NCBI RefSeq assembly: GCF_947500325.1
Contig: NZ_CANMRQ010000005.1
Span: 186,001-250,000 of the forward strand
Source: an uncultured Lacinutrix sp.
Lineage (GTDB): Bacteria; Bacteroidota; Bacteroidia; Flavobacteriales; Flavobacteriaceae
DNA: 64,000 nt
Direction of reading: 5' to 3'
Shown here: piece by piece, positions 1 through 64,000 of the stretch
Layout: every line of letters begins with the position of its first letter
Numbering within the stretch: the first letter of the stretch is position 1
Position numbers and translations under genes: made by a program
The notes under the pieces: generated by a model
Seen by the model: only the letters and a program-made list of their open reading frames with translations
What the model was told of the DNA's origin: nothing
Databases searched by the model: none

Positions 1-3
1 AGA

Positions 4-1632
4 ATGATAAAATTGAAAAACAGCCAACATCTACTTATAAAATACTATTTTTCAATAGCTTGTCTATTTTTTTTACTTTTTGCTTGCGGAAATGATAACA
101 ATTCAAACCAAAATCGGCAAGTTTTTAGATACAATGAACATAAAAATATAGGATCTTTAGATCCGGCATTTGCAAAAGATAACGCAGATATATGGGCAGT
201 AAACCAACTTTTTAACGGTTTACTACAAATGGATGAGAACTTAAATGTACAACCATCAATTGCTAAAAGTTATAGCGTTTCTGAAGATGCACTCACTTAT
301 ACATTTAACCTTAGAAATGATGTTTATTTTCATAAACATCATTTATTTGGTAAAGACTCTACAAGAATTGTAAATGCTTCAGATTTTGAATATAGTTTTA
401 ATCGTTTAATAGATAAAAAGGTGGCTTCTCCTGGCCGTTGGGTTATGGATATGGTCGAGAGTTTTTCTGCAGAAAATAATGATACTTTCAAAATAAAGCT
501 AACACAACCATTTCCTGCTTTTTTAGGACTACTAACCATGAAATATTGCTCTGTTGTTCCTAAAGAAATTGTAGAACATTATGGTAGTGATTTTAGATCT
601 AACGCTATTGGTACTGGTCCTTTTAAACTTAAGCGTTGGGAAGAAAATATAAAACTAGTATTTAGACGACATAATAATTATTTTGAAACTGATGACAAGG
701 GCAAAAAACTACCTTATTTAGAAGCTGTAGCAATTACTTTTTTACCAGACAAACAGAGTGAATTTTTACAATTTATACAAGGTAATTTAGATTTTTTAAA
801 TTCTTTAGACGCTTCGTACCAAGATGACATTTTAACTTCTCAAGGACAATTAAGAGACAAGTATGTTCAGGATATAGATGTTATTCGCGGTCCATATTTA
901 AATACAGAATATCTTGCGTTTTATATGGATACTAACCTAAACGAAATACAATCAAAACTATTAAGACAGGCTGTAAATTATGGTTTCGACAGAAAAAAAA
1001 TGATGACTTATCTACGAAACGGTATTGGAATTCCTGCCAATGGTGGATTTATACCTAAAGGTTTACCAGGTTTTAATAGTACTATTGGGTTTAATTATAA
1101 TCCAGAAAAAGCTAAATTACTAATTTCTCAATTTAAAACAGAAACTGGTAATAACTCTCCAGAAATAACAATTACTACAACTAGTAATTATTTGAATTTT
1201 TGTGAATACATACAAAGGGAACTACAAAAAGTGAATTTAAATGTTAATGTTGATGTCATACCTGCTTCTACATTAAAAAGTGCAAAAGCTAATGGTAAAC
1301 TAGATTTTTTTAGAGCGAGTTGGGTAGCAGACTATCCAGATGCACAAAATTATCTATCTCTATTTTACAGTAAAAATTTCGCTCCTAATGGGCCAAATTA
1401 TACGCACTTTAAAAACGAACAGTTTGATAACTGGTATGAACAATCATTTGTAGAAACAAACATTAAAAAAAGAGAAGAACTGTATGCCAAGATGGACAGC
1501 CTTGTTATTAATGAAACACCTATAGTACCTATGTATTATGATGAAGTTATTAGATTTAAAAGAAAAAACATTTCAGGTTTAGGTAACAACCCAACAAACC
1601 TTCTAGAACTAAAATCTGTTAAAAAAGAATAG
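4..1632 (+). CDS. ABC transporter peptide-binding lipoprotein (SBP_bac_5, OppA/DppA type)
   Basis: 542 aa. It probably captures oligopeptides or a similar solute for an ABC importer. The N-terminus is a lipoprotein signal: a hydrophobic stretch ending in LLFAC, so Cys28 would be lipidated, followed by a polar GNDNN linker. The mature part has the family hallmarks in order: LDPAFAKDNAD and an NQLFNGLL block near residues 50-70, LRNDVYFH near 105, and AIGTGPFKLKRWE near 200. The length is normal for the family. No permease or ATPase genes follow; the next gene is convergent and overlaps by 14 bp, so partners lie upstream of the window or elsewhere. Substrate is unknown. The gene starts at the left window edge, so its promoter is not visible. 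Confidence 0.88.
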   Translation: MIKLKNSQHLLIKYYFSIACLFFLLFACGNDNNSNQNRQVFRYNEHKNIGSLDPAFAKDNADIWAVNQLFNGLLQMDENLNVQPSIAKSYSVSEDALTYTFNLRNDVYFHKHHLFGKDSTRIVNASDFEYSFNRLIDKKVASPGRWVMDMVESFSAENNDTFKIKLTQPFPAFLGLLTMKYCSVVPKEIVEHYGSDFRSNAIGTGPFKLKRWEENIKLVFRRHNNYFETDDKGKKLPYLEAVAITFLPDKQSEFLQFIQGNLDFLNSLDASYQDDILTSQGQLRDKYVQDIDVIRGPYLNTEYLAFYMDTNLNEIQSKLLRQAVNYGFDRKKMMTYLRNGIGIPANGGFIPKGLPGFNSTIGFNYNPEKAKLLISQFKTETGNNSPEITITTTSNYLNFCEYIQRELQKVNLNVNVDVIPASTLKSAKANGKLDFFRASWVADYPDAQNYLSLFYSKNFAPNGPNYTHFKNEQFDNWYEQSFVETNIKKREELYAKMDSLVINETPIVPMYYDEVIRFKRKNISGLGNNPTNLLELKSVKKE

Positions 1633-2323
1633 ACTCTTCTTTTATTTTTCTTTCGTTTGTTATACCCATTACTATTAAATACTGAGAAATACCATATACT
1701 AACATTATTAATATTTCATGAAACGGAAAGTTTTCATAATAGAAAGATTGTATTAAACTTATACTGTCTGACACTACTGCCGTAAAAACACCAGCTATAA
1801 CTAATAAATAACTACTTTTAATCACCTCATTTTTTCTTAAGAAAGCAAATAAAATCACTATTAAAGAAGCAAATAAATATACCATAGCTGGAATAAAAAA
1901 GTCTCCTAAATTGTCTATTACTAGAAGCATAATTAAAACCATATATATAAAACAAATAATAAAATATGGCATAAGACTAGTTAGATTAAAATCTTTTTCA
2001 TTAGAAAATCTAAATGCATAAAACAACTTTCCAATTATAAATAACAAAATGCCAATTATATATGCATTTGTAATCTCATAAAAGATTAATAATATATCAC
2101 CTATTAAAAAACTTGAGAGCGCAATACACATATAAATAAAACGTCGCCTATGTTCTTCTTGGTTATTTAGTAAATAATAAATTATTAAAGACCCTACAAT
2201 TATTGGCTTAGTAATAAACCTAAATGGTATTGCTTCTAAATTTAATTTAACAAAAATGTCAAGCAACAATATTGCAAAAAACAGAGTCGTAAAAAAGGTT
2301 TTGTTTTTAAAAATAACTTGCAT
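1619..2323 (-). CDS. YhhN/TMEM86-family membrane protein, copy A (lysoplasmalogenase-like)
   Basis: 234 aa, about eight hydrophobic segments. The family is known for lysoplasmalogenase activity (hydrolysis of the vinyl-ether bond), but the substrate here is not established. Visible family motifs are FRFITKP near residue 40, IGDILLIF near 75, AFRF near 105 and SDSISL near 185. The frame is open up to an ATG at 2383, but I place the start at 2323 because MQVIFKNKTFF aligns with the N-termini of the three neighbouring paralogues (MNSLFKN, MKYILQN, MNLLFKN). First of four tandem paralogues; its closest relative is copy A' at 3285-3971 (both have LNLEA/LTLEA followed by P[FY]RFI[TS]KP). The 3' end overlaps the convergent lipoprotein gene by 14 bp. 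Confidence 0.8.
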   Translation of the reverse strand: MQVIFKNKTFFTTLFFAILLLDIFVKLNLEAIPFRFITKPIIVGSLIIYYLLNNQEEHRRRFIYMCIALSSFLIGDILLIFYEITNAYIIGILLFIIGKLFYAFRFSNEKDFNLTSLMPYFIICFIYMVLIMLLVIDNLGDFFIPAMVYLFASLIVILFAFLRKNEVIKSSYLLVIAGVFTAVVSDSISLIQSFYYENFPFHEILIMLVYGISQYLIVMGITNERKIKEESILF

Positions 2324-2493
2324 CGTGTTTTGATAGGACTTACTAGGTGTAATAACAAAGTTAATCAACAATTTGATTACCAAGTATTTTTATTTCATTA
2401 ATTATATATTTAAACTAAGATCTTAATAACTATTACTAGTTGTGGCATAAAAAAGTAAAGCACTATAAGGTATTTAAAAAACAATAAAAATTT

Positions 2494-3198
2494 CTATTTA
2501 TTTTTAAGAAAACTTATATCTACATTCTCTTTTACTAAACCTACTAAAATAAAATATTGAGAAGCTCCATAAAAAAACATTATTGTATAATTATTGTATG
2601 CTATATCAAAATTATAAAACTCTTTTAAAAGATTTATACTATCTGAAAACATAGACAATATAATACCAATTAAAACGAACCAATAACTTGAATTATTTAC
2701 TGCATTCTTTCTTAAATATGCAAATTGAGCAGTGAGCATTACAATAAACAAATACAGTAATACAGGTAAAAAGTAATCTCCCAAATTATCATATATAAAT
2801 AGCATTACTACACTCATATATGTAAAGCAAAACAACAAAAAAGGAATTAATTTTAAAATATTAAAATCGTTATTGTTAGAGAATCGAACACTATACAAGA
2901 TTTTTGCAATTGCAAAAAAGATAACTCCAGTAGTCAATAGCGTTTTATTCTCACCATTAATTATGAAAAAATCTCCAATTATAAAGCAACATATTGCAGT
3001 TACTACTAAATATACTTTGGTTCTACTCTCTTCATTTTGATTCACAACATAAAATATTAATAGTAATACTATTAAACTAGATTTAGTAATATATCTAAGG
3101 CGAGTAGGCGTTAAATTGACTTTAACTACAGTATCTAAAACAAAGATTGCAAAATACAATAGTGTAAAATATAGTAGGTTTTTAAAAAGCGAGTTCAT
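2494..3198 (-). CDS. YhhN/TMEM86-family membrane protein, copy B
   Basis: 234 aa multi-spanning membrane protein. It is very close to copy B' at 4014-4724: shared blocks include YVVNQNE, AICCFIIGDFFII, RFSNNNDFNIL, AQFAYLRKN and LSMFSDSI. It keeps the family Gly-Asp (IGDFF) and Ser-Asp (FSDSI) motifs, but the usual Lys-Pro after the first hydrophobic block is Lys-Ser (RYITKSS). The region just upstream (3199-3245) resembles the region upstream of copy B', so promoter and gene appear to have been duplicated together. Enzymatic activity is uncertain. Confidence 0.8.
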   Translation of the reverse strand: MNSLFKNLLYFTLLYFAIFVLDTVVKVNLTPTRLRYITKSSLIVLLLIFYVVNQNEESRTKVYLVVTAICCFIIGDFFIINGENKTLLTTGVIFFAIAKILYSVRFSNNNDFNILKLIPFLLFCFTYMSVVMLFIYDNLGDYFLPVLLYLFIVMLTAQFAYLRKNAVNNSSYWFVLIGIILSMFSDSINLLKEFYNFDIAYNNYTIMFFYGASQYFILVGLVKENVDISFLKNK

Positions 3199-3284
3199 AC
3201 AATTTGGGAAAAGTATATAGTCACAATATATAAAATTTCAATTTGTTAATAAAAAAACATATTAAAAACCTAAATATCAATTCA

Positions 3285-3971
3285 TTAATTATTCATAATA
3301 ACTTCTCCTTCATCGACTATTCCTAAAACTATCATAAATTGAGAAAGCCCATAAAATATCATTATTGCAGAATCTTGGTAATTCATTTTAATATGAAAAA
3401 TACTAAGCGCTACTATAGTTTCAGAAACAATAAAAGCAATCACTCCAAACAGAATTAATAAATAACTTTTAGAACTTACAGATCCTAACCTTAAATAAGC
3501 CATTAATAATAAAATTTGAGAAACGAAGTAATACAGTAATACAGGAATTGTAAAACTCCCTAATCCGTTAAATATAAAGTGAAGTAAGCAAATAATATAA
3601 ATGAAACTAAAAATTAATAAAGGCAATAATTTCAAAATAGTAAACTCTTTATTAGTAGAAAACTTATATATATAAATTAACTTTCCTGCTATAAAAAATA
3701 ACATTCCCAATAAAAAAAATAATTTATTTGAATCATCTATTAAAAAAAAATCTCCAATTAAAAAACATAGTATTCCAATTAAAAAAACAACATTCTTCAC
3801 CCTTTTATTTCTATTGTAAATAAAAAAACATAAAATTGAAAGCATTACTAAAGGCTTAGAAATAAATCGATAAGGAAACGCCTCTAAAGTTAATTTCACA
3901 AAAACATCTACTCCAATTATTATAGAGAAAACAATAAAAAAAATACGTTTATTTTGCAGGATATATTTCAT
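3285..3971 (-). CDS. YhhN/TMEM86-family membrane protein, copy A'
   Basis: 228 aa multi-spanning membrane protein of the YhhN family. It belongs with copy A (1619-2323): both have the [FY]RFI[TS]KP motif with the canonical Lys-Pro, and a [LT]LEA segment before it. IGDFFLI (near residue 72) and VSETIVA (near 182) replace the usual GD and SD motifs; in the latter the Asp of SDS is Glu. About 42 bp separate it from the next gene upstream (copy B'), so the array could be one transcript, although each gene may have its own promoter. Confidence 0.78.
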   Translation of the reverse strand: MKYILQNKRIFFIVFSIIIGVDVFVKLTLEAFPYRFISKPLVMLSILCFFIYNRNKRVKNVVFLIGILCFLIGDFFLIDDSNKLFFLLGMLFFIAGKLIYIYKFSTNKEFTILKLLPLLIFSFIYIICLLHFIFNGLGSFTIPVLLYYFVSQILLLMAYLRLGSVSSKSYLLILFGVIAFIVSETIVALSIFHIKMNYQDSAIMIFYGLSQFMIVLGIVDEGEVIMNN

Positions 3972-4013
3972 TGTAAATAGTTTTAGGGACTATTCTATTT
4001 CACTAATAATAGG

Positions 4014-4724
4014 CTAACTTAGATTTACTTTAGTTTTTTTAAAATTAGTACTTTCTTTAACAAGGCCAACAACAATAAAATATTGAGACAGACCATAAAA
4101 AAGCATAATTGTATATTCATTATATGCAATCTCTGGATCATAAAACTCTTTTAGAAATGTTATACTGTCTGAAAACATAGACAATACAATCCCAATAATA
4201 ACTAGCCAATAACTAGTAATATTCACATTATTTTTTCTTAGATACGCAAACTGAGCAGTTATCATCACAATAAATAAATATACTAATACAGGAAAAAAAT
4301 AAACGCCTAGATTGTTATAGATAAATAACATAACCAAACTCATGTATGCAAAACAAAATAGTAAAAAGGGTATGAGTCTTAAGATATTAAAATCGTTATT
4401 ATTAGAAAATCGTATAGTATAAAGAATTTTAGCAACAGCAAAAAAGATAGCGCCAACTGTTATAAAAAGTTTAGATTTACCATCAATTATAAAAAAATCT
4501 CCAATAATAAAACAGCATATAGCAATTACTACTAAATACATTTTACTCTTATATTGCTCATTTTGATTTACAACATAAAACAATAGTAATAATAGCATTA
4601 AGCTAGACTTAGTAAAATATCTAAGACAAGTTAACTCTATATTAACTTTAACAATTGTATCTACTATAAAAAACACCAAATACAATAATGTAAAATACAG
4701 TATATTCTTAAAAAGCAGGTTCAT
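4014..4724 (-). CDS. YhhN/TMEM86-family membrane protein, copy B'
   Basis: 236 aa multi-spanning membrane protein, the near-twin of copy B (2494-3198). It has the same Lys-Ser substitution at the Lys-Pro position (RYFTKSS) and the same IGDFFII and FSDSI motifs. It is the upstream-most member of the minus-strand array. Between it and the GlmU-like gene (4790) are 65 bp whose sequence next to the start codon resembles that of copy B. Function is inferred only from the family. Confidence 0.8.
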   Translation of the reverse strand: MNLLFKNILYFTLLYLVFFIVDTIVKVNIELTCLRYFTKSSLMLLLLLFYVVNQNEQYKSKMYLVVIAICCFIIGDFFIIDGKSKLFITVGAIFFAVAKILYTIRFSNNNDFNILRLIPFLLFCFAYMSLVMLFIYNNLGVYFFPVLVYLFIVMITAQFAYLRKNNVNITSYWLVIIGIVLSMFSDSITFLKEFYDPEIAYNEYTIMLFYGLSQYFIVVGLVKESTNFKKTKVNLS

Positions 4725-4789
4725 ATAATTGGGGGATTATATATAACCGCAATATAAATGTATTCTTATAAAAATCAATGTATTATTTA

Positions 4790-5965
4790 TTAATCGCGTC
4801 TAAATTTTTTAGTTTCATCAAAAATATGTTCTAAAATTATTTGATCTTCAGATGAAAATTCTATACTACGTCTTGACATAACTACTTTGGCAACTTCAAA
4901 TGCTTTTTTTGTTAAATACGTAGTAAAACCTCCACTTCCGCCCCAACTATAACTAGGCACAAAATTTCTTGGAAAACCGCTACCAAATATATTAGCCATA
5001 ACACCTATTACTGTTCCTGTATTAAACATTGTATTAATACCACATTTACTATGGTCTCCCATCATAAGACCACAAAACTGCAAACCAGTTTTAGCAAAAC
5101 CTTCAGTTTCATAATCCCACAAACGTACTTCTGCATAATTGTTTTTAAGATTAGAATTATTTGTATCTGCTCCTAAATTACACCATTCGCCTATAACAGA
5201 ATTACCTAAAAAACCATCATGACCTTTATTAGAATAACCAAAAACAACCGAGTTATTTACTTCTCCTCCTACTTTACTATGCGGCCCAATAGTAGTAGGT
5301 CCATATATTTTAGCAGCAAGTTTTACTGTAGCGTTATTACAAAGTACAAAAGGGCCACGTATAACACTAGTTTCCATAATCTCTGCATTCTCACCTATAT
5401 AAATAGGTCCAGCACTTGCATTAAGAGTTGTAAACTCTAATTTAGCACCTTCTTCAATAAAAATATTTTCTGGAGCAATAATATTATTTGATTTTGGAAT
5501 TGGTTGCGATTTCCTTCCTTTAGTTAACAACTCAAAATCCTGAATAATAGCCTCTCCATTTTTAGAAAATATATCCCAGGTATTTTCTATTACTATTAAA
5601 TCACTATCAAATTCAATAGCTTCAAAAGTAGCTAAATCTATATCTTCTTGATTTTCAGAAGTAAAAAAAGCAACAACGTCTTCTCCTTTAAAAATAGCCT
5701 GATTATTTTTTAAGTTTCTAATCTTTTCTACTAATTCTTTTGTAGGACAAAATGATGCATTAATCATTATATTAAATTCTAGTTCTACCATTGGCCATTT
5801 TACAGACAAATAGTCTTCTGTTACTGTCGTAGTAGTAACCTCTAAATATTTCTCCCACTTTTCACGAATAGTTAAAACACCAACTCTAATATCTGCAACA
5901 GGACGCGTATATGTAAATGGTAATAGTTGATTTCTTGATGGTCCATCGAAAAGAATGTAGTTCAT
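4790..5965 (-). CDS. GlmU-like putative sugar nucleotidyltransferase with left-handed beta-helix
   Basis: 391 aa. The N-terminus (MNYILFDGPSRNQLLPFTYTRP and VGVLTIREKWE) is typical of the short Bacteroidota NTP_transf_4-type nucleotidyltransferase, and residues about 160-340 form hexapeptide repeats (IAPENIF, IYIGENAEI, GPTTIGPHSKVGG, IGEWCNLGADTNNSN) as in GlmU-like acyltransferases. It may make UDP-GlcNAc or another activated sugar; the precise reaction is not evident. The gene lies downstream of rpmE2 on the same strand but is separated from it by a strong terminator, so it probably has its own promoter. Confidence is high for the fold and lower for the substrate. Confidence 0.85.
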   Translation of the reverse strand: MNYILFDGPSRNQLLPFTYTRPVADIRVGVLTIREKWEKYLEVTTTTVTEDYLSVKWPMVELEFNIMINASFCPTKELVEKIRNLKNNQAIFKGEDVVAFFTSENQEDIDLATFEAIEFDSDLIVIENTWDIFSKNGEAIIQDFELLTKGRKSQPIPKSNNIIAPENIFIEEGAKLEFTTLNASAGPIYIGENAEIMETSVIRGPFVLCNNATVKLAAKIYGPTTIGPHSKVGGEVNNSVVFGYSNKGHDGFLGNSVIGEWCNLGADTNNSNLKNNYAEVRLWDYETEGFAKTGLQFCGLMMGDHSKCGINTMFNTGTVIGVMANIFGSGFPRNFVPSYSWGGSGGFTTYLTKKAFEVAKVVMSRRSIEFSSEDQIILEHIFDETKKFRRD

Positions 5966-6036
5966 TATAAAGTATTAGGATTAAAATTGACAATTCAATT
6001 TAAAAATATAGTCAAAAGTAAAGTAATTACAGAAAA

Positions 6037-6069
6037 CAAAAAAGCCTTTCAGTAAAACTGAAAGGCTTT
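6037..6069 (-). terminator. Rho-independent terminator of rpmE2
   Basis: Perfect 12-bp inverted repeat (arms AAAGCCTTTCAG and CTGAAAGGCTTT, 6041-6052 and 6058-6069, loop of 5) followed on the minus strand by T-rich sequence. It lies 22 bp beyond the rpmE2 stop codon. Confidence 0.9.
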
Positions 6070-6090
6070 ATATGGTTTAAAACGCTATAA

Positions 6091-6342
6091 TTATTTTTTG
6101 AATTTAGCGTATTTGTTTTTGAATTTATCAATACGTCCAGCTGTATCAATTAATTTAGATTTACCAGTATAAAATGGGTGAGATGTTCTAGAGATTTCCA
6201 TTTTAACTAATGGATACTCAACACCTTCAAATTCTAAAGTTTCGCTTGTGTTAGCTGTAGATTTAGTAATAAAAACATCATCGTTAGACATGTCTTTGAA
6301 TGCTACTAATCTATAATTTTCTGGATGTATATCTTTTTTCAT
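6091..6342 (-). CDS. rpmE2: 50S ribosomal protein L31, type B (zinc-independent)
   Basis: 83 aa, full length for type-B L31. [20 protein letters not shown] and [20 protein letters not shown] are diagnostic. There are no cysteines, so this is the C-minus form that does not bind zinc and that in many bacteria replaces the zinc form under zinc limitation; here it is the only L31 seen. It is monocistronic: a terminator follows and the upstream neighbour is divergent. Confidence 0.97.
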
Positions 6343-6441
6343 CGCTAAATGCTTTAAATGTATTCTATTTTTCGAGGTGCAAATTTAAGCAAATTTTATA
6401 AATCAACAATACTTTTTATAAAATTTATTTAAACTTATTTA

Positions 6442-6470
6442 TGTAACGTTTTTCTATCTTTGGGTACTAA
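6442..6470 (+). promoter_or_regulatory. Candidate ECF-type promoter of the DUF4199 gene
   Basis: TGTAACGTTTTT at 6442-6453, then TACTAA at 6465-6470; the spacer between TGTAACG and TACTAA is 16 bp. The same two boxes at the same spacing precede the ECF sigma gene at 60646. A housekeeping-like -7 box TATCTTTG (6455-6462) is embedded in the spacer, so the gene could be read by either sigma factor. The start codon is 31 bp downstream of the -10-like box. Confidence 0.5.
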
Positions 6471-6500
6471 CATACATAATTAACATATAAACCAAAAATT

Positions 6501-7031
6501 ATGGAAACTTCAACAAAATCTTCATCAATTAACTATGGCCTATACTTAGGTGTAATATTAGCAGCCATAACTGTACTATGCTATGCTATAAAATTAGAAT
6601 TATTAGTCAATTTTTGGTTAGTTCTAGTAGCTTTACCTATTTTAATAATTATGTTTGGTGTTATATCTGTAGTTAAATCCAGAAATATATTAGAAGGCTT
6701 TATAAGTTTTAAACAAGCCTTTTCATCTTATTTTATTACTGTTGCGATAGGAATAATTATTAGTACCATAATAAGTTATCTAATTTTTAATTTTGTAGAT
6801 CCAGAAGCTGCTCTACATTTAAAGAGTTTAGCTATTGAAAAAACTGAAATAACAATGAAAAATTGGGGAGCTCCACTTGATGAAATAGCAAAACAAGTAG
6901 AAGCTATGGAAAATCAGGATTCTCAATCTATAAGTGCTCAATTATTCTCTTTAGCTCAAAGCTTAGTATTTTTTGCAGTTATAGGACTAATAGTAGCTTT
7001 AATAATGAAAAGAAACCCAGAAAACGCATAA
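6501..7031 (+). CDS. DUF4199 domain membrane protein
   Basis: 176 aa with about four membrane segments (near residues 12-30, 34-54, 74-97 and 147-168) and a soluble loop near 105-140. The pattern, including the SFKQAFSSYF motif near residue 68, is that of DUF4199 proteins of Bacteroidota. The function is unknown. It lies 37 bp upstream of a polyprenol-phosphate-type glycosyltransferase; this pairing suggests a role with that enzyme in envelope glycan metabolism (inference). Upstream lies a promoter candidate shared with an ECF sigma gene. Confidence 0.8.
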   Translation: METSTKSSSINYGLYLGVILAAITVLCYAIKLELLVNFWLVLVALPILIIMFGVISVVKSRNILEGFISFKQAFSSYFITVAIGIIISTIISYLIFNFVDPEAALHLKSLAIEKTEITMKNWGAPLDEIAKQVEAMENQDSQSISAQLFSLAQSLVFFAVIGLIVALIMKRNPENA

Positions 7032-7068
7032 TAGTTATATATTTGAATAATCATTTTCAAATACATTT

Positions 7069-8025
7069 ATGAACATATCAGTAGTCATACCACTACTTAA
7101 CGAAGAAGAATCACTTACAGAATTACACGATTGGATTGCAAAAGTCATGCAATCCAATCGTTTTTCTCATGAAATTATATTTATTGACGATGGCAGTACA
7201 GATAAATCTTGGACTACCATAGAATCTCTATCTCAAAAGGACAATAACGTTAAAGGCATACGATTTTTAAAAAACTTTGGAAAATCTCAAGCTTTACATG
7301 CTGGATTTGATAAAGCTAAAGGAGACGTAGTAATTACAATGGATGCCGACTTACAAGACAATCCTGAAGAGATCCCATCACTTTACAATAAAATCACAAA
7401 AGAAAACTTTGATTTAGTATCTGGCTGGAAAAAGAAACGATACGATAATAAATTTACAAAAAACCTACCTTCAAAACTCTTTAATTGGGCTGCGCGTAAA
7501 ACATCTGGAGTAATTCTTAACGATTTTAATTGCGGTCTTAAAGCCTACAAAAATAATGTTGTAAAAAACATTGATGTTAATGGCGAAATGCATCGTTATA
7601 TACCAGTACTTGCTAAAAATGCTGGGTTTACAAAAATTGGAGAGCAAATAGTAAAACACCAAGCTAGAAAATATGGCGAAACCAAATTTGGTATGGATCG
7701 TTTTATTAATGGCTTTTTAGACCTTATAACCATTTGGTTTATTTCTCGTTTTGGTAAACGTCCCATGCACCTTTTTGGAGCTCTAGGTGTTATTATGTTT
7801 ACTATTGGCTTTGCTTTTGCTGCTTATATAGGAATTGACAAAATATTTTTCCACACTTCAGGAAGACTTATTACTCAAAGACCTCAGTTTTATATAGCTT
7901 TAACGACTATGATTATTGGGTCACAATTTTTTATTGCAGGATTTCTAGGTGAAATAATATTACGTAGCAAAGAAAATAAAAAACGTTACTTAGTAAAAGA
8001 AGAACTAAATATTGTTCTAAATTAA
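7069..8025 (+). CDS. Family 2 glycosyltransferase, DPM1/GtrB-like
   Basis: 318 aa. The catalytic GT-A domain (residues 1-225) starts with ISVVIPLLNEEESL, has FIDDGSTDKSW and the metal-binding DADLQDNPEEI (near residue 92), and the KYGETKFGMDRFINGFLDL motif before the membrane part. Two C-terminal membrane segments (near 232-256 and 268-292) are typical of enzymes that transfer a sugar onto undecaprenyl or dolichyl phosphate. Donor and acceptor sugars are unknown. It follows the DUF4199 gene by 37 bp and is likely co-transcribed. Confidence 0.88.
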   Translation: MNISVVIPLLNEEESLTELHDWIAKVMQSNRFSHEIIFIDDGSTDKSWTTIESLSQKDNNVKGIRFLKNFGKSQALHAGFDKAKGDVVITMDADLQDNPEEIPSLYNKITKENFDLVSGWKKKRYDNKFTKNLPSKLFNWAARKTSGVILNDFNCGLKAYKNNVVKNIDVNGEMHRYIPVLAKNAGFTKIGEQIVKHQARKYGETKFGMDRFINGFLDLITIWFISRFGKRPMHLFGALGVIMFTIGFAFAAYIGIDKIFFHTSGRLITQRPQFYIALTTMIIGSQFFIAGFLGEIILRSKENKKRYLVKEELNIVLN

Positions 8026-8059
8026 CAAGGCCTTAATTTTTAGCTTTTTTAATATTGCG

Positions 8060-8067
8060 TATTTTTG
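8060..8067 (+). promoter_or_regulatory. -7 promoter box of the phosphohexomutase gene
   Basis: TATTTTTG matches the Bacteroidota -7 consensus TAnnTTTG, 20 bp before the start codon. No clear -33 TTG is seen. Confidence 0.45.
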
Positions 8068-8087
8068 CGCACATATAGTACATAATT

Positions 8088-9818
8088 ATGATATACATAG
8101 AACCAGAATTATTAAAACGTGTAAATACATGGTTAACACCTTCATTTGATAAAGATACGCAACTATATATTAAAGACTTAATTGGTACCAACCCAAAAGA
8201 ACTTAAAGAGAGTTTTTATAAAGATTTAGAATTTGGTACTGGCGGTATGCGTGGTATAATGGGTATTGGAACTAATCGTATAAACAAATACACTTTAGGG
8301 AAAAATACGCAAGGCATAAGTGACTATATGTATAAAGTATTTCCTGACGAAAAACTAAAAGTTGCTATAGCTTTCGATTGTAGACATAATAGCAAATCTC
8401 TTGCTAAAATTGTTGCCAATGTTTTTTCTGCAAATAATATTGAAGTTTTTTTATTTGAAGACCTACGTCCTACGCCTGAATTATCTTTTGCTTTAAAGCA
8501 TTTAAACTGCCATTGTGGTATTGTTTTAACTGCATCACATAATCCTCCAGAATACAATGGTTACAAAGTATATTGGCAAGATGGTGGGCAATTGGTTCCA
8601 CCTCAAGATTCAGAAATCATTAATATTATAAATACTTTAGATTATGCTGAAATTAAATTTGAAGCTAATGAGGCGCTTATTAATTATATAGGAAAAGAAA
8701 TTGACGATATATTTATTAACGCTTCGGTAAAAAACGGAAGCTTTAACACTTCTGCCGCAGCTAGAGAAAAATTAAATATTGTTTTTACATCACTACACGG
8801 CACATCAATAACAACTATTCCTGAAACGTTTAAACGTGCTGGTTATACTAATGTAAATATTGTTGAAGAGCAAAGAAAACCTAATGGAGACTTTCCTACT
8901 GTAACATCACCAAATCCTGAAGAACCTGAAGCTTTAAAAATGGCTTTAGACTTAGCTCAAAAAGTGAATGGTGATATAGTTATTGGTACAGATCCAGATA
9001 GTGATCGTGTTGGTATTGCAGTAAGAAATCTAAATAATGAGTTAATATTGCTTAACGGAAACCAAACGATGGTTTTAATGACTAATTTTTTATTAAAACA
9101 ATGGAAGATTAACAATAAGATTAATGGCAATCAATTTATAGGAAGTACTATTGTTTCTACACCAATGATGAGTACTTTAGCTAAAGCGTATAACGTAGAA
9201 TGTAAAATTGGGTTAACCGGTTTTAAATGGATTGCCAAAATGATTAAAGATTTTCCAACTGTAGATTTTATTGGCGGCGGAGAAGAAAGTTTTGGTTTTA
9301 TGGTTGGTGATTTTGTTCGCGATAAAGATGCAAATACATCGGCTTTATTAGCTTGTGAAATTGCAGCTCAAGCTAAAGAAAAAGGAAGTTCATTATATAA
9401 AGAATTAATTGACATATATAATGAACATGGTTTCTATAAAGAACGCTTAGTCTCAATTACCAAAAAAGGTATAGAAGGCGCTCAAGAAATTAAACAAATG
9501 ATGATTGATGCCAGAGAAAACCCATTAACAGAAGTTAATGGTTCTAAAGTAATAAGCATTGAAGACTATCAATTATCTATTACTAAAAACATTGCCACTG
9601 GAGAGACCAATACTATTACAATACCTAAATCTAATGTATTAATTTATTATACAGAAGATGGAAGCAAAATAGCACTAAGGCCAAGTGGTACAGAACCAAA
9701 AATAAAATTTTATATAAGTGTGAATACCGCATTAGACAATGTGGCAGAGTTTATAGAAACGGAACAACAATTGGAAACAAGGATTGATGCAATTTTAAAA
9801 GACATGAATCTTAACTAA
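8088..9818 (+). CDS. Phosphoglucomutase/phosphomannomutase family phospho-sugar mutase
   Basis: 576 aa, the long PgcA-like form. Interconverts hexose 1-phosphates and 6-phosphates for cell-wall and polysaccharide precursors. Landmarks: substrate-contacting start of domain 1 ([13 protein letters not shown]), catalytic TASHNPP with phosphoserine Ser150, metal-binding [12 protein letters not shown] (near 305), sugar-binding [13 protein letters not shown] (near 400) and the phosphate-binding [13 protein letters not shown] at the C-terminus. All key residues are present. The stop codon is followed immediately by the start of the ABC exporter gene, so the two are one transcript. A -7 box lies 20 bp upstream. 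Confidence 0.93.
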
Positions 9819-11648
9819 ATGAATTATTATTTAAAAAAAATATTAGCTTACGCTATACCTTATAAAAGGTATGCCATTTTAAACATTATATGTAATATTT
9901 TTTACGCATTATTTAGTACTCTATCTATGATAGCCTTAATCCCTATGGTTAATGTCTTATTTGATGATACAAAAAAAATATTTATTAAACCTACTTGGAA
10001 TGGAATAATACATTCTAAAGATTATTTTGTAAAACTTTTTAATTACACTATAACTCAAAAACAGATTAACGAAGGACCTGAAAGCACTTTGTTTTTTATA
10101 GTCAGCATAATAATTGTATTGTTTTTACTAAAAAACTTTTTCGGCTATCTTTCATTATTTTATATAACCTTTTTAAGAAATGGAGTATTAAAAGATGTTA
10201 GAAATAAAATGTATTCTAAAATTTTAGATTTACCTATTTCTTTTTATTCTGAAAAACGAAAAGGTGATACTATATCAAGAATAACTACAGATGTAGCAAT
10301 AGTACAAAATTCCTTTTTATCTGTTCTAGAATTAATAGTTAGAGAACCTCTAACTATTATTTTCGCAATTACTGTCATGCTATTTTTAAGTGTTAAACTT
10401 ACTATTTTTGTTTTCCTATTTATACCTATTTCTGGATTTATCATTTCATTCCTTGGTAAAAACTTAAAAAAGAAGTCACATAAAGTTCAAGGTGAAGTTG
10501 GTATTTTTCTGTCTTTATTAGAAGAAACTTTAGGAGGATTAAAAGTAATCAAAGGTTTTAATGCAGAAGCAAGTTTTAATAATAAATTTCAAGAATCTAC
10601 AAGTCGTTATTTTAATTTCTCTAATTCTCTACTAAACAGACAAAATTTAGCTTCTCCTGTAAGTGAGTTTTTAGGAATTCTAACAATAGCTGGTGTTTTA
10701 TTATATGGAGGAAATCTAGTTTTTATTCAAAAAACATTAGATGGAGGAAGTTTTATTGGGTTTATGCTTTTAGCTTATCAAATTCTAACACCTGCAAAAG
10801 CTATTAGTAAAGCATCGTATTCTGTAAAGTTAGGAAATGCAGCAGCAGAACGTGTATTAGAAATAATAGAAACAGAAAGCTCAATAGCTGATAATATTGA
10901 TGCTAAATTAAAGACTCAATTTAATAATGAAATTAGTATAAATAATATTTCATTTAAATATGAAGATCATTATGTTTTAAAAGATTTTAGTATTAAAGTC
11001 CCAAAAGGAAAAACTGTTGCCTTGGTAGGGCAATCTGGTAGTGGAAAAAGTACAATTGCAAATTTAGTAACTCGATTTTATGATGTTAATAAAGGTAGCA
11101 TTACAATAGATGGTGAAAATATAAAAGACTTAACAAAACACTCGTTAAGAAGTTTAATGGGTTTAGTAACTCAAGATTCTATTCTATTTAATGAAACAAT
11201 TAAAAACAATATTCTTATTGGCAAAGAAGATGCTACAGACGAAGAAGTTATTGAAGCCTTAAAAATAGCAAATGCATGGGAGTTTGTTAAAGAATTACCT
11301 AATGGCATGAATACCAACATTGGCGATTCTGGAAATAAATTATCTGGCGGACAAAAGCAGCGTTTAAGTATTGCTAGAGCTGTACTCAAAAATCCTCCAA
11401 TCATGGTATTAGATGAAGCAACCTCAGCACTTGATACTGAAAGTGAACGTTTAGTACAAATTGCACTCGAAAACATGATGAAGAATAGAACATCTATAGT
11501 TATAGCACATAGATTATCTACTATTCAAAATGCAGATGAAATTATTGTAATGCAAAAAGGTGAAATTGCAGAACAAGGAAAACATGATGAATTAATTGCA
11601 AAAGATGGTATCTATAAAAAGTTAGTAGATATGCAAAGTTTTGAGTAA
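9819..11648 (+). CDS. ABC exporter, fused permease-ATPase (MsbA-like)
   Basis: 609 aa half-transporter expected to work as a homodimer in the inner membrane; MsbA-type proteins flip lipid A or phospholipids. Six membrane segments lie in residues 15-330. The ATPase has Walker A GQSGSGKST (near 405), signature LSGGQKQR (near 510), Walker B IMVLDEAT and the H-loop IAHRLST. The gene abuts the upstream mutase gene without a gap, and a strong terminator follows. Substrate is not shown by the sequence; lipid or lipopolysaccharide export is the likeliest role. Confidence 0.9.
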   Translation: MNYYLKKILAYAIPYKRYAILNIICNIFYALFSTLSMIALIPMVNVLFDDTKKIFIKPTWNGIIHSKDYFVKLFNYTITQKQINEGPESTLFFIVSIIIVLFLLKNFFGYLSLFYITFLRNGVLKDVRNKMYSKILDLPISFYSEKRKGDTISRITTDVAIVQNSFLSVLELIVREPLTIIFAITVMLFLSVKLTIFVFLFIPISGFIISFLGKNLKKKSHKVQGEVGIFLSLLEETLGGLKVIKGFNAEASFNNKFQESTSRYFNFSNSLLNRQNLASPVSEFLGILTIAGVLLYGGNLVFIQKTLDGGSFIGFMLLAYQILTPAKAISKASYSVKLGNAAAERVLEIIETESSIADNIDAKLKTQFNNEISINNISFKYEDHYVLKDFSIKVPKGKTVALVGQSGSGKSTIANLVTRFYDVNKGSITIDGENIKDLTKHSLRSLMGLVTQDSILFNETIKNNILIGKEDATDEEVIEALKIANAWEFVKELPNGMNTNIGDSGNKLSGGQKQRLSIARAVLKNPPIMVLDEATSALDTESERLVQIALENMMKNRTSIVIAHRLSTIQNADEIIVMQKGEIAEQGKHDELIAKDGIYKKLVDMQSFE

Positions 11649-11670
11649 CTCTAAAAACTTAAAAAAATAA

Positions 11671-11704
11671 AAAAGGATAAACTATATAGTTTATCCTTTT
11701 TATT
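11671..11704 (+). terminator. Rho-independent terminator after the ABC exporter
   Basis: 13-bp inverted repeat (AAAAGGATAAACT 11671-11683, AGTTTATCCTTTT 11688-11700, loop ATAT) ending in a T run, 22 bp beyond the stop codon. Confidence 0.9.
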
Positions 11705-11799
11705 CTCTGCTAGATTTGGGGCAAAAACTAACAATGCTTAGTAGGTTTATTGATGTAAAAATATATTAAAAAAATGTTAAAAACAAATTTTTAACGCTT

Positions 11800-11829
11800 T
11801 TAATCGATACTTATCAACACTTAATCGAT
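11800..11829. repeat. Direct repeat TTAATCGAT, 21-bp period
   Basis: Two identical 9-mers at 11800-11808 and 11821-11829. The 21-bp offset places both on the same face of the helix, as for a tandem-binding regulator. It lies about 140-165 bp upstream of the sigma gene. Confidence 0.45.
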
Positions 11830-11921
11830 GTTTTTACTTGCAAAATACTGATAATCAACATTTTAAATTGTTAATAAAAAACACCATTTATTTATAACAA
11901 AAAATAAAAAATCAAACTAAT

Positions 11922-11951
11922 TTTAAACCAAAACAAATTGTTAGAGTCTAA
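11922..11951 (+). promoter_or_regulatory. Possible ECF-type promoter (TTTAAACC-16-GTCTAA)
   Basis: TTTAAACC at 11922-11929 and GTCTAA at 11946-11951, 16 bp apart, resemble the general ECF pattern (AAC in the -35, CGTC-like -10). The start codon TTG is 15 bp downstream. This would fit autoregulation, but the boxes are short. Confidence 0.3.
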
Positions 11952-11966
11952 AGTAAAAATCAAAGT

Positions 11967-12509
11967 TTGACAGACGACAAAACACTTGTAGCACAATTAC
12001 AGATACCTGAAAAAAAAGATATAGCCTTTAAAGAGCTTGTATCTCTTTATAAAGAACGCTTATATTGGCACATTAGAAATATTGTTAAGTCTCATGACGA
12101 CACAGATGATGTATTACAAAATACGTTTATAAAAGTATATAAGGGTATTGATAAATTTAAAGGTGACAGTAAGTTATACTCATGGCTATATCGTATTGCA
12201 ACAAACGAAGCAATAACACAACTAAATAAAAATGCTAGACGCTTACAAATTACAAGTGAAGAAGTACAAAATATAGCTATTAATAATTTAGAATCCGATG
12301 TTTATTTTGAAGGAGATGCCATTCAATTAAAACTTCAAAAAGCAATAGCTACTTTACCAAACAAACAACAACTCGTTTTCAATATGAAATATTTTCAAGA
12401 TTTAAAGTACAAAGAAATGTCTCAAATATTAGAAACGAGTGAAGGTGCTCTAAAAGCATCTTATAGTATTGCTATAAAAAAATTAGAAGCTTATTTAACA
12501 AGTAATTAA
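11967..12509 (+). CDS. ECF-family RNA polymerase sigma factor (first)
   Basis: 180 aa. Region 2 (ERLYWHIRNIVKSHDDTDDVLQNTFIKVYKGI, with the DDVLQ motif) and region 4 helix-turn-helix (LPNKQQLVFNMKYFQDLKYKEMSQIL followed by SEGALKASY) are clear. It directs RNA polymerase to alternative promoters. The start codon is TTG: an in-frame stop (TAA, 11949-11951) lies just upstream and there is no ATG between. The second ECF sigma gene in this window also starts with TTG. It is first in an operon with a candidate membrane anti-sigma protein and a small secreted protein. Confidence 0.92.
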   Translation: MTDDKTLVAQLQIPEKKDIAFKELVSLYKERLYWHIRNIVKSHDDTDDVLQNTFIKVYKGIDKFKGDSKLYSWLYRIATNEAITQLNKNARRLQITSEEVQNIAINNLESDVYFEGDAIQLKLQKAIATLPNKQQLVFNMKYFQDLKYKEMSQILETSEGALKASYSIAIKKLEAYLTSN

Positions 12510-12542
12510 ACCATTTATAATATATATAGTCTTATAAATAAG

Positions 12543-13019
12543 ATGAATAATAAAAATTTACATAATATAAAGAATTCAGGATTCAAAGTTCCTGAAAACT
12601 ATTTTAGTAAACTTGAAGACTCTATTATAACAGAAGTTAAATTAAAAAATTCTGCAAATAATACTGGTTTTAAAATACCTGAAAATTATTTTGATGAATT
12701 TGAAGTTCCTATAAAAAAAGAAACAAAGATAATTTCACTTTTTAATAGAAAAAATATAATAACGATTTCTAGTATTGCTGCTGCTATTGTATTATTGTTT
12801 AGCTTAAATATATTTAACAATAAAACACTATCTATTAACGATTTAAACACTGAAACTGTAGACAATTACATTTTAGATGAAACAAACGATTTTGAGTTAG
12901 CAGATTTATTTCTAGAAAACGAACTTGATGAAACTCAATTTATAGACTACGATATTAGTGATGATACTTTAGAATCTTATTTAGAGTCTGTAGAAGTGAA
13001 TGAACTATTTATAGAATAA
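12543..13019 (+). CDS. Single-pass membrane protein, candidate anti-sigma factor
   Basis: 158 aa, family not recognised by name. The N-terminal cytosolic part carries two copies of a motif, GFKVPENYF at residues 13-21 and GFKIPENYF at 42-50 (period 29). One membrane helix follows (about residues 71-91), then a strongly acidic C-terminal tail rich in Asp, Glu and Leu. A sigma-adjacent gene with cytosolic N-terminus, one helix and outer tail fits an anti-sigma role, but no zinc-binding anti-sigma motif is visible. It lies 33 bp after the sigma gene. Confidence 0.65.
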   Translation: MNNKNLHNIKNSGFKVPENYFSKLEDSIITEVKLKNSANNTGFKIPENYFDEFEVPIKKETKIISLFNRKNIITISSIAAAIVLLFSLNIFNNKTLSINDLNTETVDNYILDETNDFELADLFLENELDETQFIDYDISDDTLESYLESVEVNELFIE

Positions 13020-13032
13020 AAAATTAAAAAAA

Positions 13033-13446
13033 ATGAAGAAATTATTAATCCCATTTATAGTTTTATTTATATCGGCAAATACTTTTGCGCAAAGATTAAA
13101 TAAAGACAAAGTAAAAGCTTTAAAAATTGCTCATATTACTGAGGAATTAAATTTAACAGAAAAAGAAGCACAAGCCTTTTGGCCTATTTATAATGCAAAT
13201 GAAGAAGCCCGAATTAAGCTTAAAGAAAACTCAGGGTTAAAGCGAACAAAAAGTATCGATGACTTAACTGAAGATGAGGCAAAAAGTCATTTAGAAGGTA
13301 TTATCAAAATGGAATATAAAAAACAAGAATTATATCATAGTTATTTATTTAAACTTAGTAAGATATTGTCAGCTAAAAAAATATTGAAACTCATGAAAGC
13401 AGATCGATCATTTAGACAAAAAATGATTAAAGAGTTTAAAGACTGA
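13033..13446 (+). CDS. Small secreted helical protein of the sigma operon, C-terminus probably truncated
   Basis: 137 aa with signal peptide MKKLLIPFIVLFISANTFAQ. The mature part is helical and charged, with ITEELNLTEKEAQAFWPIYNA, a motif seen in small periplasmic Bacteroidota proteins encoded beside ECF sigma factors and loosely like Spy/CpxP LTxxQ proteins. It may sense envelope stress (inference). The frame ends at a TGA (13444-13446) but continues open for 17 more codons, rich in Arg and Lys, to a TAA at 13498-13500 directly before the terminator. This looks like a recent CGA to TGA change; see findings. Confidence 0.7.
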   Translation: MKKLLIPFIVLFISANTFAQRLNKDKVKALKIAHITEELNLTEKEAQAFWPIYNANEEARIKLKENSGLKRTKSIDDLTEDEAKSHLEGIIKMEYKKQELYHSYLFKLSKILSAKKILKLMKADRSFRQKMIKEFKD

Positions 13447-13503
13447 CATCGAGGAGAACGAAAAGAGTTTAAAAAACGTAAACAACAAGAACGAAATTAA
13501 AAT

Positions 13504-13530
13504 AAAAAAGCAGCTCATGGCTGCTTTTTT
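13504..13530. terminator. Bidirectional terminator between convergent genes
   Basis: AAAAAAGCAGC and GCTGCTTTTTT around the loop TCATG. The A and T runs on both sides let it serve the sigma operon and the minus-strand gene at 13550. Confidence 0.85.
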
Positions 13531-13549
13531 ACTTATTATAATTTACTTA

Positions 13550-14611
13550 TTATCTAAAAGTAAGTTTCGCTATACGTTTACTACCTGCGGCATAGGCTAC
13601 ACTATCATTTACAAAACGTAAAGTATAAAAACCTTCATCGCTTAAATGTTTCCAACTAATACCTGCATCATTTGAATAATCTATTCCTTTAAATCCAACT
13701 ACTACTAATTCTTCACCTTTTCTATTAGGAATATATTGAACACAACTTCTATAACCCGGATTTTGATATTGTGCCACTAAATCCCATGTCTTTCCGCCAT
13801 CTTTGGTTTTTATTTTATTTGCAATATTATCTTCTGGTTTTGTGTAATCGCCTCCAATAGCAAATCCATTATTCTCATCATAAAAATCTATAGAATACAT
13901 TCCTGTAGTTTCTACACCTTGTATAATTGGTGTTTCAAAAACGTCCCATGTTTTGCCTTTATTTGGAGAGAATAACACGCGACTTGCCTTTCCTCCTGTT
14001 GCAACCCAAGTTTTATCTCCTACAATAGCAATATTAGTATCACTAGCCGCAAAAGCAGCTTCACCTTCTTTTGCCTTTGGTAATACATCGCAAGGCAATT
14101 TAGTCCATGTTGCTCCGCCATCTCTAGTAATAATAACACTCATACAATCGTCTGTTGGATCTCCTATAGCAATTCCCTCTTTATCATTCCAAAAGTCCAT
14201 TGAATCGTAAAATGCTTTTTCGTGGTTTTCTTGATAAACTAATTCTCCATCTTTAAATAATTTTGCAGGACTTCCTATTGATAACGTATATGAATAATCA
14301 CCTTGAAATGCAGAAGCTCTAAAATTATTCACTTGAAGAGAGTCTTCTTCGTATTTAAAATAGTTTCCTTTTTCAAAACTATCCATATGACTCAAAATCA
14401 TTCGATATATCTCACCATTTGATGTTGCAGCAATAACTCTTCCTTCATTCACTTCCAAAGCTCTAACATTTAAAGTAGAATCTTGCAACAATAAACCTAT
14501 TTCTACTTCTTTAATATCTCTTGGCGTAAATTCTACTTCTGTTTTTTTAATATCTTTTTTACAAGAAAAACAAACAATTAAAAATAGAATTAAAATAATT
14601 TTATATTTCAT
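13550..14611 (-). CDS. BNR/Ycf48-like beta-propeller lipoprotein
   Basis: 353 aa. Lipoprotein signal MKYKIILILFLIVCFSC (Cys17) followed by a basic stretch. The body has several BNR-type Asp-box motifs, ITRDGGATWTKL, FSPNKGKTWDVF, KTKDGGKTWDLV and SNDAGISWKHL, spaced as blades of a propeller like the Ycf48/sialidase-repeat family. No sialidase active-site arginines are evident, so this is probably a structural or binding propeller on the outer membrane. Convergent with the sigma operon; monocistronic. Confidence 0.8.
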   Translation of the reverse strand: MKYKIILILFLIVCFSCKKDIKKTEVEFTPRDIKEVEIGLLLQDSTLNVRALEVNEGRVIAATSNGEIYRMILSHMDSFEKGNYFKYEEDSLQVNNFRASAFQGDYSYTLSIGSPAKLFKDGELVYQENHEKAFYDSMDFWNDKEGIAIGDPTDDCMSVIITRDGGATWTKLPCDVLPKAKEGEAAFAASDTNIAIVGDKTWVATGGKASRVLFSPNKGKTWDVFETPIIQGVETTGMYSIDFYDENNGFAIGGDYTKPEDNIANKIKTKDGGKTWDLVAQYQNPGYRSCVQYIPNRKGEELVVVGFKGIDYSNDAGISWKHLSDEGFYTLRFVNDSVAYAAGSKRIAKLTFR

Positions 14612-14685
14612 GTTTTATATTTTTTTAGAAAGATAAAACTTTCCAATTAACTCATAAACAAAACAATCAAATAAACTTTTTAACG

Positions 14686-14693
14686 TACCTTTG
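14686..14693 (+). promoter_or_regulatory. -7 promoter box of the RsmB-like gene
   Basis: TACCTTTG, a perfect TAnnTTTG match, 41 bp before the start codon at 14735. Confidence 0.5.
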
Positions 14694-14734
14694 CACGCTG
14701 TTTTTCAAGAAATTCAGGCAATAATTTATAGACA

Positions 14735-15946
14735 ATGAGATTACACAGAAATTTATGTTTTGCAACGGTTGATGGTTTATTACTAATCTTTAACGAAGGT
14801 CAATATGCAGATAAAGTAGTACAACAACTTTTAAAGCGTGATAAGCGTTGGGGAAGTAGAGACAGAGGCTTTGTTGCAGAAACAACTTATGATATTGTGC
14901 GTTGGAAACGATTGTATGCAGAAATTGCTCAGGTAAAAGAGCCGTTTTCTCGTGACGATATTTGGAGATTATTTGCAGTTTGGGCAACACTAAAGGGTAT
15001 TAAATTACCTGATTGGAAATATTTTGAAGGTACGCCTACACGAAAAATAAAAGGGCGGTTTGACGAACTATCGAAGATTAGAAAAATAAAAGAATCTTTT
15101 GCAGACTGGATGGATGCTTTAGCTGCAAAAGAATTAGGAGAAGCAACTTGGAATAAAGAAGCAGTAGCTTTAAACCAACAAGCAGATGTTATTTTAAGAG
15201 TAAATACATTAAAAACCACTAAAGAAAAATTACAAGCTGAGCTTTTTGATTTAGATATAGAAACAGAAGCTATTAAAGGTTATCCTGATGCTCTTAAATT
15301 AGCCCAACGTGGAAATGTATTTACAACTGAAGCTTTTAAAAAAGGGTTTTTCGAAGTACAAGATGCCTCTTCACAATTGGTTGCAGAGTTTCTTGATGTA
15401 AAAGGTGGAATGAAAGTTGTAGATACATGTGCAGGTGCTGGTGGTAAAACATTACATATTGCTGCCTTAATGGAAAACAAAGGACAAGTAATTGCAATGG
15501 ATATTTATGAAAATAAATTAAAAGAGCTAAAACGTCGTGCTAAACGTAATGGAGCTCATAATATAGAAATGCGCGTTATAGACTCTACAAAACCAATTAA
15601 AAAATTATACGATAAAGCAGATCGTGTGTTAATAGACGCACCGTGTTCTGGCTTAGGTGTTTTGAGAAGAAATCCAGATGCAAAATGGAAATTACAACCT
15701 GAGTTTATTGATAAAATAAAACAAACGCAGCAAGATATTTTAAATAGTTATTCTAGAATGGTAAAACCTGGAGGGAAATTAGTTTATGCTACTTGCTCTA
15801 TTTTACCTTCAGAAAATCAAGAACAAGTTAACAACTTTTTAGCATCTGAAAACGGAAAAGCCTTTAACTTTGTAAAGGACAAAAAGATTTTAAGTCATGA
15901 ATCTGGTTTTGATGGATTTTATATGGCATTATTAGAAAAAAAATAA
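14735..15946 (+). CDS. RsmB/NOP-family RNA (cytosine-C5) methyltransferase
   Basis: 403 aa. Methylates cytosine C5 in RNA, most likely 16S rRNA, using SAM. The N-terminal NusB-like region (1-130) has RDRGFVAETTYDIVRWKRL; the catalytic domain has the SAM motif VVDTCAGAGGKTLHIAAL (near 230), the nucleophile-pair motifs DAPCSGLGVLRRNPDAKW with Cys304 and YATCSILPSENQEQV with Cys354. Both cysteines of the RsmB/NOP mechanism are present. The -7 box is 41 bp upstream and the following endonuclease gene starts 12 bp after the stop. Confidence 0.92.
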   Translation: MRLHRNLCFATVDGLLLIFNEGQYADKVVQQLLKRDKRWGSRDRGFVAETTYDIVRWKRLYAEIAQVKEPFSRDDIWRLFAVWATLKGIKLPDWKYFEGTPTRKIKGRFDELSKIRKIKESFADWMDALAAKELGEATWNKEAVALNQQADVILRVNTLKTTKEKLQAELFDLDIETEAIKGYPDALKLAQRGNVFTTEAFKKGFFEVQDASSQLVAEFLDVKGGMKVVDTCAGAGGKTLHIAALMENKGQVIAMDIYENKLKELKRRAKRNGAHNIEMRVIDSTKPIKKLYDKADRVLIDAPCSGLGVLRRNPDAKWKLQPEFIDKIKQTQQDILNSYSRMVKPGGKLVYATCSILPSENQEQVNNFLASENGKAFNFVKDKKILSHESGFDGFYMALLEKK

Positions 15947-15958
15947 AACAATTGTAAT

Positions 15959-16954
15959 ATGAAACACTTTTACACCATACTAACTTTATTTTTAACAGTA
16001 TACAGTTACGGGCAATTAACACCGCCAACAGAGTTACAAGCATATTATAATGATGTCGATTTTACTACAACTGGCACTACTCTATTTGACGATTTAGCAA
16101 TAGAAACAATAGCAAAACATACAAACATATTAGATTACAGCGAAAGACACGATTATCTATATGATGCAGATGAAGATCTAACATTACCAACTCCATCTAA
16201 TGTTATTTTAATGTATACTGGTGAGAGTCGTAGTGATGATGAGTGGTTATCTGGTTCTAATCCCAATCCAACTCAAACATTTAACACAGAACATGTATAT
16301 CCACAATCTTTAATTGGAAATACTGCTCGTGGAGATTTACACCATTTAAGAACTTGTGACATTACTATTAACTCTAATAGAGGAAACGATCCTTTTGCCG
16401 ATGTTGCAGTACCTAGTGGGTATCAAGATTTAGGCAATAGTTGGTTTCCTGGAGATGAATGGAAAGGAGATGTTGCCAGAATGATTATGTATTTAAATCT
16501 AAGGTATGATGAGCCCTTTAATGATGTTGGAACACTAGCCCTATTTTTAGAATGGAATGCAGAAGACCCTGTTTCAGATTTTGAAGACAACAGACAATCT
16601 ATTATTGCTGGAGCACAAGGTAATAGAAACCCTTTTATAGATAATCCATATATAGCTACAGTTATTTGGGGAGGAACTCCTGCTGAAAATCGTTGGACTA
16701 ATCTTTCAGTAGATGAGTTTTCAAAAAAAACTATTCGCATTTACCCAAACCCATTAACATCATCAATTTTAACAATTGAAACGAATACCAATACCAATTA
16801 TAAAATTTATGATATCTTAGGGAAACAAGTCCTTTCTGGAAAAGTTAGCCAACAAAATAATAAAGTAAATACTCAAAGTTTAAATAAAGGGGTTTACATA
16901 TTAAAATTAGAAACTGCAAAAGGAAAAATCACCAAGAAACTAATAAAATCATAA
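15959..16954 (+). CDS. Secreted endonuclease I with type A T9SS sorting domain
   Basis: 331 aa. Signal peptide ends near YSYGQ. The Endonuclease_1 domain (about 30-235) has the catalytic block FNTEHVYPQSL, followed by ARGDLHHLRTCDITINSNRGNDPF, and GDEWKGDVARMIMYLNLRY. A C-terminal sorting domain of about 75 residues (IRIYPNPLTSSIL, YDILGKQVL, GVYILKLETAKGKITKKLI) targets it for T9SS secretion. Likely role: extracellular DNA breakdown for nutrients. It is followed by a larger second endonuclease I gene. Confidence 0.9.
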   Translation: MKHFYTILTLFLTVYSYGQLTPPTELQAYYNDVDFTTTGTTLFDDLAIETIAKHTNILDYSERHDYLYDADEDLTLPTPSNVILMYTGESRSDDEWLSGSNPNPTQTFNTEHVYPQSLIGNTARGDLHHLRTCDITINSNRGNDPFADVAVPSGYQDLGNSWFPGDEWKGDVARMIMYLNLRYDEPFNDVGTLALFLEWNAEDPVSDFEDNRQSIIAGAQGNRNPFIDNPYIATVIWGGTPAENRWTNLSVDEFSKKTIRIYPNPLTSSILTIETNTNTNYKIYDILGKQVLSGKVSQQNNKVNTQSLNKGVYILKLETAKGKITKKLIKS

Positions 16955-17001
16955 AATCAATAGTTCCCCAAAACCATTGTTTTATTTAAATCCTACTAAG
17001 A

Positions 17002-19443
17002 ATGAAAAAACTATACTTTGCGTTAAGCTTAATATTAATAAGTACTCTTGCTCTTGCTCAAGTTCCTGCTAATTATTATAATAGTGCTAATGGTTTAACT
17101 GGCTACTCTTTAAAAACTGAACTAAGAAATATTACTACTAGTGGTCACACACCAAGAAGTTATGATCAGTTATTTGATGGAGCAGGAATTTCTGGATCAC
17201 AAGGTTATATAGATACCCACTCTGATGTTAGTGTATCTTCTGGACAAAATTATGAAAATGACGGAAGCATTTTAGATATGTATTCTGAAAATCCAGAAGA
17301 CAATGATACAAATCCATTAAATGCAACACCATATAATGATCCCTATTTATATAATCATGGTTTAAAGCAATGCGGTAATCAATCAGCCGAAGGTGACTGT
17401 TACAATAGAGAACATTTAGTGCCATCATCGTCATGGGGTTCATCAGAATCGACGCCAATGTTTACAGATATTCATCATGTAATTCCAACAGATGGAAGAG
17501 TAAATAATTTTAGAGGCACCTTACCTTTTGGAAAAGTAGTAGAACCAAACCCTACAGATTTCACTTCATTAAATGGTTCAAAAAGAGGTCCTAGTGATAC
17601 TGTTGGCTTTTCTGGAACTATGTTTGAACCTATAGATGAATTTAAAGGTGACATTGCTAGAGCTCTACTGTATTTCGCAACTCGATATCAAAACAATGTA
17701 GATACCTATAATTTTGATATGTTTAATGGGACTGAAAATCAAGCATTTGAAGATTGGGCCATTGCTATTTTACTAGATTGGCATAATAATGTAGATCCTG
17801 TAGATCAAAGAGAAAGAGAAAGAAATGATGCCGCCTATAATTTTCAAGGCAATGCAAATCCTTTTGTTGACCATCCAGAATATGCGAACTTAATATGGAA
17901 TCCTACACCAGATAACATAGACCCAACAACGCCAACAAATCTAATAGCTTCAAATCCTACTGCTTCAACAGTCGATTTAGCTTGGACCGCTTCAACAGAT
18001 AATATTGGTGTAGTAACATACGATGTATATGTAAATGGGACATTTTATGTAACAACAAACTCTATAACTACAACCTATACCGTTACAGGCTTAAATCCTG
18101 AAACTACATATGTTTTTACTTTATTAGCAAAAGATGCAGCAGGTAATATGTCAATGCAAAGTAATTCTGTTAACGAAACAACAATCGCTGGACCACCAAC
18201 AGGCACAGATTGTGTTAGTGAAACCTTTGAAACCATTCCTAATAACGGTTCTTCTTATTCAAGTTTTTCATGGACTGGTATAGATGGCATTACTAATGGA
18301 TGGAATGCTACAGATTCTAGAACAGATCAAACTATTACAGCAAAAGCAGTAACTGTTAGAAATGGAACATTAACCTCTCCATCAATAGCTGGAGGTATTG
18401 GAGAACTAACTGTAACTACTAAACGTGTTTTTAGTGGTGGCAGTGGTACATTTACATTAAGAGTAAATGGTTCTGCAGTTGGAACTGTTGCCTACAGCGA
18501 TGTAGAACAAAACATCACTATTTCTAATATTAATATAGAAGGAAATGTCTCTATTTCTTTTACAGACAAAGCATCAACATCAGACCGTGTATCTATTGAT
18601 AATTTATCTTGGACATGCTACTCTGCACCAAGTGATTTAAAACTATCAGCAAAGGTATATTTACAAGGTCCGGCTATAAATAGAAGTGCTGTTATTGGTG
18701 AAGAAAATTGGATGCGAGATGATTTAAGAGTAAATAACTTAATACCAACTACCAGTCCATATGATGTAACAACATGCGATGCGTCTATTTTTAATACAAC
18801 TGGAGCAAATGCAATTGTAGATTGGGTTTTAGTACAATTACGAGATGCAAATAATAATACTTCAATAATAGAAAGTCAATCGGCGTTACTACAACGAGAT
18901 GGAAATATTGTAGCAATAGATGGAGTTTCTGAATTAAGTTTTAGCTCTCCTCCTACCGATTATTTTATTACAGTAAAACACCGTAATCATTTAGGTATTA
19001 TGACTATTGGAGCTGTTACGCTTTCAAATACAATATTAGTGGTAGACTTTACAGATAACAGTACTCCTATTACTAATGGAACAGACGCTCAAACTTCATT
19101 TGGAATGCCAAATGGAATCTTAGCAATGTGGGCAGGTGATAGTAATAGCGATGGCCGCTTAAATTACTCTGGCGCTTTATCTGATGTTCCAGGAATTAGA
19201 AGTCAAGTATTCAATGATCCTAATAACTCTGTATTTGGTGGACCTCCAGTAGCTAGTTACCCATCTTCTGGTTATAATTCTACAGATATAGACATGGATG
19301 GTGTTACTGTATATTCTGGAGCTTCAAGTGATGTATTACATGTAAGAAATAACATCTTTAATAATCCATCAAACTCAGTATTTGGTGGACCACCAACATC
19401 TACTTATGTATTTATACAACAACTTCCTGAAGGTGCTAATTAA
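17002..19443 (+). CDS. Secreted multidomain endonuclease I with fibronectin III and dockerin-like repeats
   Basis: 813 aa. Signal peptide MKKLYFALSLILISTLALAQ. Endonuclease_1 domain (about 20-295) with NREHLVPSSSW, FTDIHHVIPTDGRVNNFRG and DEFKGDIARALLYFATRY. A fibronectin type III domain follows (about 310-395, TPTNLIASNPTASTVDLAW), then a beta-sandwich carbohydrate- or cell-binding-like region (410-550) and a C-terminal block of the type found in Bacteroidota 'hemagglutinin' proteins. The last about 100 residues contain two dockerin-like Ca-binding loops, DSNSDGRLNYSGALSD and DIDMDGVTVYSGASSD, each followed by NSVFGGPP. The tail lacks the standard type A T9SS signature. Confidence 0.86.
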   Translation: MKKLYFALSLILISTLALAQVPANYYNSANGLTGYSLKTELRNITTSGHTPRSYDQLFDGAGISGSQGYIDTHSDVSVSSGQNYENDGSILDMYSENPEDNDTNPLNATPYNDPYLYNHGLKQCGNQSAEGDCYNREHLVPSSSWGSSESTPMFTDIHHVIPTDGRVNNFRGTLPFGKVVEPNPTDFTSLNGSKRGPSDTVGFSGTMFEPIDEFKGDIARALLYFATRYQNNVDTYNFDMFNGTENQAFEDWAIAILLDWHNNVDPVDQRERERNDAAYNFQGNANPFVDHPEYANLIWNPTPDNIDPTTPTNLIASNPTASTVDLAWTASTDNIGVVTYDVYVNGTFYVTTNSITTTYTVTGLNPETTYVFTLLAKDAAGNMSMQSNSVNETTIAGPPTGTDCVSETFETIPNNGSSYSSFSWTGIDGITNGWNATDSRTDQTITAKAVTVRNGTLTSPSIAGGIGELTVTTKRVFSGGSGTFTLRVNGSAVGTVAYSDVEQNITISNINIEGNVSISFTDKASTSDRVSIDNLSWTCYSAPSDLKLSAKVYLQGPAINRSAVIGEENWMRDDLRVNNLIPTTSPYDVTTCDASIFNTTGANAIVDWVLVQLRDANNNTSIIESQSALLQRDGNIVAIDGVSELSFSSPPTDYFITVKHRNHLGIMTIGAVTLSNTILVVDFTDNSTPITNGTDAQTSFGMPNGILAMWAGDSNSDGRLNYSGALSDVPGIRSQVFNDPNNSVFGGPPVASYPSSGYNSTDIDMDGVTVYSGASSDVLHVRNNIFNNPSNSVFGGPPTSTYVFIQQLPEGAN

Positions 19444-19471
19444 TAATATATGACTTCATAAATACTTTAAT

Positions 19472-19502
19472 AAAAAAGCGATTCTATAGAGTCGTTTTTT
19501 TT
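19472..19502 (+). terminator. Terminator after the second endonuclease gene
   Basis: CGATTC and GAGTCG arms (one G-U pair) around TATA, flanked by A6 and T8. About 30 bp beyond the stop codon. Confidence 0.7.
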
Positions 19503-19573
19503 ATGGTTAATAACCAAGTGAATAACTCTATAATTAATCGTTGTTTTTTATAAAAGAATACTACTAAAAAACT

Positions 19574-19581
19574 TAAATTTG
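19574..19581 (+). promoter_or_regulatory. -7 promoter box of purL
   Basis: TAAATTTG fits TAnnTTTG, 36 bp before the purL start. No obvious purine-responsive operator or riboswitch fold is seen in the 36-bp leader. Confidence 0.45.
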
Positions 19582-19617
19582 TGCTTTTAAAAATCAACAT
19601 ACAAACTAAACAATATA

Positions 19618-22600
19618 ATGATTCACTTCTTCGGAAACCAAAACAGTAAAGTATTTGCTGTTCAAGCAACAAAAGAATTATCAACTGAAACCATTTCAAA
19701 ATTGACATGGTTATTTGGCAACCAACCAAAAATAAATGCAGCGTCTCTTGACGCTTTTTTTATTGGTCCTCGTGCTGCCATGATAACACCTTGGAGTACT
19801 AATGCGGTAGAGATCACTCAAAACATGGGAATTGAAGGTGTTATTAGAATTGAAGAATTTAAAGCGTCTACAGAAGATTTCTCAGATTTCGATCCAATGA
19901 TTTCTGAAAAATTTAACAGCTTGAATCAAGACATGTTTACAATCGACATTCAGCCAGAAGCCATTCTTAATATTAAAGATATTTCTGCTTATAATCAACA
20001 AGAAGGTTTAGCATTAAGCGATGAAGAAGTTGATTATTTAGAAGGTGTTGCTAAAAAAATTGGTCGACCTCTAACAGATTCTGAGGTTTTTGGTTTTTCT
20101 CAAGTCAATTCAGAACACTGTAGACATAAAATATTTAATGGGACTTTCATTATTGATGGTGAAGAAAAGCCAACGTCACTATTTAAATTAATTAAAGAAA
20201 CATCAAAACAACATCCAAATGATATTGTTTCGGCTTATAAAGATAATGTTGCCTTTATAAAAGGGCCAAAAGTTGAACAATTCGCTCCCAAAACAGCCGA
20301 TAAGCCCGATTTTTATAAAACAGAAGATTACGATTCTGTAATCTCTCTAAAAGCAGAAACTCATAACTTCCCGACAACTGTAGAACCATTTAATGGAGCT
20401 GCAACTGGTTCTGGAGGAGAAATTAGAGATCGACTTGCTGGAGGAAAAGGCTCTCTACCTTTAGCTGGAACAGCAGTATATATGACTTCTTATTCTCGTT
20501 TAGAAGAAAACAGACCATGGGAACAAAAAATGGAAGCTAGAGATTGGTTATACCAAACGCCTGTAGACATTTTAATAAAAGCTAGTAATGGTGCTTCAGA
20601 TTTTGGAAATAAATTTGGCCAACCATTAATTTGCGGTTCAGTTTTAACTTTTGAACACGAACAAGATGCAAGAAAATTAGGCTTCGACAAAGTTATAATG
20701 CAAGCTGGAGGTATTGGTTATGGCAAAGCTAATCAAGCTATAAAAGATACACCTAAAGAAGGTGATAAAATAGTAATTCTTGGTGGTGAAAATTATCGTA
20801 TTGGAATGGGTGGAGCTGCTGTATCTAGTGCCGATACAGGAGAGTTTGCTTCAGGAATAGAACTTAATGCTGTGCAACGTTCTAATCCTGAAATGCAGAA
20901 AAGAGCAGCCAATGCTGTTAGAGGCATGGTTGAGAGTGATGAAAACTTTATTGTTTCAATTCACGATCATGGAGCTGGCGGACATTTAAATTGTTTAAGT
21001 GAATTAGTAGAAGATACAGGTGGAAAAATAGATTTAGACGCTTTACCTGTTGGTGATCCAACATTATCTGCTAAAGAAATTATTGGTAACGAATCTCAAG
21101 AACGTATGGGATTAGTTATTGCAGAAAAACATATAGAAACATTAAATAAAATTGCAGATCGAGAACGCTCACCTATGTATACAGTTGGTGATGTAACTGG
21201 TAAGCATCGTTTTACTTTCGAGTCTAAAACCAAAGGAGACAAACCTATGGATTTAGCCTTAGAAGATATGTTTGGAAGTTCACCAAAAACTATAATGAAT
21301 GATGTTACTGTAGATAGAAACTATGGTGGTATTTCATATAATCCAGATGAATTTTATAACTATTTAGACCAAGTTTTACAACTAGAAGCTGTTGCCTGTA
21401 AAGATTGGTTAACAAATAAAGTTGACCGTTGTGTTGGTGGTAAAGTTGCTAAGCAACAATGTGTAGGTCCATTACAAATACCACTTAATAATGTAGGTGT
21501 AATGGCTTTAGACTATAAAGGAAAAGAAGGTATTGCAACTTCAATAGGTCACTCCCCTATTTCTGGATTAATTAATCCAGTAGCCGGAAGTCGTAATAGT
21601 ATTACAGAAGCGTTAACTAATATTATTTGGGCGCCTTTAAAAGACGGTTTACAATCTATCTCTTTATCAGCCAACTGGATGTGGCCTTGTAAAAATGAAG
21701 GAGAAGATGCGCGATTATACGAAGCTGTACAAGCCATCTCTGAATACGCAATAGATTTAGGTATTAATGTTCCAACTGGAAAAGATTCTTTATCAATGAA
21801 ACAGAAATATCCTAATGAAGAGGTTATTTCTCCTGGAACTGTAGTTATTTCTGCTGCAGGTAACTGTAATGCTATTTCAAAAGTTATAGAGCCGGTTTTT
21901 AACAAAAACAGTGGAGATATTTATTACATTAATTTATCTCAAGACGATTTTAAATTAGGCGGAAGTTCTTTCGCTCAAATTTTGAATAAAATAGGAAATG
22001 ATGCACCAAATGTCAATGATTCTGGATTTGTAAAAAATGTATTCAATACTATTCAGCAATTAATAAAAGATGAGCAAATTGTTGCGGGTCATGATGTTGC
22101 TTCAGGAGGATTAATAACTACTTTATTAGAATTATGTTTTGCTGATACTAATCTAGGTGCAGAACTTGACATTACAGCTTTAAACCAAAAAGATTCTTGT
22201 AAAGTATTATTTGGAGAAAATGCAGGTATAGTATTTCAATCTAAAGACGCTTCAATTGAAGAAGTATTAGCCAATGCTAACATAGAATTCTTCAACATAG
22301 GAAAAGTTACAGAAAGTGACACACTTAGTGTAATTAATCAAGCAGAAGTATTTACTATGACAATTTCACGTTTACGAGATGTTTGGTATAAAACCTCTTT
22401 CCTACTCGATCAAAAACAAACTGCTAATAATTTAGCTGAAGCGCGTTATAAAAATTATAAAAATCAACCTTTAACTTATACATTTCCTAAACACTTTACG
22501 GGAAAATTACCAATAATTGGAACTAACAGACCAAAAGCAGCAATTTTACGTGAAAAAGGCTCAAACTCAGAGCGTGAAATGGCAAATGCTATGTATTTGG

Positions 22601-23274
22601 CTGGTTTTGATGTTAAAGATGTACACATGACCGATTTAATTTCTGGTCGTGAAGACTTAAAAGACATTCAGTTTTTAGGCGCTGTTGGTGGATTCTCTAA
22701 TTCAGATGTTTTAGGCTCTGCAAAAGGTTGGGCAGGTGCTATTAAATATAACGACAAAGCAAATAAAGTGATCAACGATTTCTTTAATCGTGAAGATACT
22801 TTATCTGTCGGTATTTGCAATGGATGTCAATTATTCATGGAGTTAGATCTTATCAATCCAGAACATGATATTCATGGTAAAATGATTCATAACGATTCTC
22901 AAAAACATGAAAGTGCATTTACTTCAGTAGCTATTCAAAAAAACAATTCGGTAATGTTATCCACATTAGAGGGAACAACTTTAGGTGTTTGGATTTCTCA
23001 TGGAGAAGGTAAATTTAACTTACCAAAAACTGAAGACCAATACAATATTGTAGCAAAATATGGTTATGAAGGCTATCCAAATAATCCAAATGGTTCAGAT
23101 TTTAATACTGCGATGCTATGTGATAAAACTGGAAGACATTTAGTAACGATGCCACATATAGAACGTTCTACATTCCAATGGAACTGGGCAAATTACCCAG
23201 AAAATAGACAAGATGAAGTTTCTCCTTGGATAGAAGCATTTGTTAATGCTAGACTTTGGATTGAAAAGAAATAA
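19618..23274 (+). CDS. purL: Phosphoribosylformylglycinamidine synthase, single-chain
   Basis: 1218 aa. Converts FGAR, ATP and glutamine to FGAM in purine synthesis; cytosolic. It is the long form with synthase and glutaminase in one chain. Synthase landmarks: FGFSQVNSEHCRHKIF near residue 160, SLKAETHNFPTTVEPFNGAATGSGGEIRD near 245 and HDHGAGGHLNCLSE near 450. The C-terminal glutaminase has VGICNGCQLFMEL with nucleophile Cys1067, the SHGEGKF motif, and MPHIERSTFQ with His1180 and Glu1182. It is monocistronic between a -7 box and a terminator. Confidence 0.97.
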   Translation: MIHFFGNQNSKVFAVQATKELSTETISKLTWLFGNQPKINAASLDAFFIGPRAAMITPWSTNAVEITQNMGIEGVIRIEEFKASTEDFSDFDPMISEKFNSLNQDMFTIDIQPEAILNIKDISAYNQQEGLALSDEEVDYLEGVAKKIGRPLTDSEVFGFSQVNSEHCRHKIFNGTFIIDGEEKPTSLFKLIKETSKQHPNDIVSAYKDNVAFIKGPKVEQFAPKTADKPDFYKTEDYDSVISLKAETHNFPTTVEPFNGAATGSGGEIRDRLAGGKGSLPLAGTAVYMTSYSRLEENRPWEQKMEARDWLYQTPVDILIKASNGASDFGNKFGQPLICGSVLTFEHEQDARKLGFDKVIMQAGGIGYGKANQAIKDTPKEGDKIVILGGENYRIGMGGAAVSSADTGEFASGIELNAVQRSNPEMQKRAANAVRGMVESDENFIVSIHDHGAGGHLNCLSELVEDTGGKIDLDALPVGDPTLSAKEIIGNESQERMGLVIAEKHIETLNKIADRERSPMYTVGDVTGKHRFTFESKTKGDKPMDLALEDMFGSSPKTIMNDVTVDRNYGGISYNPDEFYNYLDQVLQLEAVACKDWLTNKVDRCVGGKVAKQQCVGPLQIPLNNVGVMALDYKGKEGIATSIGHSPISGLINPVAGSRNSITEALTNIIWAPLKDGLQSISLSANWMWPCKNEGEDARLYEAVQAISEYAIDLGINVPTGKDSLSMKQKYPNEEVISPGTVVISAAGNCNAISKVIEPVFNKNSGDIYYINLSQDDFKLGGSSFAQILNKIGNDAPNVNDSGFVKNVFNTIQQLIKDEQIVAGHDVASGGLITTLLELCFADTNLGAELDITALNQKDSCKVLFGENAGIVFQSKDASIEEVLANANIEFFNIGKVTESDTLSVINQAEVFTMTISRLRDVWYKTSFLLDQKQTANNLAEARYKNYKNQPLTYTFPKHFTGKLPIIGTNRPKAAILREKGSNSEREMANAMYLAGFDVKDVHMTDLISGREDLKDIQFLGAVGGFSNSDVLGSAKGWAGAIKYNDKANKVINDFFNREDTLSVGICNGCQLFMELDLINPEHDIHGKMIHNDSQKHESAFTSVAIQKNNSVMLSTLEGTTLGVWISHGEGKFNLPKTEDQYNIVAKYGYEGYPNNPNGSDFNTAMLCDKTGRHLVTMPHIERSTFQWNWANYPENRQDEVSPWIEAFVNARLWIEKK

Positions 23275-23290
23275 CCTATAAATAAAACAA

Positions 23291-23317
23291 AAAAAGTAGC
23301 AAATAGCTACTTTTTTT
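23291..23317 (+). terminator. Rho-independent terminator of purL
   Basis: GTAGC and GCTAC (23296-23300, 23306-23310) flanked by A and T runs, just after the purL stop. Confidence 0.8.
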
Positions 23318-23386
23318 ATTCTTCAATAGTTTATCTAATAGATTGAAAATAAAGTGAATTATAGTTTTTTTAGTAAGTAAATTCCT

Positions 23387-23394
23387 TACTTTTG
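23387..23394 (+). promoter_or_regulatory. -7 promoter box of the AraC-type regulator
   Basis: TACTTTTG, a perfect TAnnTTTG, 25 bp before the start codon. Confidence 0.45.
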
Positions 23395-23419
23395 CGATAA
23401 TTTACCATCGCTATATTTA

Positions 23420-24226
23420 ATGATTTTCAACTACTTTCAAAGTGAGAAAGCTTCGCATATAATAGATAATTTTTACGAAGTTTATTTTGAGTCCAAAGAT
23501 ATTCCTTTTGAATCTAGGATATTACCAACAGGGCAAAGCCATTTCATTTATGTCGAAACAGAGAAACCTTATGAAATTACATTTTCGAAAGGCACCTTTT
23601 ACAATAAAGGGTTAATCATTTTTGGTCAATCATTCAGATCGTATAACTTAAAAATTGATAACGAAAGTTCCAATTTTGGCATTAGTTTTCATCCAACTAC
23701 TTTATATAAGCTATTAAAGGAAGATTTATCAAAATATACCGATAAACATTTATGTTTAAAAAAAGTAAATCTAAAAATATATGAAACTATAAATCCCATC
23801 TTTGAAAAAAAAATAAAGAACATAAATAAAGTAAAATTACTTGAAACGGCTTTATTAAACTTACCCATTTACGAAGATAAGTATACAAAGATTATTGATA
23901 AAACAATAAAATTTATAAGAGAACATAATGGTTTAATAACTGTAGAAAATATTTTAAATACAATTAACATCTCTCAAAAAAATTTAGAAATTCAGTTTAA
24001 AAAAATTGTAGGGCTTACGCCTGGGAAGTATATAAAGTTATATCGTTTTTTTTCGTTAATGAAAAAATATGAAAGCCATGAAGTACAATTAAAAGAGTTG
24101 ATTGATATGTATAACTATTATGACAGATCTCACTTTATAAAAGACTTTAAACTCTTTATGAATCAGTCTCCAAAAGAGTACTTCAAAAAAAATAATTCGC
24201 TTCTCAAAAAGTATTTAAAAGAGTAG
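23420..24226 (+). CDS. AraC-family transcriptional regulator
   Basis: 268 aa. The N-terminal about 150 residues resemble the DUF6597-type sensor found in Bacteroidota AraC proteins (ILPTGQSHFIYVETEKPYE). The C-terminal AraC DNA-binding domain (about 170-260) has two helix-turn-helix parts: NILNTINISQKNLEIQFKKI with GLTPGKYIKLYRF, then DMYNYYDRSHFIKDFKLFMNQSPKEY, the conserved AraC signature. The ligand is unknown. No obvious target adjoins it; the next gene has its own promoter behind a terminator. A low-GC, Lys-rich protein like its neighbours, with no sign of transfer. Confidence 0.88.
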   Translation: MIFNYFQSEKASHIIDNFYEVYFESKDIPFESRILPTGQSHFIYVETEKPYEITFSKGTFYNKGLIIFGQSFRSYNLKIDNESSNFGISFHPTTLYKLLKEDLSKYTDKHLCLKKVNLKIYETINPIFEKKIKNINKVKLLETALLNLPIYEDKYTKIIDKTIKFIREHNGLITVENILNTINISQKNLEIQFKKIVGLTPGKYIKLYRFFSLMKKYESHEVQLKELIDMYNYYDRSHFIKDFKLFMNQSPKEYFKKNNSLLKKYLKE

Positions 24227-24394
24227 ATATTACGATTTTTTACTTTTTTGTTTGTCCAATTCTACTTACATTTACATAGAATTTATACTAAATATTTATT
24301 TAATTAAATGAAAGTTAAGGGATTCATTTAAAAATAGTTAGTTATTAAATAAACTTAGGTAACGTATAAATTCATGCTATCAATCAATTAGCAG

Positions 24395-24422
24395 AGGAGC
24401 TGTTTTTAACAGCTCCTTTTTT
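24395..24422 (+). terminator. Rho-independent terminator upstream of the acyl-CoA ligase
   Basis: 10-bp stem AGGAGCTGTT / AACAGCTCCT around TTT, followed by a T run. It stands about 170 bp after the AraC stop codon, so the AraC transcript would have a long 3' UTR. Confidence 0.85.
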
Positions 24423-24430
24423 GCCTGTTA

Positions 24431-24460
24431 TTTGTAAATCCCTTATTTATTCATATTTTG
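24431..24460 (+). promoter_or_regulatory. Promoter of the acyl-CoA ligase gene
   Basis: TTTG at 24431-24434, a 19-bp spacer and TATTTTG at 24454-24460 resemble the Bacteroidota -33/-7 pair. It lies 29 bp before the ATG at 24490 and inside any longer 5' extension of the frame, which supports the downstream start. Confidence 0.5.
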
Positions 24461-24489
24461 CAAGACATTTTAAAATGTTAGCCATACAA

Positions 24490-26262
24490 ATGACAGAAAT
24501 AACTCGCCTTTTTGATTTTCCTTATTATCAACTTGAAAAACACAATCTTGATAGTGCTTTGGTAACAAAGTACAACGGGAAATGGACTCCAATTTCAACA
24601 AAAGAATATGTTGAAAAAGCAAATATGATTAGTCGAGCATTGTTAAGACTTGGGGTTAATAAAAATGATAAAATTGCTATTATATCCACTACCAATAGAA
24701 CAGAATGGAATATAATGGATATTGGAGTATTACAAGTAGGTGCGCAAAATGTTCCTATTTACCCAACTATTTCTGATGAAGATTATGAATATGTATTAAA
24801 CCACAGTGGTTCTACATATTGTTTTGTTTCTGATAAAGAAGTCTTAGAAAAAGTAAATAAAGTAAAAGCAAATACCCAAATTAAAGCCGTATACTCTTTT
24901 GATAATATTGAAGGATGCAAACATTATTCTGAATTGTTTGAACTTGGAAAAGATGACAGTAACCAACAAGAAGTTCAAGCAAGAAAAGATGATGTAAAAC
25001 CTGAAGATCTAGCTACAATTATATATACATCAGGTACAACAGGAAAACCAAAAGGCGTTATGTTATCTCACGATAATATAACAAGTAATGCTTTAGATGC
25101 ATCGCATCGTTTACCAAATTTAGGGCAAGAAACTAGAGTTTTAAGTTTTTTACCAATATGTCACATTTTTGAACGTGTTCTTATCTATATATACCAATAT
25201 GCTGGTACAACTGTATACTTTGCAGAAGGCATAGATAAAATTGGAGACAATGCTAAAGAAATTAAACCTAATTTAATGAGCGTTGTGCCAAGACTCTTAG
25301 AAAAGGTTTTTGATAAAATCATGGCTAAGGCGGAAGATTTATCTGGTATAAAAAAGACATTATTCCATTGGGCAGTTAATTTAGGTGAGCAATGGGAACC
25401 TTATGGAAAAAATGGAGCTTGGTATGAATTTAAATTAAAAATTGCGAACAAGCTCATTTTTAGTAAATGGAGAGCTGCTTTAGGAGGAGAATTAACAACT
25501 ATAGTTTCTGGCTCTGCCCCTTTACAAACTAGATTATCGAAAATATTTTCTGCTGCCGGAATGCAAGTGATGCAAGGCTATGGTCTTACAGAAACCTCAC
25601 CAGTAGTTTCTGTAGAAATGTATGCCAACAAGCATTTTAGATTAGGAACAGTAGGAAAACCAATTAAAGGCGTCGAAGTAAAAATCGCTGAAGATGGAGA
25701 AATCTTAATTAAAGGAAGAAACGTAATGATGGGGTATTTTAAAGATCCAGAAAAGACATCTAGCGTTATGACAGATAACTATTTTCATACTGGTGATAAA
25801 GGAGAAGTAGACGCAGATGGTTTCTTAAAAATTACAGGTCGTAAAAAAGAAATGTTTAAAACATCTGGTGGAAAATATGTTATTCCTACACTTTTAGAAA
25901 ATGAATTAAAACAATCACGTTTTATTGAGCAAGTTATGGTTCTTGGTGAAGGTGAAAAAATGCCAGCAGCTCTTATCCAACCCAATTTTGAGTTTATTCA
26001 AGATTGGATAGACAGAAAACAAAAAAGTACAGGAAAATCTGGAGAAGAAATTGCAAACTCTCAAGAAATTAAAGATCGTATTCAAAGAGAAGTAGATACT
26101 TGTAACAAAAAATTTGGTAAATGGGAACAAATAAAACGTTTTGAACTCACTCCAGATGTATGGTCTATAGATGGTGGGCATTTAACACCTACAATGAAAA
26201 TGAAACGTAAGATTATTAAAGATATATATCAAGACCTTTACGATAAAATATATAGGTGTTAA
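24490..26262 (+). CDS. Long-chain acyl-CoA synthetase (AMP-forming)
   Basis: 590 aa. Activates fatty acids to acyl-CoA with ATP, the entry step of beta-oxidation. Motifs: the AMP/ATP-binding P-loop TIIYTSGTTGKPKGVMLSH (near 180), QGYGLTETSP (near 365), and the C-terminal HTGDKGEVDADGFLKITGRKKE followed by FKTSGGKYV. The reading frame stays open upstream to a TTG at 24421, but a promoter-like pair (24431-24460) lies in that extension and MTEITRLFDFPYYQL is a natural start, so 24490 is preferred (24475 also possible). It precedes the marR-fadNAE cluster and likely feeds it. Confidence 0.92.
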   Translation: MTEITRLFDFPYYQLEKHNLDSALVTKYNGKWTPISTKEYVEKANMISRALLRLGVNKNDKIAIISTTNRTEWNIMDIGVLQVGAQNVPIYPTISDEDYEYVLNHSGSTYCFVSDKEVLEKVNKVKANTQIKAVYSFDNIEGCKHYSELFELGKDDSNQQEVQARKDDVKPEDLATIIYTSGTTGKPKGVMLSHDNITSNALDASHRLPNLGQETRVLSFLPICHIFERVLIYIYQYAGTTVYFAEGIDKIGDNAKEIKPNLMSVVPRLLEKVFDKIMAKAEDLSGIKKTLFHWAVNLGEQWEPYGKNGAWYEFKLKIANKLIFSKWRAALGGELTTIVSGSAPLQTRLSKIFSAAGMQVMQGYGLTETSPVVSVEMYANKHFRLGTVGKPIKGVEVKIAEDGEILIKGRNVMMGYFKDPEKTSSVMTDNYFHTGDKGEVDADGFLKITGRKKEMFKTSGGKYVIPTLLENELKQSRFIEQVMVLGEGEKMPAALIQPNFEFIQDWIDRKQKSTGKSGEEIANSQEIKDRIQREVDTCNKKFGKWEQIKRFELTPDVWSIDGGHLTPTMKMKRKIIKDIYQDLYDKIYRC

Positions 26263-26316
26263 ATCTATAAACACCTATACTCTCGCTATTTTATAATTCT
26301 AAATTATTTATTTATC

Positions 26317-26342
26317 AATTTATTATGCGTGCATAATAAATT
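26317..26342. promoter_or_regulatory. Palindromic operator candidate for the MarR regulator
   Basis: A perfect 12-bp inverted repeat, AATTTATTATGC and GCATAATAAATT, with a GT spacer. It covers the -33 region and ends 5 bp before the -7 box (26348), a position suited to repression. Size and AT-richness fit a MarR dimer site; the adjacent marR gene makes autoregulation likely (inference). Confidence 0.6.
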
Positions 26343-26347
26343 TTTAC

Positions 26348-26355
26348 TATATTTG
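26348..26355 (+). promoter_or_regulatory. -7 promoter box of the marR-fadNAE operon
   Basis: TATATTTG fits TAnnTTTG exactly, 27 bp before the marR start codon and immediately downstream of the palindrome. Confidence 0.6.
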
Positions 26356-26382
26356 GATTTCTATTAACAGAACTCCATTTAA

Positions 26383-26832
26383 ATGAAAGATAAAACTATT
26401 GATTATTTACTAAGAACCACATGGTTAGCAGTAAATAAGATGTATAACGAAGAAGCTGCCAAATTCGATTCTACAATGGCAACTGGTTTTACATTATTAA
26501 GTATTGATCCTGAAAACGGTACACCTTCAACATCTCTAGGCCCAATTATGGGAATGGAAGCAACTAGCCTTTCACGCATTTTAAAAAAGATGGATGAGTT
26601 AGGTTTAATAGAACGTAAACCAAATCCCGAAGATGGTCGTGGCGTTCTTATACATCTAACAGATTTTGGAAAAGAAAAAAGAGAATACTCACGTGATCGT
26701 GTATTAACTTTTAATGATGCTGTTAGAAACAATCTTTCTGAAGAGAAACTAAAACATTTTCAAGAAGTTACAGAAACAATTATTGAATTGATCTCAAACA
26801 AAAAAATATACAATCAAAAACAAACTGTTTAA
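26383..26832 (+). CDS. MarR-family transcriptional regulator of the fatty-acid degradation operon
   Basis: 149 aa. Winged helix-turn-helix: helices up to GPIMGMEATSLSRILKKMDELGLIERK (recognition helix near residues 60-75), then the wing NPEDGRGVLIHLTDFGKE with the conserved Asp-x-Arg. First gene of the operon with fadN, 7 bp before the fadN start. A palindrome overlaps its promoter. By context it probably represses the operon and is released by acyl-CoA or fatty acid; the ligand cannot be read from the sequence. Confidence 0.88.
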   Translation: MKDKTIDYLLRTTWLAVNKMYNEEAAKFDSTMATGFTLLSIDPENGTPSTSLGPIMGMEATSLSRILKKMDELGLIERKPNPEDGRGVLIHLTDFGKEKREYSRDRVLTFNDAVRNNLSEEKLKHFQEVTETIIELISNKKIYNQKQTV

Positions 26833-26839
26833 AAATAAT

Positions 26840-29248
26840 ATGAGCACACGTAGAATTAAAAAAGTAGCGATTATTGGTTCCGGAATTATGGGAAGCGGTA
26901 TTGCTTGTCATTTTGCAAATATTGGTGTCGATGTCTTATTATTAGATATTGTACCAAGAGAACTTAATGCTAAAGAACAGGCTAAAGGATTATCTCTAGA
27001 AGATAAAGTGGTTAGAAATCGCTTAGTAAATGATGCTTTAACAGCTTCATTAAAATCTAAGCCTTCTCCAATTTATCATTCATCTTTTGCAAAAAGAATT
27101 ACAACTGGAAATCTTGAAGACGATATAGCTAAAGTAAAAGATGTCGACTGGATTATGGAAGTTGTGGTTGAAAGATTAGACATTAAACAACAAGTTTTTG
27201 AAAAACTAGAAAAATATAGAACTCCTGGTACATTAATTACTTCGAATACTTCAGGTATTCCTATTAAATTTATGAGTGAAGACCGTTCAGATGATTTTCA
27301 AAAACATTTCTGTGGCACACACTTTTTCAATCCTGCTCGTTATCTAAAATTATTCGAAATCATTCCTGGGCCTAAAACTGATGCTTCTGTTTTAGAATTC
27401 TTAAATGGTTACGGTGAAAAGTTCTTAGGAAAAACTTCGGTAATTGCTAAAGATACACCAGCATTTATAGGAAATCGTATTGGTATTTTCTCTATCATGA
27501 GCTTATTCCATGCTGTAAAAGACATGGATTTAACTATTGAAGAAGTAGATAAATTATCTGGTCCAGTTATTGGTCGCCCTAAATCGGCAACTTTTAGAAC
27601 TGTTGATGTTGTAGGTTTAGACACTTTAGTACATGTAGCTAATGGTATTGGAGACAACTGCAAAGACGATGAGCGTTTAGAACTTTTTAAATTACCTGAT
27701 TTCATCAATACCATGATGGAAAATAAATGGTTAGGTAGTAAAACTAAACAAGGTTTTTATAAGAAAACTGTTTCTGCTGAAGGCAAAAAAGAAATTTTAA
27801 GCTTAGACTTAAACACATTAGAATATCGTGCAGCTAAAAAAGCAAAATTTGCCACTTTAGAATTAACAAAAACTATTGATAAAGTAGCAGATCGTTTTAA
27901 AGTATTAGTAAAAGGAAAAGATAAAGCAGGTGAATTTTATAGAAAAAGTTTTTCAGCATTATTCGCCTATTTATCTAATCGTATTCCTGAAATCACAGAT
28001 GAGCTATATAAGATTGACGACGCAATGAAAGCTGGATTTGGATGGGAACATGGGCCATTCCAAATTTGGGACGCTATTGGTGTTGAAAAGGGTATTGAAA
28101 TGATGCAAGCTGAAGGCTTAAAACCTGCAGACTGGGTTGTAGACATGATAGAATCTGGTAGCGATAGCTTCTACTCTATTAAAGATGGTGCTACTTATAG
28201 CTATGATATACCTAAGAAATTACAAGAAAAAATTCCTGGACAAGATGCATTTATCATTTTAGATAATATTAGAAAAACTACAGAAGTTTTCAAAAACTCT
28301 GGAGTATCTGTCCAAGATTTGGGAGATGGTATATTAAATGTAGAATTCCAATCTAAAATGAATACCATTGGTGGAGATGTTTTAGCAGGAATTAATAAAG
28401 CTATTGATATGGCAGAAAAAGATTTCCAAGGTTTAGTAGTTGGAAATCAAGGAGCAAATTTTTCAGTAGGAGCAAATATAGGCATGATCTTTATGATGGC
28501 TGCCGAACAAGAATATGATGAGCTTAATATGGCTATCAAATACTTCCAAGATACAATGATGCGTATGCGTTATTCATCAATTCCAACTATTGCAGCTCCT
28601 CACGGAATGTCTTTAGGTGGTGGTTGTGAATTGTCAATGCACGCAGATAAAGTTGTTGCAGCAGCAGAGACTTATATTGGCTTAGTAGAATTTGGCGTTG
28701 GTGTTATTCCTGGAGGCGGAGGTTCTAAAGAAATGGCTTTAAGAGCTTCAGATACGTTTAGAAAAGGTGATGTAGAATTAAATACATTACAAGAATATTT
28801 CTTAACTATAGGTATGGCTAAAGTAGCTACTTCTGCATACGAAGCTTATGATTTTGGAATCCTACAAAAAGGAAAAGATATAGTGGTGGTTAACAAAGAC
28901 CGTCAAATAGCAGTTGCAAAACAACATGCTAAACTTATGGCAGAAACTGGTTACACACAACCGGTTAAACGTAATGATGTAAAAGTATTAGGAAAACAAG
29001 CTTTAAGTATGTTCTTAGTAGGAACAGATGCTATGGAAGCCTCTAATTACATTAGTGCTCATGACCATAAAATTGCTAATAAACTAGCTTATGTTATGGC
29101 TGGTGGTGATTTATCCGAGCCCACTTTAGTTAGCGAACAGTACCTATTAGATTTAGAAAGAGAGGCTTTCTTAAGTTTATGTACAGAACGCAAAACTTTA
29201 GAACGTATTCAACATATGTTAACAAAAGGAAAACCTTTAAGAAACTAA
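26840..29248 (+). CDS. fadN: 3-hydroxyacyl-CoA dehydrogenase / enoyl-CoA hydratase (FadN type)
   Basis: 802 aa bifunctional beta-oxidation enzyme. The NAD-binding dehydrogenase comes first (VAIIGSGIMGSGIACHFA at residues 9-26; SNTSGIP near 138; GTHFFNPARYLKLFEIIPGP near 157) and the hydratase follows in the C-terminal part (NQGANFSVGANIGM near 540, GGGCELSMHADKVVAAAETYIGL near 595, GVIPGGGGSKEM). That order is the reverse of E. coli FadB/FadJ and matches Bacillus subtilis FadN. The next gene, thiolase, starts 4 bp after the stop. Confidence 0.93.
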   Translation: MSTRRIKKVAIIGSGIMGSGIACHFANIGVDVLLLDIVPRELNAKEQAKGLSLEDKVVRNRLVNDALTASLKSKPSPIYHSSFAKRITTGNLEDDIAKVKDVDWIMEVVVERLDIKQQVFEKLEKYRTPGTLITSNTSGIPIKFMSEDRSDDFQKHFCGTHFFNPARYLKLFEIIPGPKTDASVLEFLNGYGEKFLGKTSVIAKDTPAFIGNRIGIFSIMSLFHAVKDMDLTIEEVDKLSGPVIGRPKSATFRTVDVVGLDTLVHVANGIGDNCKDDERLELFKLPDFINTMMENKWLGSKTKQGFYKKTVSAEGKKEILSLDLNTLEYRAAKKAKFATLELTKTIDKVADRFKVLVKGKDKAGEFYRKSFSALFAYLSNRIPEITDELYKIDDAMKAGFGWEHGPFQIWDAIGVEKGIEMMQAEGLKPADWVVDMIESGSDSFYSIKDGATYSYDIPKKLQEKIPGQDAFIILDNIRKTTEVFKNSGVSVQDLGDGILNVEFQSKMNTIGGDVLAGINKAIDMAEKDFQGLVVGNQGANFSVGANIGMIFMMAAEQEYDELNMAIKYFQDTMMRMRYSSIPTIAAPHGMSLGGGCELSMHADKVVAAAETYIGLVEFGVGVIPGGGGSKEMALRASDTFRKGDVELNTLQEYFLTIGMAKVATSAYEAYDFGILQKGKDIVVVNKDRQIAVAKQHAKLMAETGYTQPVKRNDVKVLGKQALSMFLVGTDAMEASNYISAHDHKIANKLAYVMAGGDLSEPTLVSEQYLLDLEREAFLSLCTERKTLERIQHMLTKGKPLRN

Positions 29249-29252
29249 GACA

Positions 29253-30446
29253 ATGAAACAAGCATATATAGTAAAAGCATATAGAACAGCAGTTGGAAAA
29301 GCTCCAAAAGGCGTGTTCCGTTTTAAAAGAACAGATGAATTAGCGGCAGAAACCATCAAACATATGATGACAGAGTTGCCAACTTTAGATCCAAAACGTA
29401 TTGATGATGTTATTGTAGGTAATGCAATGCCAGAAGGTTCTCAAGGATTAAACATGGCACGTTTAATCTCATTAATGGGATTAGATATTGTTGATGTTCC
29501 TGGAGTAACTGTAAACCGTTTTTGTTCTTCTGGAATAGAAACTATTGGTATGGCTACAGCAAAAATTCAAGCAGGAATGGCAGATTGTATTATTGCTGGT
29601 GGAGCAGAAAGTATGAGCTCTGTACCAATGACAGGTTTTAAACCAGAATTAAACTACGATGCTATCGTTAAAGCTGGTCACGAAGATTATTACTGGGGCA
29701 TGGGAAATACTGCAGAAGCAGTAGCAAACCAATTTAATATATCTCGTGAAGACCAAGATGAGTTTGCTTATAATTCACATATGAAAGCATTAAAAGCGCA
29801 AGCAGAAAATCGTTTTCAAGATCAAATTGTACCAATAGAAGTTGAACAAACTTATATTGATGCTAATGGAAAAAAAGCAACAAAATCATATACAGTAACA
29901 AAAGACGAAGGTCCTCGTAAAGGAACCAACAAAGCAGCTTTAGCAAAGTTAAGAGCAGTTTTTGCTCAAGGCGGTAGTGTTACAGCTGGTAACTCATCAC
30001 AAATGAGTGATGGTGCAGCTTTTGTAATGGTTATGAGTGAAGATATGGTTAAAGAGTTAAACCTTGAACCTATAGCTCGATTAGTAAATTATGCAGCAGC
30101 TGGAGTTGAACCTAGAATTATGGGTATTGGGCCAGTAAAAGCAATACCAAAAGCATTAAAACAAGCAGGTTTAAAGCAAGATGATTTATCATTAATAGAA
30201 TTAAATGAAGCCTTTGCCTCACAGTCATTAGCTGTTATTCGTGAATTAAACCTAAATCCAGACATTATTAATGTAAATGGAGGAGCTATTGCTTTAGGTC
30301 ATCCTTTAGGTTGTACAGGCGCAAAACTATCGGTACAATTATTTGACGAAATGCGTAAACAAAATATGACAGGTAAATATGGAGCAGTTACCATGTGTGT
30401 TGGAACAGGTCAAGGCGCATGTGGAATATTTGAATTTTTAAACTAA
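29253..30446 (+). CDS. fadA: Acetyl-CoA C-acyltransferase (thiolase) of beta-oxidation
   Basis: 397 aa, normal thiolase length. Cleaves 3-ketoacyl-CoA with CoA. The nucleophile is Cys91 in VNRFCSSGIE; the C-terminal motifs NVNGGAIALGHPLGCTGAKL (His) and CVGTGQGACGIFEF (second Cys) are intact. Between fadN and fadE, 4 bp after fadN; part of the cycle enzyme set. Confidence 0.94.
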   Translation: MKQAYIVKAYRTAVGKAPKGVFRFKRTDELAAETIKHMMTELPTLDPKRIDDVIVGNAMPEGSQGLNMARLISLMGLDIVDVPGVTVNRFCSSGIETIGMATAKIQAGMADCIIAGGAESMSSVPMTGFKPELNYDAIVKAGHEDYYWGMGNTAEAVANQFNISREDQDEFAYNSHMKALKAQAENRFQDQIVPIEVEQTYIDANGKKATKSYTVTKDEGPRKGTNKAALAKLRAVFAQGGSVTAGNSSQMSDGAAFVMVMSEDMVKELNLEPIARLVNYAAAGVEPRIMGIGPVKAIPKALKQAGLKQDDLSLIELNEAFASQSLAVIRELNLNPDIINVNGGAIALGHPLGCTGAKLSVQLFDEMRKQNMTGKYGAVTMCVGTGQGACGIFEFLN

Positions 30447-30476
30447 AAAAAAGAACATAAGTTATATAATATAGAG

Positions 30477-32273
30477 ATGGAAGAAAAAGAGTTATTAAGA
30501 GGTGGACAATTCCTAGTTAAGGAAACAAAATGTGAAGATGTTTTTACTCCTGAAGATTTTTCAGAAGAACAAAATATGATGAAAGATGCGGTTATGGAGT
30601 TTAATGATCGTGAGATTATACCTAACAAACCTCGTTTTGAAGCAAAAGATTATGCTTTAACAGAAGAATGTATGCGTAAAGCTGGAGATTTAGGTTTCTT
30701 AGGTGTAGCAGTTCCTGAAGCTTATGGTGGATTAGGAATGGGCTTTGTTTCTACAGTATTAACTTGTGATTATATTTCTAGTGGTACTGGTTCTTTTAGT
30801 ACTGCATTTGGTGCACATACTGGTATTGGTACTATGCCAATTACTTTATATGGAACAGAAGCTCAAAAACAAAAATACGTTCCTAAACTAGCTTCTGGTG
30901 AGTGGTTTGGTGCTTATTGTTTAACTGAGCCTGGTGCTGGATCTGATGCTAATTCTGGTAAAACTACTGCCGAGTTAACCGAAGATGGAAAATCTTACAA
31001 AATTAACGGACAAAAAATGTGGATCTCTAATGCAGGTTTCTGTAGTGTATTCATTGTTTTTGCTCGTCTTGAAGATGATAAAAATATTACTGGTTTTATT
31101 ATAGAGAATGACCCTTCAAACGGTATTACTCTAGGTGAAGAAGAACACAAATTAGGTATTCGTGCAAGTTCTACTCGTCAAGTATTCTTTAATGATACAA
31201 TTGTACCTATCGAGAATATGTTAGCTGGACGTGGAGAAGGTTTTAAAATTGCTATGAATGCACTTAATGTTGGTCGTATTAAATTAGCTGCAGCATGTTT
31301 AGATTCACAAAGACGTATTACTACATTAGGAGTGCAATATGCAAATGAACGTAAGCAATTTAAAACTCCTATTTCTAATTTTGGAGCAATTAAAGTAAAA
31401 ATAGCTGAAATGGCTACTAATACATATGCTGGTGAATCTGCAACCTATAGAGCTTCAAAAAATATTGAAGATCGTATTGCTTTAAGAGAAGCAGCTGGAA
31501 ATACTCACCAAGAAGCAGAACTTAAAGGTGTAGAAGAGTATGCTATTGAGTGTTCTATCTTAAAAGTAGCGGTATCTGAAGATGTACAAAACTGTGCAGA
31601 TGAAGGTATACAAATCTTTGGTGGTATGGGATTCTCTGAAGAGACACCAATGGAAGCGGCCTGGAGAGATGCTCGTATTGCTCGTATTTATGAAGGTACT
31701 AATGAAATTAACAGAATGTTATCTGTTGGTATGTTAGTAAAAAAAGCAATGAAAGGTCATGTTGATTTATTAACACCTGCAACTGCAGTTCAAAATGAAT
31801 TAATGGGGATTCCTTCTTTTGAAACCCCAGATTATTCTGAGTTATTTTCTGAAGAGAAAGCCATGATAGGAAGACTTAAAAAAGTATTCTTAATGGTTGC
31901 TGGCGCAGCGGTTCAAAAATTTGGACCAGATTTAGAAGAACACCAACAATTATTAATTGCAGCAGCAGATATCTTAATTGAAATCTATATGGCTGAATCA
32001 ACAATTTTAAGGACTGAGAAAAATGCAAAACGTACTAGTGAAAAAGAACAAGCTGTACAAATTGCTATGTCTAAATTATATTTATACAATGCTGTAAGTA
32101 TTGTTGAAGGTAAAGGAAAAGAAAGTATTATTTCTTTTGCTGAAGGAGATGAACAACGTATGATGCTTATGGGGCTTAAGCGTTTTACTAAATATACAAA
32201 TTACCCGGATATCGTTGATTTAAGAAACGAGATTGCAGAAAAGGTTAAAGCAGAAAATCAATATTGCTTTTAA
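30477..32273 (+). CDS. fadE: Acyl-CoA dehydrogenase (FadE type)
   Basis: 598 aa. FAD enzyme for the first oxidation of acyl-CoA. Motifs: YCLTEPGAGSDANSGKT (near 150), WISNAGFCSVFIVFARL, GIRASSTRQVFFNDTIVP, and QIFGGMGFSEETPMEAAWRDARIARIYEGTNEI (near 375-410). A C-terminal helical extension of about 170 residues is present, as in B. subtilis FadE (594 aa). Last gene of the operon; a strong terminator follows 25 bp after the stop. Confidence 0.93.
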   Translation: MEEKELLRGGQFLVKETKCEDVFTPEDFSEEQNMMKDAVMEFNDREIIPNKPRFEAKDYALTEECMRKAGDLGFLGVAVPEAYGGLGMGFVSTVLTCDYISSGTGSFSTAFGAHTGIGTMPITLYGTEAQKQKYVPKLASGEWFGAYCLTEPGAGSDANSGKTTAELTEDGKSYKINGQKMWISNAGFCSVFIVFARLEDDKNITGFIIENDPSNGITLGEEEHKLGIRASSTRQVFFNDTIVPIENMLAGRGEGFKIAMNALNVGRIKLAAACLDSQRRITTLGVQYANERKQFKTPISNFGAIKVKIAEMATNTYAGESATYRASKNIEDRIALREAAGNTHQEAELKGVEEYAIECSILKVAVSEDVQNCADEGIQIFGGMGFSEETPMEAAWRDARIARIYEGTNEINRMLSVGMLVKKAMKGHVDLLTPATAVQNELMGIPSFETPDYSELFSEEKAMIGRLKKVFLMVAGAAVQKFGPDLEEHQQLLIAAADILIEIYMAESTILRTEKNAKRTSEKEQAVQIAMSKLYLYNAVSIVEGKGKESIISFAEGDEQRMMLMGLKRFTKYTNYPDIVDLRNEIAEKVKAENQYCF

Positions 32274-32297
32274 TTTAGTTTTAATTATCAAGTAGTT

Positions 32298-32331
32298 AAA
32301 AAACCGTTCCTCCCAAAGGAACGGTTTTTTT
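32298..32331 (+). terminator. Rho-independent terminator of the fad operon
   Basis: AAACCGTTCCT and AGGAACGGTTT (32301-32311, 32317-32327), with T8 following. Confidence 0.92.
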
Positions 32332-32368
32332 ATTTATGTATCTTTAGTACTTAAAATCATTCAAAAAA

Positions 32369-33235
32369 ATGAAATCATTACTCTTAATTTTATGTTTTTC
32401 TTTAGGCTGTTATGCACAAACAAATACAGAAGTATATCTTTTTAATCTAACGACTAAAAATGGTAGCTATCAATTGTCCAAAGGAGAAAATATTTCTAAG
32501 AATGAAGGTTATGATAATCAACCAAGTTTTTATAATGATAACATTTTACTCTTTGCATCAACTAGAAATAACCAAACAGATATTGCAAAATATAATATTA
32601 GAGATAAAAAAATCGACTATATAAGTAATACGCTTAATGGAAGTGAATATTCTCCTCAAAAAATATATGGGCAAAAAAAAGTATCATCTATTCGTTTAGA
32701 TAAAGATGGTAAGCAATTGCTATATAGTTATGATTTTAAAACGGGTGCAAATAATGTATTAATAGAAGATTTAGTTATTGGCTATCATACATGGCTCGCT
32801 AAAGATCATTTAGCTTCATTTGTTATTAGAGGAGATTCTTCATATTTAGTGAGCTCAAACCTAAACAATAAAACGAATAAAATATTAGATAAAAATATAG
32901 GTAGATCATTACATAGAATTCCTAACTCTCAATTATTTAGTTATATAAGTAAAGTAGGTGATTCTTGGGCAGTTAATTCTATGAATCCAGAAACTGGAGA
33001 ATCTAAAAAAATAATAAATACAATTTCTAAAAGCGAAGACATGTGTTGGCTTATTAATGGTACTATATTAATGCCAAAAGGAAATACTATTTATAAATTC
33101 AATCCTAAAACAGATCAAGACTGGAGTACTTTTAAAATTTTCGAAAACCCAGACTTACAAAATATTACAAGAATAGCAACAAATGAAATAGGTACTCTAC
33201 TTTCATTAGTATCAGAAGTGTCTTCTGGTAATTAA
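32369..33235 (+). CDS. Secreted TolB-like beta-propeller protein
   Basis: 288 aa with signal peptide MKSLLLILCFSLGCYAQ. The mature part has PD40-like repeats (YDNQPSFYNDNILLFASTRNNQTDIAKYNI, then GQKKVSSIRLDKDGKQLLYSYDFKTG) as in TolB propellers. No catalytic motif is visible. Monocistronic by appearance, with about 100 bp before the M28 peptidase gene. The role is unknown; it could be a binding or scaffolding propeller. Confidence 0.72.
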   Translation: MKSLLLILCFSLGCYAQTNTEVYLFNLTTKNGSYQLSKGENISKNEGYDNQPSFYNDNILLFASTRNNQTDIAKYNIRDKKIDYISNTLNGSEYSPQKIYGQKKVSSIRLDKDGKQLLYSYDFKTGANNVLIEDLVIGYHTWLAKDHLASFVIRGDSSYLVSSNLNNKTNKILDKNIGRSLHRIPNSQLFSYISKVGDSWAVNSMNPETGESKKIINTISKSEDMCWLINGTILMPKGNTIYKFNPKTDQDWSTFKIFENPDLQNITRIATNEIGTLLSLVSEVSSGN

Positions 33236-33348
33236 TTTAAAATTGTTTTGTCTAGTAATTCTTAATTAACATATCTAAGACTTGTTAAAAAGTACTTCTA
33301 CCTCTAAGCCACTTTTATTTTTTAGTATTTTAGATGAAAATTCATTCT

Positions 33349-34677
33349 ATGAAATATTTTATCATCCCTTTTTTATTTTTTTCAGTTGTGATATCTGCAC
33401 AAACTAATCAAAAAATTTACGACATTATAGATAATGTTTCGGCAGAACGCATAAAAAAAGACATTGAAACTTTAGCTAATTTTGGTACTAGAAACACCTT
33501 TAGCGATACTATATCTAACACAAGAGGTATTGGTGCAGCTAGACGTTGGATTAAAAATGAATTTGATGCAATTTCTAAAGACTGCAAAAACTGCTTAAAT
33601 GTATTTTATCAAAAAGATTTTGTTACAAAAGAAGGAAATCAGCGTGTTCCCCATGATGCATGGATAGTTAATGTTATTGCCGTTCAAAAGGGAACAAAAT
33701 ATCCAAATCGTTATATAATTATGAGCGGCGATATTGATTCTCGCGCTAGTGATACCATGGATTTTACCACAGATGCACCTGGCGCCAATGATAATGCTTC
33801 TGGAATGGCAGGTACAATTGAAGCTGCTCGTGTGCTTTCTAAATATAATTTTGAAAGCAGTATTATATATGTTGGTTTATCTGGTGAAGAACAAGGTTTG
33901 TTTGGTGGCGCTGGATTAGCAAAATATGCAAAAGATAAAGGTTGGGATATTATTGGTATTCTTAACAATGATATGATTGGAAATATTGAAGGTGTAGATG
34001 GTGTAATAGACAATAGAACCTTTAGAATTTTTTCTGAACCTGTACCTCCAACTGAAACCGAGAGACAACGTAGATTACGTCGTTTTTATGGTGGAGAAGT
34101 TGATGGTATTTCTAGGCAATTGGCTCGTTATGTTCATAAAAATGTAAAAACATACATGCCAGAAATGAATCCAATGATGGTATATCGATTAGATCGTTTT
34201 GGTCGTGGTGGACACCATAGACCATTTAATGATTTAGGATTTGCAGGCATTCGTATCATGGAAGCACATGAAAATTACACACAACAACATCAAGATATTC
34301 GTGAAGAAAATGGTATAAAATACGGTGATGTTGTAGAGCACGTAAATTTTGATTATGCAAAAAAATTAACTGCTGTAAATGCTATAAATATGGCTAGCCT
34401 AGCTTCTGCTCCTCCAGCTCCAAAAAATGTTGCAATTGGTGGTATTGTAGAACCTGCCGCAAAGTTTAAATGGGAAAAAGTAAATGGAGCCATTGGGTAT
34501 AAAATTTACTGGCGAGACACTACTTCTCCAACATGGGACAATAGTAAATATGTTGGAGATGTTTCAGAATACATATTAAATGGCATTGTTATTGACAATT
34601 TCTTCTTTGGAATAGCTTCTGTAGGTAAAGATGGTTTTGAAAGCCCAGTAGTATTTCCAAATAAAATTTTTAGATAA
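33349..34677 (+). CDS. Secreted M28-family zinc aminopeptidase
   Basis: 442 aa from Met33349; a second ATG 15 bp upstream (33334) is possible but would place five extra residues before the signal peptide MKYFIIPFLFFSVVISAQ. Peptidase M28 core: SGDIDSRASD, GANDNASGMAGTIEAARVLS, LSGEEQGLFGGAG and NNDMIGN carry the usual metal ligands and catalytic Glu. A C-terminal fibronectin-like part (about 355-440, PPAPKNVAIGGIVEP and FKWEKVNGAIGYKIYWRD) follows. The next gene (M23) begins at the base after the stop, so both belong to one transcript. Confidence 0.88.
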   Translation: MKYFIIPFLFFSVVISAQTNQKIYDIIDNVSAERIKKDIETLANFGTRNTFSDTISNTRGIGAARRWIKNEFDAISKDCKNCLNVFYQKDFVTKEGNQRVPHDAWIVNVIAVQKGTKYPNRYIIMSGDIDSRASDTMDFTTDAPGANDNASGMAGTIEAARVLSKYNFESSIIYVGLSGEEQGLFGGAGLAKYAKDKGWDIIGILNNDMIGNIEGVDGVIDNRTFRIFSEPVPPTETERQRRLRRFYGGEVDGISRQLARYVHKNVKTYMPEMNPMMVYRLDRFGRGGHHRPFNDLGFAGIRIMEAHENYTQQHQDIREENGIKYGDVVEHVNFDYAKKLTAVNAINMASLASAPPAPKNVAIGGIVEPAAKFKWEKVNGAIGYKIYWRDTTSPTWDNSKYVGDVSEYILNGIVIDNFFFGIASVGKDGFESPVVFPNKIFR

Positions 34678-35484
34678 ATGAAATTATTTTTTTTACTACT
34701 AAGTTTATTCATTTTACTTTCTAGTTGCGCAAAAAAAATCATTAAACCTAGTTATATAAGTTTTGAATTAAGTAATGATTCAATTTATATAAAATCAATA
34801 AACAATTACAATTGTCCAGTATTTAATACTATTAAAAACTTGGAGACTGGAAAAAAAAACTATATTCAATTTAAAGCTCTTGAAACAAAAAACATTTTAA
34901 GTTTTCATATAAATGAAGAGGATTCTATATCTATTTTAGAAAAAATAAAATTCAGTAGACATTATGGATATTTTGATAAAAACAAACAATCGCACGACAG
35001 TCTTTTTAATTATGAACTACCATATTTAAAGGGGAAAACATATAAAATAATTCAAGGTTACAATGGAAACTTTACTCATAACAATAATGTATCAAGATAT
35101 ACACTAGACTTTAACACAAAAAAAGGAGATACTATTACAGCGTCAAGAGGTGGTATTGTTATTAAATCAATTATGAATAATGATAAACAAGGTACAACTT
35201 CTAAGTTTAGACCTTATGCAAATTATATTATTATATACCACAAAGACAATACTTTTGCGCAATACGTTCATCTAAAAAAAGAATCTAGCTTTATTAAAGT
35301 TGGAGATTCAGTAAGAATAAATCAGCCAATAGCTTTATCTGGATTTACTGGTTGGACAACAGTACCTCATTTACATTTCGGAGTCTTTAAATCTAGCAAA
35401 AAAGGAATATATTCTATTCCAATAATTTTAGATTCAATAGCTGGTAAAAATTACAAAAAAAACAAAACATATTTAAATGATTAA
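34678..35484 (+). CDS. Lipoprotein M23-family (LytM) peptidase
   Basis: 268 aa. Lipobox LLSSC with Cys17. The C-terminal LytM domain has the zinc ligands: His in NFTHNNN with the Asp of YTLDFNTKKGD, and the HLHFG motif (TTVPHLHFGVF). These domains cut peptidoglycan crosslinks or act as structural homologues; here all ligands appear present. It starts directly after the M28 stop and overlaps the next gene (M1 peptidase) by 8 bp, so the three peptidase genes are tightly coupled. Confidence 0.85.
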   Translation: MKLFFLLLSLFILLSSCAKKIIKPSYISFELSNDSIYIKSINNYNCPVFNTIKNLETGKKNYIQFKALETKNILSFHINEEDSISILEKIKFSRHYGYFDKNKQSHDSLFNYELPYLKGKTYKIIQGYNGNFTHNNNVSRYTLDFNTKKGDTITASRGGIVIKSIMNNDKQGTTSKFRPYANYIIIYHKDNTFAQYVHLKKESSFIKVGDSVRINQPIALSGFTGWTTVPHLHFGVFKSSKKGIYSIPIILDSIAGKNYKKNKTYLND

Positions 35485-37129
35485 TTTTAGACAAATTATA
35501 TTTTATTCAATATTATTAGTATCCTTTTTAGGTTATCCTCAAGGTTTACTAGAAGACAAAAATAATTTCACTAGACAAGACACATTGCGAGGAAGTATCA
35601 CTCCTGAACGAGAATGGTGGAACCTTACTTATTACCATTTAGATATTAAAGTTGAACCAGAAACAAAAACCATATCAGGAAAAAACACAATTCAATATAA
35701 GGTATTGAAACCTCATCAGGTTATGCAGATTGATCTTCAACCTCCATTACAACTTACAAAAGTAACGCAGAACGGAAAAGAATTAGAGATAAAACATGAC
35801 GGGAATGCTCATTTTATTTCTCTTAAACAACAACAAAATATTAATGAAATAAATAGTGTTATTGCTTATTATGAAGGCAAACCTAGAGAAGCTGTTAATG
35901 CGCCTTGGGATGGTGGTATTTCATGGAAAAAAGATAACAACGGTAACCATTTTGTAGCATCATCTTGTCAAGGTTTAGGAGCTAGTGTTTGGTGGCCAAA
36001 TAAAGATCATATGTACGATGAAGTAGATAGTATGGATATTAGTGTAAATGTCCCTAAAAAGTTAATGAATATTTCTAATGGCAGGTTAAAAAAGGTTGAA
36101 CAAAAAACCAATAACACAACAACATATCACTGGACAGTTAAAAACCCAATAAATAATTATGGTATAAATATTAATATTGGAGATTATGCAAATTTTTCTG
36201 AAGTATATAAAGGAGAAAAAGGTAATTTAGATTTAAACTACTATGTTCTAAGAGATAACATAGATAAAGCAAAAGAACATTTTAAAGATACCCCAAAAAT
36301 GATGAAGGCTTTCGAGCATTGGTTTGGACCTTATCCTTTTTATGAAGATAGCTTTAAACTTGTTGAAGTACCATATTTAGGTATGGAACATCAAAGCTCA
36401 GTAACTTATGGTAATCAATATAAAAAAGGTTATCTAGGTAGAGATTTATCTGGTACTGGTTGGGGACTAAAATTCGATTTTATAATTATTCATGAAGCAG
36501 GACACGAATGGTTTGCTAATAACATTACAAATAAAGACATTGCAGACATGTGGATTCATGAAAGCTTTACTGCTTATTCTGAAAATTTATTCTTGGATTA
36601 TTATTATGGAGAAAAAGCATCTGCAGATTACGTGATTGGCACACGTAGAAATATTCAAAATGACAAACCACTAATAGGCAAATATGATGTAAACCATAGT
36701 GGTTCTAGTGACATGTACTATAAAGGAGCTAATATGTTACATACTCTACGTCAATTAATCGACGATGATAAAAAGTGGCAAAACATACTAAGAAATCTTA
36801 ATTCTACATTTTACCACCAAACTGTAACAACAAAAGATATTGAAAACTACTTAGCTCAAGAATCTGGTTTAAAATTAGACGCATTTTTCAATCAATACCT
36901 TAGAGATACTAGAATTCCTACTATAGAAATCAAAACAGACAAGGACAGTATTAAATATAGATACACAAATATAGTAGATGGTTTTAATATGCCATTAATT
37001 CTCAATATTGGTGATAAAGAACATTGGGTTACACCTAATGAAAAATGGCAAACCAAAACGATACAATCACATAAACGTCCTATAACTGTAAAACGTGACT
37101 TTTTTGTAGTTTTAAAAGAAATGAAATAA
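35477..37129 (+). CDS. M1-family metallopeptidase
   Basis: 550 aa with a short signal peptide (MINFRQIIFYSILLVSFLGYPQG). The M1 gluzincin motif is IIIHEAGHEWF with His339, His343 and the third ligand Glu362 in MWIHESF, spacing as in M1. The exopeptidase-like YLGMEHQSS stands in for GAMEN. The N-terminal beta domain (about 40-210) precedes the catalytic part; the long helical C-terminal domain of full-size M1 enzymes is absent. Third gene of the peptidase operon, followed by a YdeI-like gene with a 1-bp gap. Confidence 0.9.
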   Translation: MINFRQIIFYSILLVSFLGYPQGLLEDKNNFTRQDTLRGSITPEREWWNLTYYHLDIKVEPETKTISGKNTIQYKVLKPHQVMQIDLQPPLQLTKVTQNGKELEIKHDGNAHFISLKQQQNINEINSVIAYYEGKPREAVNAPWDGGISWKKDNNGNHFVASSCQGLGASVWWPNKDHMYDEVDSMDISVNVPKKLMNISNGRLKKVEQKTNNTTTYHWTVKNPINNYGININIGDYANFSEVYKGEKGNLDLNYYVLRDNIDKAKEHFKDTPKMMKAFEHWFGPYPFYEDSFKLVEVPYLGMEHQSSVTYGNQYKKGYLGRDLSGTGWGLKFDFIIIHEAGHEWFANNITNKDIADMWIHESFTAYSENLFLDYYYGEKASADYVIGTRRNIQNDKPLIGKYDVNHSGSSDMYYKGANMLHTLRQLIDDDKKWQNILRNLNSTFYHQTVTTKDIENYLAQESGLKLDAFFNQYLRDTRIPTIEIKTDKDSIKYRYTNIVDGFNMPLILNIGDKEHWVTPNEKWQTKTIQSHKRPITVKRDFFVVLKEMK

Positions 37130-37130
37130 A

Positions 37131-37703
37131 ATGAACCGTCAAGAACTTTATTTTAAAACCGATATAGAGTGGCGAAACTGGTTATCAAAAAACTATGATA
37201 GTGATGAAGGTGTTTACCTCATTTTCTATAAAGTAGAAAACCCAGAGCCTTCTATGCGTTGGGAAGAAGCTGTAAAAGTAGCTTTATGTTATGGTTGGAT
37301 TGATTCTACTGTAAAAAGTTTAGGTAACGGAAAACGTAGACAATACTTTTGTAAACGTAACTCTAAAAGTGTTTGGAGTGCTTTAAATAAAAAATATATA
37401 AAAGAACTTACAACAGAGAATTTAATGCATAAAAGCGGGCTATCTATTATTGCTACTGGCAAAAAAAATGGTTCATGGACAGCACTAGATACTGTTGAGA
37501 AAGGAATAATTCCTGAAGATCTCAAACTTCAATTTGACAAAAACCCTAAAGCGTTTGAAAATTATAATAATTTTGCACCGTCTTACAGAAAAAGCTATCT
37601 ATACTGGTTAAATCAAGCAAAACGAGAAATTACTAGGCAAAAAAGAATTGTTGAAATAATAAAATTTTGCAATGCAAATATAAAATCAAGAGGTAATTGG
37701 TAA
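37131..37703 (+). CDS. YdeI/OmpD-associated family protein
   Basis: 190 aa. The signature is EGVYLIFYKVENPEPSMRWEEAVKVALCYGWIDSTVKSL, and the C-terminal helical part resembles the OmdA domain. The family has been linked to bacteriocin tolerance and osmotic stress, but the biochemistry is unknown. It begins 1 bp after the M1 peptidase gene; it may simply be an operon passenger. A second member of the broader family is at 48467. Confidence 0.82.
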   Translation: MNRQELYFKTDIEWRNWLSKNYDSDEGVYLIFYKVENPEPSMRWEEAVKVALCYGWIDSTVKSLGNGKRRQYFCKRNSKSVWSALNKKYIKELTTENLMHKSGLSIIATGKKNGSWTALDTVEKGIIPEDLKLQFDKNPKAFENYNNFAPSYRKSYLYWLNQAKREITRQKRIVEIIKFCNANIKSRGNW

Positions 37704-37753
37704 TCCTATTCTGATAAAAAATTAGTAAATTTAAGTCTAATACCGACTTAATA

Positions 37754-39808
37754 ATGAAAAGTAAATCTCTCCCGTGCTTATCATATTTGTTCTTTTTTTT
37801 CTTGTTTTTATTATACAATTGTGATTTCAAATCTCATCTATCAGAAAAAGAAAAACTTTATTTATCTAACAATCCAGATATAATTGTTGGTATTTACATA
37901 TACTATCCACCTTTTGAATTTATAAATGAAAATGGACAAGTAAATGGGATTCTAATAGAGTACTTTAATAAGTTAGAATCTAATATAGATCACACATTTA
38001 AAAAAAGATATTATAATGATTGGCAACAATTAGTAAAAGATGCAAAAGCAAATAAAATAGACGTTATTCTTGAAATTCAAAATACAGAAGAAAGACGTAA
38101 ATATTTAGATTTTACTGAACCTGTTTTTGTTGGTAGACATATTATATTAACAGAAAAAAATAGTACAAGTACAAAAATTTCAGATTTATATAATAAAAAA
38201 ATATGCGTTTGTGAAGATTACTCTATAGAAGAATACTTAAGAAAGAAATACCCAAATATTACTCGTGTATTAAAACCAAATGAAAAAGCTTGTATAGATG
38301 CGCTTTTAAATAATGAAGTTGATGCTTTTATTGGGTTAGAAAGTGCTATAAACTATTTTATTACAAAAGATGGTATATCAAATTTAATAATACAAGGTTC
38401 AATAGGTTATGACAATGAATTAAGCTTTGCCATTAATAAAGAAGAACCCATACTTTCTGAAATAATAAAAAAAGGAAATAATTCTATATCATTAGAAGAA
38501 AAAAATGAAATTCTTAATAAATGGCTTCTAGATATAGCTAAACCTTTTCATAAAAAAGCTAGTTTCTGGAAAACACTATTATTAATATTAGGATCTGTTT
38601 TACTCCTTTCATTTATATTTAGTTTTTACTTAAAGCAGATAGTAAAAAAAAGAACAGAAGAACTTATAAAAGCGAAGAAAAAAGCAGAAAAAAACAATGA
38701 ATTAAAAACGTTATTTCTTCAAAATATCTCTCATGAAGTAAGAACACCATTAAACAGTATTATTGGCTTTGCAAGTTTTTTAAAAGAAAATAGCATAGAA
38801 GAAGCAGATAAAACTGGCTTTGTAGATACTATACTTCAACAAAGTTCTAATCTAACGAATATTCTAAATAATATTATTGAAATTTCAGAATTAACTACAA
38901 CAAAATCAAAACCTAAAAATCAAGCTTTATGTTTAGAAAAAGAGCTTAATATTATTGCAGAAATATATAAAATTAAAGCAGAAAATAAAGGTTTAAGTTT
39001 TAAATTCAACAACCAAGTTAATAGACCAGAAAGCATTATTTTATCTGATAAATCAAGGTTAACTAAAACCATTAGTAACCTGCTTGACAATGCTATAAAA
39101 TTTACAAATAATGGCTCCATTATATTGTCTTCTAAAATTGAAAATAGCAATATAATAATACAAATAACAGACACTGGTATTGGAATACAATCTGAAAAAT
39201 CTAAAGCAATTTTTGATGAATTTTATCAAATAGAACAGGAACTATCTAAAAAATATGATGGTTTAGGTATTGGTTTAACTATAGCTAAAGAAAATATAAA
39301 GTCTTTAAAAGGCTCAATTACTTTAGACACTAATCTAAAAGGCGGCACATCTTTTACAATTACGTTACCATATAATCCTGCCCCAAATGATTTAGAGACT
39401 AAAGCTCCTAAACTAATTAGCTCAACATTAAAAATTTTAATAGCTGAAGATATGAAGTTAAATTATTTAGTCTTACAAAAAATGTTAGATAAAATAATTT
39501 TAGACGACAAAACAATCATCTGGGCAAAAAATGGTCAAGAAGCAATAGATTATATTAATGAATCCAACTTTGACATTATTTTTATGGATATTAAAATGCC
39601 TGTATTGGATGGTTATGAAGCAACAAAACAAATTAAAGCTATTAGCCCAGATATTTATATAGTTGCGCAAACCGCTTATGCAGATGAAGAAGATTATAAT
39701 AAAGCAATAGCTTCTGGTTTTGATGGCTATTTAACAAAGCCCATAAACTCTAATGCTTTAAAGATTACATTACAAGATTTATTTGCTATAAAAACGACTT
39801 CAGATTAA
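37754..39808 (+). CDS. Hybrid sensor histidine kinase with periplasmic solute-binding sensor (BvgS-like)
   Basis: 684 aa. Signal/anchor at the N-terminus, then an SBP_bac_3-type sensor (about 30-265, with the double-lobe motif YYPPFEFINENGQVNGILIEY), a membrane helix (about 272-295), a coiled-coil linker, HisKA with NISHEVRTPLNSI (His327), HATPase (DNAIKFTNNG; DTGIGIQ; GLGIGLTIAKENI) and a C-terminal receiver with FMDIKMPVLDGYEA (Asp612). It probably senses an amino acid or other small molecule and relays phosphate within itself and then to an unlinked partner. It is separated from the next gene by 6 bp. Confidence 0.9.
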   Translation: MKSKSLPCLSYLFFFFLFLLYNCDFKSHLSEKEKLYLSNNPDIIVGIYIYYPPFEFINENGQVNGILIEYFNKLESNIDHTFKKRYYNDWQQLVKDAKANKIDVILEIQNTEERRKYLDFTEPVFVGRHIILTEKNSTSTKISDLYNKKICVCEDYSIEEYLRKKYPNITRVLKPNEKACIDALLNNEVDAFIGLESAINYFITKDGISNLIIQGSIGYDNELSFAINKEEPILSEIIKKGNNSISLEEKNEILNKWLLDIAKPFHKKASFWKTLLLILGSVLLLSFIFSFYLKQIVKKRTEELIKAKKKAEKNNELKTLFLQNISHEVRTPLNSIIGFASFLKENSIEEADKTGFVDTILQQSSNLTNILNNIIEISELTTTKSKPKNQALCLEKELNIIAEIYKIKAENKGLSFKFNNQVNRPESIILSDKSRLTKTISNLLDNAIKFTNNGSIILSSKIENSNIIIQITDTGIGIQSEKSKAIFDEFYQIEQELSKKYDGLGIGLTIAKENIKSLKGSITLDTNLKGGTSFTITLPYNPAPNDLETKAPKLISSTLKILIAEDMKLNYLVLQKMLDKIILDDKTIIWAKNGQEAIDYINESNFDIIFMDIKMPVLDGYEATKQIKAISPDIYIVAQTAYADEEDYNKAIASGFDGYLTKPINSNALKITLQDLFAIKTTSD

Positions 39809-39814
39809 TTAAAT

Positions 39815-41026
39815 ATGAATATTAAAAAAGTAAGTTTTACTAATCCTGAAGGCCAATTATTAGTTGGCCGTATAGAACTCCCTATAAACCAACATCCACA
39901 TAACTTTGCGATTTTTGCGCATTGTTTTACATGTAACAAAAACCTGTCTGCAGTAAAAAATATAAGTCGGGCATTAACACAAAATGGCTTTGGTGTATTA
40001 CGTTTTGACTTTACAGGTTTAGGAGAAAGTGATGGTGATTTTGAAAACACCAATTTTTCTGGAAACGTAGAAGATTTAATAAGCGCTGCAAATTTCTTAG
40101 AAAAAGAGTATGCTTCCCCAACGCTTTTAATAGGGCATTCATTAGGTGGAGCAGCATCTATTTTTGCTGCTGCAAAAATAGCATCTGTAAAGGCTGTGGC
40201 CACAATTGGAGCACCATCAAACCCTAAACATGTACAACATTTATTACATAGTAGTATAGACGAAATTAAGGCTAATGGGAAAGCTAAAGTAAATTTAGGA
40301 GGCAGAGAGTTTACAATAAAAAAGCAATTTCTAGATGATATTGAAAGTAAATCATTACCCGAAGTAGCACAAAATTTACGTAAAGCAATACTTGTAATTC
40401 ATTCTCCTCAAGATACTACTGTTAGTATTAAAAATGCCGAAGACATATATGTAGCTGCACGTCACCCAAAAAGTTTTGTTTCTATTGATGGAGCCGACCA
40501 TTTATTAATGAGAAAAGAAGATTCTAGATATGTTGGAAATATAATCTCAAATTGGTCTAAACGTTATGTTACAATACCAGAGAGCGAAAAACTATCTACA
40601 AAACATCAAGTTATAGCAAGTTTAGATACTGCTGATGGATTCTCAACTCAAATGAAAGTAGGCAATCATTATATGATGGCAGATGAACCTTTAAGTTTTG
40701 GAGGTAATGATTTTGGTCCTTCTCCATACGAACTTGTTTCTGCTGGATTATCTGCTTGTACAGCAATGACTGTGCAAATGTATACCAAGAGAAAAGAATG
40801 GGATTTACAAAATATAGAAGTACATACAAGTTATACTAAAACTCACGCAAAAGATTGTGAGGATTGTGAAGACAACACTGCAAAAATCGATACGTTTTAC
40901 CGTGAAATAAAATTAGTCGGTAATTTAGATGACAAACAAAAAGCCAGAATATTACAAATAGCAGATAAATGTCCTGTTCATAAAACATTACATAACGAAA
41001 CACAGGTTATTACAGAATTAGTTTAG
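39815..41026 (+). CDS. Alpha/beta hydrolase - OsmC fusion protein
   Basis: 403 aa, two domains. The N-terminal alpha/beta hydrolase (1-250) has the nucleophile elbow LLIGHSLGGAAS (Ser109) and a C-terminal His in GADHLLM. The OsmC/Ohr-like domain (about 270-400) has the paired cysteines in LSACTAMTVQMY and ADKCPVHKTL used for peroxide reduction. Such fusions are widespread in bacteria and are thought to act on organic (hydro)peroxides or esters. It ends 3 bp before a convergent gene, so there is no room for a terminator there. Confidence 0.9.
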   Translation: MNIKKVSFTNPEGQLLVGRIELPINQHPHNFAIFAHCFTCNKNLSAVKNISRALTQNGFGVLRFDFTGLGESDGDFENTNFSGNVEDLISAANFLEKEYASPTLLIGHSLGGAASIFAAAKIASVKAVATIGAPSNPKHVQHLLHSSIDEIKANGKAKVNLGGREFTIKKQFLDDIESKSLPEVAQNLRKAILVIHSPQDTTVSIKNAEDIYVAARHPKSFVSIDGADHLLMRKEDSRYVGNIISNWSKRYVTIPESEKLSTKHQVIASLDTADGFSTQMKVGNHYMMADEPLSFGGNDFGPSPYELVSAGLSACTAMTVQMYTKRKEWDLQNIEVHTSYTKTHAKDCEDCEDNTAKIDTFYREIKLVGNLDDKQKARILQIADKCPVHKTLHNETQVITELV

Positions 41027-41029
41027 TAT

Positions 41030-42424
41030 TTAAGACTTTATAATTTTAAAGTTTTCTTCATTAATTTTTAAAAAATAAATACCAGCATTAAGTTGGGTTA
41101 AATCCAATTGGGTTAACATACTATTCTCTTTCTTTAGAATTAATTGCTTTCCATTGATTGAATGCAAACTAATCGTTTTGGGTTTTGATGATTTAAAAGA
41201 AATATTTAAATAATCTAGAACGGGATTAGGATATATTTTAAATGATTCCTGATTAACTTCAGATATACTTAATACATTTTCGGTTAATGCATTGTACATA
41301 TTCCCAGATAAGGCAAACATATATAAAGCTCTTAAAGTAGCTCCAAAATATGCAGTAGTTACTTGATTTTTTAATTCAGTATAACCATTATTAACAAAGT
41401 TCTGATTGGTTGAAGACATTGCAGCAGAAGCATATGCTCCCGTGAATGTTGGATCTTTGTAAGACGTATTAATAGCGATACCAGCTTGAGAATACCCTGG
41501 ATAAATTTGATTGAATCCACCTTGGGCATTTACAAAATCGTTACATAAACCAGAATAACTTAATGCTTGCGAATCTCCAGACCAAACATAATCTATAACC
41601 ATTCTCCATGGTGTTCTTGCTGCATCATAATAATAAGATTTCCCTTCGTTATAAGCCCAAGAGACTTCATTTGAATAGGTTCCATCTGCTTTACACCAAT
41701 CTGAAACCAAGTTATAAACAGCATTGTTTTGAGATAAGTTATCATTTAAAATAGCGTAACTCTTATTTGCTACTGCATTCCAAAATGTTATGTCATTAGA
41801 ATATATTCCAAAAACTCTAAAATAACCTGGAGATAAATATGACGGATTTGTATTATTACTGCCACCCCAAGCATCACCTGGCTTTAAAACATTAGTACCA
41901 TTTTCAATTTCGTATGTTTTTATAGCTGCAATTAATGTTAAAGCATCATTTTGGTAGTTAATTACTCCTGCATTACCCCAACGTTTATCTGCTACAATTA
42001 ATGCATAAGCAGCATCTAACTCTGCATCAGTAGCTCCATTTTGTCCAATTACAGAAGTACAGCCATTAATCTTCCAATTCATAACGCCGTTAGCATTAGA
42101 AAAATCTTGATAGTACAACCACAATCCATCAAATAATTCTTTATCATTAGCATAAACAGATAGTAACATGCCATAAGCTATACCTTCAGAAACGGTTTCT
42201 GATGACGTATCGAATTTTATACGGTATCTTCCATTTGCGCATGGATCTGCAAAGGTATTACGCCACGAGACATACACATCATATATATCATTAGACTGAA
42301 TATTTGTTGGTTGCGTTCCATAGCTATAATTAGCATTTACAAAACTAACTGCTGAAATTTGTGCATAAGCTGTAAATGATATTATAAGTGTGAAACAAAA
42401 AATAAAGGTGTAATGCTTTTTCAT
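41030..42424 (-). CDS. Secreted family 8 glycoside hydrolase with T9SS sorting domain
   Basis: 464 aa. Signal peptide ends near AYAQ. GH8 signature: FDTSSETVSEGIAYGMLLSV with the probable general acid Glu80, and NGATDAELDAAYALIVADKRW with Asp133. The C-terminal about 75 residues are a type A sorting domain (FKIYPNPVLDYLNISF, LHSINGKQLILK, LNAGIYFLKI). GH8 enzymes cut beta-1,4 glucans, xylan or chitosan; the substrate cannot be decided here. Nested inverted repeats precede the start. It converges on the OsmC fusion with a 3-bp gap. Confidence 0.9.
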   Translation of the reverse strand: MKKHYTFIFCFTLIISFTAYAQISAVSFVNANYSYGTQPTNIQSNDIYDVYVSWRNTFADPCANGRYRIKFDTSSETVSEGIAYGMLLSVYANDKELFDGLWLYYQDFSNANGVMNWKINGCTSVIGQNGATDAELDAAYALIVADKRWGNAGVINYQNDALTLIAAIKTYEIENGTNVLKPGDAWGGSNNTNPSYLSPGYFRVFGIYSNDITFWNAVANKSYAILNDNLSQNNAVYNLVSDWCKADGTYSNEVSWAYNEGKSYYYDAARTPWRMVIDYVWSGDSQALSYSGLCNDFVNAQGGFNQIYPGYSQAGIAINTSYKDPTFTGAYASAAMSSTNQNFVNNGYTELKNQVTTAYFGATLRALYMFALSGNMYNALTENVLSISEVNQESFKIYPNPVLDYLNISFKSSKPKTISLHSINGKQLILKKENSMLTQLDLTQLNAGIYFLKINEENFKIIKS

Positions 42425-42469
42425 ATTTGGGTTTGGTATATTGATTTATTAATATACGTCCCAAATCTA
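42425..42469 (-). promoter_or_regulatory. Promoter and nested dyad upstream of the GH8 gene
   Basis: On the minus strand a -7 box TAGATTTG lies at 42462-42469. Overlapping it and covering the leader are two nested inverted repeats: ATTTGGG (42425-42431) with CCCAAAT (42460-42466), and GTATATT (42436-42442) with AATATAC (42451-42457). The arrangement suggests an operator for substrate-dependent control. Confidence 0.45.
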
Positions 42470-42486
42470 TTAATGGATTTTAAAAA

Positions 42487-43953
42487 TTAAATACCACTTA
42501 TAAAACTACCATACGGATCTTTAAATTGAAGTCCTTCTGTAAAACGGTATTTACTCAATTGTTTATACTCTACCAATGCCCATAGTACAAATTCTTTTAC
42601 AAAATAACTCTCTTGCTTAGATAGTTTAGACTGGTATTCTCCAAGCAAATCGTCTAATGGAGATACAGCATCTAATAACGTTTTATATTCTTTATCTCTT
42701 AAATCATCTAGTAATTCAAAACCCTCAGAATGATTAAAAAACCAAGATACTATATCATCGTATGGACTTTCATCATCTTGTTTTTGTAGTTTTTCAATTT
42801 TTGGAAAAAACTCAGGAAATAAACTTTTTACTGCTTCCCCAATTAAATTATAAGCAACTTGTGCTGCACCTTCTTGTTCTCCTTCATACACTAACTCTAC
42901 TTTTCCTGTAATAGCAGGAATAATTCCTAAAAAATCTGATAGTCTTACTGTTGTATTTTCATCTCCTGCTTTTAATGCTCGTAATTCTGCTGTACTTAAT
43001 AAGTTTTCATAGGCAGTAATGCTTAATCGCGCACTTACGCCACTTTTTTCGTCTATAAAATCGCTTTCTCGAGCTTCAAAGACAATTTGTTCTAATAAGT
43101 CTTTTGCTAATTCTGGAACATGAATAGCATTTTCCTGACGACTGTCTAGTTTAGCCTCTTGCTCGGTAATAGTTTTAGCAGTTTCTATATCTGCTGGATA
43201 ATGCGTTAAAATTTGAGAACCTATACGATCTTTTAAAGGTGTAACAATACTTCCTCTATTGGTATAATCTTCAGGGTTTGCAGTAAAAATAAATTGCATA
43301 TCTAAAGGCAACCGCAGCTTAAAACCTCTTATTTGAATATCACCTTCTTGCAAAATATTAAATAACGCAACTTGAATTCTGGCTTGTAAATCTGGTAATT
43401 CATTAATTACAAAAATGCAACGATTTGCTCTTGGAATCATGCCATAATGTATCACACGATCATCTGCATAACTTAATTTCAAATTCGCAGCTTTTATAGG
43501 ATCTACATCACCAATTATATCTGCTACAGTAACATCTGGTGTTGCTAATTTCTCAGCAAAACGCTCACTTCTATGTAACCATGTAATTGGTGTGTTATCT
43601 CCTTTTTCTTTTATTAATTCTATTGCATAACGCGATATTGGCTGTAAAGGATCATCATTAATTTCGCTACCAGCTATAACAGGTATATATTCATCTAAGA
43701 GATTCAACATTAAACGCGCTAAACGCGTTTTTGCTTGACCGCGAAGGCCTAATAAATTAATATTATGTCTCGATAAAATAGCACGTTCTAACTCAGGAAT
43801 TACTGTATTTTCATAACCGTGAACACCTGCAAATGTGGTTTCCTTATTTTTTATTTTTTCAATTAAATTATCTCTTAATTCATCTTTAATAGATTTGCTT
43901 TTATATCCCGATTTTTTTAAAGCCTCTAAAGTTTTAATTGTTTCTATTTTCAT
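42487..43953 (-). CDS. MoxR/magnesium-chelatase-like AAA+ ATPase
   Basis: 488 aa. A nucleotide-binding loop NLLGLRGQAKTRLARLML (GxxGxAKT, with Ala where most P-loops have Gly) and a Walker B-like IFVINELPDLQARIQVAL; sensor-like regions LRLPLDMQFIFTANPEDYTNRG follow. The N-terminus carries the motif typical of ATPases paired with VWA proteins. It probably remodels or activates a target protein together with the VWA protein upstream (44030-45157), a common partnership in Bacteroidota; the target is unknown. A 76-bp gap separates them. Confidence 0.85.
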   Translation of the reverse strand: MKIETIKTLEALKKSGYKSKSIKDELRDNLIEKIKNKETTFAGVHGYENTVIPELERAILSRHNINLLGLRGQAKTRLARLMLNLLDEYIPVIAGSEINDDPLQPISRYAIELIKEKGDNTPITWLHRSERFAEKLATPDVTVADIIGDVDPIKAANLKLSYADDRVIHYGMIPRANRCIFVINELPDLQARIQVALFNILQEGDIQIRGFKLRLPLDMQFIFTANPEDYTNRGSIVTPLKDRIGSQILTHYPADIETAKTITEQEAKLDSRQENAIHVPELAKDLLEQIVFEARESDFIDEKSGVSARLSITAYENLLSTAELRALKAGDENTTVRLSDFLGIIPAITGKVELVYEGEQEGAAQVAYNLIGEAVKSLFPEFFPKIEKLQKQDDESPYDDIVSWFFNHSEGFELLDDLRDKEYKTLLDAVSPLDDLLGEYQSKLSKQESYFVKEFVLWALVEYKQLSKYRFTEGLQFKDPYGSFISGI

Positions 43954-44029
43954 ATTTATTTTTAGCTTTTTTGCTATTGGCTTTCAGCCTTTAATTCTTA
44001 GTCTTATGTTTTATAACAGCTAGTCGCTA

Positions 44030-45157
44030 TTAACCTTTAATTCTTTTTTTTCTATTGGTTTCGTAATCTTCAAAAATCATCTCTCCCAAACCTTTTAAAC
44101 CTGTATAAAAAGCTTTCCCTTGATTAGCATAAGTAAATTCTTGAACAAATTGCATTAAATATCGATCTTGAGCGATCATAAATGTTGTAATAGGAATATG
44201 TAATTTTCTAGCTTGCTGCGCCATAGCATAGCATTTATTAGTAATATGCGGATTTAAACCATTACTATCCTTATAATAAGTTCCATCTGGTAGTCTCAAA
44301 CAACTTGGTTTACCATCGGTAATCATAAAAATTTGTTTGTTAGTATTACGTTTCCTCCTTAATAAATCCATTGCTAATTGTAATCCTGCAACTGTATTGG
44401 TATGATATGGGCCAACATTTAAATATGGTAGGTCCTTAATTTTAATTGGCCAAGCATCATTACCAAAAACCAAAATATCTAATGTATCTTTTGGATAGCG
44501 CGTAGTAATCAATTCGGCCAGAGCCATAGCTACTTTCTTTGCTGGTGTAATACGGTCTTCGCCATATAGAATCATACTATGACTAATATCAATCATTAAA
44601 ACTGTACTCATTTGTGATTTATGAATAGTTTCTTCTACAACGAGATCATCTTCTGTTAAACGAAAATCACCAATACCATTATTAATTTGTGCATTTCTTA
44701 GGCTCTCTGTCATGCTTACTTTTTCTAAATTATCACCAAATTGATAATTTCTAAAATCACCTGTATGCTCATCTCCTATTCCTAAACCTTTACTTTTATG
44801 ATTTCCAGAGCCGCTTTTTTTTATTTTTCCGAATATTTGATCTAAAGCAGATTGCCTAATAGCACGTTCTGTTTTTGCAGTAATGGCATTCCCTTTTTTT
44901 CCATCTGGTTTTATTTCTTCTCGTATATACCCTTTAGCTTTAAGATCTTCTATAAAATCATCAATGGTATACTCTGGGGTTGTTAGCTCATATTCTTTAT
45001 CTAGCTCTTTTAACCAATCTATAGCTTCATCAAAATCACCAGAGGTATGTGTAATTAATTCTTTAAAGATATCGAAAAGCTTCTCGAAAGGAGATTGAGA
45101 AGGAGATTCATATTGCTTAAATACAAATCCTTTTCTATTAAGTTTATCGTTTTTCAT
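44030..45157 (-). CDS. VWA (von Willebrand factor A) domain protein, partner of the AAA+ ATPase
   Basis: 375 aa cytosolic protein. The N-terminal half (1-190) is helical, with a QSALDQIFGKIKKSGSGNHK region; the VWA domain follows with the metal-ion-dependent adhesion site MIDISHSM (DxSxS) near 195 and MITDGKPSCLRLPDG near 295. It is the second half of a MoxR-VWA pair: such pairs act as chaperones for protein activation. Its function in this organism is unknown. It is divergent from the large BNR-propeller gene. Confidence 0.84.
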   Translation of the reverse strand: MKNDKLNRKGFVFKQYESPSQSPFEKLFDIFKELITHTSGDFDEAIDWLKELDKEYELTTPEYTIDDFIEDLKAKGYIREEIKPDGKKGNAITAKTERAIRQSALDQIFGKIKKSGSGNHKSKGLGIGDEHTGDFRNYQFGDNLEKVSMTESLRNAQINNGIGDFRLTEDDLVVEETIHKSQMSTVLMIDISHSMILYGEDRITPAKKVAMALAELITTRYPKDTLDILVFGNDAWPIKIKDLPYLNVGPYHTNTVAGLQLAMDLLRRKRNTNKQIFMITDGKPSCLRLPDGTYYKDSNGLNPHITNKCYAMAQQARKLHIPITTFMIAQDRYLMQFVQEFTYANQGKAFYTGLKGLGEMIFEDYETNRKKRIKG

Positions 45158-45260
45158 TGTTGTATAAAAATACGGCTTTTTTAAAACAAAAGATTAAGAC
45201 ATTAACAGCTATTTAAGATTTAGTTACTTAACTTTATTCCGACTTTAATAAACCATTATA

Positions 45261-48200
45261 ATGAAAAAAATTTCCCTTTTACTTTTACTACTATTTTCTT
45301 TTACTAGTTTTTCTCAAGAGTTCTCTATGGACTTGATAAAAAACATGAAACCTAGAAACATTGGTCCAGGTGGTATGTCTGGGCGTGTTACTTCTATTGA
45401 TGCTGTTCATACTAATCCAGATATTATGTATGTTGGTACTGCTTCTGGCGGTTTATGGAAATCGACTTCAGGAGGCATAAAATGGGAACCTATTTTCGAT
45501 AATGAAATTACTGCTTCTATTGGAGCTGTAGCTATACAACAATCAAATCCAAGTGTTATCTGGGCTGGTACTGGTGAAGGTAATCCACGAAATAGTTTAA
45601 ATGGTGGCTATGGCATATACAAATCTTTAGATGCAGGGAAAAGCTGGAAAGCTATGGGACTAGAAAAAACAAGACATATACATCGTATTGTTATAGACCC
45701 AACAAATCCTAATATAGTTTATGTTGCTGCTATTGGTAGTCCTTGGGGAGAACATAGTGAGCGTGGTGTTTATAAAACTGTAGACGGCGGTTTTACATGG
45801 AATAAAATTTTATTCGCAAATAATAAAACTGGTGCTGCAGATTTAGTTATGGATCCTACAAATCCTAACAAGTTAATTGCTACACTTTGGGAACACAAGC
45901 GTGATCCTTGGTTTTTTAATTCTGGTGGAAAAGGTTCTGGTTTACATATTACTCATGATGGAGGAAAGACATGGAAGAGAATAACAGAAAAAGAAGGCTT
46001 TCCAAAAGGAGATTTAGGTAGAATTGGTGTTGCAATTGCTAGAAACAAACCCAATATTATATACGCATTAGTAGAAGCTAAAAAGAATGCGCTATATAAA
46101 AGTGTTGATGGTGGTTTTAATTGGAAAAAAATAAACGATAAAAGTGATATTGGTAACAGACCTTTTTATTACTCTGAAATATATGTAGATCCTCAAAATG
46201 AAAACCGTGTATACTCTGTATTCACTTATGTAAATGTTAGTGAAGATGGAGGAAAAAACTTTACTCAATTGATGCCCGCTTATGGCGTAAGCAATGGCGT
46301 ACATCCAGATCATCATGCTTGGTGGATTCATCCTGAAAATGGAAATTTCATGATTGATGGTAACGATGGTGGGATGAATATTACTAAAGATGGTGGTAAA
46401 TCCTGGCGTTTTATTGGTAACATGCCTGTAGCTCAATTTTACCATATTAATGTAGATAACGAATACCCATATAATGTTTATGGTGGTATGCAAGATAATG
46501 GCTCTTGGCGTGGTCCCGCTTATGTATGGCGCTCGCAAGGTATACGCAATAGTTATTGGCAAGAAATTAGTTTTGGTGATGGTTTTGATGTTGTTCCAGA
46601 TCGCGACAATTCTCGTTATGGATGGTCTATGAGTCAACAAGGTTATGTTAGTCGCTACGATTGGCAAACAGGCGATAATTATTTAGTAAGACCTACACAT
46701 CCAGATGCAGACATGCAATTACGATTTAATTGGAATTCTGCTATTAATATTGACCCTTTTAATAATAGCACGCTTTACTTTGGTAGTCAATTTGTACATA
46801 AATCAAATGATAAAGGAGATACTTGGACAATTATTTCTCCAGATTTAACAACCAATGACCCTGAAAAACAAAAACAAAGAGATAGTGGAGGACTTACAAT
46901 TGATGCCACTGGAGCAGAAAACCATTGTACTATTTTAGTTATTGAACCATCACCTATTGAAAAAAACATGTTATGGGTTGGAACCGATGATGGCCGTGTA
47001 CATGTAACACAAAATGGAGGTAACACATGGGCAGATGTTAGTCTTAATTTAAATGATTTACCAAAAGGAAGTTGGATTGTACAAATAAAAGCAAGCAATA
47101 AAAATAAAGGAGAAGCACTTTTAGTTGCTAATGATTATCGTCGTTTTAATTATACTCCATATGCTTATAGAACTAAAAATTATGGCCAATCATGGGAACG
47201 TATTGTAGATACAAACGATGTTAAAAGTTATACACTTTCAATTGTTGAAGATATTGAAGAACCTAATTTATTGTTTCTAGGTACAGATGATGGGTTATAT
47301 GTTTCAACTAATGCAGGAAATAAATGGACAAAATGGACCAATGGTTTTCCAACCGTTCCAGTAAAAGATTTAGTTATTCAACCTAGAGAGCATGATTTAG
47401 TTATTGGAACTTTTGGTCGTGCTGCATGGGTTCTAGATGACATTAGACCATTACGTGCTATTGCAAAAAACAATCAAGTTTTAAATAGTAAGTTAGAATT
47501 ATTTACGCCACCAACAACATACAAAGCATCTTACCAACAACCAACTGGAAGTCGTTTTGGAGCCGATGCCATGTATAGTGGAGAAAACAGAGGTTTTGGT
47601 GCACGCTTTAAATATTATATTAAAGTGGATAAGCCTATAAAGAAAGATAAGGACGATGACAAAAAAGAAGAGAAAGAGGAAGAAAACGAAGATGATAAAA
47701 ATGAAATTAAGTGGGATTCTATCACTATGAACATTTATGATAATGATAAATTAATTAGAACTATAAAAAGAAAAACACCAGACTCTACTGGATTACATAA
47801 CTGGACATGGAGATTACGTGAAAAAGGAAGTGATTATCCTTCAAAAACAATACGTAAAAGAACAAATGAACCAAGTGGTGTTTCTGTAAAACCAGGAACA
47901 TATAAAGCAGTAATGCATTATGGTGATTTAACTTCTGAAAAACAAATTGAAGTAAAAGAAGACCCTAGAATTGATGTTTCAATGTCTAATACAAATGAAA
48001 TATATGCCGCTTTAAAAGAAATAGAACAACTAAACCAAACTATGGCTGATGCTGTAAAACAAATAGTTGAGAGTAAAAATACGGCTGAAAAATATAAAAA
48101 AGACCTCAACGCTTTAGATGATAAAAAGTATAAAGAAAATATTAAAGACTCCAAAGAACTCATCGAAAAAATAGATGACTTACTAGCTGTTTATTTTGGA

Positions 48201-48467
48201 AAAGAAGATGAAAGACAAGGTATTACAAGAAGTACTTTACCAACAGTAAGCTCTAGATTAGACAATGCCTATGGCTATATTAGTTCTAGAAAAAATGGGT
48301 TAACAATTACTGAAACCACTTTACTAAATCATGCAAAAACAGCATTAAAGAATGTACTACAAAAGACGAATGCATTTTTTGATAACGATTGGAAAACATA
48401 TAAAAACAGTATTGAAAATTTAAACCTTTCGGCTTTTAAAGATATTAAAGCATTTAAAATAGATTAA
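45261..48467 (+). CDS. Large secreted BNR/sortilin-like beta-propeller protein
   Basis: 1068 aa with signal peptide ending near SFTSFSQ. It begins with MKPRNIGPGGMSGRVTSIDAVH and contains many Asp-box/BNR repeats (KSLDAGKSWKAM, KTVDGGFTWNKI, ITHDGGKTWKRI, KSVDGGFNWKKI, ITKDGGKSWRFI, KSNDKGDTWTII, VTQNGGNTWADV), forming propellers as in the sortilin/Vps10 family. A charged Lys/Asp/Glu linker lies near residue 795-820, then a C-terminal helical region. No glycosidase residues are evident. Its stop codon overlaps the next start by 1 bp. Confidence 0.85.
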   Translation: MKKISLLLLLLFSFTSFSQEFSMDLIKNMKPRNIGPGGMSGRVTSIDAVHTNPDIMYVGTASGGLWKSTSGGIKWEPIFDNEITASIGAVAIQQSNPSVIWAGTGEGNPRNSLNGGYGIYKSLDAGKSWKAMGLEKTRHIHRIVIDPTNPNIVYVAAIGSPWGEHSERGVYKTVDGGFTWNKILFANNKTGAADLVMDPTNPNKLIATLWEHKRDPWFFNSGGKGSGLHITHDGGKTWKRITEKEGFPKGDLGRIGVAIARNKPNIIYALVEAKKNALYKSVDGGFNWKKINDKSDIGNRPFYYSEIYVDPQNENRVYSVFTYVNVSEDGGKNFTQLMPAYGVSNGVHPDHHAWWIHPENGNFMIDGNDGGMNITKDGGKSWRFIGNMPVAQFYHINVDNEYPYNVYGGMQDNGSWRGPAYVWRSQGIRNSYWQEISFGDGFDVVPDRDNSRYGWSMSQQGYVSRYDWQTGDNYLVRPTHPDADMQLRFNWNSAINIDPFNNSTLYFGSQFVHKSNDKGDTWTIISPDLTTNDPEKQKQRDSGGLTIDATGAENHCTILVIEPSPIEKNMLWVGTDDGRVHVTQNGGNTWADVSLNLNDLPKGSWIVQIKASNKNKGEALLVANDYRRFNYTPYAYRTKNYGQSWERIVDTNDVKSYTLSIVEDIEEPNLLFLGTDDGLYVSTNAGNKWTKWTNGFPTVPVKDLVIQPREHDLVIGTFGRAAWVLDDIRPLRAIAKNNQVLNSKLELFTPPTTYKASYQQPTGSRFGADAMYSGENRGFGARFKYYIKVDKPIKKDKDDDKKEEKEEENEDDKNEIKWDSITMNIYDNDKLIRTIKRKTPDSTGLHNWTWRLREKGSDYPSKTIRKRTNEPSGVSVKPGTYKAVMHYGDLTSEKQIEVKEDPRIDVSMSNTNEIYAALKEIEQLNQTMADAVKQIVESKNTAEKYKKDLNALDDKKYKENIKDSKELIEKIDDLLAVYFGKEDERQGITRSTLPTVSSRLDNAYGYISSRKNGLTITETTLLNHAKTALKNVLQKTNAFFDNDWKTYKNSIENLNLSAFKDIKAFKID

Positions 48468-48955
48468 TGATAAAAAGTAAGCCTTTTAAAGTAACACTCA
48501 CTAATAAGTATAGTATTATAATTCCCAATACTGTTGCTGATTTATTTGCAGAAAAAAATCAAAAACGTGTAAAAGTAGAGGCTTCAAAAAATGATGTTAT
48601 AATTTCCTTTCATGCCGCATTAAAAAAAGAAAAGACTGATAATTATCGTATGTATTTTAGTAATGCCAAACAAAAAGCATTAGATATTGATTTTGGAGAT
48701 ACTTTTAGCATTCAATTATTTGAAGATCAATCTAAATATGGTGTCGAAATGCCAGAGACTTTAAATGCTGTACTGTCAAGTGATTATGATGCTTACGAGC
48801 TCTTTGAAAATTTAACTCCTGGCAAAAAACGTAGTATTATTTATGCTATTATGCGCTATAAAAATGTACAAACACAAGTGGACAAATCTATAATAATGAC
48901 AAACAATTTAAAACGTGGCATTAAAGACTTAAAATTAATCCTAAAGGGTAATTAG
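48467..48955 (+). CDS. YdeI/OmpD-associated family protein (DUF1905 plus OmdA)
   Basis: 162 aa. The N-terminal beta domain (1-85) resembles DUF1905; the C-terminal part, with ELFENLTPGKKRSIIYAIMRYKNVQTQVDKS, is OmdA-type. The start ATG overlaps the stop of the propeller gene by one base (TAATG), implying translational coupling. Function unknown. Confidence 0.78.
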   Translation: MIKSKPFKVTLTNKYSIIIPNTVADLFAEKNQKRVKVEASKNDVIISFHAALKKEKTDNYRMYFSNAKQKALDIDFGDTFSIQLFEDQSKYGVEMPETLNAVLSSDYDAYELFENLTPGKKRSIIYAIMRYKNVQTQVDKSIIMTNNLKRGIKDLKLILKGN

Positions 48956-49021
48956 CTAGTAGTTTCTTGCAAATAGATAAATATCTACTTAACTTTAATC
49001 CTAGAATAAAATTTAAAAAAA

Positions 49022-49651
49022 ATGAATAAAATAAGTATTTTATTAATTGTATTGTCGCTAAGTATTTTTTCTTGTAAAAACGATAAAAAGGAATCCAAAG
49101 TTGAACAAGAAACTCAAGTAATAGCTAAAGAAAACTTTATTGTAAAACCTGAAGCAACATCTGTAAAATGGACTGCCTATAAAACTACCGAAAAGAAAGG
49201 TGTTGGAGGTGAATTTACTGTTTTAAAGTTTGATAACAAATCTGGAACTACTCCGCAAGACGCTTTAAACAACTTAAAATTTACAATACCAATTAGTAGC
49301 TTGTTCACCAATGATGAAACCAATACAAGAGACTCCAAAATTAAAAATGCTTTTTTTGGTTCTATGTTAGATACAGATTTAATTAAAGGTACTATTAAGT
49401 ATAATAATGATAAATATGTAGCATCGTTGACAATGAATGGTGTTACAAACGACTTACCATTGGATGTCGAAATCACTGATGAAAGACGTGTTACTATGAA
49501 AGGCACTATGCTACTTAAAGATTGGAATGCATTAGGCGCTTTAGAAGCTTTAAATAAGGTTTGTTTTGATTTACATAAAGGTGAAGATGGTGTAAGCAAA
49601 ACATGGGATGATGTAGCTATAGAAGTTAATACTTTTTTAAGAAAAAATTAA
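49022..49651 (+). CDS. YceI-family lipoprotein
   Basis: 209 aa. Lipobox IFSC (Cys18). The YceI lipocalin-like fold is suggested by the block SVKWTAYKTTEKKGVGGEF, by KIKNAFFGSMLDTDLIKGTIKYNN, and by the C-terminal LTMNGVTNDLPLDVEITDE. YceI proteins bind isoprenoid-like lipids. It is followed by sodC with a 1-bp gap; this is consistent with a shared oxidative or envelope role (inference). Confidence 0.85.
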   Translation: MNKISILLIVLSLSIFSCKNDKKESKVEQETQVIAKENFIVKPEATSVKWTAYKTTEKKGVGGEFTVLKFDNKSGTTPQDALNNLKFTIPISSLFTNDETNTRDSKIKNAFFGSMLDTDLIKGTIKYNNDKYVASLTMNGVTNDLPLDVEITDERRVTMKGTMLLKDWNALGALEALNKVCFDLHKGEDGVSKTWDDVAIEVNTFLRKN

Positions 49652-49652
49652 A

Positions 49653-50210
49653 ATGAAAAAGATACATGTATTTATACAAATAGTAGCTTTAATATTAGTT
49701 ACAAGTTGTAAAAAAGAGGCAAAGGATATTGTAGACCCAATAACAGAAGCAGAAAAAGCTGTAAAAGTAAAACTTGCATTAGCTCCCAAAAGTGATAGTA
49801 ATGTAAAAGGCAATATTGTTTTTAGACAAGAAGGAGGCAAAGTAGAAATGACAGCTATGTTAGAAGGTTTAACACCTGGAGAACATGCCATACATATTCA
49901 TGAAAAAGCAGATTGCTCATCTGCAGACGGAAAATCTTCTGGCGGCCATTGGAATCCTACAAACAAGCCACATGGTAAATGGGGTGATACAGCAGGATTT
50001 CATAAAGGTGATATAGGAAATTTTACTGCTGATGAAAAAGGATTCGCAGTAGTAAATAAAACAACAGACCAATGGTGTATTGGTTGTGGAGACGCTAACA
50101 AAGATATTTTAGGAAAAGCAATTATTGTTCACGAAGGCATAGACGATTTTACATCGCAACCAAGTGGTGCAGCTGGTAGTCGTGTAAGCTGTGGTGGTAT
50201 TATAAAATAA
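49653..50210 (+). CDS. sodC: Cu/Zn superoxide dismutase, lipoprotein
   Basis: 185 aa. Lipobox LVTSC (Cys19). Active-site residues: HAIHIHEKADC, GGHWNPTNKPHG, FHKGDIGNF and VHEGIDDF provide the copper and zinc ligands; GSRVSCGG holds the catalytic Arg and a disulfide Cys. A loop with the extra CIGC pair (DQWCIGCGDANKD) lies near residue 145, as in many Bacteroidota homologues. It detoxifies extracytoplasmic superoxide. A terminator follows. Confidence 0.93.
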   Translation: MKKIHVFIQIVALILVTSCKKEAKDIVDPITEAEKAVKVKLALAPKSDSNVKGNIVFRQEGGKVEMTAMLEGLTPGEHAIHIHEKADCSSADGKSSGGHWNPTNKPHGKWGDTAGFHKGDIGNFTADEKGFAVVNKTTDQWCIGCGDANKDILGKAIIVHEGIDDFTSQPSGAAGSRVSCGGIIK

Positions 50211-50235
50211 TAACAATGCTATTATTTATTAACTA

Positions 50236-50261
50236 AGAGCCACTTTAAGGTGGCTTTTTTA
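50236..50261 (+). terminator. Rho-independent terminator of sodC
   Basis: AGCCAC and GTGGCT arms (50238-50243, 50250-50255) extended by a T-G pair, followed by a T run. Confidence 0.8.
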
Positions 50262-50268
50262 TTTAACT

Positions 50269-50556
50269 ATGGATCCTAAAAAACTAATTACAGAACTACT
50301 AAATAAAAACAAAAGAATGCTGCTTAAAGAAATTAAGCAGAGTAAGGAATTGGTACAGCTAATTGGTAAATCTACTACCCAAGACTTAAGTGATGAGGAA
50401 AAGGAAAAAGTAAAAAATCAATTATTAGACATTTTTAAAAGTATTCCTGCTTTAGCCATATTTTTATTACCTGGTGGTGCAATTTTATTACCATTAGCAA
50501 TAAAATATATTCCAAACTTATTACCATCTGCTTTTAATGAAGATGAAGAAGAATAA
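50269..50556 (+). CDS. Mini LETM1-like protein
   Basis: 95 aa. The C-terminal part closely follows the LETM1 core: a helix LSDEEKEKVKNQLLDIFKSI, then PALAIFLLPGGAILLPLAIKYIPNLLPSAF, with the Pro spacing and the LLPxAxKxxPNxLPSxF pattern of mitochondrial LETM1. Only this segment is present, ending in an acidic tail. LETM1 proteins act at the inner membrane, in ion exchange and ribosome binding. It is 11 bp upstream of a J-domain gene and probably co-transcribed. Confidence 0.72.
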   Translation: MDPKKLITELLNKNKRMLLKEIKQSKELVQLIGKSTTQDLSDEEKEKVKNQLLDIFKSIPALAIFLLPGGAILLPLAIKYIPNLLPSAFNEDEEE

Positions 50557-50567
50557 AATTTTTAATA

Positions 50568-51005
50568 ATGACAGTTAAAAACTATTATGAGTTACTTGGA
50601 ATTAGTTCTACAAGTAACCTAGAAGACATAAAAAAAGCATTTAGGAGAGAGATTGCTATATACCATCCTGATATTAATACCTCTAAAAATGCTGAAAAAC
50701 GTTTTGATGATTTAGTTGAAGCCTTCGATATTTTATCTAAGCCAGATAAAAGAAAATTGTATGATGCCTTATTAAAAAATAACAATACCTTAAATTCAAC
50801 AGCATCTAAAAAAGTTATAAAAAAACACGACACTTTTCAAGAATGGAGAAAAGAAGCAAAACAAAAAGCAACAGATTATAAAAGTAAAAATCCAGAAAAC
50901 ACTCCAGATTTCGAACTCTTAACCGAGACCGTTATTGAAGGTTTTATGGAAATTTTAATGGAAGGTGCGGGAGACTTATTTGAAGATTTTTTTGATGGCT
51001 TCTAA
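50568..51005 (+). CDS. J-domain (DnaJ-like) co-chaperone
   Basis: 145 aa. An N-terminal J domain (1-70), NYYELLGISSTSNLEDIKKAF, with the HPD motif in IAIYHPDIN, stimulates DnaK ATPase. No G/F region, zinc finger or substrate domain as in DnaJ; the C-terminus is acidic and amphipathic (GFMEILMEGAGDLFEDFFDGF). Thus a specialised J protein, perhaps acting with the LETM1-like protein just upstream (inference). It converges on the LytTR regulator gene with an 8-bp gap. Confidence 0.88.
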   Translation: MTVKNYYELLGISSTSNLEDIKKAFRREIAIYHPDINTSKNAEKRFDDLVEAFDILSKPDKRKLYDALLKNNNTLNSTASKKVIKKHDTFQEWRKEAKQKATDYKSKNPENTPDFELLTETVIEGFMEILMEGAGDLFEDFFDGF

Positions 51006-51013
51006 TGACTATT

Positions 51014-51769
51014 CTATTCTAACCAATTTTTAAAATCTTTTACTCGTTCTCTGGCTACAATAACCTCTTGCTCTTTATAAGAACCTAACTTTATTTGTAA
51101 TCTCGAATTAGTATAACTAACCATATCTTTTATAGCCTGGATATTGACGTAAAACTTTCTATTAATTCTAAAGAATTGTGATGGTTCAAGTTCATTTTCT
51201 AAATTATCAAGTGTTGTATCTAAAAGATAATTTCTTCCATCTGTTGTATGAAGGTATGTGCCTTTATTTTCACTGAAGAAGCATTCTATATCATCAATAT
51301 TTATCAGTTTTAAATGCTGTCCCACTTTTACCGAAAAACGCTTTTTATACTCACGCTCTATAGGATTAATTAGTAGTTTTTTAATATCATTAAAATCTAA
51401 AGTAACACTTTGTTTTTCTGGTACTCTGTTTTTAAATTTAGATACTGCTTTCTCTAATTCTTCATCATCTATTGGCTTCAATAAATAATCAATACTATTT
51501 AATTTAAAGGCTTGCAATGCATACTCATCATAAGCTGTTGTAAAAATAATAGCCGAATTAATATTTACTTCATCAAAAATTTCAAATGACAAGCCATCAC
51601 TTAACTGTATATCTAAAAAAATTAAATCTGGATGTTCATTATTTTGAAACCATGTTATAGATTCTTCTACAGAATGCAACATAGTTTCCGCTTGTATATT
51701 TATATTTTGCAGCATACGTTGTAAACGTCTTGCCGATGGTTTTTCATCTTCAATTATTAGTACTCTCAT
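51014..51769 (-). CDS. LytTR-family response regulator
   Basis: 251 aa. Receiver domain with phosphoacceptor Asp53 in LIFLDIQLSDG and conserved Lys in YLLKPIDDEEL, then a LytTR DNA-binding domain (about 140-250), with FFSENKGTYLHTTDGRNYLLD and FFRINRKFYVNIQAI. Last gene of an operon with its kinase. LytTR domains bind tandem 9-bp sites 21 bp apart; two such sites in this window (54633, 58498) are its probable targets. Confidence 0.92.
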   Translation of the reverse strand: MRVLIIEDEKPSARRLQRMLQNINIQAETMLHSVEESITWFQNNEHPDLIFLDIQLSDGLSFEIFDEVNINSAIIFTTAYDEYALQAFKLNSIDYLLKPIDDEELEKAVSKFKNRVPEKQSVTLDFNDIKKLLINPIEREYKKRFSVKVGQHLKLINIDDIECFFSENKGTYLHTTDGRNYLLDTTLDNLENELEPSQFFRINRKFYVNIQAIKDMVSYTNSRLQIKLGSYKEQEVIVARERVKDFKNWLE

Positions 51770-51801
51770 TAGTTAGTTTTACTCTTTTTATATAATATTA
51801 A

Positions 51802-52149
51802 TTATTCCCAACGTTTTTTATCTTCTTCCATATATTTATCGATTTGACGTTGTTCCCATTGTTTTCCAAATAAAAAGTTAGGCCCAAAAACACTAATAAA
51901 ATGAAAAACTAAGCCTATACCCCAAAAGAATGCTGTTGAGAATACTCTAAAACTCCAAAAGTTTTCGTCTGCATCCATATTTCTTACAATCATGAATATG
52001 ATAAATATGTTAACTAAAACATACCATAGCGCATGCCAGTAAAAGCCAACGATTTTTTCAACCTTTTTTTTAGCTCTTATATAAGCCTCTTCACGCTCAA
52101 AATCGCGTTGCTTATTATCTTGATATGGTTCTATTCTACTGTCTTTCAT
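51802..52149 (-). CDS. 2TM domain protein
   Basis: 115 aa from Met52149 (an open frame reaches 52200, but that would overlap the kinase gene by 44 bp; with Met52149 the gap is 7 bp). Two membrane helices (about 31-53 and 64-90) with a conserved tail FGKQWEQRQIDKYMEEDKKRWE. It repeats the C-terminal 2TM module of the kinase next door. It may pair with the kinase as an accessory subunit (inference). Confidence 0.8.
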   Translation of the reverse strand: MKDSRIEPYQDNKQRDFEREEAYIRAKKKVEKIVGFYWHALWYVLVNIFIIFMIVRNMDADENFWSFRVFSTAFFWGIGLVFHFISVFGPNFLFGKQWEQRQIDKYMEEDKKRWE

Positions 52150-52156
52150 AATAGTC

Positions 52157-53497
52157 TTATTTATAGCGATTGTTTTGTTCTTCTTCCATGAATTTTTCAA
52201 TCTTGCGTTTTTCCCAATCCCGTCCTAAAATACCATCATTCACAAATACTTTATAGGCGTGAAAGGCTATTCCAATTCCCCAACCAATGGCAGAAAACCA
52301 GAACCATTTAAACTCCCAATAGGTTCTATAATTAATAAATATTAAAAAAGGAATAACAAAGCAATATGATATTACATTATAGTAAAATCCTTTTAATTCC
52401 TCAACATGCTTACGTGCTCTCACGTAACTATCATCAAATTGTTTTTCTGGTAATTGTCTCATAATTGTTATTTGTTTTGTAAGCATTGGAATAGAAACTT
52501 TAAAATTAGTTTTATCCTCTATTATACTTACTTGTCTGTTTGTTAATAATTTGTAGCGTTGTCTAATATTATCTAAACCAACACCACTACTCTTCTTTAC
52601 CACTTGTTTTGTTTGCAAATTATTTTCTACAATTAATTGTCCGTCTCGTTCGTAAATTTTAATATGTAGTGGTTTATTTGCTGTTACTATATTATGCTTT
52701 ACTGCATTTTCTAATAGTAATTGTAAAGACAACGGCACAACTTTACTATCTGGATTCGAAGCGTGTTCTGGAATATCGAATACTATACTATCTTCAAATC
52801 GCATTTTTAATAAAGACATGTATGTTTTTGCAAATTGTAACTCTTCGTCAACAGTTACTAGATCTTTATTTTTTTGCTCTAAAACATAGCGATATACTTT
52901 AGATAAACTTGTTGTAAATTTTTGAGCACTATCTGGATTCTCTTCAATTAGACTGGTTAAAACATTTAAACTATTAAATAAAAAATGCGGATCTAACTGG
53001 TTTTTTAAAGCATCGAACTTTGCACTAGCTGTACCAGCTATAACTTTTTGCTCTTTTATTTTATTTTTTTGATAACGATTATAAAAATATATGACATGAA
53101 AAATAATTACAATAGTCATAGTTATCCACAAACCAAATTGATAATATTCAAAACGTTCATTTGCTATAAACTCATTAAAAGAATAATCTAAATAAATAAT
53201 ATAAGTGAATGTTCTTAAAAGAAATAAACCTATTAATGTAATTAGAACAGATCCTATAATGCCAATAACTATACGTTTAATTCCTTCTTTTTCTTTCCAT
53301 TGTCTTCTCTCTAAAAATGCAAAATATCTAGTATTAGAAAACCCTAAAACAAAAGCGTATAATTGATAAAATGCAAAAGTAATTAAGTAAGCTTGTGTAG
53401 ACTTGTGCTCATAATCTTCAAAAAACACGGTTCCAACTATAAATACTAGAGTACCTACAATAAAAGTGATTACTATTTCTTTTACTAGTTTATTCAT
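52157..53497 (-). CDS. LytS-type sensor histidine kinase with C-terminal 2TM domain
   Basis: 446 aa. Four membrane helices (5-145), HisKA_internal kinase with LKNQLDPHFLFNSLNVL (phospho-acceptor His171), N box LLENAVKHNI, and G box GVGLDNIRQRY. Residues about 355-446 form a 2TM module (SYVRARKHVEELKGFYYNVISY, then ILGRDWEKRKIEKFMEEE). It phosphorylates the LytTR regulator encoded downstream. The signal is unknown. Confidence 0.9.
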   Translation of the reverse strand: MNKLVKEIVITFIVGTLVFIVGTVFFEDYEHKSTQAYLITFAFYQLYAFVLGFSNTRYFAFLERRQWKEKEGIKRIVIGIIGSVLITLIGLFLLRTFTYIIYLDYSFNEFIANERFEYYQFGLWITMTIVIIFHVIYFYNRYQKNKIKEQKVIAGTASAKFDALKNQLDPHFLFNSLNVLTSLIEENPDSAQKFTTSLSKVYRYVLEQKNKDLVTVDEELQFAKTYMSLLKMRFEDSIVFDIPEHASNPDSKVVPLSLQLLLENAVKHNIVTANKPLHIKIYERDGQLIVENNLQTKQVVKKSSGVGLDNIRQRYKLLTNRQVSIIEDKTNFKVSIPMLTKQITIMRQLPEKQFDDSYVRARKHVEELKGFYYNVISYCFVIPFLIFINYRTYWEFKWFWFSAIGWGIGIAFHAYKVFVNDGILGRDWEKRKIEKFMEEEQNNRYK

Positions 53498-53511
53498 TAT
53501 AATTCTTAAAT

Positions 53512-54144
53512 TTATTCTTTACAAGATTTTGATGCTTCCTCTGCTCTATCTTGCCCCCAATTAGGGTGAAATGCTGTTTCTGGTTTAAAGTTAGCAAAAA
53601 GTTTTAAGGCCTTATCGAATTCTTTGCAAAACGGCTTGGTATCCTGTCCAAAATATCTGGCGCTACCAATATTCCATTCTGCTCTATTTAATACCACTCT
53701 TGGATTATTTGGATTTAATTTATAAGCTTTCTCATATAACTGTGCGACTTTTGGAGCTAGCGTCATACCATATTTAGCACCATCACTAGATACATATACA
53801 GTATGTAATAAAGCTTGCATAACTAGAATCTCTGAGTTCTCTTTAGAAATTGCTGTAGCATCATTAATAAAATCTTGTGCGCGTTTTAATTGAGCATCGA
53901 GCTTTTCTGCATCTTTCAACTTAGTAAAACCATCTATAATTAAAACTTGCGCAGCATAATAAGGTGGTAACCAATTGTCTTGCTCTGCGCTAGCAATACG
54001 CTCAAAAAGGTTTACTGCATCGTCTGGTTTATTTTCTCCCCAAAGTGTTAAAGCTTTTTGCATACCTTTCTCATAATTCGATTGTGCTTGAGTTTCTAAT
54101 TGTGTGCTTAGAAACATTACGATTAATAGTGCTAGTCTATACAT
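53512..54144 (-). CDS. Secreted helical-repeat (TPR-like) protein
   Basis: 210 aa with signal peptide ending near TQLETQA. The rest is helical, with TPR-like repeats (KPDDAVNLFERIAS, AQVLIIDGFTKLKDAEKLDAQLKRAQ, KAYKLNPNNPRVVLNRAEWNIG). It lies between DUF2141 and the kinase in the LytS/LytTR operon, 14 bp from the kinase gene. A role in sensing or binding in the periplasm is plausible; the family is unnamed to me. Confidence 0.75.
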   Translation of the reverse strand: MYRLALLIVMFLSTQLETQAQSNYEKGMQKALTLWGENKPDDAVNLFERIASAEQDNWLPPYYAAQVLIIDGFTKLKDAEKLDAQLKRAQDFINDATAISKENSEILVMQALLHTVYVSSDGAKYGMTLAPKVAQLYEKAYKLNPNNPRVVLNRAEWNIGSARYFGQDTKPFCKEFDKALKLFANFKPETAFHPNWGQDRAEEASKSCKE

Positions 54145-54155
54145 AATAATTAATT

Positions 54156-54569
54156 TTATAGTTTAATATTTTGAATTACATTTTTGTCTTTTACTGTAAA
54201 TACAGCATCTTCCCATTTTGGCGGTCCCATAATACCTTTTGCATTATTTGAAGTACCATAATCTTCTTTTGGAATACCAAATATAAAAGTGTCCATTTTT
54301 TTATTATCATTAGCATCGTGAAATAATGAAATGGCATAATCTCCAGGTTCTATATTTGTAAATGTTACACTTGCTGTAGACTGTGATACTTTTTCTAACT
54401 TACCTTTTATACGTTTTTTTAAAAAATTAGATTCATTATCATATAATCCAATAACTAAAGTCCCTTCTATAGTATTTATATTAGAAATGTTTACAACAAT
54501 GTTATGATTTTGAGCTTTTACATTCTGAAAGCTGAATACAGTAATTAAGAGTAGTAAAATAGATTTCAT
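54156..54569 (-). CDS. Secreted DUF2141 protein
   Basis: 137 aa. Signal peptide ends near FQNVKAQ. The body matches the DUF2141 beta-sandwich (GTLVIGLYDNESNFL, PGDYAISLFHDANDNKKMDTFIFGIPKEDYG and a conserved MGPPKWEDAVF), common as a small secreted protein in Bacteroidota. First gene of the LytS/LytTR operon. Upstream are a tandem LytTR-type site and a -7-like box, so it is probably autoregulated by the operon's regulator. Confidence 0.85.
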   Translation of the reverse strand: MKSILLLLITVFSFQNVKAQNHNIVVNISNINTIEGTLVIGLYDNESNFLKKRIKGKLEKVSQSTASVTFTNIEPGDYAISLFHDANDNKKMDTFIFGIPKEDYGTSNNAKGIMGPPKWEDAVFTVKDKNVIQNIKL

Positions 54570-54591
54570 GATTAGTGGTTTTATGTTGGTA

Positions 54592-54599
54592 CAAATATC
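54592..54599 (-). promoter_or_regulatory. -7-like box of the DUF2141-LytS-LytTR operon
   Basis: GATATTTG on the minus strand, one mismatch to TAnnTTTG at the first position. It is 33 bp from the LytTR tandem site; the TonB-receptor promoter has the same gap with CATCTTTG. Confidence 0.45.
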
Positions 54600-54632
54600 T
54601 AATAGTAATCTTCATTTTTAAAAAGCAATACA

Positions 54633-54662
54633 CCGAACTGTCATTTTTATATGCTGAATTGT
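54633..54662 (-). promoter_or_regulatory. Tandem LytTR-type binding site upstream of the LytS/LytTR operon
   Basis: On the minus strand, ACAATTCAG (54662 to 54654) and ACAGTTCGG (54641 to 54633), 21 bp apart start to start. ACAGTTCGG fits the published LytTR pattern [TA][AC][CA]GTTN[AG][TG] fully; the distal copy differs at one position. Proximal end 64 bp from the DUF2141 start codon. Confidence 0.65.
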
Positions 54663-54804
54663 AATCTTGTTATTTACCAACTCATTTAAACAATATTCAA
54701 AAAAACGCGTAAATAAGGTAATAATCACGATAAAAAAAACATCAACAACAAGAGGCTAAATACCTGAAAATCATACATATAAACATCTATTTGCGATAAA
54801 AAAG

Positions 54805-54822
54805 ATACGTAGTTCTACGTAT
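54805..54822. promoter_or_regulatory. Palindrome ATACGTAG-TT-CTACGTAT
   Basis: Perfect 8-bp arms with a 2-bp spacer. Its centre is about 43 bp upstream of the start site predicted from the -7-like TACCTTGC at 54845, an activator-like position. The binding protein is unknown; the symmetry fits a LuxR/NarL-type dimer (inference). Confidence 0.5.
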
Positions 54823-54862
54823 TTTATTTATGCTTTATTGATTGTACCTTGCAACTGTAAAT

Positions 54863-54926
54863 ATAGTATTAGTGATTACTATTCAATCTACCTCAGGTTT
54901 AGTAAACTAAAAAACACTAATACTAT
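54863..54926 (+). repeat. 12-bp inverted repeat in the leader of the small secreted gene
   Basis: ATAGTATTAGTG (54863-54874) and its exact complement CACTAATACTAT (54915-54926), with 40 bp between; a smaller hairpin TTTAG / CTAAA (54898-54911) lies inside. The structure ends 32 bp before the start at 54959 and would form in the transcript. Confidence 0.6.
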
Positions 54927-54958
54927 TTTACCCGCTAATTAACCTAATCCATAATATT

Positions 54959-55300
54959 ATGAAAAATCTAATTTTAACTTTCTTCTTACTAATAATCAGT
55001 CTTTCTATATATAGTCAAAACTCTAATTCGCTATTAGACTCAAAAACGGCAACTATTATTGAGAAAGCTATTAAAAAACATAACACTAATATAGTATTAG
55101 CTAATTCAAGCTTAAACTGTAATTTAAAATCTGTTAATATTAATACTATGCAGATTAATAATTCTAGTGTCTCTAAAATTAAAAATAATACTAAAGACTT
55201 TTTTAGAAAGTTTTTTGGCCGCAATCCTATACATTTAACTTCTATAGATCTATCAAAGAACAATTACTCTATATTTCCTGGAGAAAACGCTAATGTTTAA
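54959..55300 (+). CDS. Small secreted protein of unknown function
   Basis: 113 aa. Clear signal peptide, MKNLILTFFLLIISLSIYSQ. The mature part is rich in Asn, Ser and Lys with a basic segment KDFFRKFFGRNP; no family recognised. Upstream lie a palindrome, a -7-like box and a structured leader, so expression is likely strongly controlled. No homologous neighbours; no stable hairpin terminator follows. Confidence 0.6.
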   Translation: MKNLILTFFLLIISLSIYSQNSNSLLDSKTATIIEKAIKKHNTNIVLANSSLNCNLKSVNINTMQINNSSVSKIKNNTKDFFRKFFGRNPIHLTSIDLSKNNYSIFPGENANV

Positions 55301-55451
55301 TAACATTTAACTAAACACATTACAAATAGTACAGAATTCCCTTACTAATAATTAAACTACTTTTAGTTTCTTTACAAATAAGATAAACTAAATTACTAAC
55401 GGAAACCTACAAGAAAGTCCCTCGTCTTATTAAGTTCCTTTACTTTATATT

Positions 55452-55748
55452 ATGGCAACTTTTGAAGAACTTGCGAGTAAAATAGAAAATGAAATTCGTT
55501 CTTTTTCCAGCTTTAAAATAGGAAAAACTGGGAGAAATATAGTAGATCGCTATAACGATGTATATGCTAATACTTATAATAACTATAAGGTAGTAGCTTA
55601 TTCAAAAAACTTAAATACTATTGAAGATTTTGAAATGTATTTAATACAACGCTTTAATACTTTAATAGGTTGCAAAAATAAATACATTGAAGATATTGAG
55701 ACAACTGATACTGAATATTATATTTTATATTTAATGTTTAATCACTAA
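55452..55748 (+). CDS. Small protein with GIY-YIG/T5orf172-like segment
   Basis: 98 aa, no signal peptide. FKIGKTGRNIVDRYNDVY followed by YKVVAYSKNLN and FEMYLIQRFNTLIGC resembles the latter part of GIY-YIG nucleases (conserved Lys-Ile-Gly-Lys-Thr, Arg, and Glu before the last helix). The first GIY strand is not visible, so it is a minimal or degenerate version. Function unknown; isolated between two other small genes. Confidence 0.55.
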   Translation: MATFEELASKIENEIRSFSSFKIGKTGRNIVDRYNDVYANTYNNYKVVAYSKNLNTIEDFEMYLIQRFNTLIGCKNKYIEDIETTDTEYYILYLMFNH

Positions 55749-55818
55749 CCTAATTATTTACATAAACAAAATTTAAAGATTATTAAACGGGTCATTTTAT
55801 TTGTATCTTTTTAGAAAA

Positions 55819-56223
55819 ATGATGAAAACTCAATTTATAATACTAGCCATATTCATTAATATTTTAAGTTACTCCCAAGAAGATAAAAGATTGTCAACTA
55901 TAGATTTTGTAGAAGTTTTAAATGATAATAAAGATGAAGTATTATTCTATTATCAAAACAATTGGCAAGTACTAAGAGAAATCGCTTTAAAAAAGGGTTA
56001 TATCCATTCATTTCAAATTTTAGAAACTCTAGCAACTCCAGAAGCACCATATCATTTTATATTAATAACTACTTATTCTAACCAAACACAATATGATAAA
56101 AGAGAAGTGCATTTTAGCGCAATAATTAAGGCTCAAGATGGTTTAAAATTACTCAATACAAAACAACCAAATGATTTTAGAAAGATTGTTATTAGAAAAT
56201 ATGTTATAAAGCATTGGTATTAG
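55819..56223 (+). CDS. Small secreted protein of unknown function
   Basis: 134 aa from Met55819. An open frame begins at a TTG at 55801, but the sequence MMKTQFIILAIFINILSYSQ is a natural signal peptide. The mature part has mixed charge, with YQNNWQVLREIALKKGYIHSFQILE and a C-terminal FRKIVIRKYVIKHWY. No family recognised. It converges on the TonB-receptor gene with a 52-bp gap. Confidence 0.6.
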   Translation: MMKTQFIILAIFINILSYSQEDKRLSTIDFVEVLNDNKDEVLFYYQNNWQVLREIALKKGYIHSFQILETLATPEAPYHFILITTYSNQTQYDKREVHFSAIIKAQDGLKLLNTKQPNDFRKIVIRKYVIKHWY

Positions 56224-56275
56224 CGCTAATAATTTTAACGATATCTAACAAACTAAAAACGTATTAACAATTATA

Positions 56276-58429
56276 TTATAAATTATCCAACTGATTATCT
56301 GTTCCTTTTTCACTAATCGTCCAGAAGAAACCAACAAAAAAGAATTGATCTGCAGCAGGTTTTAAGGCTCGTCTTGCAAAATTATTATTTAAATCTGGAG
56401 TATTTGCATACTGATATCCATTAACGTTTTTAAAACCTAAAACATTATTTATAGAGAAATACAATATCTTTTGCTGACTTAGTAAGTATGCCCAATTGAC
56501 ACTTAAACTATTAAAACCTTTTGTTTTTGCATTTAAAAATCCTGTTTCATTTGGATTAGTATAAGTTCTCCCTGATGCATAGGCATAACTAAGTCCTACT
56601 TGACTTTTCCAATCTTCAATCCAGTATTTACCAACAATATTTAAATTATGTCTATTTGCAAAATTTGGTTGCGCTGCATTTGGGTAATTTCTATAATCTC
56701 GTTCAGTATCTAAAAACGAATAACTTACCCAATAATCTATATTTTTTATGCTTTTACTATCACGATAAAATAAATCTAAACCTTTAGCAAAACCATTTCC
56801 AGCATTGTTATAATTACTATCAAAACTCGTAAAACTTGTATCGTATTTTACTAATTTATTGTAATTTTTATAATAGGTTTCTGCTCTAAAAATGCGTCCA
56901 TCATTATTATATTGATAGTTTAAAATATAATGCTGCGTTTGCTCTGCATTTAAGTTTTGTTCAAATTTTAAAATACTACTGTTAGGGTTTTGATAAAAAT
57001 TACCGTAAGCTAACGATACTTGACTTTTTGCTCCCGTTTTGTAGGCAAAAGATACTCGTGGTGATATATTAGTTTCTTTAAACAACTCACTATATTCAGC
57101 TCTTAATCCTGCTTTTAAAGCTAATTTTTTAGAGAAAATAATATCAGCTTCAGAAAATACAGCACTAATATTATTATTATAACCGTATTCTACTGGAGCT
57201 ATAAAATCATCTTGGTAGTTTTCATTAAAATTAGTAGTAAAATACTCTGCTCCAAAATTTAGTTTAAAACGACTACTAAAACTTTTCCTTAATTTAAATT
57301 TAGCATGTATTGAATTCTCTGTATCATTTATATCACTTGCGTCAATCCCTACTCTTGTTTTAGCATTTGTATAACTTAAACCTGTGGCTAATTTCCAACG
57401 ATTTTCTAATATTGCTTTATAAGAACCATTAAAATAAAGGTTACTATTTTTTAATTTAAAACGTAAACCATCTGCATTATTTATATCTTCTTGAATAAGT
57501 TCAAAGTTAGAGGCGTCAAACCCTGTATATAGTTTTAGTAAACCATTGTTAGTTTTTTGTCTAAATACGGTCTCTCCAGATGCGGTTTGAAATGGTTTTA
57601 TCCAATCATTTCTATCTTTAAAAATTGCTAAATATGGTGCTAGATTTATATAAGATGCGTTAACACTTAAAGAACTTTCTTTCCATTTTTGCGTATTACC
57701 TAAAGTAGCACCAACACTCATTATTCCAATATCTGTTTTTTCCTGATCTGGTTCATCTATAGTGTTTAGTAGCAACACACTGGATAATGCCTGACCATAT
57801 TCGGCACTATAACCACCAGTTGAAAAGGTTATACCATCAAACAAAAAAGGAGAATAACGTCCACGAGTTGGAGCATTATTAGTTGTTGGCGTATATGGTG
57901 TAAATACACGAATACCATCAATAAATATTTGAGTTTCTTCTGCTTCTCCACCACGAACAAATAATCTACCATCTTCGGCTACAGTTGTTGTTCCTGGTAA
58001 TGTTTGTAATGCTCCTACAAAATCACCTAACGCACTAGCTGTAGTAACCACATCTAAAGGTTTTAAAACAGACACCTTACTATTATCACCGGCTGCAAAT
58101 GTTCCAGCAGACAACACTACAGTTTCTAGTGAGTTGACATCTTCTCGTAATTTAATATTTAAATTATTTAGTGTAGATACATCACTTGCCATTTGAAATG
58201 ACTCGTATGAAACATAAGATGCTATCAATATTTGTGTTCCAGTTTCGGTCGTTTTAAAATTAAACATACCTTTTTCGTTAGTTGTACCACCATCATAAGT
58301 GCCATCTAAATACACATTGACACCTTGTATTGGGTTGTTTTTAGCATCTGTAACTATTCCATTTATAGTAGTTTGAGCAGAGAGTTGTAGTGTGATTAAT
58401 ACTAATAATGCTTGTAAAAAAAATTTCAT
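56276..58429 (-). CDS. TonB-dependent outer-membrane receptor with CarboxypepD_reg-like domain
   Basis: 717 aa from Met58429 (MKFFLQALLVLITLQLSAQ is a clear signal peptide; an upstream ATG at 58474 would add 15 polar residues and lie upstream of the promoter box). N-terminal beta-sandwich (TINGIVTDAKNNPIQGVNVYLDGT), then plug (AGTFAAGDNSKVSVLKPLDV and RLFVRGGEAEETQIFIDGIRVF) and a beta-barrel to the C-terminus. No SusD-like partner adjoins it, so the substrate may be an ion, siderophore or peptide. Upstream is a tandem LytTR-type site matching that of the LytS/LytTR operon. Confidence 0.9.
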   Translation of the reverse strand: MKFFLQALLVLITLQLSAQTTINGIVTDAKNNPIQGVNVYLDGTYDGGTTNEKGMFNFKTTETGTQILIASYVSYESFQMASDVSTLNNLNIKLREDVNSLETVVLSAGTFAAGDNSKVSVLKPLDVVTTASALGDFVGALQTLPGTTTVAEDGRLFVRGGEAEETQIFIDGIRVFTPYTPTTNNAPTRGRYSPFLFDGITFSTGGYSAEYGQALSSVLLLNTIDEPDQEKTDIGIMSVGATLGNTQKWKESSLSVNASYINLAPYLAIFKDRNDWIKPFQTASGETVFRQKTNNGLLKLYTGFDASNFELIQEDINNADGLRFKLKNSNLYFNGSYKAILENRWKLATGLSYTNAKTRVGIDASDINDTENSIHAKFKLRKSFSSRFKLNFGAEYFTTNFNENYQDDFIAPVEYGYNNNISAVFSEADIIFSKKLALKAGLRAEYSELFKETNISPRVSFAYKTGAKSQVSLAYGNFYQNPNSSILKFEQNLNAEQTQHYILNYQYNNDGRIFRAETYYKNYNKLVKYDTSFTSFDSNYNNAGNGFAKGLDLFYRDSKSIKNIDYWVSYSFLDTERDYRNYPNAAQPNFANRHNLNIVGKYWIEDWKSQVGLSYAYASGRTYTNPNETGFLNAKTKGFNSLSVNWAYLLSQQKILYFSINNVLGFKNVNGYQYANTPDLNNNFARRALKPAADQFFFVGFFWTISEKGTDNQLDNL

Positions 58430-58456
58430 ATTGTTCGTCGGTTTTGTTTGATGATT

Positions 58457-58464
58457 CAAAGATG
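58457..58464 (-). promoter_or_regulatory. -7-like box of the TonB-receptor gene
   Basis: CATCTTTG on the minus strand, one mismatch to TAnnTTTG at the first base, 27 bp from the start codon at 58429. It is part of a GATGC/GCATC inverted repeat (58461-58475). Confidence 0.45.
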
Positions 58465-58497
58465 CTTTAAGCATCCCTTTTTTTAAATTTATAATTA

Positions 58498-58527
58498 CCG
58501 AACTGTGACTTTTTGAAGATGAATTGC
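58498..58527 (-). promoter_or_regulatory. Tandem LytTR-type binding site upstream of the TonB receptor
   Basis: On the minus strand, GCAATTCAT (58527 to 58519) and ACAGTTCGG (58506 to 58498), again 21 bp apart. The proximal half-site is identical to that upstream of the LytS/LytTR operon. It also lies 31 bp upstream of the divergent YhhN gene. Confidence 0.65.
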
Positions 58528-58558
58528 ATATTTTTATACCCGTTATAACAAATATGTA

Positions 58559-59239
58559 ATGAAACCAAACAACAATTATTTATTCTTTATTATTTTCTTC
58601 TTTTTAGTTGCTATTGAAACTACAGTTGCTAATCTAGATGGCTTAACTTGGTTACATTATATATTTAAACCTCTTATAGTTATTTCCCTTATTATTTATT
58701 TTACAAAACACAACAAGCACCTTAGTATTTATACACAAAAATTCACTTTTTTTGCATTAACGTTTTCCTTAATTGGAGATATATTATTACTCTTTGTTAA
58801 TCGCTCTCAGTTGTTTTTTATTGGAGGTTTAATAGCCTTCTTAATTGCACATATTTTATACAGTCTAGTCTTTTTTAATAAAAGAAATAAAAACACCAAA
58901 TGGTATGGTTTTGTTGCTATTATTTTAATTTATACTATACTATTATTTTCGTATTTAAAAACTGGTATAGGACATTTATTAATTCCTGTAATTATATATA
59001 TGCTAGTTATATTAACGATGGTTACATCAGCTTTTTTAAGAAAAGGTATGGTGAATACTAATAGTTTTAATTTAGTATTTATTGGAGCGTTAATTTTTAT
59101 AGCTTCAGACAGTTTATTAGCCCTAAATAAATTCTATGCTCCATTATCTATAGCTAATTTTGGAATTATGTTTACATACGCATTAGCCCAATTACTAATT
59201 GTTTTAGGACTATTAAAACAACAAGATTTTAAAGTTTAG
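58559..59239 (+). CDS. YhhN/TMEM86-family membrane protein, fifth copy
   Basis: 226 aa multi-spanning protein. It keeps the canonical features, IFKPLIVI near residue 40, IGDILLL near 77, AHILYSL near 98 and ASDSLLALN near 183, more completely than the array at 1.6-4.7 kb, and may be the ancestral-type copy. It is divergent from the TonB-receptor gene and overlaps the NADH dehydrogenase gene at its 3' end by 11 bp. Confidence 0.82.
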   Translation: MKPNNNYLFFIIFFFLVAIETTVANLDGLTWLHYIFKPLIVISLIIYFTKHNKHLSIYTQKFTFFALTFSLIGDILLLFVNRSQLFFIGGLIAFLIAHILYSLVFFNKRNKNTKWYGFVAIILIYTILLFSYLKTGIGHLLIPVIIYMLVILTMVTSAFLRKGMVNTNSFNLVFIGALIFIASDSLLALNKFYAPLSIANFGIMFTYALAQLLIVLGLLKQQDFKV

Positions 59240-60509
59240 ACTTATTAAAAGGTCTTATTATAAGTCTAGCAGCTTTATCAAAATTTATATAATTATAAGT
59301 CCAATTAAAAAAAACGATCACGCGGTTACGAAAGCCAACAAGAGACATTAAGTGAATAAACATCCATACAAACCACGCTAAAAAACCTGCAAATTTATAA
59401 TGTTTTAAATCTACTACTGCTTTATTTCTACCTATAGTAGCCATAGAACCTTTATCATTATAAGTAAATATCTTTAACGGTTTATTATCAATTAATCTAA
59501 GTATATTTTTACCTAAAAGTTTTCCTTGTTGTATTGCTGGTTGAGCAACTTGAGGATGACCATTAGGGAAATTTTCTGTTGCCATTAATGCAATATCGCC
59601 TAACGCAAAGATAGCCTCATAACCTTCTACTTGATTATATCTATTTACTTTATAACGATTTGCACGCTCTATTAGGGCATTAGCTTGTAAACCTTTTATT
59701 GGTGCTCCAGTAACTCCTGCTGCCCATATAAGCGTTTCAGATTGTAAGGTTAATTCAGAGTTTGTTAATACCGTTTTCCCATCATAATCTTTAACAAATG
59801 TATTACAATGAACTTTTACACCTAGCTTTTTAAGAAACTGTTCTGCTTTTTTTGAAGCATGTTCACTCATAGGCGGTAATACTCTATCATTACCTTCTAG
59901 CAAATGTATTTGCATTGTTTTTGCATCTAAATCACGGTAGTCTCTAGGTAAAATATGATTTTTAAGTTCGGCAATCGCGCCAGCAAGCTCAACTCCTGTT
60001 GGTCCACCACCAACTATAACAAAATTTAACAAGGCTTGCTTTTCTTCATCTGAATTAGCAATAGCAGCTTTCTCAAAATTTTGAAGTATTAAACTTCGTA
60101 TATTAAGTGCTTGCGGCACTTTTTTCATTGGCATACTATTAGCTTCAATAGTCTTATTTCCAAAATAGTTTGTTTTTGTTCCAGTAGCTAGAATTAAATA
60201 GTCAAAAGACAAATTACCTATATTAGTATGTATTTCCTTTTTGTCTGCATCTATATGATTAACTTCTGCCAAACGAAAAAATGAATTTTTATGCTTTTTT
60301 ATAATTTTTCGAAGTGGATAAGCAATAGAATCTGGTTCTAAACCTGCAGAAGAGACTTGATAAAGTAATGGCTGAAACGTATGATAATTATGTTTATCTA
60401 ATAATATAACTTGAACATTTTTATTAGCCAAAGTTTTAGCCATACTTACTCCAGCAAAACCGCCACCTACAATGACTATTCTGGACACATTAGACTCAGG
60501 TATATTCAT
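59229..60509 (-). CDS. ndh: Type II NADH:quinone dehydrogenase (NDH-2)
   Basis: 426 aa from Met60509. FAD and NAD folds: RIVIVGGGFAGVSMAKTLA at the N-terminus and NFVIVGGGPTGVELAGAIAEL near 165; FALGDIA and the GHPQVAQPAIQQGKLLGKNI motif near 305. C-terminal hydrophobic segment (LAWFVWMFIHLMSLVGF) anchors it in the membrane. It oxidises NADH without proton pumping. A perfect -7 box lies at 60537-60544, excluding a longer start at 60539. Confidence 0.9.
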   Translation of the reverse strand: MNIPESNVSRIVIVGGGFAGVSMAKTLANKNVQVILLDKHNYHTFQPLLYQVSSAGLEPDSIAYPLRKIIKKHKNSFFRLAEVNHIDADKKEIHTNIGNLSFDYLILATGTKTNYFGNKTIEANSMPMKKVPQALNIRSLILQNFEKAAIANSDEEKQALLNFVIVGGGPTGVELAGAIAELKNHILPRDYRDLDAKTMQIHLLEGNDRVLPPMSEHASKKAEQFLKKLGVKVHCNTFVKDYDGKTVLTNSELTLQSETLIWAAGVTGAPIKGLQANALIERANRYKVNRYNQVEGYEAIFALGDIALMATENFPNGHPQVAQPAIQQGKLLGKNILRLIDNKPLKIFTYNDKGSMATIGRNKAVVDLKHYKFAGFLAWFVWMFIHLMSLVGFRNRVIVFFNWTYNYINFDKAARLIIRPFNKSKL

Positions 60510-60536
60510 AAAAAAAGTACTGAAAAATATCTTATC

Positions 60537-60544
60537 CAAAGATA
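60537..60544 (-). promoter_or_regulatory. -7 promoter box of the NDH-2 gene
   Basis: TATCTTTG on the minus strand, a perfect TAnnTTTG, 27 bp upstream of the ATG at 60509. Confidence 0.6.
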
Positions 60545-60593
60545 CGATTTATGCCTCTGAAAGACTATTTTTAAAAAATAATATTTTAATTAT

Positions 60594-60622
60594 TGTAACG
60601 TTTTTAAAATTTAAACTACTTA
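60594..60622 (+). promoter_or_regulatory. Candidate ECF-type promoter of the second ECF sigma operon
   Basis: TGTAACGTTTTT at 60594-60605 and TACTTA at 60617-60622; 16 bp between TGTAACG and TACTTA, identical to the arrangement upstream of the DUF4199 gene at 6501. The sigma start codon is 23 bp downstream, fitting autoregulation. Confidence 0.55.
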
Positions 60623-60645
60623 TAAAATAACCTAACCAACGACTA

Positions 60646-61140
60646 TTGAATAAAGAACTTGAACATAGTTTTGTAGAATTACTGGAGAAACACCAGAATA
60701 TAGTGCATAAAGTGTGCCGTCTGTACACTAATAATTACGATGCACATAATGATTTGTTTCAGGAGATAACAATTCAACTTTGGCGAGCGTACCCAAAATT
60801 TCGAGGTGACGCTAAGTTTAGTACTTGGATGTATCGAGTTGGGTTAAATACCGCTATTACTCTCTATAGGAAGTCTAAACGACGCATTAACACATCAGAA
60901 TTTGATGCTGTTCAATTTAAAATCAAGGCTGAAGAATATGATGATACCGAAGAGCAACAATTAAAGCTCTTATATAAAGCTGTACATCAATTAAACGATA
61001 TTGAAAAAGCCCTTGTGTTCTTATATTTAGAAGACAAGAACTATAAAGAAATTAGTGAAACAATGGGTATTAGTGAAGTAAATGCAAGAGTGAAGATGAA
61101 TAGAGTAAAAACTAAACTAAAAACCATATTAAATCCGTAA
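60646..61140 (+). CDS. ECF-family RNA polymerase sigma factor (second)
   Basis: 164 aa. Region 2 with CRLYTNNYDAHNDLFQEITIQLWRAY and region 4 with YLEDKNYKEISETMGISEVNARVKMNRVKTKLK. The start is TTG: the frame has an in-frame TAA at 60628-60630 and no ATG between. The operon continues with a membrane protein (4 bp gap) and two glycine-zipper proteins. An ECF-like promoter candidate lies 24-52 bp upstream. Confidence 0.92.
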   Translation: MNKELEHSFVELLEKHQNIVHKVCRLYTNNYDAHNDLFQEITIQLWRAYPKFRGDAKFSTWMYRVGLNTAITLYRKSKRRINTSEFDAVQFKIKAEEYDDTEEQQLKLLYKAVHQLNDIEKALVFLYLEDKNYKEISETMGISEVNARVKMNRVKTKLKTILNP

Positions 61141-61143
61141 AAT

Positions 61144-61779
61144 ATGGATGAATTAGATTTATTAAAAAAACATTGGCAGAGTGATGGAATTGAGGATAAA
61201 CATTTAACCTCAAAAGACATATACCCTATGCTATTAAAAAAATCGTCTTCAATTGTCAAGACATTATTCTATATAAGTGTAGCAGAATTAATTTTTTGGA
61301 TTCTTATAAATACACTTCCTGCCTTTTTTAGTGATGGTTACAATGAGCGTATGGCAGAATTATATGGAAGTCACATATCTGTAACAGTTTTTACTATATT
61401 AAGTTACGTAGTCATTGTACTATTTATCTATTTATTGTTTAAATCATACAAAAACATATCTGTCACTGACAATGCAAAAAAATTAATGGAAAACATATTA
61501 AAAACACGTAAAGTGATCAAGTACTATGTTATTTATAATTTAATTATGGCATTTCTTTCTATGGTTATTGGTTTTTATTATGCATTCCAAAACGACCCAA
61601 AAATTAAAACTATTTTTGAAGACCCCAATAATACAAAATCAATTATAACATATATAGTAATAGTTGCATTCACAGGTTTATTTGTTTTAATAATCTGGTT
61701 ATTCTACAAGTTACTCTACGGTATTCTTTTAAAACGTTTAAATAGAAATTATAAGGAATTAAAAAAATTAGAAGTTTAA
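61144..61779 (+). CDS. Four-helix membrane protein of the second ECF sigma operon
   Basis: 211 aa. It starts with DELDLLKKHWQSD, a motif seen at the N-terminus of Bacteroidota proteins encoded next to ECF sigma factors, followed by four membrane helices (about 38-60, 80-100, 128-150, 165-190). It is 3 bp after the sigma gene and is a candidate membrane-bound anti-sigma factor (inference). No zinc-finger anti-sigma motif. Confidence 0.7.
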   Translation: MDELDLLKKHWQSDGIEDKHLTSKDIYPMLLKKSSSIVKTLFYISVAELIFWILINTLPAFFSDGYNERMAELYGSHISVTVFTILSYVVIVLFIYLLFKSYKNISVTDNAKKLMENILKTRKVIKYYVIYNLIMAFLSMVIGFYYAFQNDPKIKTIFEDPNNTKSIITYIVIVAFTGLFVLIIWLFYKLLYGILLKRLNRNYKELKKLEV

Positions 61780-61782
61780 ATT

Positions 61783-62256
61783 ATGACTATAGAACAAGGC
61801 TTATCATTTTTTAAAGAACTAAATACTAAGAACCCTACAAAAAAAGAACTTAGAGTTTATAACACTTTTATTAGTGTACTCACAGACCTAAAAAATAGAG
61901 ATTTAACTCCTGAACAAATACTAGATATCGAAGCTGAATTAACACATTTAGATATAAAAGAAAAGACTAACGACATAAAAAATTTAAGGAAAAAGCTAAA
62001 TGGTTTTATATGTTTTATAAAGAAGAAATTATCATTAATTTCTGAAGGCCAATACATGGGATTGGGTATGGCAATAGGCTTGTCTTTAGGAATGTCTTTA
62101 GGCATGACATTTGGCATTATTTTTAGTAAAGACAACGGCATGATATTAGGTATGAACATTGGTATGGGAATTGGTATGGCTCTAGGTATGATTATAGGAG
62201 CCGCAAAAGATGCTGAGTTAAAAAAACAAGGAAAAGTTTTAAATACAAAACCATAA
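61783..62256 (+). CDS. Glycine-zipper membrane protein, first paralogue
   Basis: 157 aa. A helical N-terminal part (TIEQGLSFFKELNTKNPTKKELRVYNTFISVL) and a C-terminal glycine zipper (MGLGMAIGLSLGMSLGMTFG and MNIGMGIGMALGMIIG), with Gly every four residues and many Met. Glycine zippers pack transmembrane helices and can oligomerise. Paralogous to the next gene. It follows the sigma-operon membrane protein by 3 bp. Confidence 0.72.
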   Translation: MTIEQGLSFFKELNTKNPTKKELRVYNTFISVLTDLKNRDLTPEQILDIEAELTHLDIKEKTNDIKNLRKKLNGFICFIKKKLSLISEGQYMGLGMAIGLSLGMSLGMTFGIIFSKDNGMILGMNIGMGIGMALGMIIGAAKDAELKKQGKVLNTKP

Positions 62257-62259
62257 GCT

Positions 62260-62718
62260 ATGATTATTGATAATACTATTTCTTTTTTAAAAAAATTAAA
62301 AACACAAAATAGCTCTAAAAAAGAGCTTGATACTTATAATGCTTTTATTAGAGTTTTAACTGATGTAAAACATAGAAATTTTAATTCTTTAGAACTTAAC
62401 CGTATTGAACAAGAACTAGAATTACTAGACATAGAATTAAATACTGAAAGGAAAACATTAAACAAAAAACTACATCAGTTTTTTGAGTTTTTAAAAAATG
62501 AATTTTCTCTTATTTCTAAAGACTATTATAAAAATAACTATATGGCGTTAGGTATGTGTTTTGGTTCAGCTGCTGGCATTATTTTAGGAGTCGTCAGTCT
62601 ACCCATTGGTTTAGTATTAGGAATGGTAATTGGCATGTATTTAGGATCTGAAAAAGACAAAAAAGCAAAAGAAGAAGGACGTGTCTTAAATTTTACTTCT
62701 TTTGAATCTATGTTCTAA
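62260..62718 (+). CDS. Glycine-zipper membrane protein, second paralogue
   Basis: 152 aa, paralogous to the preceding gene: both start with an I..[GT].SF[FL]K.L.T.N..KKEL..YN.FI.VLTD pattern. The glycine zipper is shorter (MALGMCFGSAAGIILGVV, then GLVLGMVIGMYLG). Last gene of the operon, 9 bp from a convergent acyltransferase gene. Function unknown. Confidence 0.72.
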   Translation: MIIDNTISFLKKLKTQNSSKKELDTYNAFIRVLTDVKHRNFNSLELNRIEQELELLDIELNTERKTLNKKLHQFFEFLKNEFSLISKDYYKNNYMALGMCFGSAAGIILGVVSLPIGLVLGMVIGMYLGSEKDKKAKEEGRVLNFTSFESMF

Positions 62719-62727
62719 AACAACTAT

Positions 62728-63531
62728 CTAAGTAAGCCACTCTCGTTGTTTATTTAACTCTTCTTGAGCCAATAATTCTTTTTGCGGTATTACTTTTAAA
62801 AATGAAGGATGTTGCTCTATAGCATATTCAATTTTCGTAACAATATCTGCAATAGATTCATTCTCATAATCAATATCTAAAGGTGCTTTTACTTCAAATG
62901 TTTGATAAACATTTTTCTTTTTTATACGTAATCCTTTTTTATCAAATGCTCGACGAAAACCATCTATAACTATAGGTACCACTACTGGTTTGTATTGTTT
63001 AATTATATGAGCTGTACCTTTACGAATTGGTTTAAAAGGTGTTGTAGTTCCTTGCGGAAAAGTTACTACCCAACCATCATCAAGAGCTGTTCTAATAGCA
63101 GATATGTCGCTCATTTTCACCTGTCTATTAATATTTTCTCCTTTACTTCTCCATGTACGCTCAATACTTATCGATCCTGTGTAAGCAAATATTTTAGGCA
63201 AGAATCCAGATTTCATTGTCTCTTTTGCTGCTACATAATACATATTTAATTTAGGGTTCCATAAATAACCAACATTTTTTATAGAATCTCCCCTATTACT
63301 TAAGCTAGCATTAAACACGTGAAACATAGCAAATACATCTGCAAAATACGTTTGATGATTAGAAATAAAAAGAACGTTGGTATCTGGTAAGTCTTTTATT
63401 ATTTGAGAGCCTTCTATTTGCAATTCGTTAAAACCACGAAAACGTCTATGCGATAATACACCAAGTATTCTGATGAGCCATTTCTTTACAAATAATATGT
63501 GTCCAAAAGGATTTCTTTTAAATAATCCCAT
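62728..63531 (-). CDS. 1-acyl-glycerol-3-phosphate acyltransferase family protein
   Basis: 267 aa. The acyltransferase motif is SNHQTYFADVFAMF; the His and Asp are five residues apart (HX5D) rather than the usual four. The second motif, FPQGTTTPFKPIRKGTAH, stands for FPEGTRS. Both are seen in Bacteroidota members of the family, so it is probably active, but the substrate (lysophospholipid or other) is not shown. It overlaps nothing and faces the glycine-zipper genes. Confidence 0.85.
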   Translation of the reverse strand: MGLFKRNPFGHILFVKKWLIRILGVLSHRRFRGFNELQIEGSQIIKDLPDTNVLFISNHQTYFADVFAMFHVFNASLSNRGDSIKNVGYLWNPKLNMYYVAAKETMKSGFLPKIFAYTGSISIERTWRSKGENINRQVKMSDISAIRTALDDGWVVTFPQGTTTPFKPIRKGTAHIIKQYKPVVVPIVIDGFRRAFDKKGLRIKKKNVYQTFEVKAPLDIDYENESIADIVTKIEYAIEQHPSFLKVIPQKELLAQEELNKQREWLT

Positions 63532-63574
63532 AAATATTAATTAGTTTAGGATTAACAAATGTACAGAATAGCTT

Positions 63575-64000
63575 TTAGTCTATAACGCTATTTAACAAGT
63601 CTTTTACTTCACTTAGCATCATAGCTGTCGCTCCCCAAACCAAATGGCTATTCAAATTATAGGCTGGAACCTTGATTTTTAAACCATTAGAAGTCGTAAC
63701 ATTTTTAGTAGTTAAACTAGTATTGCTAAGAAAATCTTTAAGTTTTACTTCTAATACTTCTTCTACTTCACTATCCTGTTTTTTAAATATTGGTGTACTT
63801 TTTAAAATGCCTATAAATGGCTGCACATAAAAATTACTAGGCGGAATATATATTTGAGTTAAGCTTTTTAAAACAGTTATAGTATCTTGTTTTATTCCTA
63901 CTTCTTCTTCTGTCTCTCGTAATGCCGCTGCTTCATTCGTTTCATTTTCTTCTAACTTTCCACCTGGAAATCCTATTTGAGCTGAATGCACACCTTTATA
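63575..64000 (-). CDS. CoA-type Nudix hydrolase, partial at the window edge
   Basis: The 3' portion (about 142 codons) of a gene running off the right edge; the frame stays open to 64000 with no definite start. Nudix box GGKLEENETNEAAALRETEEEVGI is complete, and the preceding HSAQIGFPGGK is typical of CoA diphosphatases of the NudL/YeaB group, which cleave CoA to 3',5'-ADP and phosphopantetheine. The missing N-terminus is upstream on the minus strand. Confidence 0.85.
   Translation of the reverse strand, partial: YKGVHSAQIGFPGGKLEENETNEAAALRETEEEVGIKQDTITVLKSLTQIYIPPSNFYVQPFIGILKSTPIFKKQDSEVEEVLEVKLKDFLSNTSLTTKNVTTSNGLKIKVPAYNLNSHLVWGATAMMLSEVKDLLNSVID

Follow-up and report, generated by a model that had tools for sequence, protein, structure and literature searches.

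Introduction

The window analysed here, a stretch of 64,000 nucleotides from the genome of an uncultured Lacinutrix sp. (Flavobacteriaceae), contains the gene of a TonB-dependent receptor, which ends about 1.7 kb beyond the promoter of a two-component operon on the same strand. A first-pass annotation had pointed out that the promoters of the two units look alike and proposed that they form a regulon. The locus thus raises the question whether this likeness is fortuitous or marks a common regulatory site, and, in the latter case, which protein may bind it and what the circuit may serve.

Layout of the receptor and operon promoters

Both the receptor site (58457–58527, minus strand) and the operon site (54592–54662, minus strand) contain two 9-bp half-sites with a period of 21 bp, after which a [CG]AnnTTTG box follows exactly 33 bp on. 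The operon site, whose layout is equal to that of the receptor site 3.9 kb away, lies upstream of five minus-strand genes (DUF2141, TPR, kinase, 2TM and LytTR regulator), which apparently form an operon (Table 1). The identical proximal half-site (ACAGTTCGG), the shared 21-bp period and 33-bp gap, and the first-base mismatch of the receptor −7-like box, all listed in the first-pass annotation, were found as described. Its view of the distal half-site as a degenerate copy has to be corrected, because this half-site has a majority sequence of its own, CAATTCATC, across 49 distinct exact sites; the receptor distal half-site fits this majority and that of the operon (CAATTCAGC) deviates.

Table 1. 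Features of the two promoters and of the genes downstream of them (positions in the window)
Feature	Sequence	Position	Strand	Basis and remarks
Distal LytTR half-site, receptor promoter (candidate)	GCAATTCAT	58519..58527	−	Family majority ACAATTCAT; sequence and alignment of sites
Proximal LytTR half-site, receptor promoter (candidate)	ACAGTTCGG	58498..58506	−	Sequence and alignment of sites
T-rich −33-like element, 9–10 bp downstream of the repeats	ATTT	58485..58488	−	Alignment columns; −33 role putative
−7 box, receptor promoter	CATCTTTG	58457..58464	−	For TAnnTTTG; first-base departure
TonB-dependent receptor, 717 aa		56276..58429	−	Carboxypeptidase-like domain, plug, barrel; Pfam, model, orthologues
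Distal LytTR half-site, operon promoter (candidate)	ACAATTCAG	54654..54662	−	
Proximal LytTR half-site, operon promoter (candidate)	ACAGTTCGG	54633..54641	−	
−7 box, operon promoter	GATATTTG	54592..54599	−	
DUF2141 protein		54156..54569	−	PF09912; beta-sandwich model behind signal peptide, pLDDT 89.8
TPR protein, apparent signal peptide		53512..54144	−	PF14559/PF13428 just above cut-off
LytS-type histidine kinase, C-terminal 2TM domain		52157..53497	−	PF06580 (90.9 bits), PF13239
Separate 2TM-domain protein		51802..52200	−	PF13239; listed open frame overlaps kinase end
Response regulator, receiver and LytTR domain, proposed activator		51014..51769	−	PF00072 (51.9 bits), PF04397 (82.8 bits); orthologues

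In the available text of PMC9723704, the −7 box of flavobacterial sigma-A promoters is TAnnTTTG at −12 to −5, and with this placement transcription is predicted to start near 58452 for the receptor gene and near 54587 for the operon. If transcription starts 12 bp past the first base of the −7 box, the centre of the repeats falls at −60.5. As described in the accessible parts of the cited papers, LytTR sites comprise repeats of 9–11 nt with 11–13 nt between them (PMC4847170), the usual distance between the repeats is 12 bp and they tend to stand 10 bp before the −35 element (PMC6193735), and the repeats bound by AgrA are centred near −60 (PMC4227749). Here, two repeats of 9 nt are separated by 12 nt (period 21), and the geometry of the candidate site agrees in each respect with that of these known LytTR sites, for the centre provided that transcription starts as predicted.

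The full pattern (repeats, 33-bp gap and AnnTTTG) has two matches in the window, which are the two sites, and none in 100 shuffles. Throughout the 4.57-Mb genome, CARTTC-N15-CAGTTCGG has two exact matches, both before the receptor and operon units, while the reversed control pattern has none. A match of the repeat pair with one mismatch (C32:23173) was unsupported by the site model (see below) at E up to 0.001. With three mismatches allowed, the repeat pair was no more frequent in the window than expected by chance (4 found, 3.59 expected), thus the claim depends on the exact form of the pair and its conservation.

Conservation of the site in the family

A search for the exact repeat pair, made irrespective of genes, covered 149 family genomes (148 genera). 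This blind scan found 59 places in 54 genomes, and the reversed control gave one match in total. The 57 places outside the source genome were tallied by eye: 19 precede receptor orthologues, 19 precede the two-component operon or, in G080, lie within it, four precede other DUF2141 genes, five precede other genes (two of them DUF2807-like), and ten lie inside long open frames. The first-pass annotation had named a pattern as common at random positions as upstream of genes as a refuting outcome, and the tally turned out the opposite.

After leaving out the ten open-frame places and a doubtful intergenic one (L094), 49 distinct sites were aligned, including both window sites and one from a same-genus genome (G156). 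Their majority sequences are CAATTCATC for the distal and ACAGTTCGGT for the proximal repeat, the proximal core and part of the distal repeat being fixed by the search pattern itself. Three T columns follow 10 bp beyond the repeats (97, 79 and 79%), and an NAnnTTTG box starts exactly 33 bp past the proximal repeat in 44 of the 49 sites and at 34 bp in one, its first base being C in 53%, G in 36% and T in 6%.

A weight matrix of the repeats, from which the −7 box was left out, was trained on the 49 sites and applied to the promoters that could be read in the family sample (receptor, 76 of 83 genomes; operon, 97 of 118 genomes) together with 4 receptor and 12 operon promoters from further relatives; the regions outside this promoter set are mostly those of more distant regulators. 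A score of at least 5, a threshold picked after the scores were seen, was reached by 77/80 receptor and 97/109 operon promoters, and by 57/60 and 78/90, respectively, of those outside the training set. At the first threshold, 12, the counts were 53/56 and 89/109, and the column-reversed matrix never scored above −9.9 on these 56 receptor and 109 operon promoters. Among the promoters below 5 (3/80 receptor, 12/109 operon), some were missed owing to misplaced gene starts (G159 is matched by the site model and G071 has an exact site), while G001, G010, G011 and G129 have diverged. The box was found at 33 bp in 72 of the 77 receptor sites and 92 of the 97 operon sites.

A second sample comprised 80 loci on named genome contigs carrying the regulator (Lacinutrix, Algibacter, Olleya, Psychroserpens, Flavivirga, Aquimarina and others); it overlaps the first, as some of these contigs belong to the same assemblies. 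At a score threshold of 8, a site was found in 78 of these loci, the remaining two being L380, where only 313 bases of contig precede the regulator, and L402. The box lies at 33 bp in 107 of the 117 named-sample sites, and of the ten others at least two are chance hits with neither gene nor box.

Co-occurrence of the site with the regulator and the receptor

Orthologues of the regulator (E up to 1e-60) were detected in 118 and those of the receptor (E up to 1e-120) in 83 of the 149 family genomes, the copy of G030 being distant (34% identity). The receptor was found only alongside the regulator (83/83), which is also present in 35 of the 66 receptor-less genomes. Both genes are on one contig in 60 of the 83 genomes, and all 53 regulator–receptor pairs lying within 30 kb are on the same strand.

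A sequence profile of the site with its promoter (the site model; E up to 0.001), the training sites of which came from genomes of the same sample and the filters of which lose weak matches, found matches in 115 of the 149 genomes. The regulator is present in 112 of these 115 genomes versus 6 of the 34 without a site (p 3e-21). Genome size was considered as a confounder and rejected, since the effect stays in large complete genomes, though weaker: restricted to the 113 genomes that reach 2.5 Mb and 90% completeness, the table was 100, 1, 4 and 8 (p 8e-9), and for the 102 genomes of 3.0 Mb or more it was 93, 1, 4 and 4 (p 8e-5).

Three genomes have a site without a detected regulator (G006, G046 and G051). 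In G006, where the receptor was not detected either, three sites were found (L458, L463 and L467): one is next to YhhN but is followed by no receptor gene, one precedes a DUF2141 gene and one a DUF2807-like gene, so that they look like relics of loss. The contig bearing the G051 site is 5.3 kb long, and next to the site stands a sigma-factor gene resembling that at 60646 of the window; the receptor and regulator may be absent because the assembly is 88% complete. In G046, the match falls within a long open frame. Conversely, six genomes have the regulator and no profile match (G001, G011, G061, G048, G094 and G116). With more permissive filters, the first three of these gave weak matches (E 0.002 to 0.04), that of G001 before the kinase. 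In a sample of 119 genomes of the order, 41 have a regulator match and 23 a site; some members of other families (G236, G264, G163, G222 and G161) have a site at a distance of about 3 kb or less from a regulator of about 50% identity, and many genomes with such regulators gave no site match.

The comparative evidence, that is, the conservation of the site, the matrix survey and the co-occurrence with the regulator, strongly supports the proposal that the two-component operon and the TonB receptor gene are joined in a regulon by a common LytTR-type site. The first-pass annotation was also right in that the layout common to the two promoters is hard to explain by chance, as indicated by the two exact genome matches, the empty shuffles and the conservation. 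A chance resemblance of two AT-rich promoters, with which the shuffled-like frequency of the three-mismatch repeat pair would agree, is vanishingly improbable in the face of the two exact genome matches, the blind scan, the weight-matrix survey, the regulator co-occurrence and the named sample.

A different LytTR protein as a possible binder

The source genome has 27 LytTR matches as against 0 to 9 in the nine large, complete family genomes that lack this regulator, which amounts to an expansion. Such a number leaves room for the reading that another LytTR regulator of the genome binds the site and the neighbouring pair is merely one of its targets. The nine regulator-less genomes are informative here: eight of them have 2 to 9 other LytTR proteins (PF04397), and in seven of these eight the profile finds no site at E up to 0.001 (the exception is G006), hence the view that any LytTR protein will do was rejected. 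The ninth, G041, has no LytTR match and is therefore uninformative on other LytTR binders. As the site moreover stands before the operon of this very regulator in 97 of the 109 promoters read, we consider a different binder quite unlikely.

First base of the −7 box

Among 107 boxes of the named sample the first base is G in 69, C in 37, A in one and T in none, whereas T comes first in 106 of 258 AnnTTTG matches, some of which are not promoters, in 539 ordinary upstream regions taken from these loci (p 3e-20). In the matrix survey T was first once among the receptor boxes and once among the operon boxes. This near-absence of a first T is as expected of activator-dependent promoters. Receptor boxes prefer C (57/72) and operon boxes G (50/92). 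Three of 28 boxes of further targets begin with T, each of them upstream of a beta-lactamase-like gene (L326, L454 and L456), thus the non-T first base is no universal rule across all targets. The use of C in the receptor box, G in the operon box and T in beta-lactamase-like targets is perhaps a tuning of promoter strength. As far as the available text of PMC9723704 goes, the sites share the frame of the flavobacterial sigma-A −7 box at −12 to −5 and differ from TAnnTTTG in that the first base is C or G at almost every operon and receptor site; that text names no activator class of this kind.

The receptor and the operon proteins

The start of the receptor gene was set at 58429 rather than 58474 from the signal peptide and the orthologues. 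Its plug and beta-barrel domains (PF07715 and PF00593) agree with the barrel model and the Foldseek matches. Assignment to the SusC/RagA subfamily was rejected, as TIGR04056 gave 47.2 bits against a cut-off of 368.25 and matched the N-terminal part only; so was a FecA-type surface-signalling receptor, because there is no STN match in Pfam and the N-terminal domain is carboxypeptidase-like. A single-sequence search found no solved relative, and the profile search yielded, besides one chance-level hit, just the N-terminal domain of a SusC homologue (E 3e-7). The fold search returned generic TonB receptors (BtuB, Cir, FrpB, OprC and FepA) with TM about 0.6, the plug being poorly modelled. Judged by the model, the receptor is a normal TonB barrel, and the predicted fold gives no clue to the cargo. 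Linkage to YhhN was also discarded as a clue, since YhhN lies within 600 bp upstream of only 6 of 63 receptors. Past the last barrel strand, the receptor ends in NQLDNL, four residues of which are invariant in 52 orthologues.

In the operon, the PF06580-class kinase neighbours the response regulator, and the neighbours were also looked at across relatives. The regulator has a receiver domain, which sets it apart from the receiver-less HdrRM type, and it falls below the BtsR equivalog cut-off (NF008677, 110 bits versus 246). Hydropathy gives the kinase membrane segments without a long outer loop. Its 2TM domain lies C-terminal to the catalytic part, and in many relatives the kinase is followed by additional 2TM-like open frames; the 2TM module is possibly a membrane sensor or a partner module. 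The fold search with the beta-sandwich model of DUF2141 gave no useful hit (best E-value 0.005). Three small ORFs (113, 98 and 140 aa) at 54959–56223, between operon and receptor, have no Pfam match.

Further members of the regulon

At E up to 0.001 the source genome has three profile sites, the two of the window and a third at C31:16765-16843 (41 bits) before a second DUF2141 gene (L325 1501-2073; Pfam), which is situated between an OmpA-like porin gene and genes that, judged by eye, resemble dps and oxyR. Twenty further sites were read, chosen among the profile matches listed. Eight of these precede DUF2141 genes, in seven cases followed by a LysR-type gene (oxyR-like by eye); the same order, a site-bearing DUF2141 gene ahead of a similar LysR-type gene, is met again in other genera. 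The other twelve of these 20, again among the matches listed, precede a DUF2141–TPR unit (1), DUF2807-like units (5), beta-lactamase-like genes (2) and other or no genes (4). Pfam confirmed DUF2807 for L438, DUF2141 for L440 and beta-lactamase for L454, the remainder being assigned by likeness. DUF2807-like units with a site were found in at least eight genomes (L438, L441, L447, L452, L453, L086, L119 and L467); in L453 one short gene stands between the site and the unit, and in G006 the DUF2807-like gene with the site is behind a PspC-like gene (by eye). A kinase paralogue with an upstream site occurs in three same-genus genomes (G153, G154 and G155; sequence read for L328).

The first-pass annotation had suggested that the circuit senses or takes up one ligand. 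This is left unproven by a regulon wider than one receptor, which also takes in paralogues of DUF2141 and, in relatives, genes of the DUF2807 and beta-lactamase-like types, and by the generic barrel of the receptor.

Discussion

What the sequences themselves show is that the sites exist, how they are spaced and conserved, and that they co-occur with the regulator. Judging from these, the response regulator very probably activates the receptor gene, its own operon and the second DUF2141 gene through the repeats. The membrane kinase would phosphorylate the response regulator, and the phosphorylated regulator would occupy the two direct repeats as paired subunits, recruiting RNA polymerase to a promoter with a poor −7 box. 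Lacking the first T of this box, the promoter is proposed to be weak by itself and quiet without the activator. The regulator would thereby switch on its own operon, a positive feedback, along with the gene of the TonB receptor and, elsewhere in the genome, the second DUF2141 gene. We infer binding, activation, positive feedback and the choice of this LytTR protein rather than a paralogue as the binder, the activator mechanism being drawn from the geometry and from AgrA-type activators; the sequence by itself may also be compatible with repression at the sites.

Several known systems resemble this arrangement, as far as the available text of the respective papers shows. AgrA, acting at P2/P3 of the Staphylococcus aureus agr locus (PMC4227749), is likewise a LytTR response regulator with two direct repeats, centred near −60 as is predicted here, and it combines a core promoter having a built-in defect with an autocatalytic loop, as proposed here. 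There, the defect is in the spacer length and here in the first base of the −7 box, and the AgrA system has a peptide signal and targets unrelated to those described above. YpdAB (PMC4847170) and BtsR are LytS/LytTR two-component pairs with very few targets, as here; in contrast to them, our regulator scores below the BtsR cut-off, the kinase has a C-terminal 2TM domain, and the main target among several units is an outer-membrane TonB receptor. HdrRM/BrsRM of Streptococcus mutans (PMC6193735) share the 9-bp repeats 12 bp apart, the position about 10 bp before −35 and the autoregulation, but their regulators have no receiver and work with a membrane protein, whereas here a receiver and a kinase are present. 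No description of the site or the regulon, nor of this detail of the −7 box, was found in the available text of the open-licence literature. Within this scope the regulon is new, its kind, LytTR two-component control, is known, and its main target is unusual.

Two readings of the signal deserve to be weighed. The kinase may sense the state of the membrane, and the DUF2807/toastrack proteins, DUF2141, the TPR protein and the receptor would then adjust the envelope. DUF2807-like units bear the site in at least eight genomes, with a PspC-like gene in G006, and toastrack and PspC genes have been linked to envelope stress, sometimes together with LytTR, in the accessible part of PMC11237479; the kinase, with its membrane segments and its lack of a long outer loop, would suit such a sensor. 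A TonB receptor is, however, an odd member of a stress regulon, the source genome has no DUF2807 site among its three profile sites, and Pfam was run for one of the eight DUF2807-like loci (L438), the others being recognized by likeness. On balance we regard this reading as plausible at somewhat less than even chances, and it is slightly preferred over the second one, according to which the pair senses an external nutrient and induces a receptor importing this nutrient or a related compound. E. coli YpdAB, which switches on one gene upon sensing pyruvate (PMC4847170, available text), would be the model, having the same protein classes (LytS-type kinase and LytTR regulator), and the receptor is the most constant target measured outside the operon. 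The regulator nevertheless stays far below the BtsR cut-off (110 versus 246 bits), the regulon includes DUF2141, DUF2807 and beta-lactamase-like genes, and the receptor's top fold matches are various unrelated TonB receptors with TM about 0.6, making nutrient scavenging a doubtful, if conceivable, purpose.

With the slightly preferred membrane-state reading, it is tentatively suggested that a circuit spans the Flavobacteriaceae in which LytTR-driven promoters with a C- or G-first −7 box tie an orphan receptor to membrane-state sensing by a 2TM kinase, toastrack and DUF2141 genes being co-regulated. Since the same arrangement is found across the bacterial family, it looks like a real, testable gene-control circuit. 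The promoters concerned are candidates for a class of activator-dependent promoters in Bacteroidota, whose −7 box is off consensus at one fixed position. An orphan receptor present in 83 and an orphan two-component system present in 118 of the 149 genomes thereby gain a common, exactly located regulatory site, which makes both the signal and the cargo directly testable.
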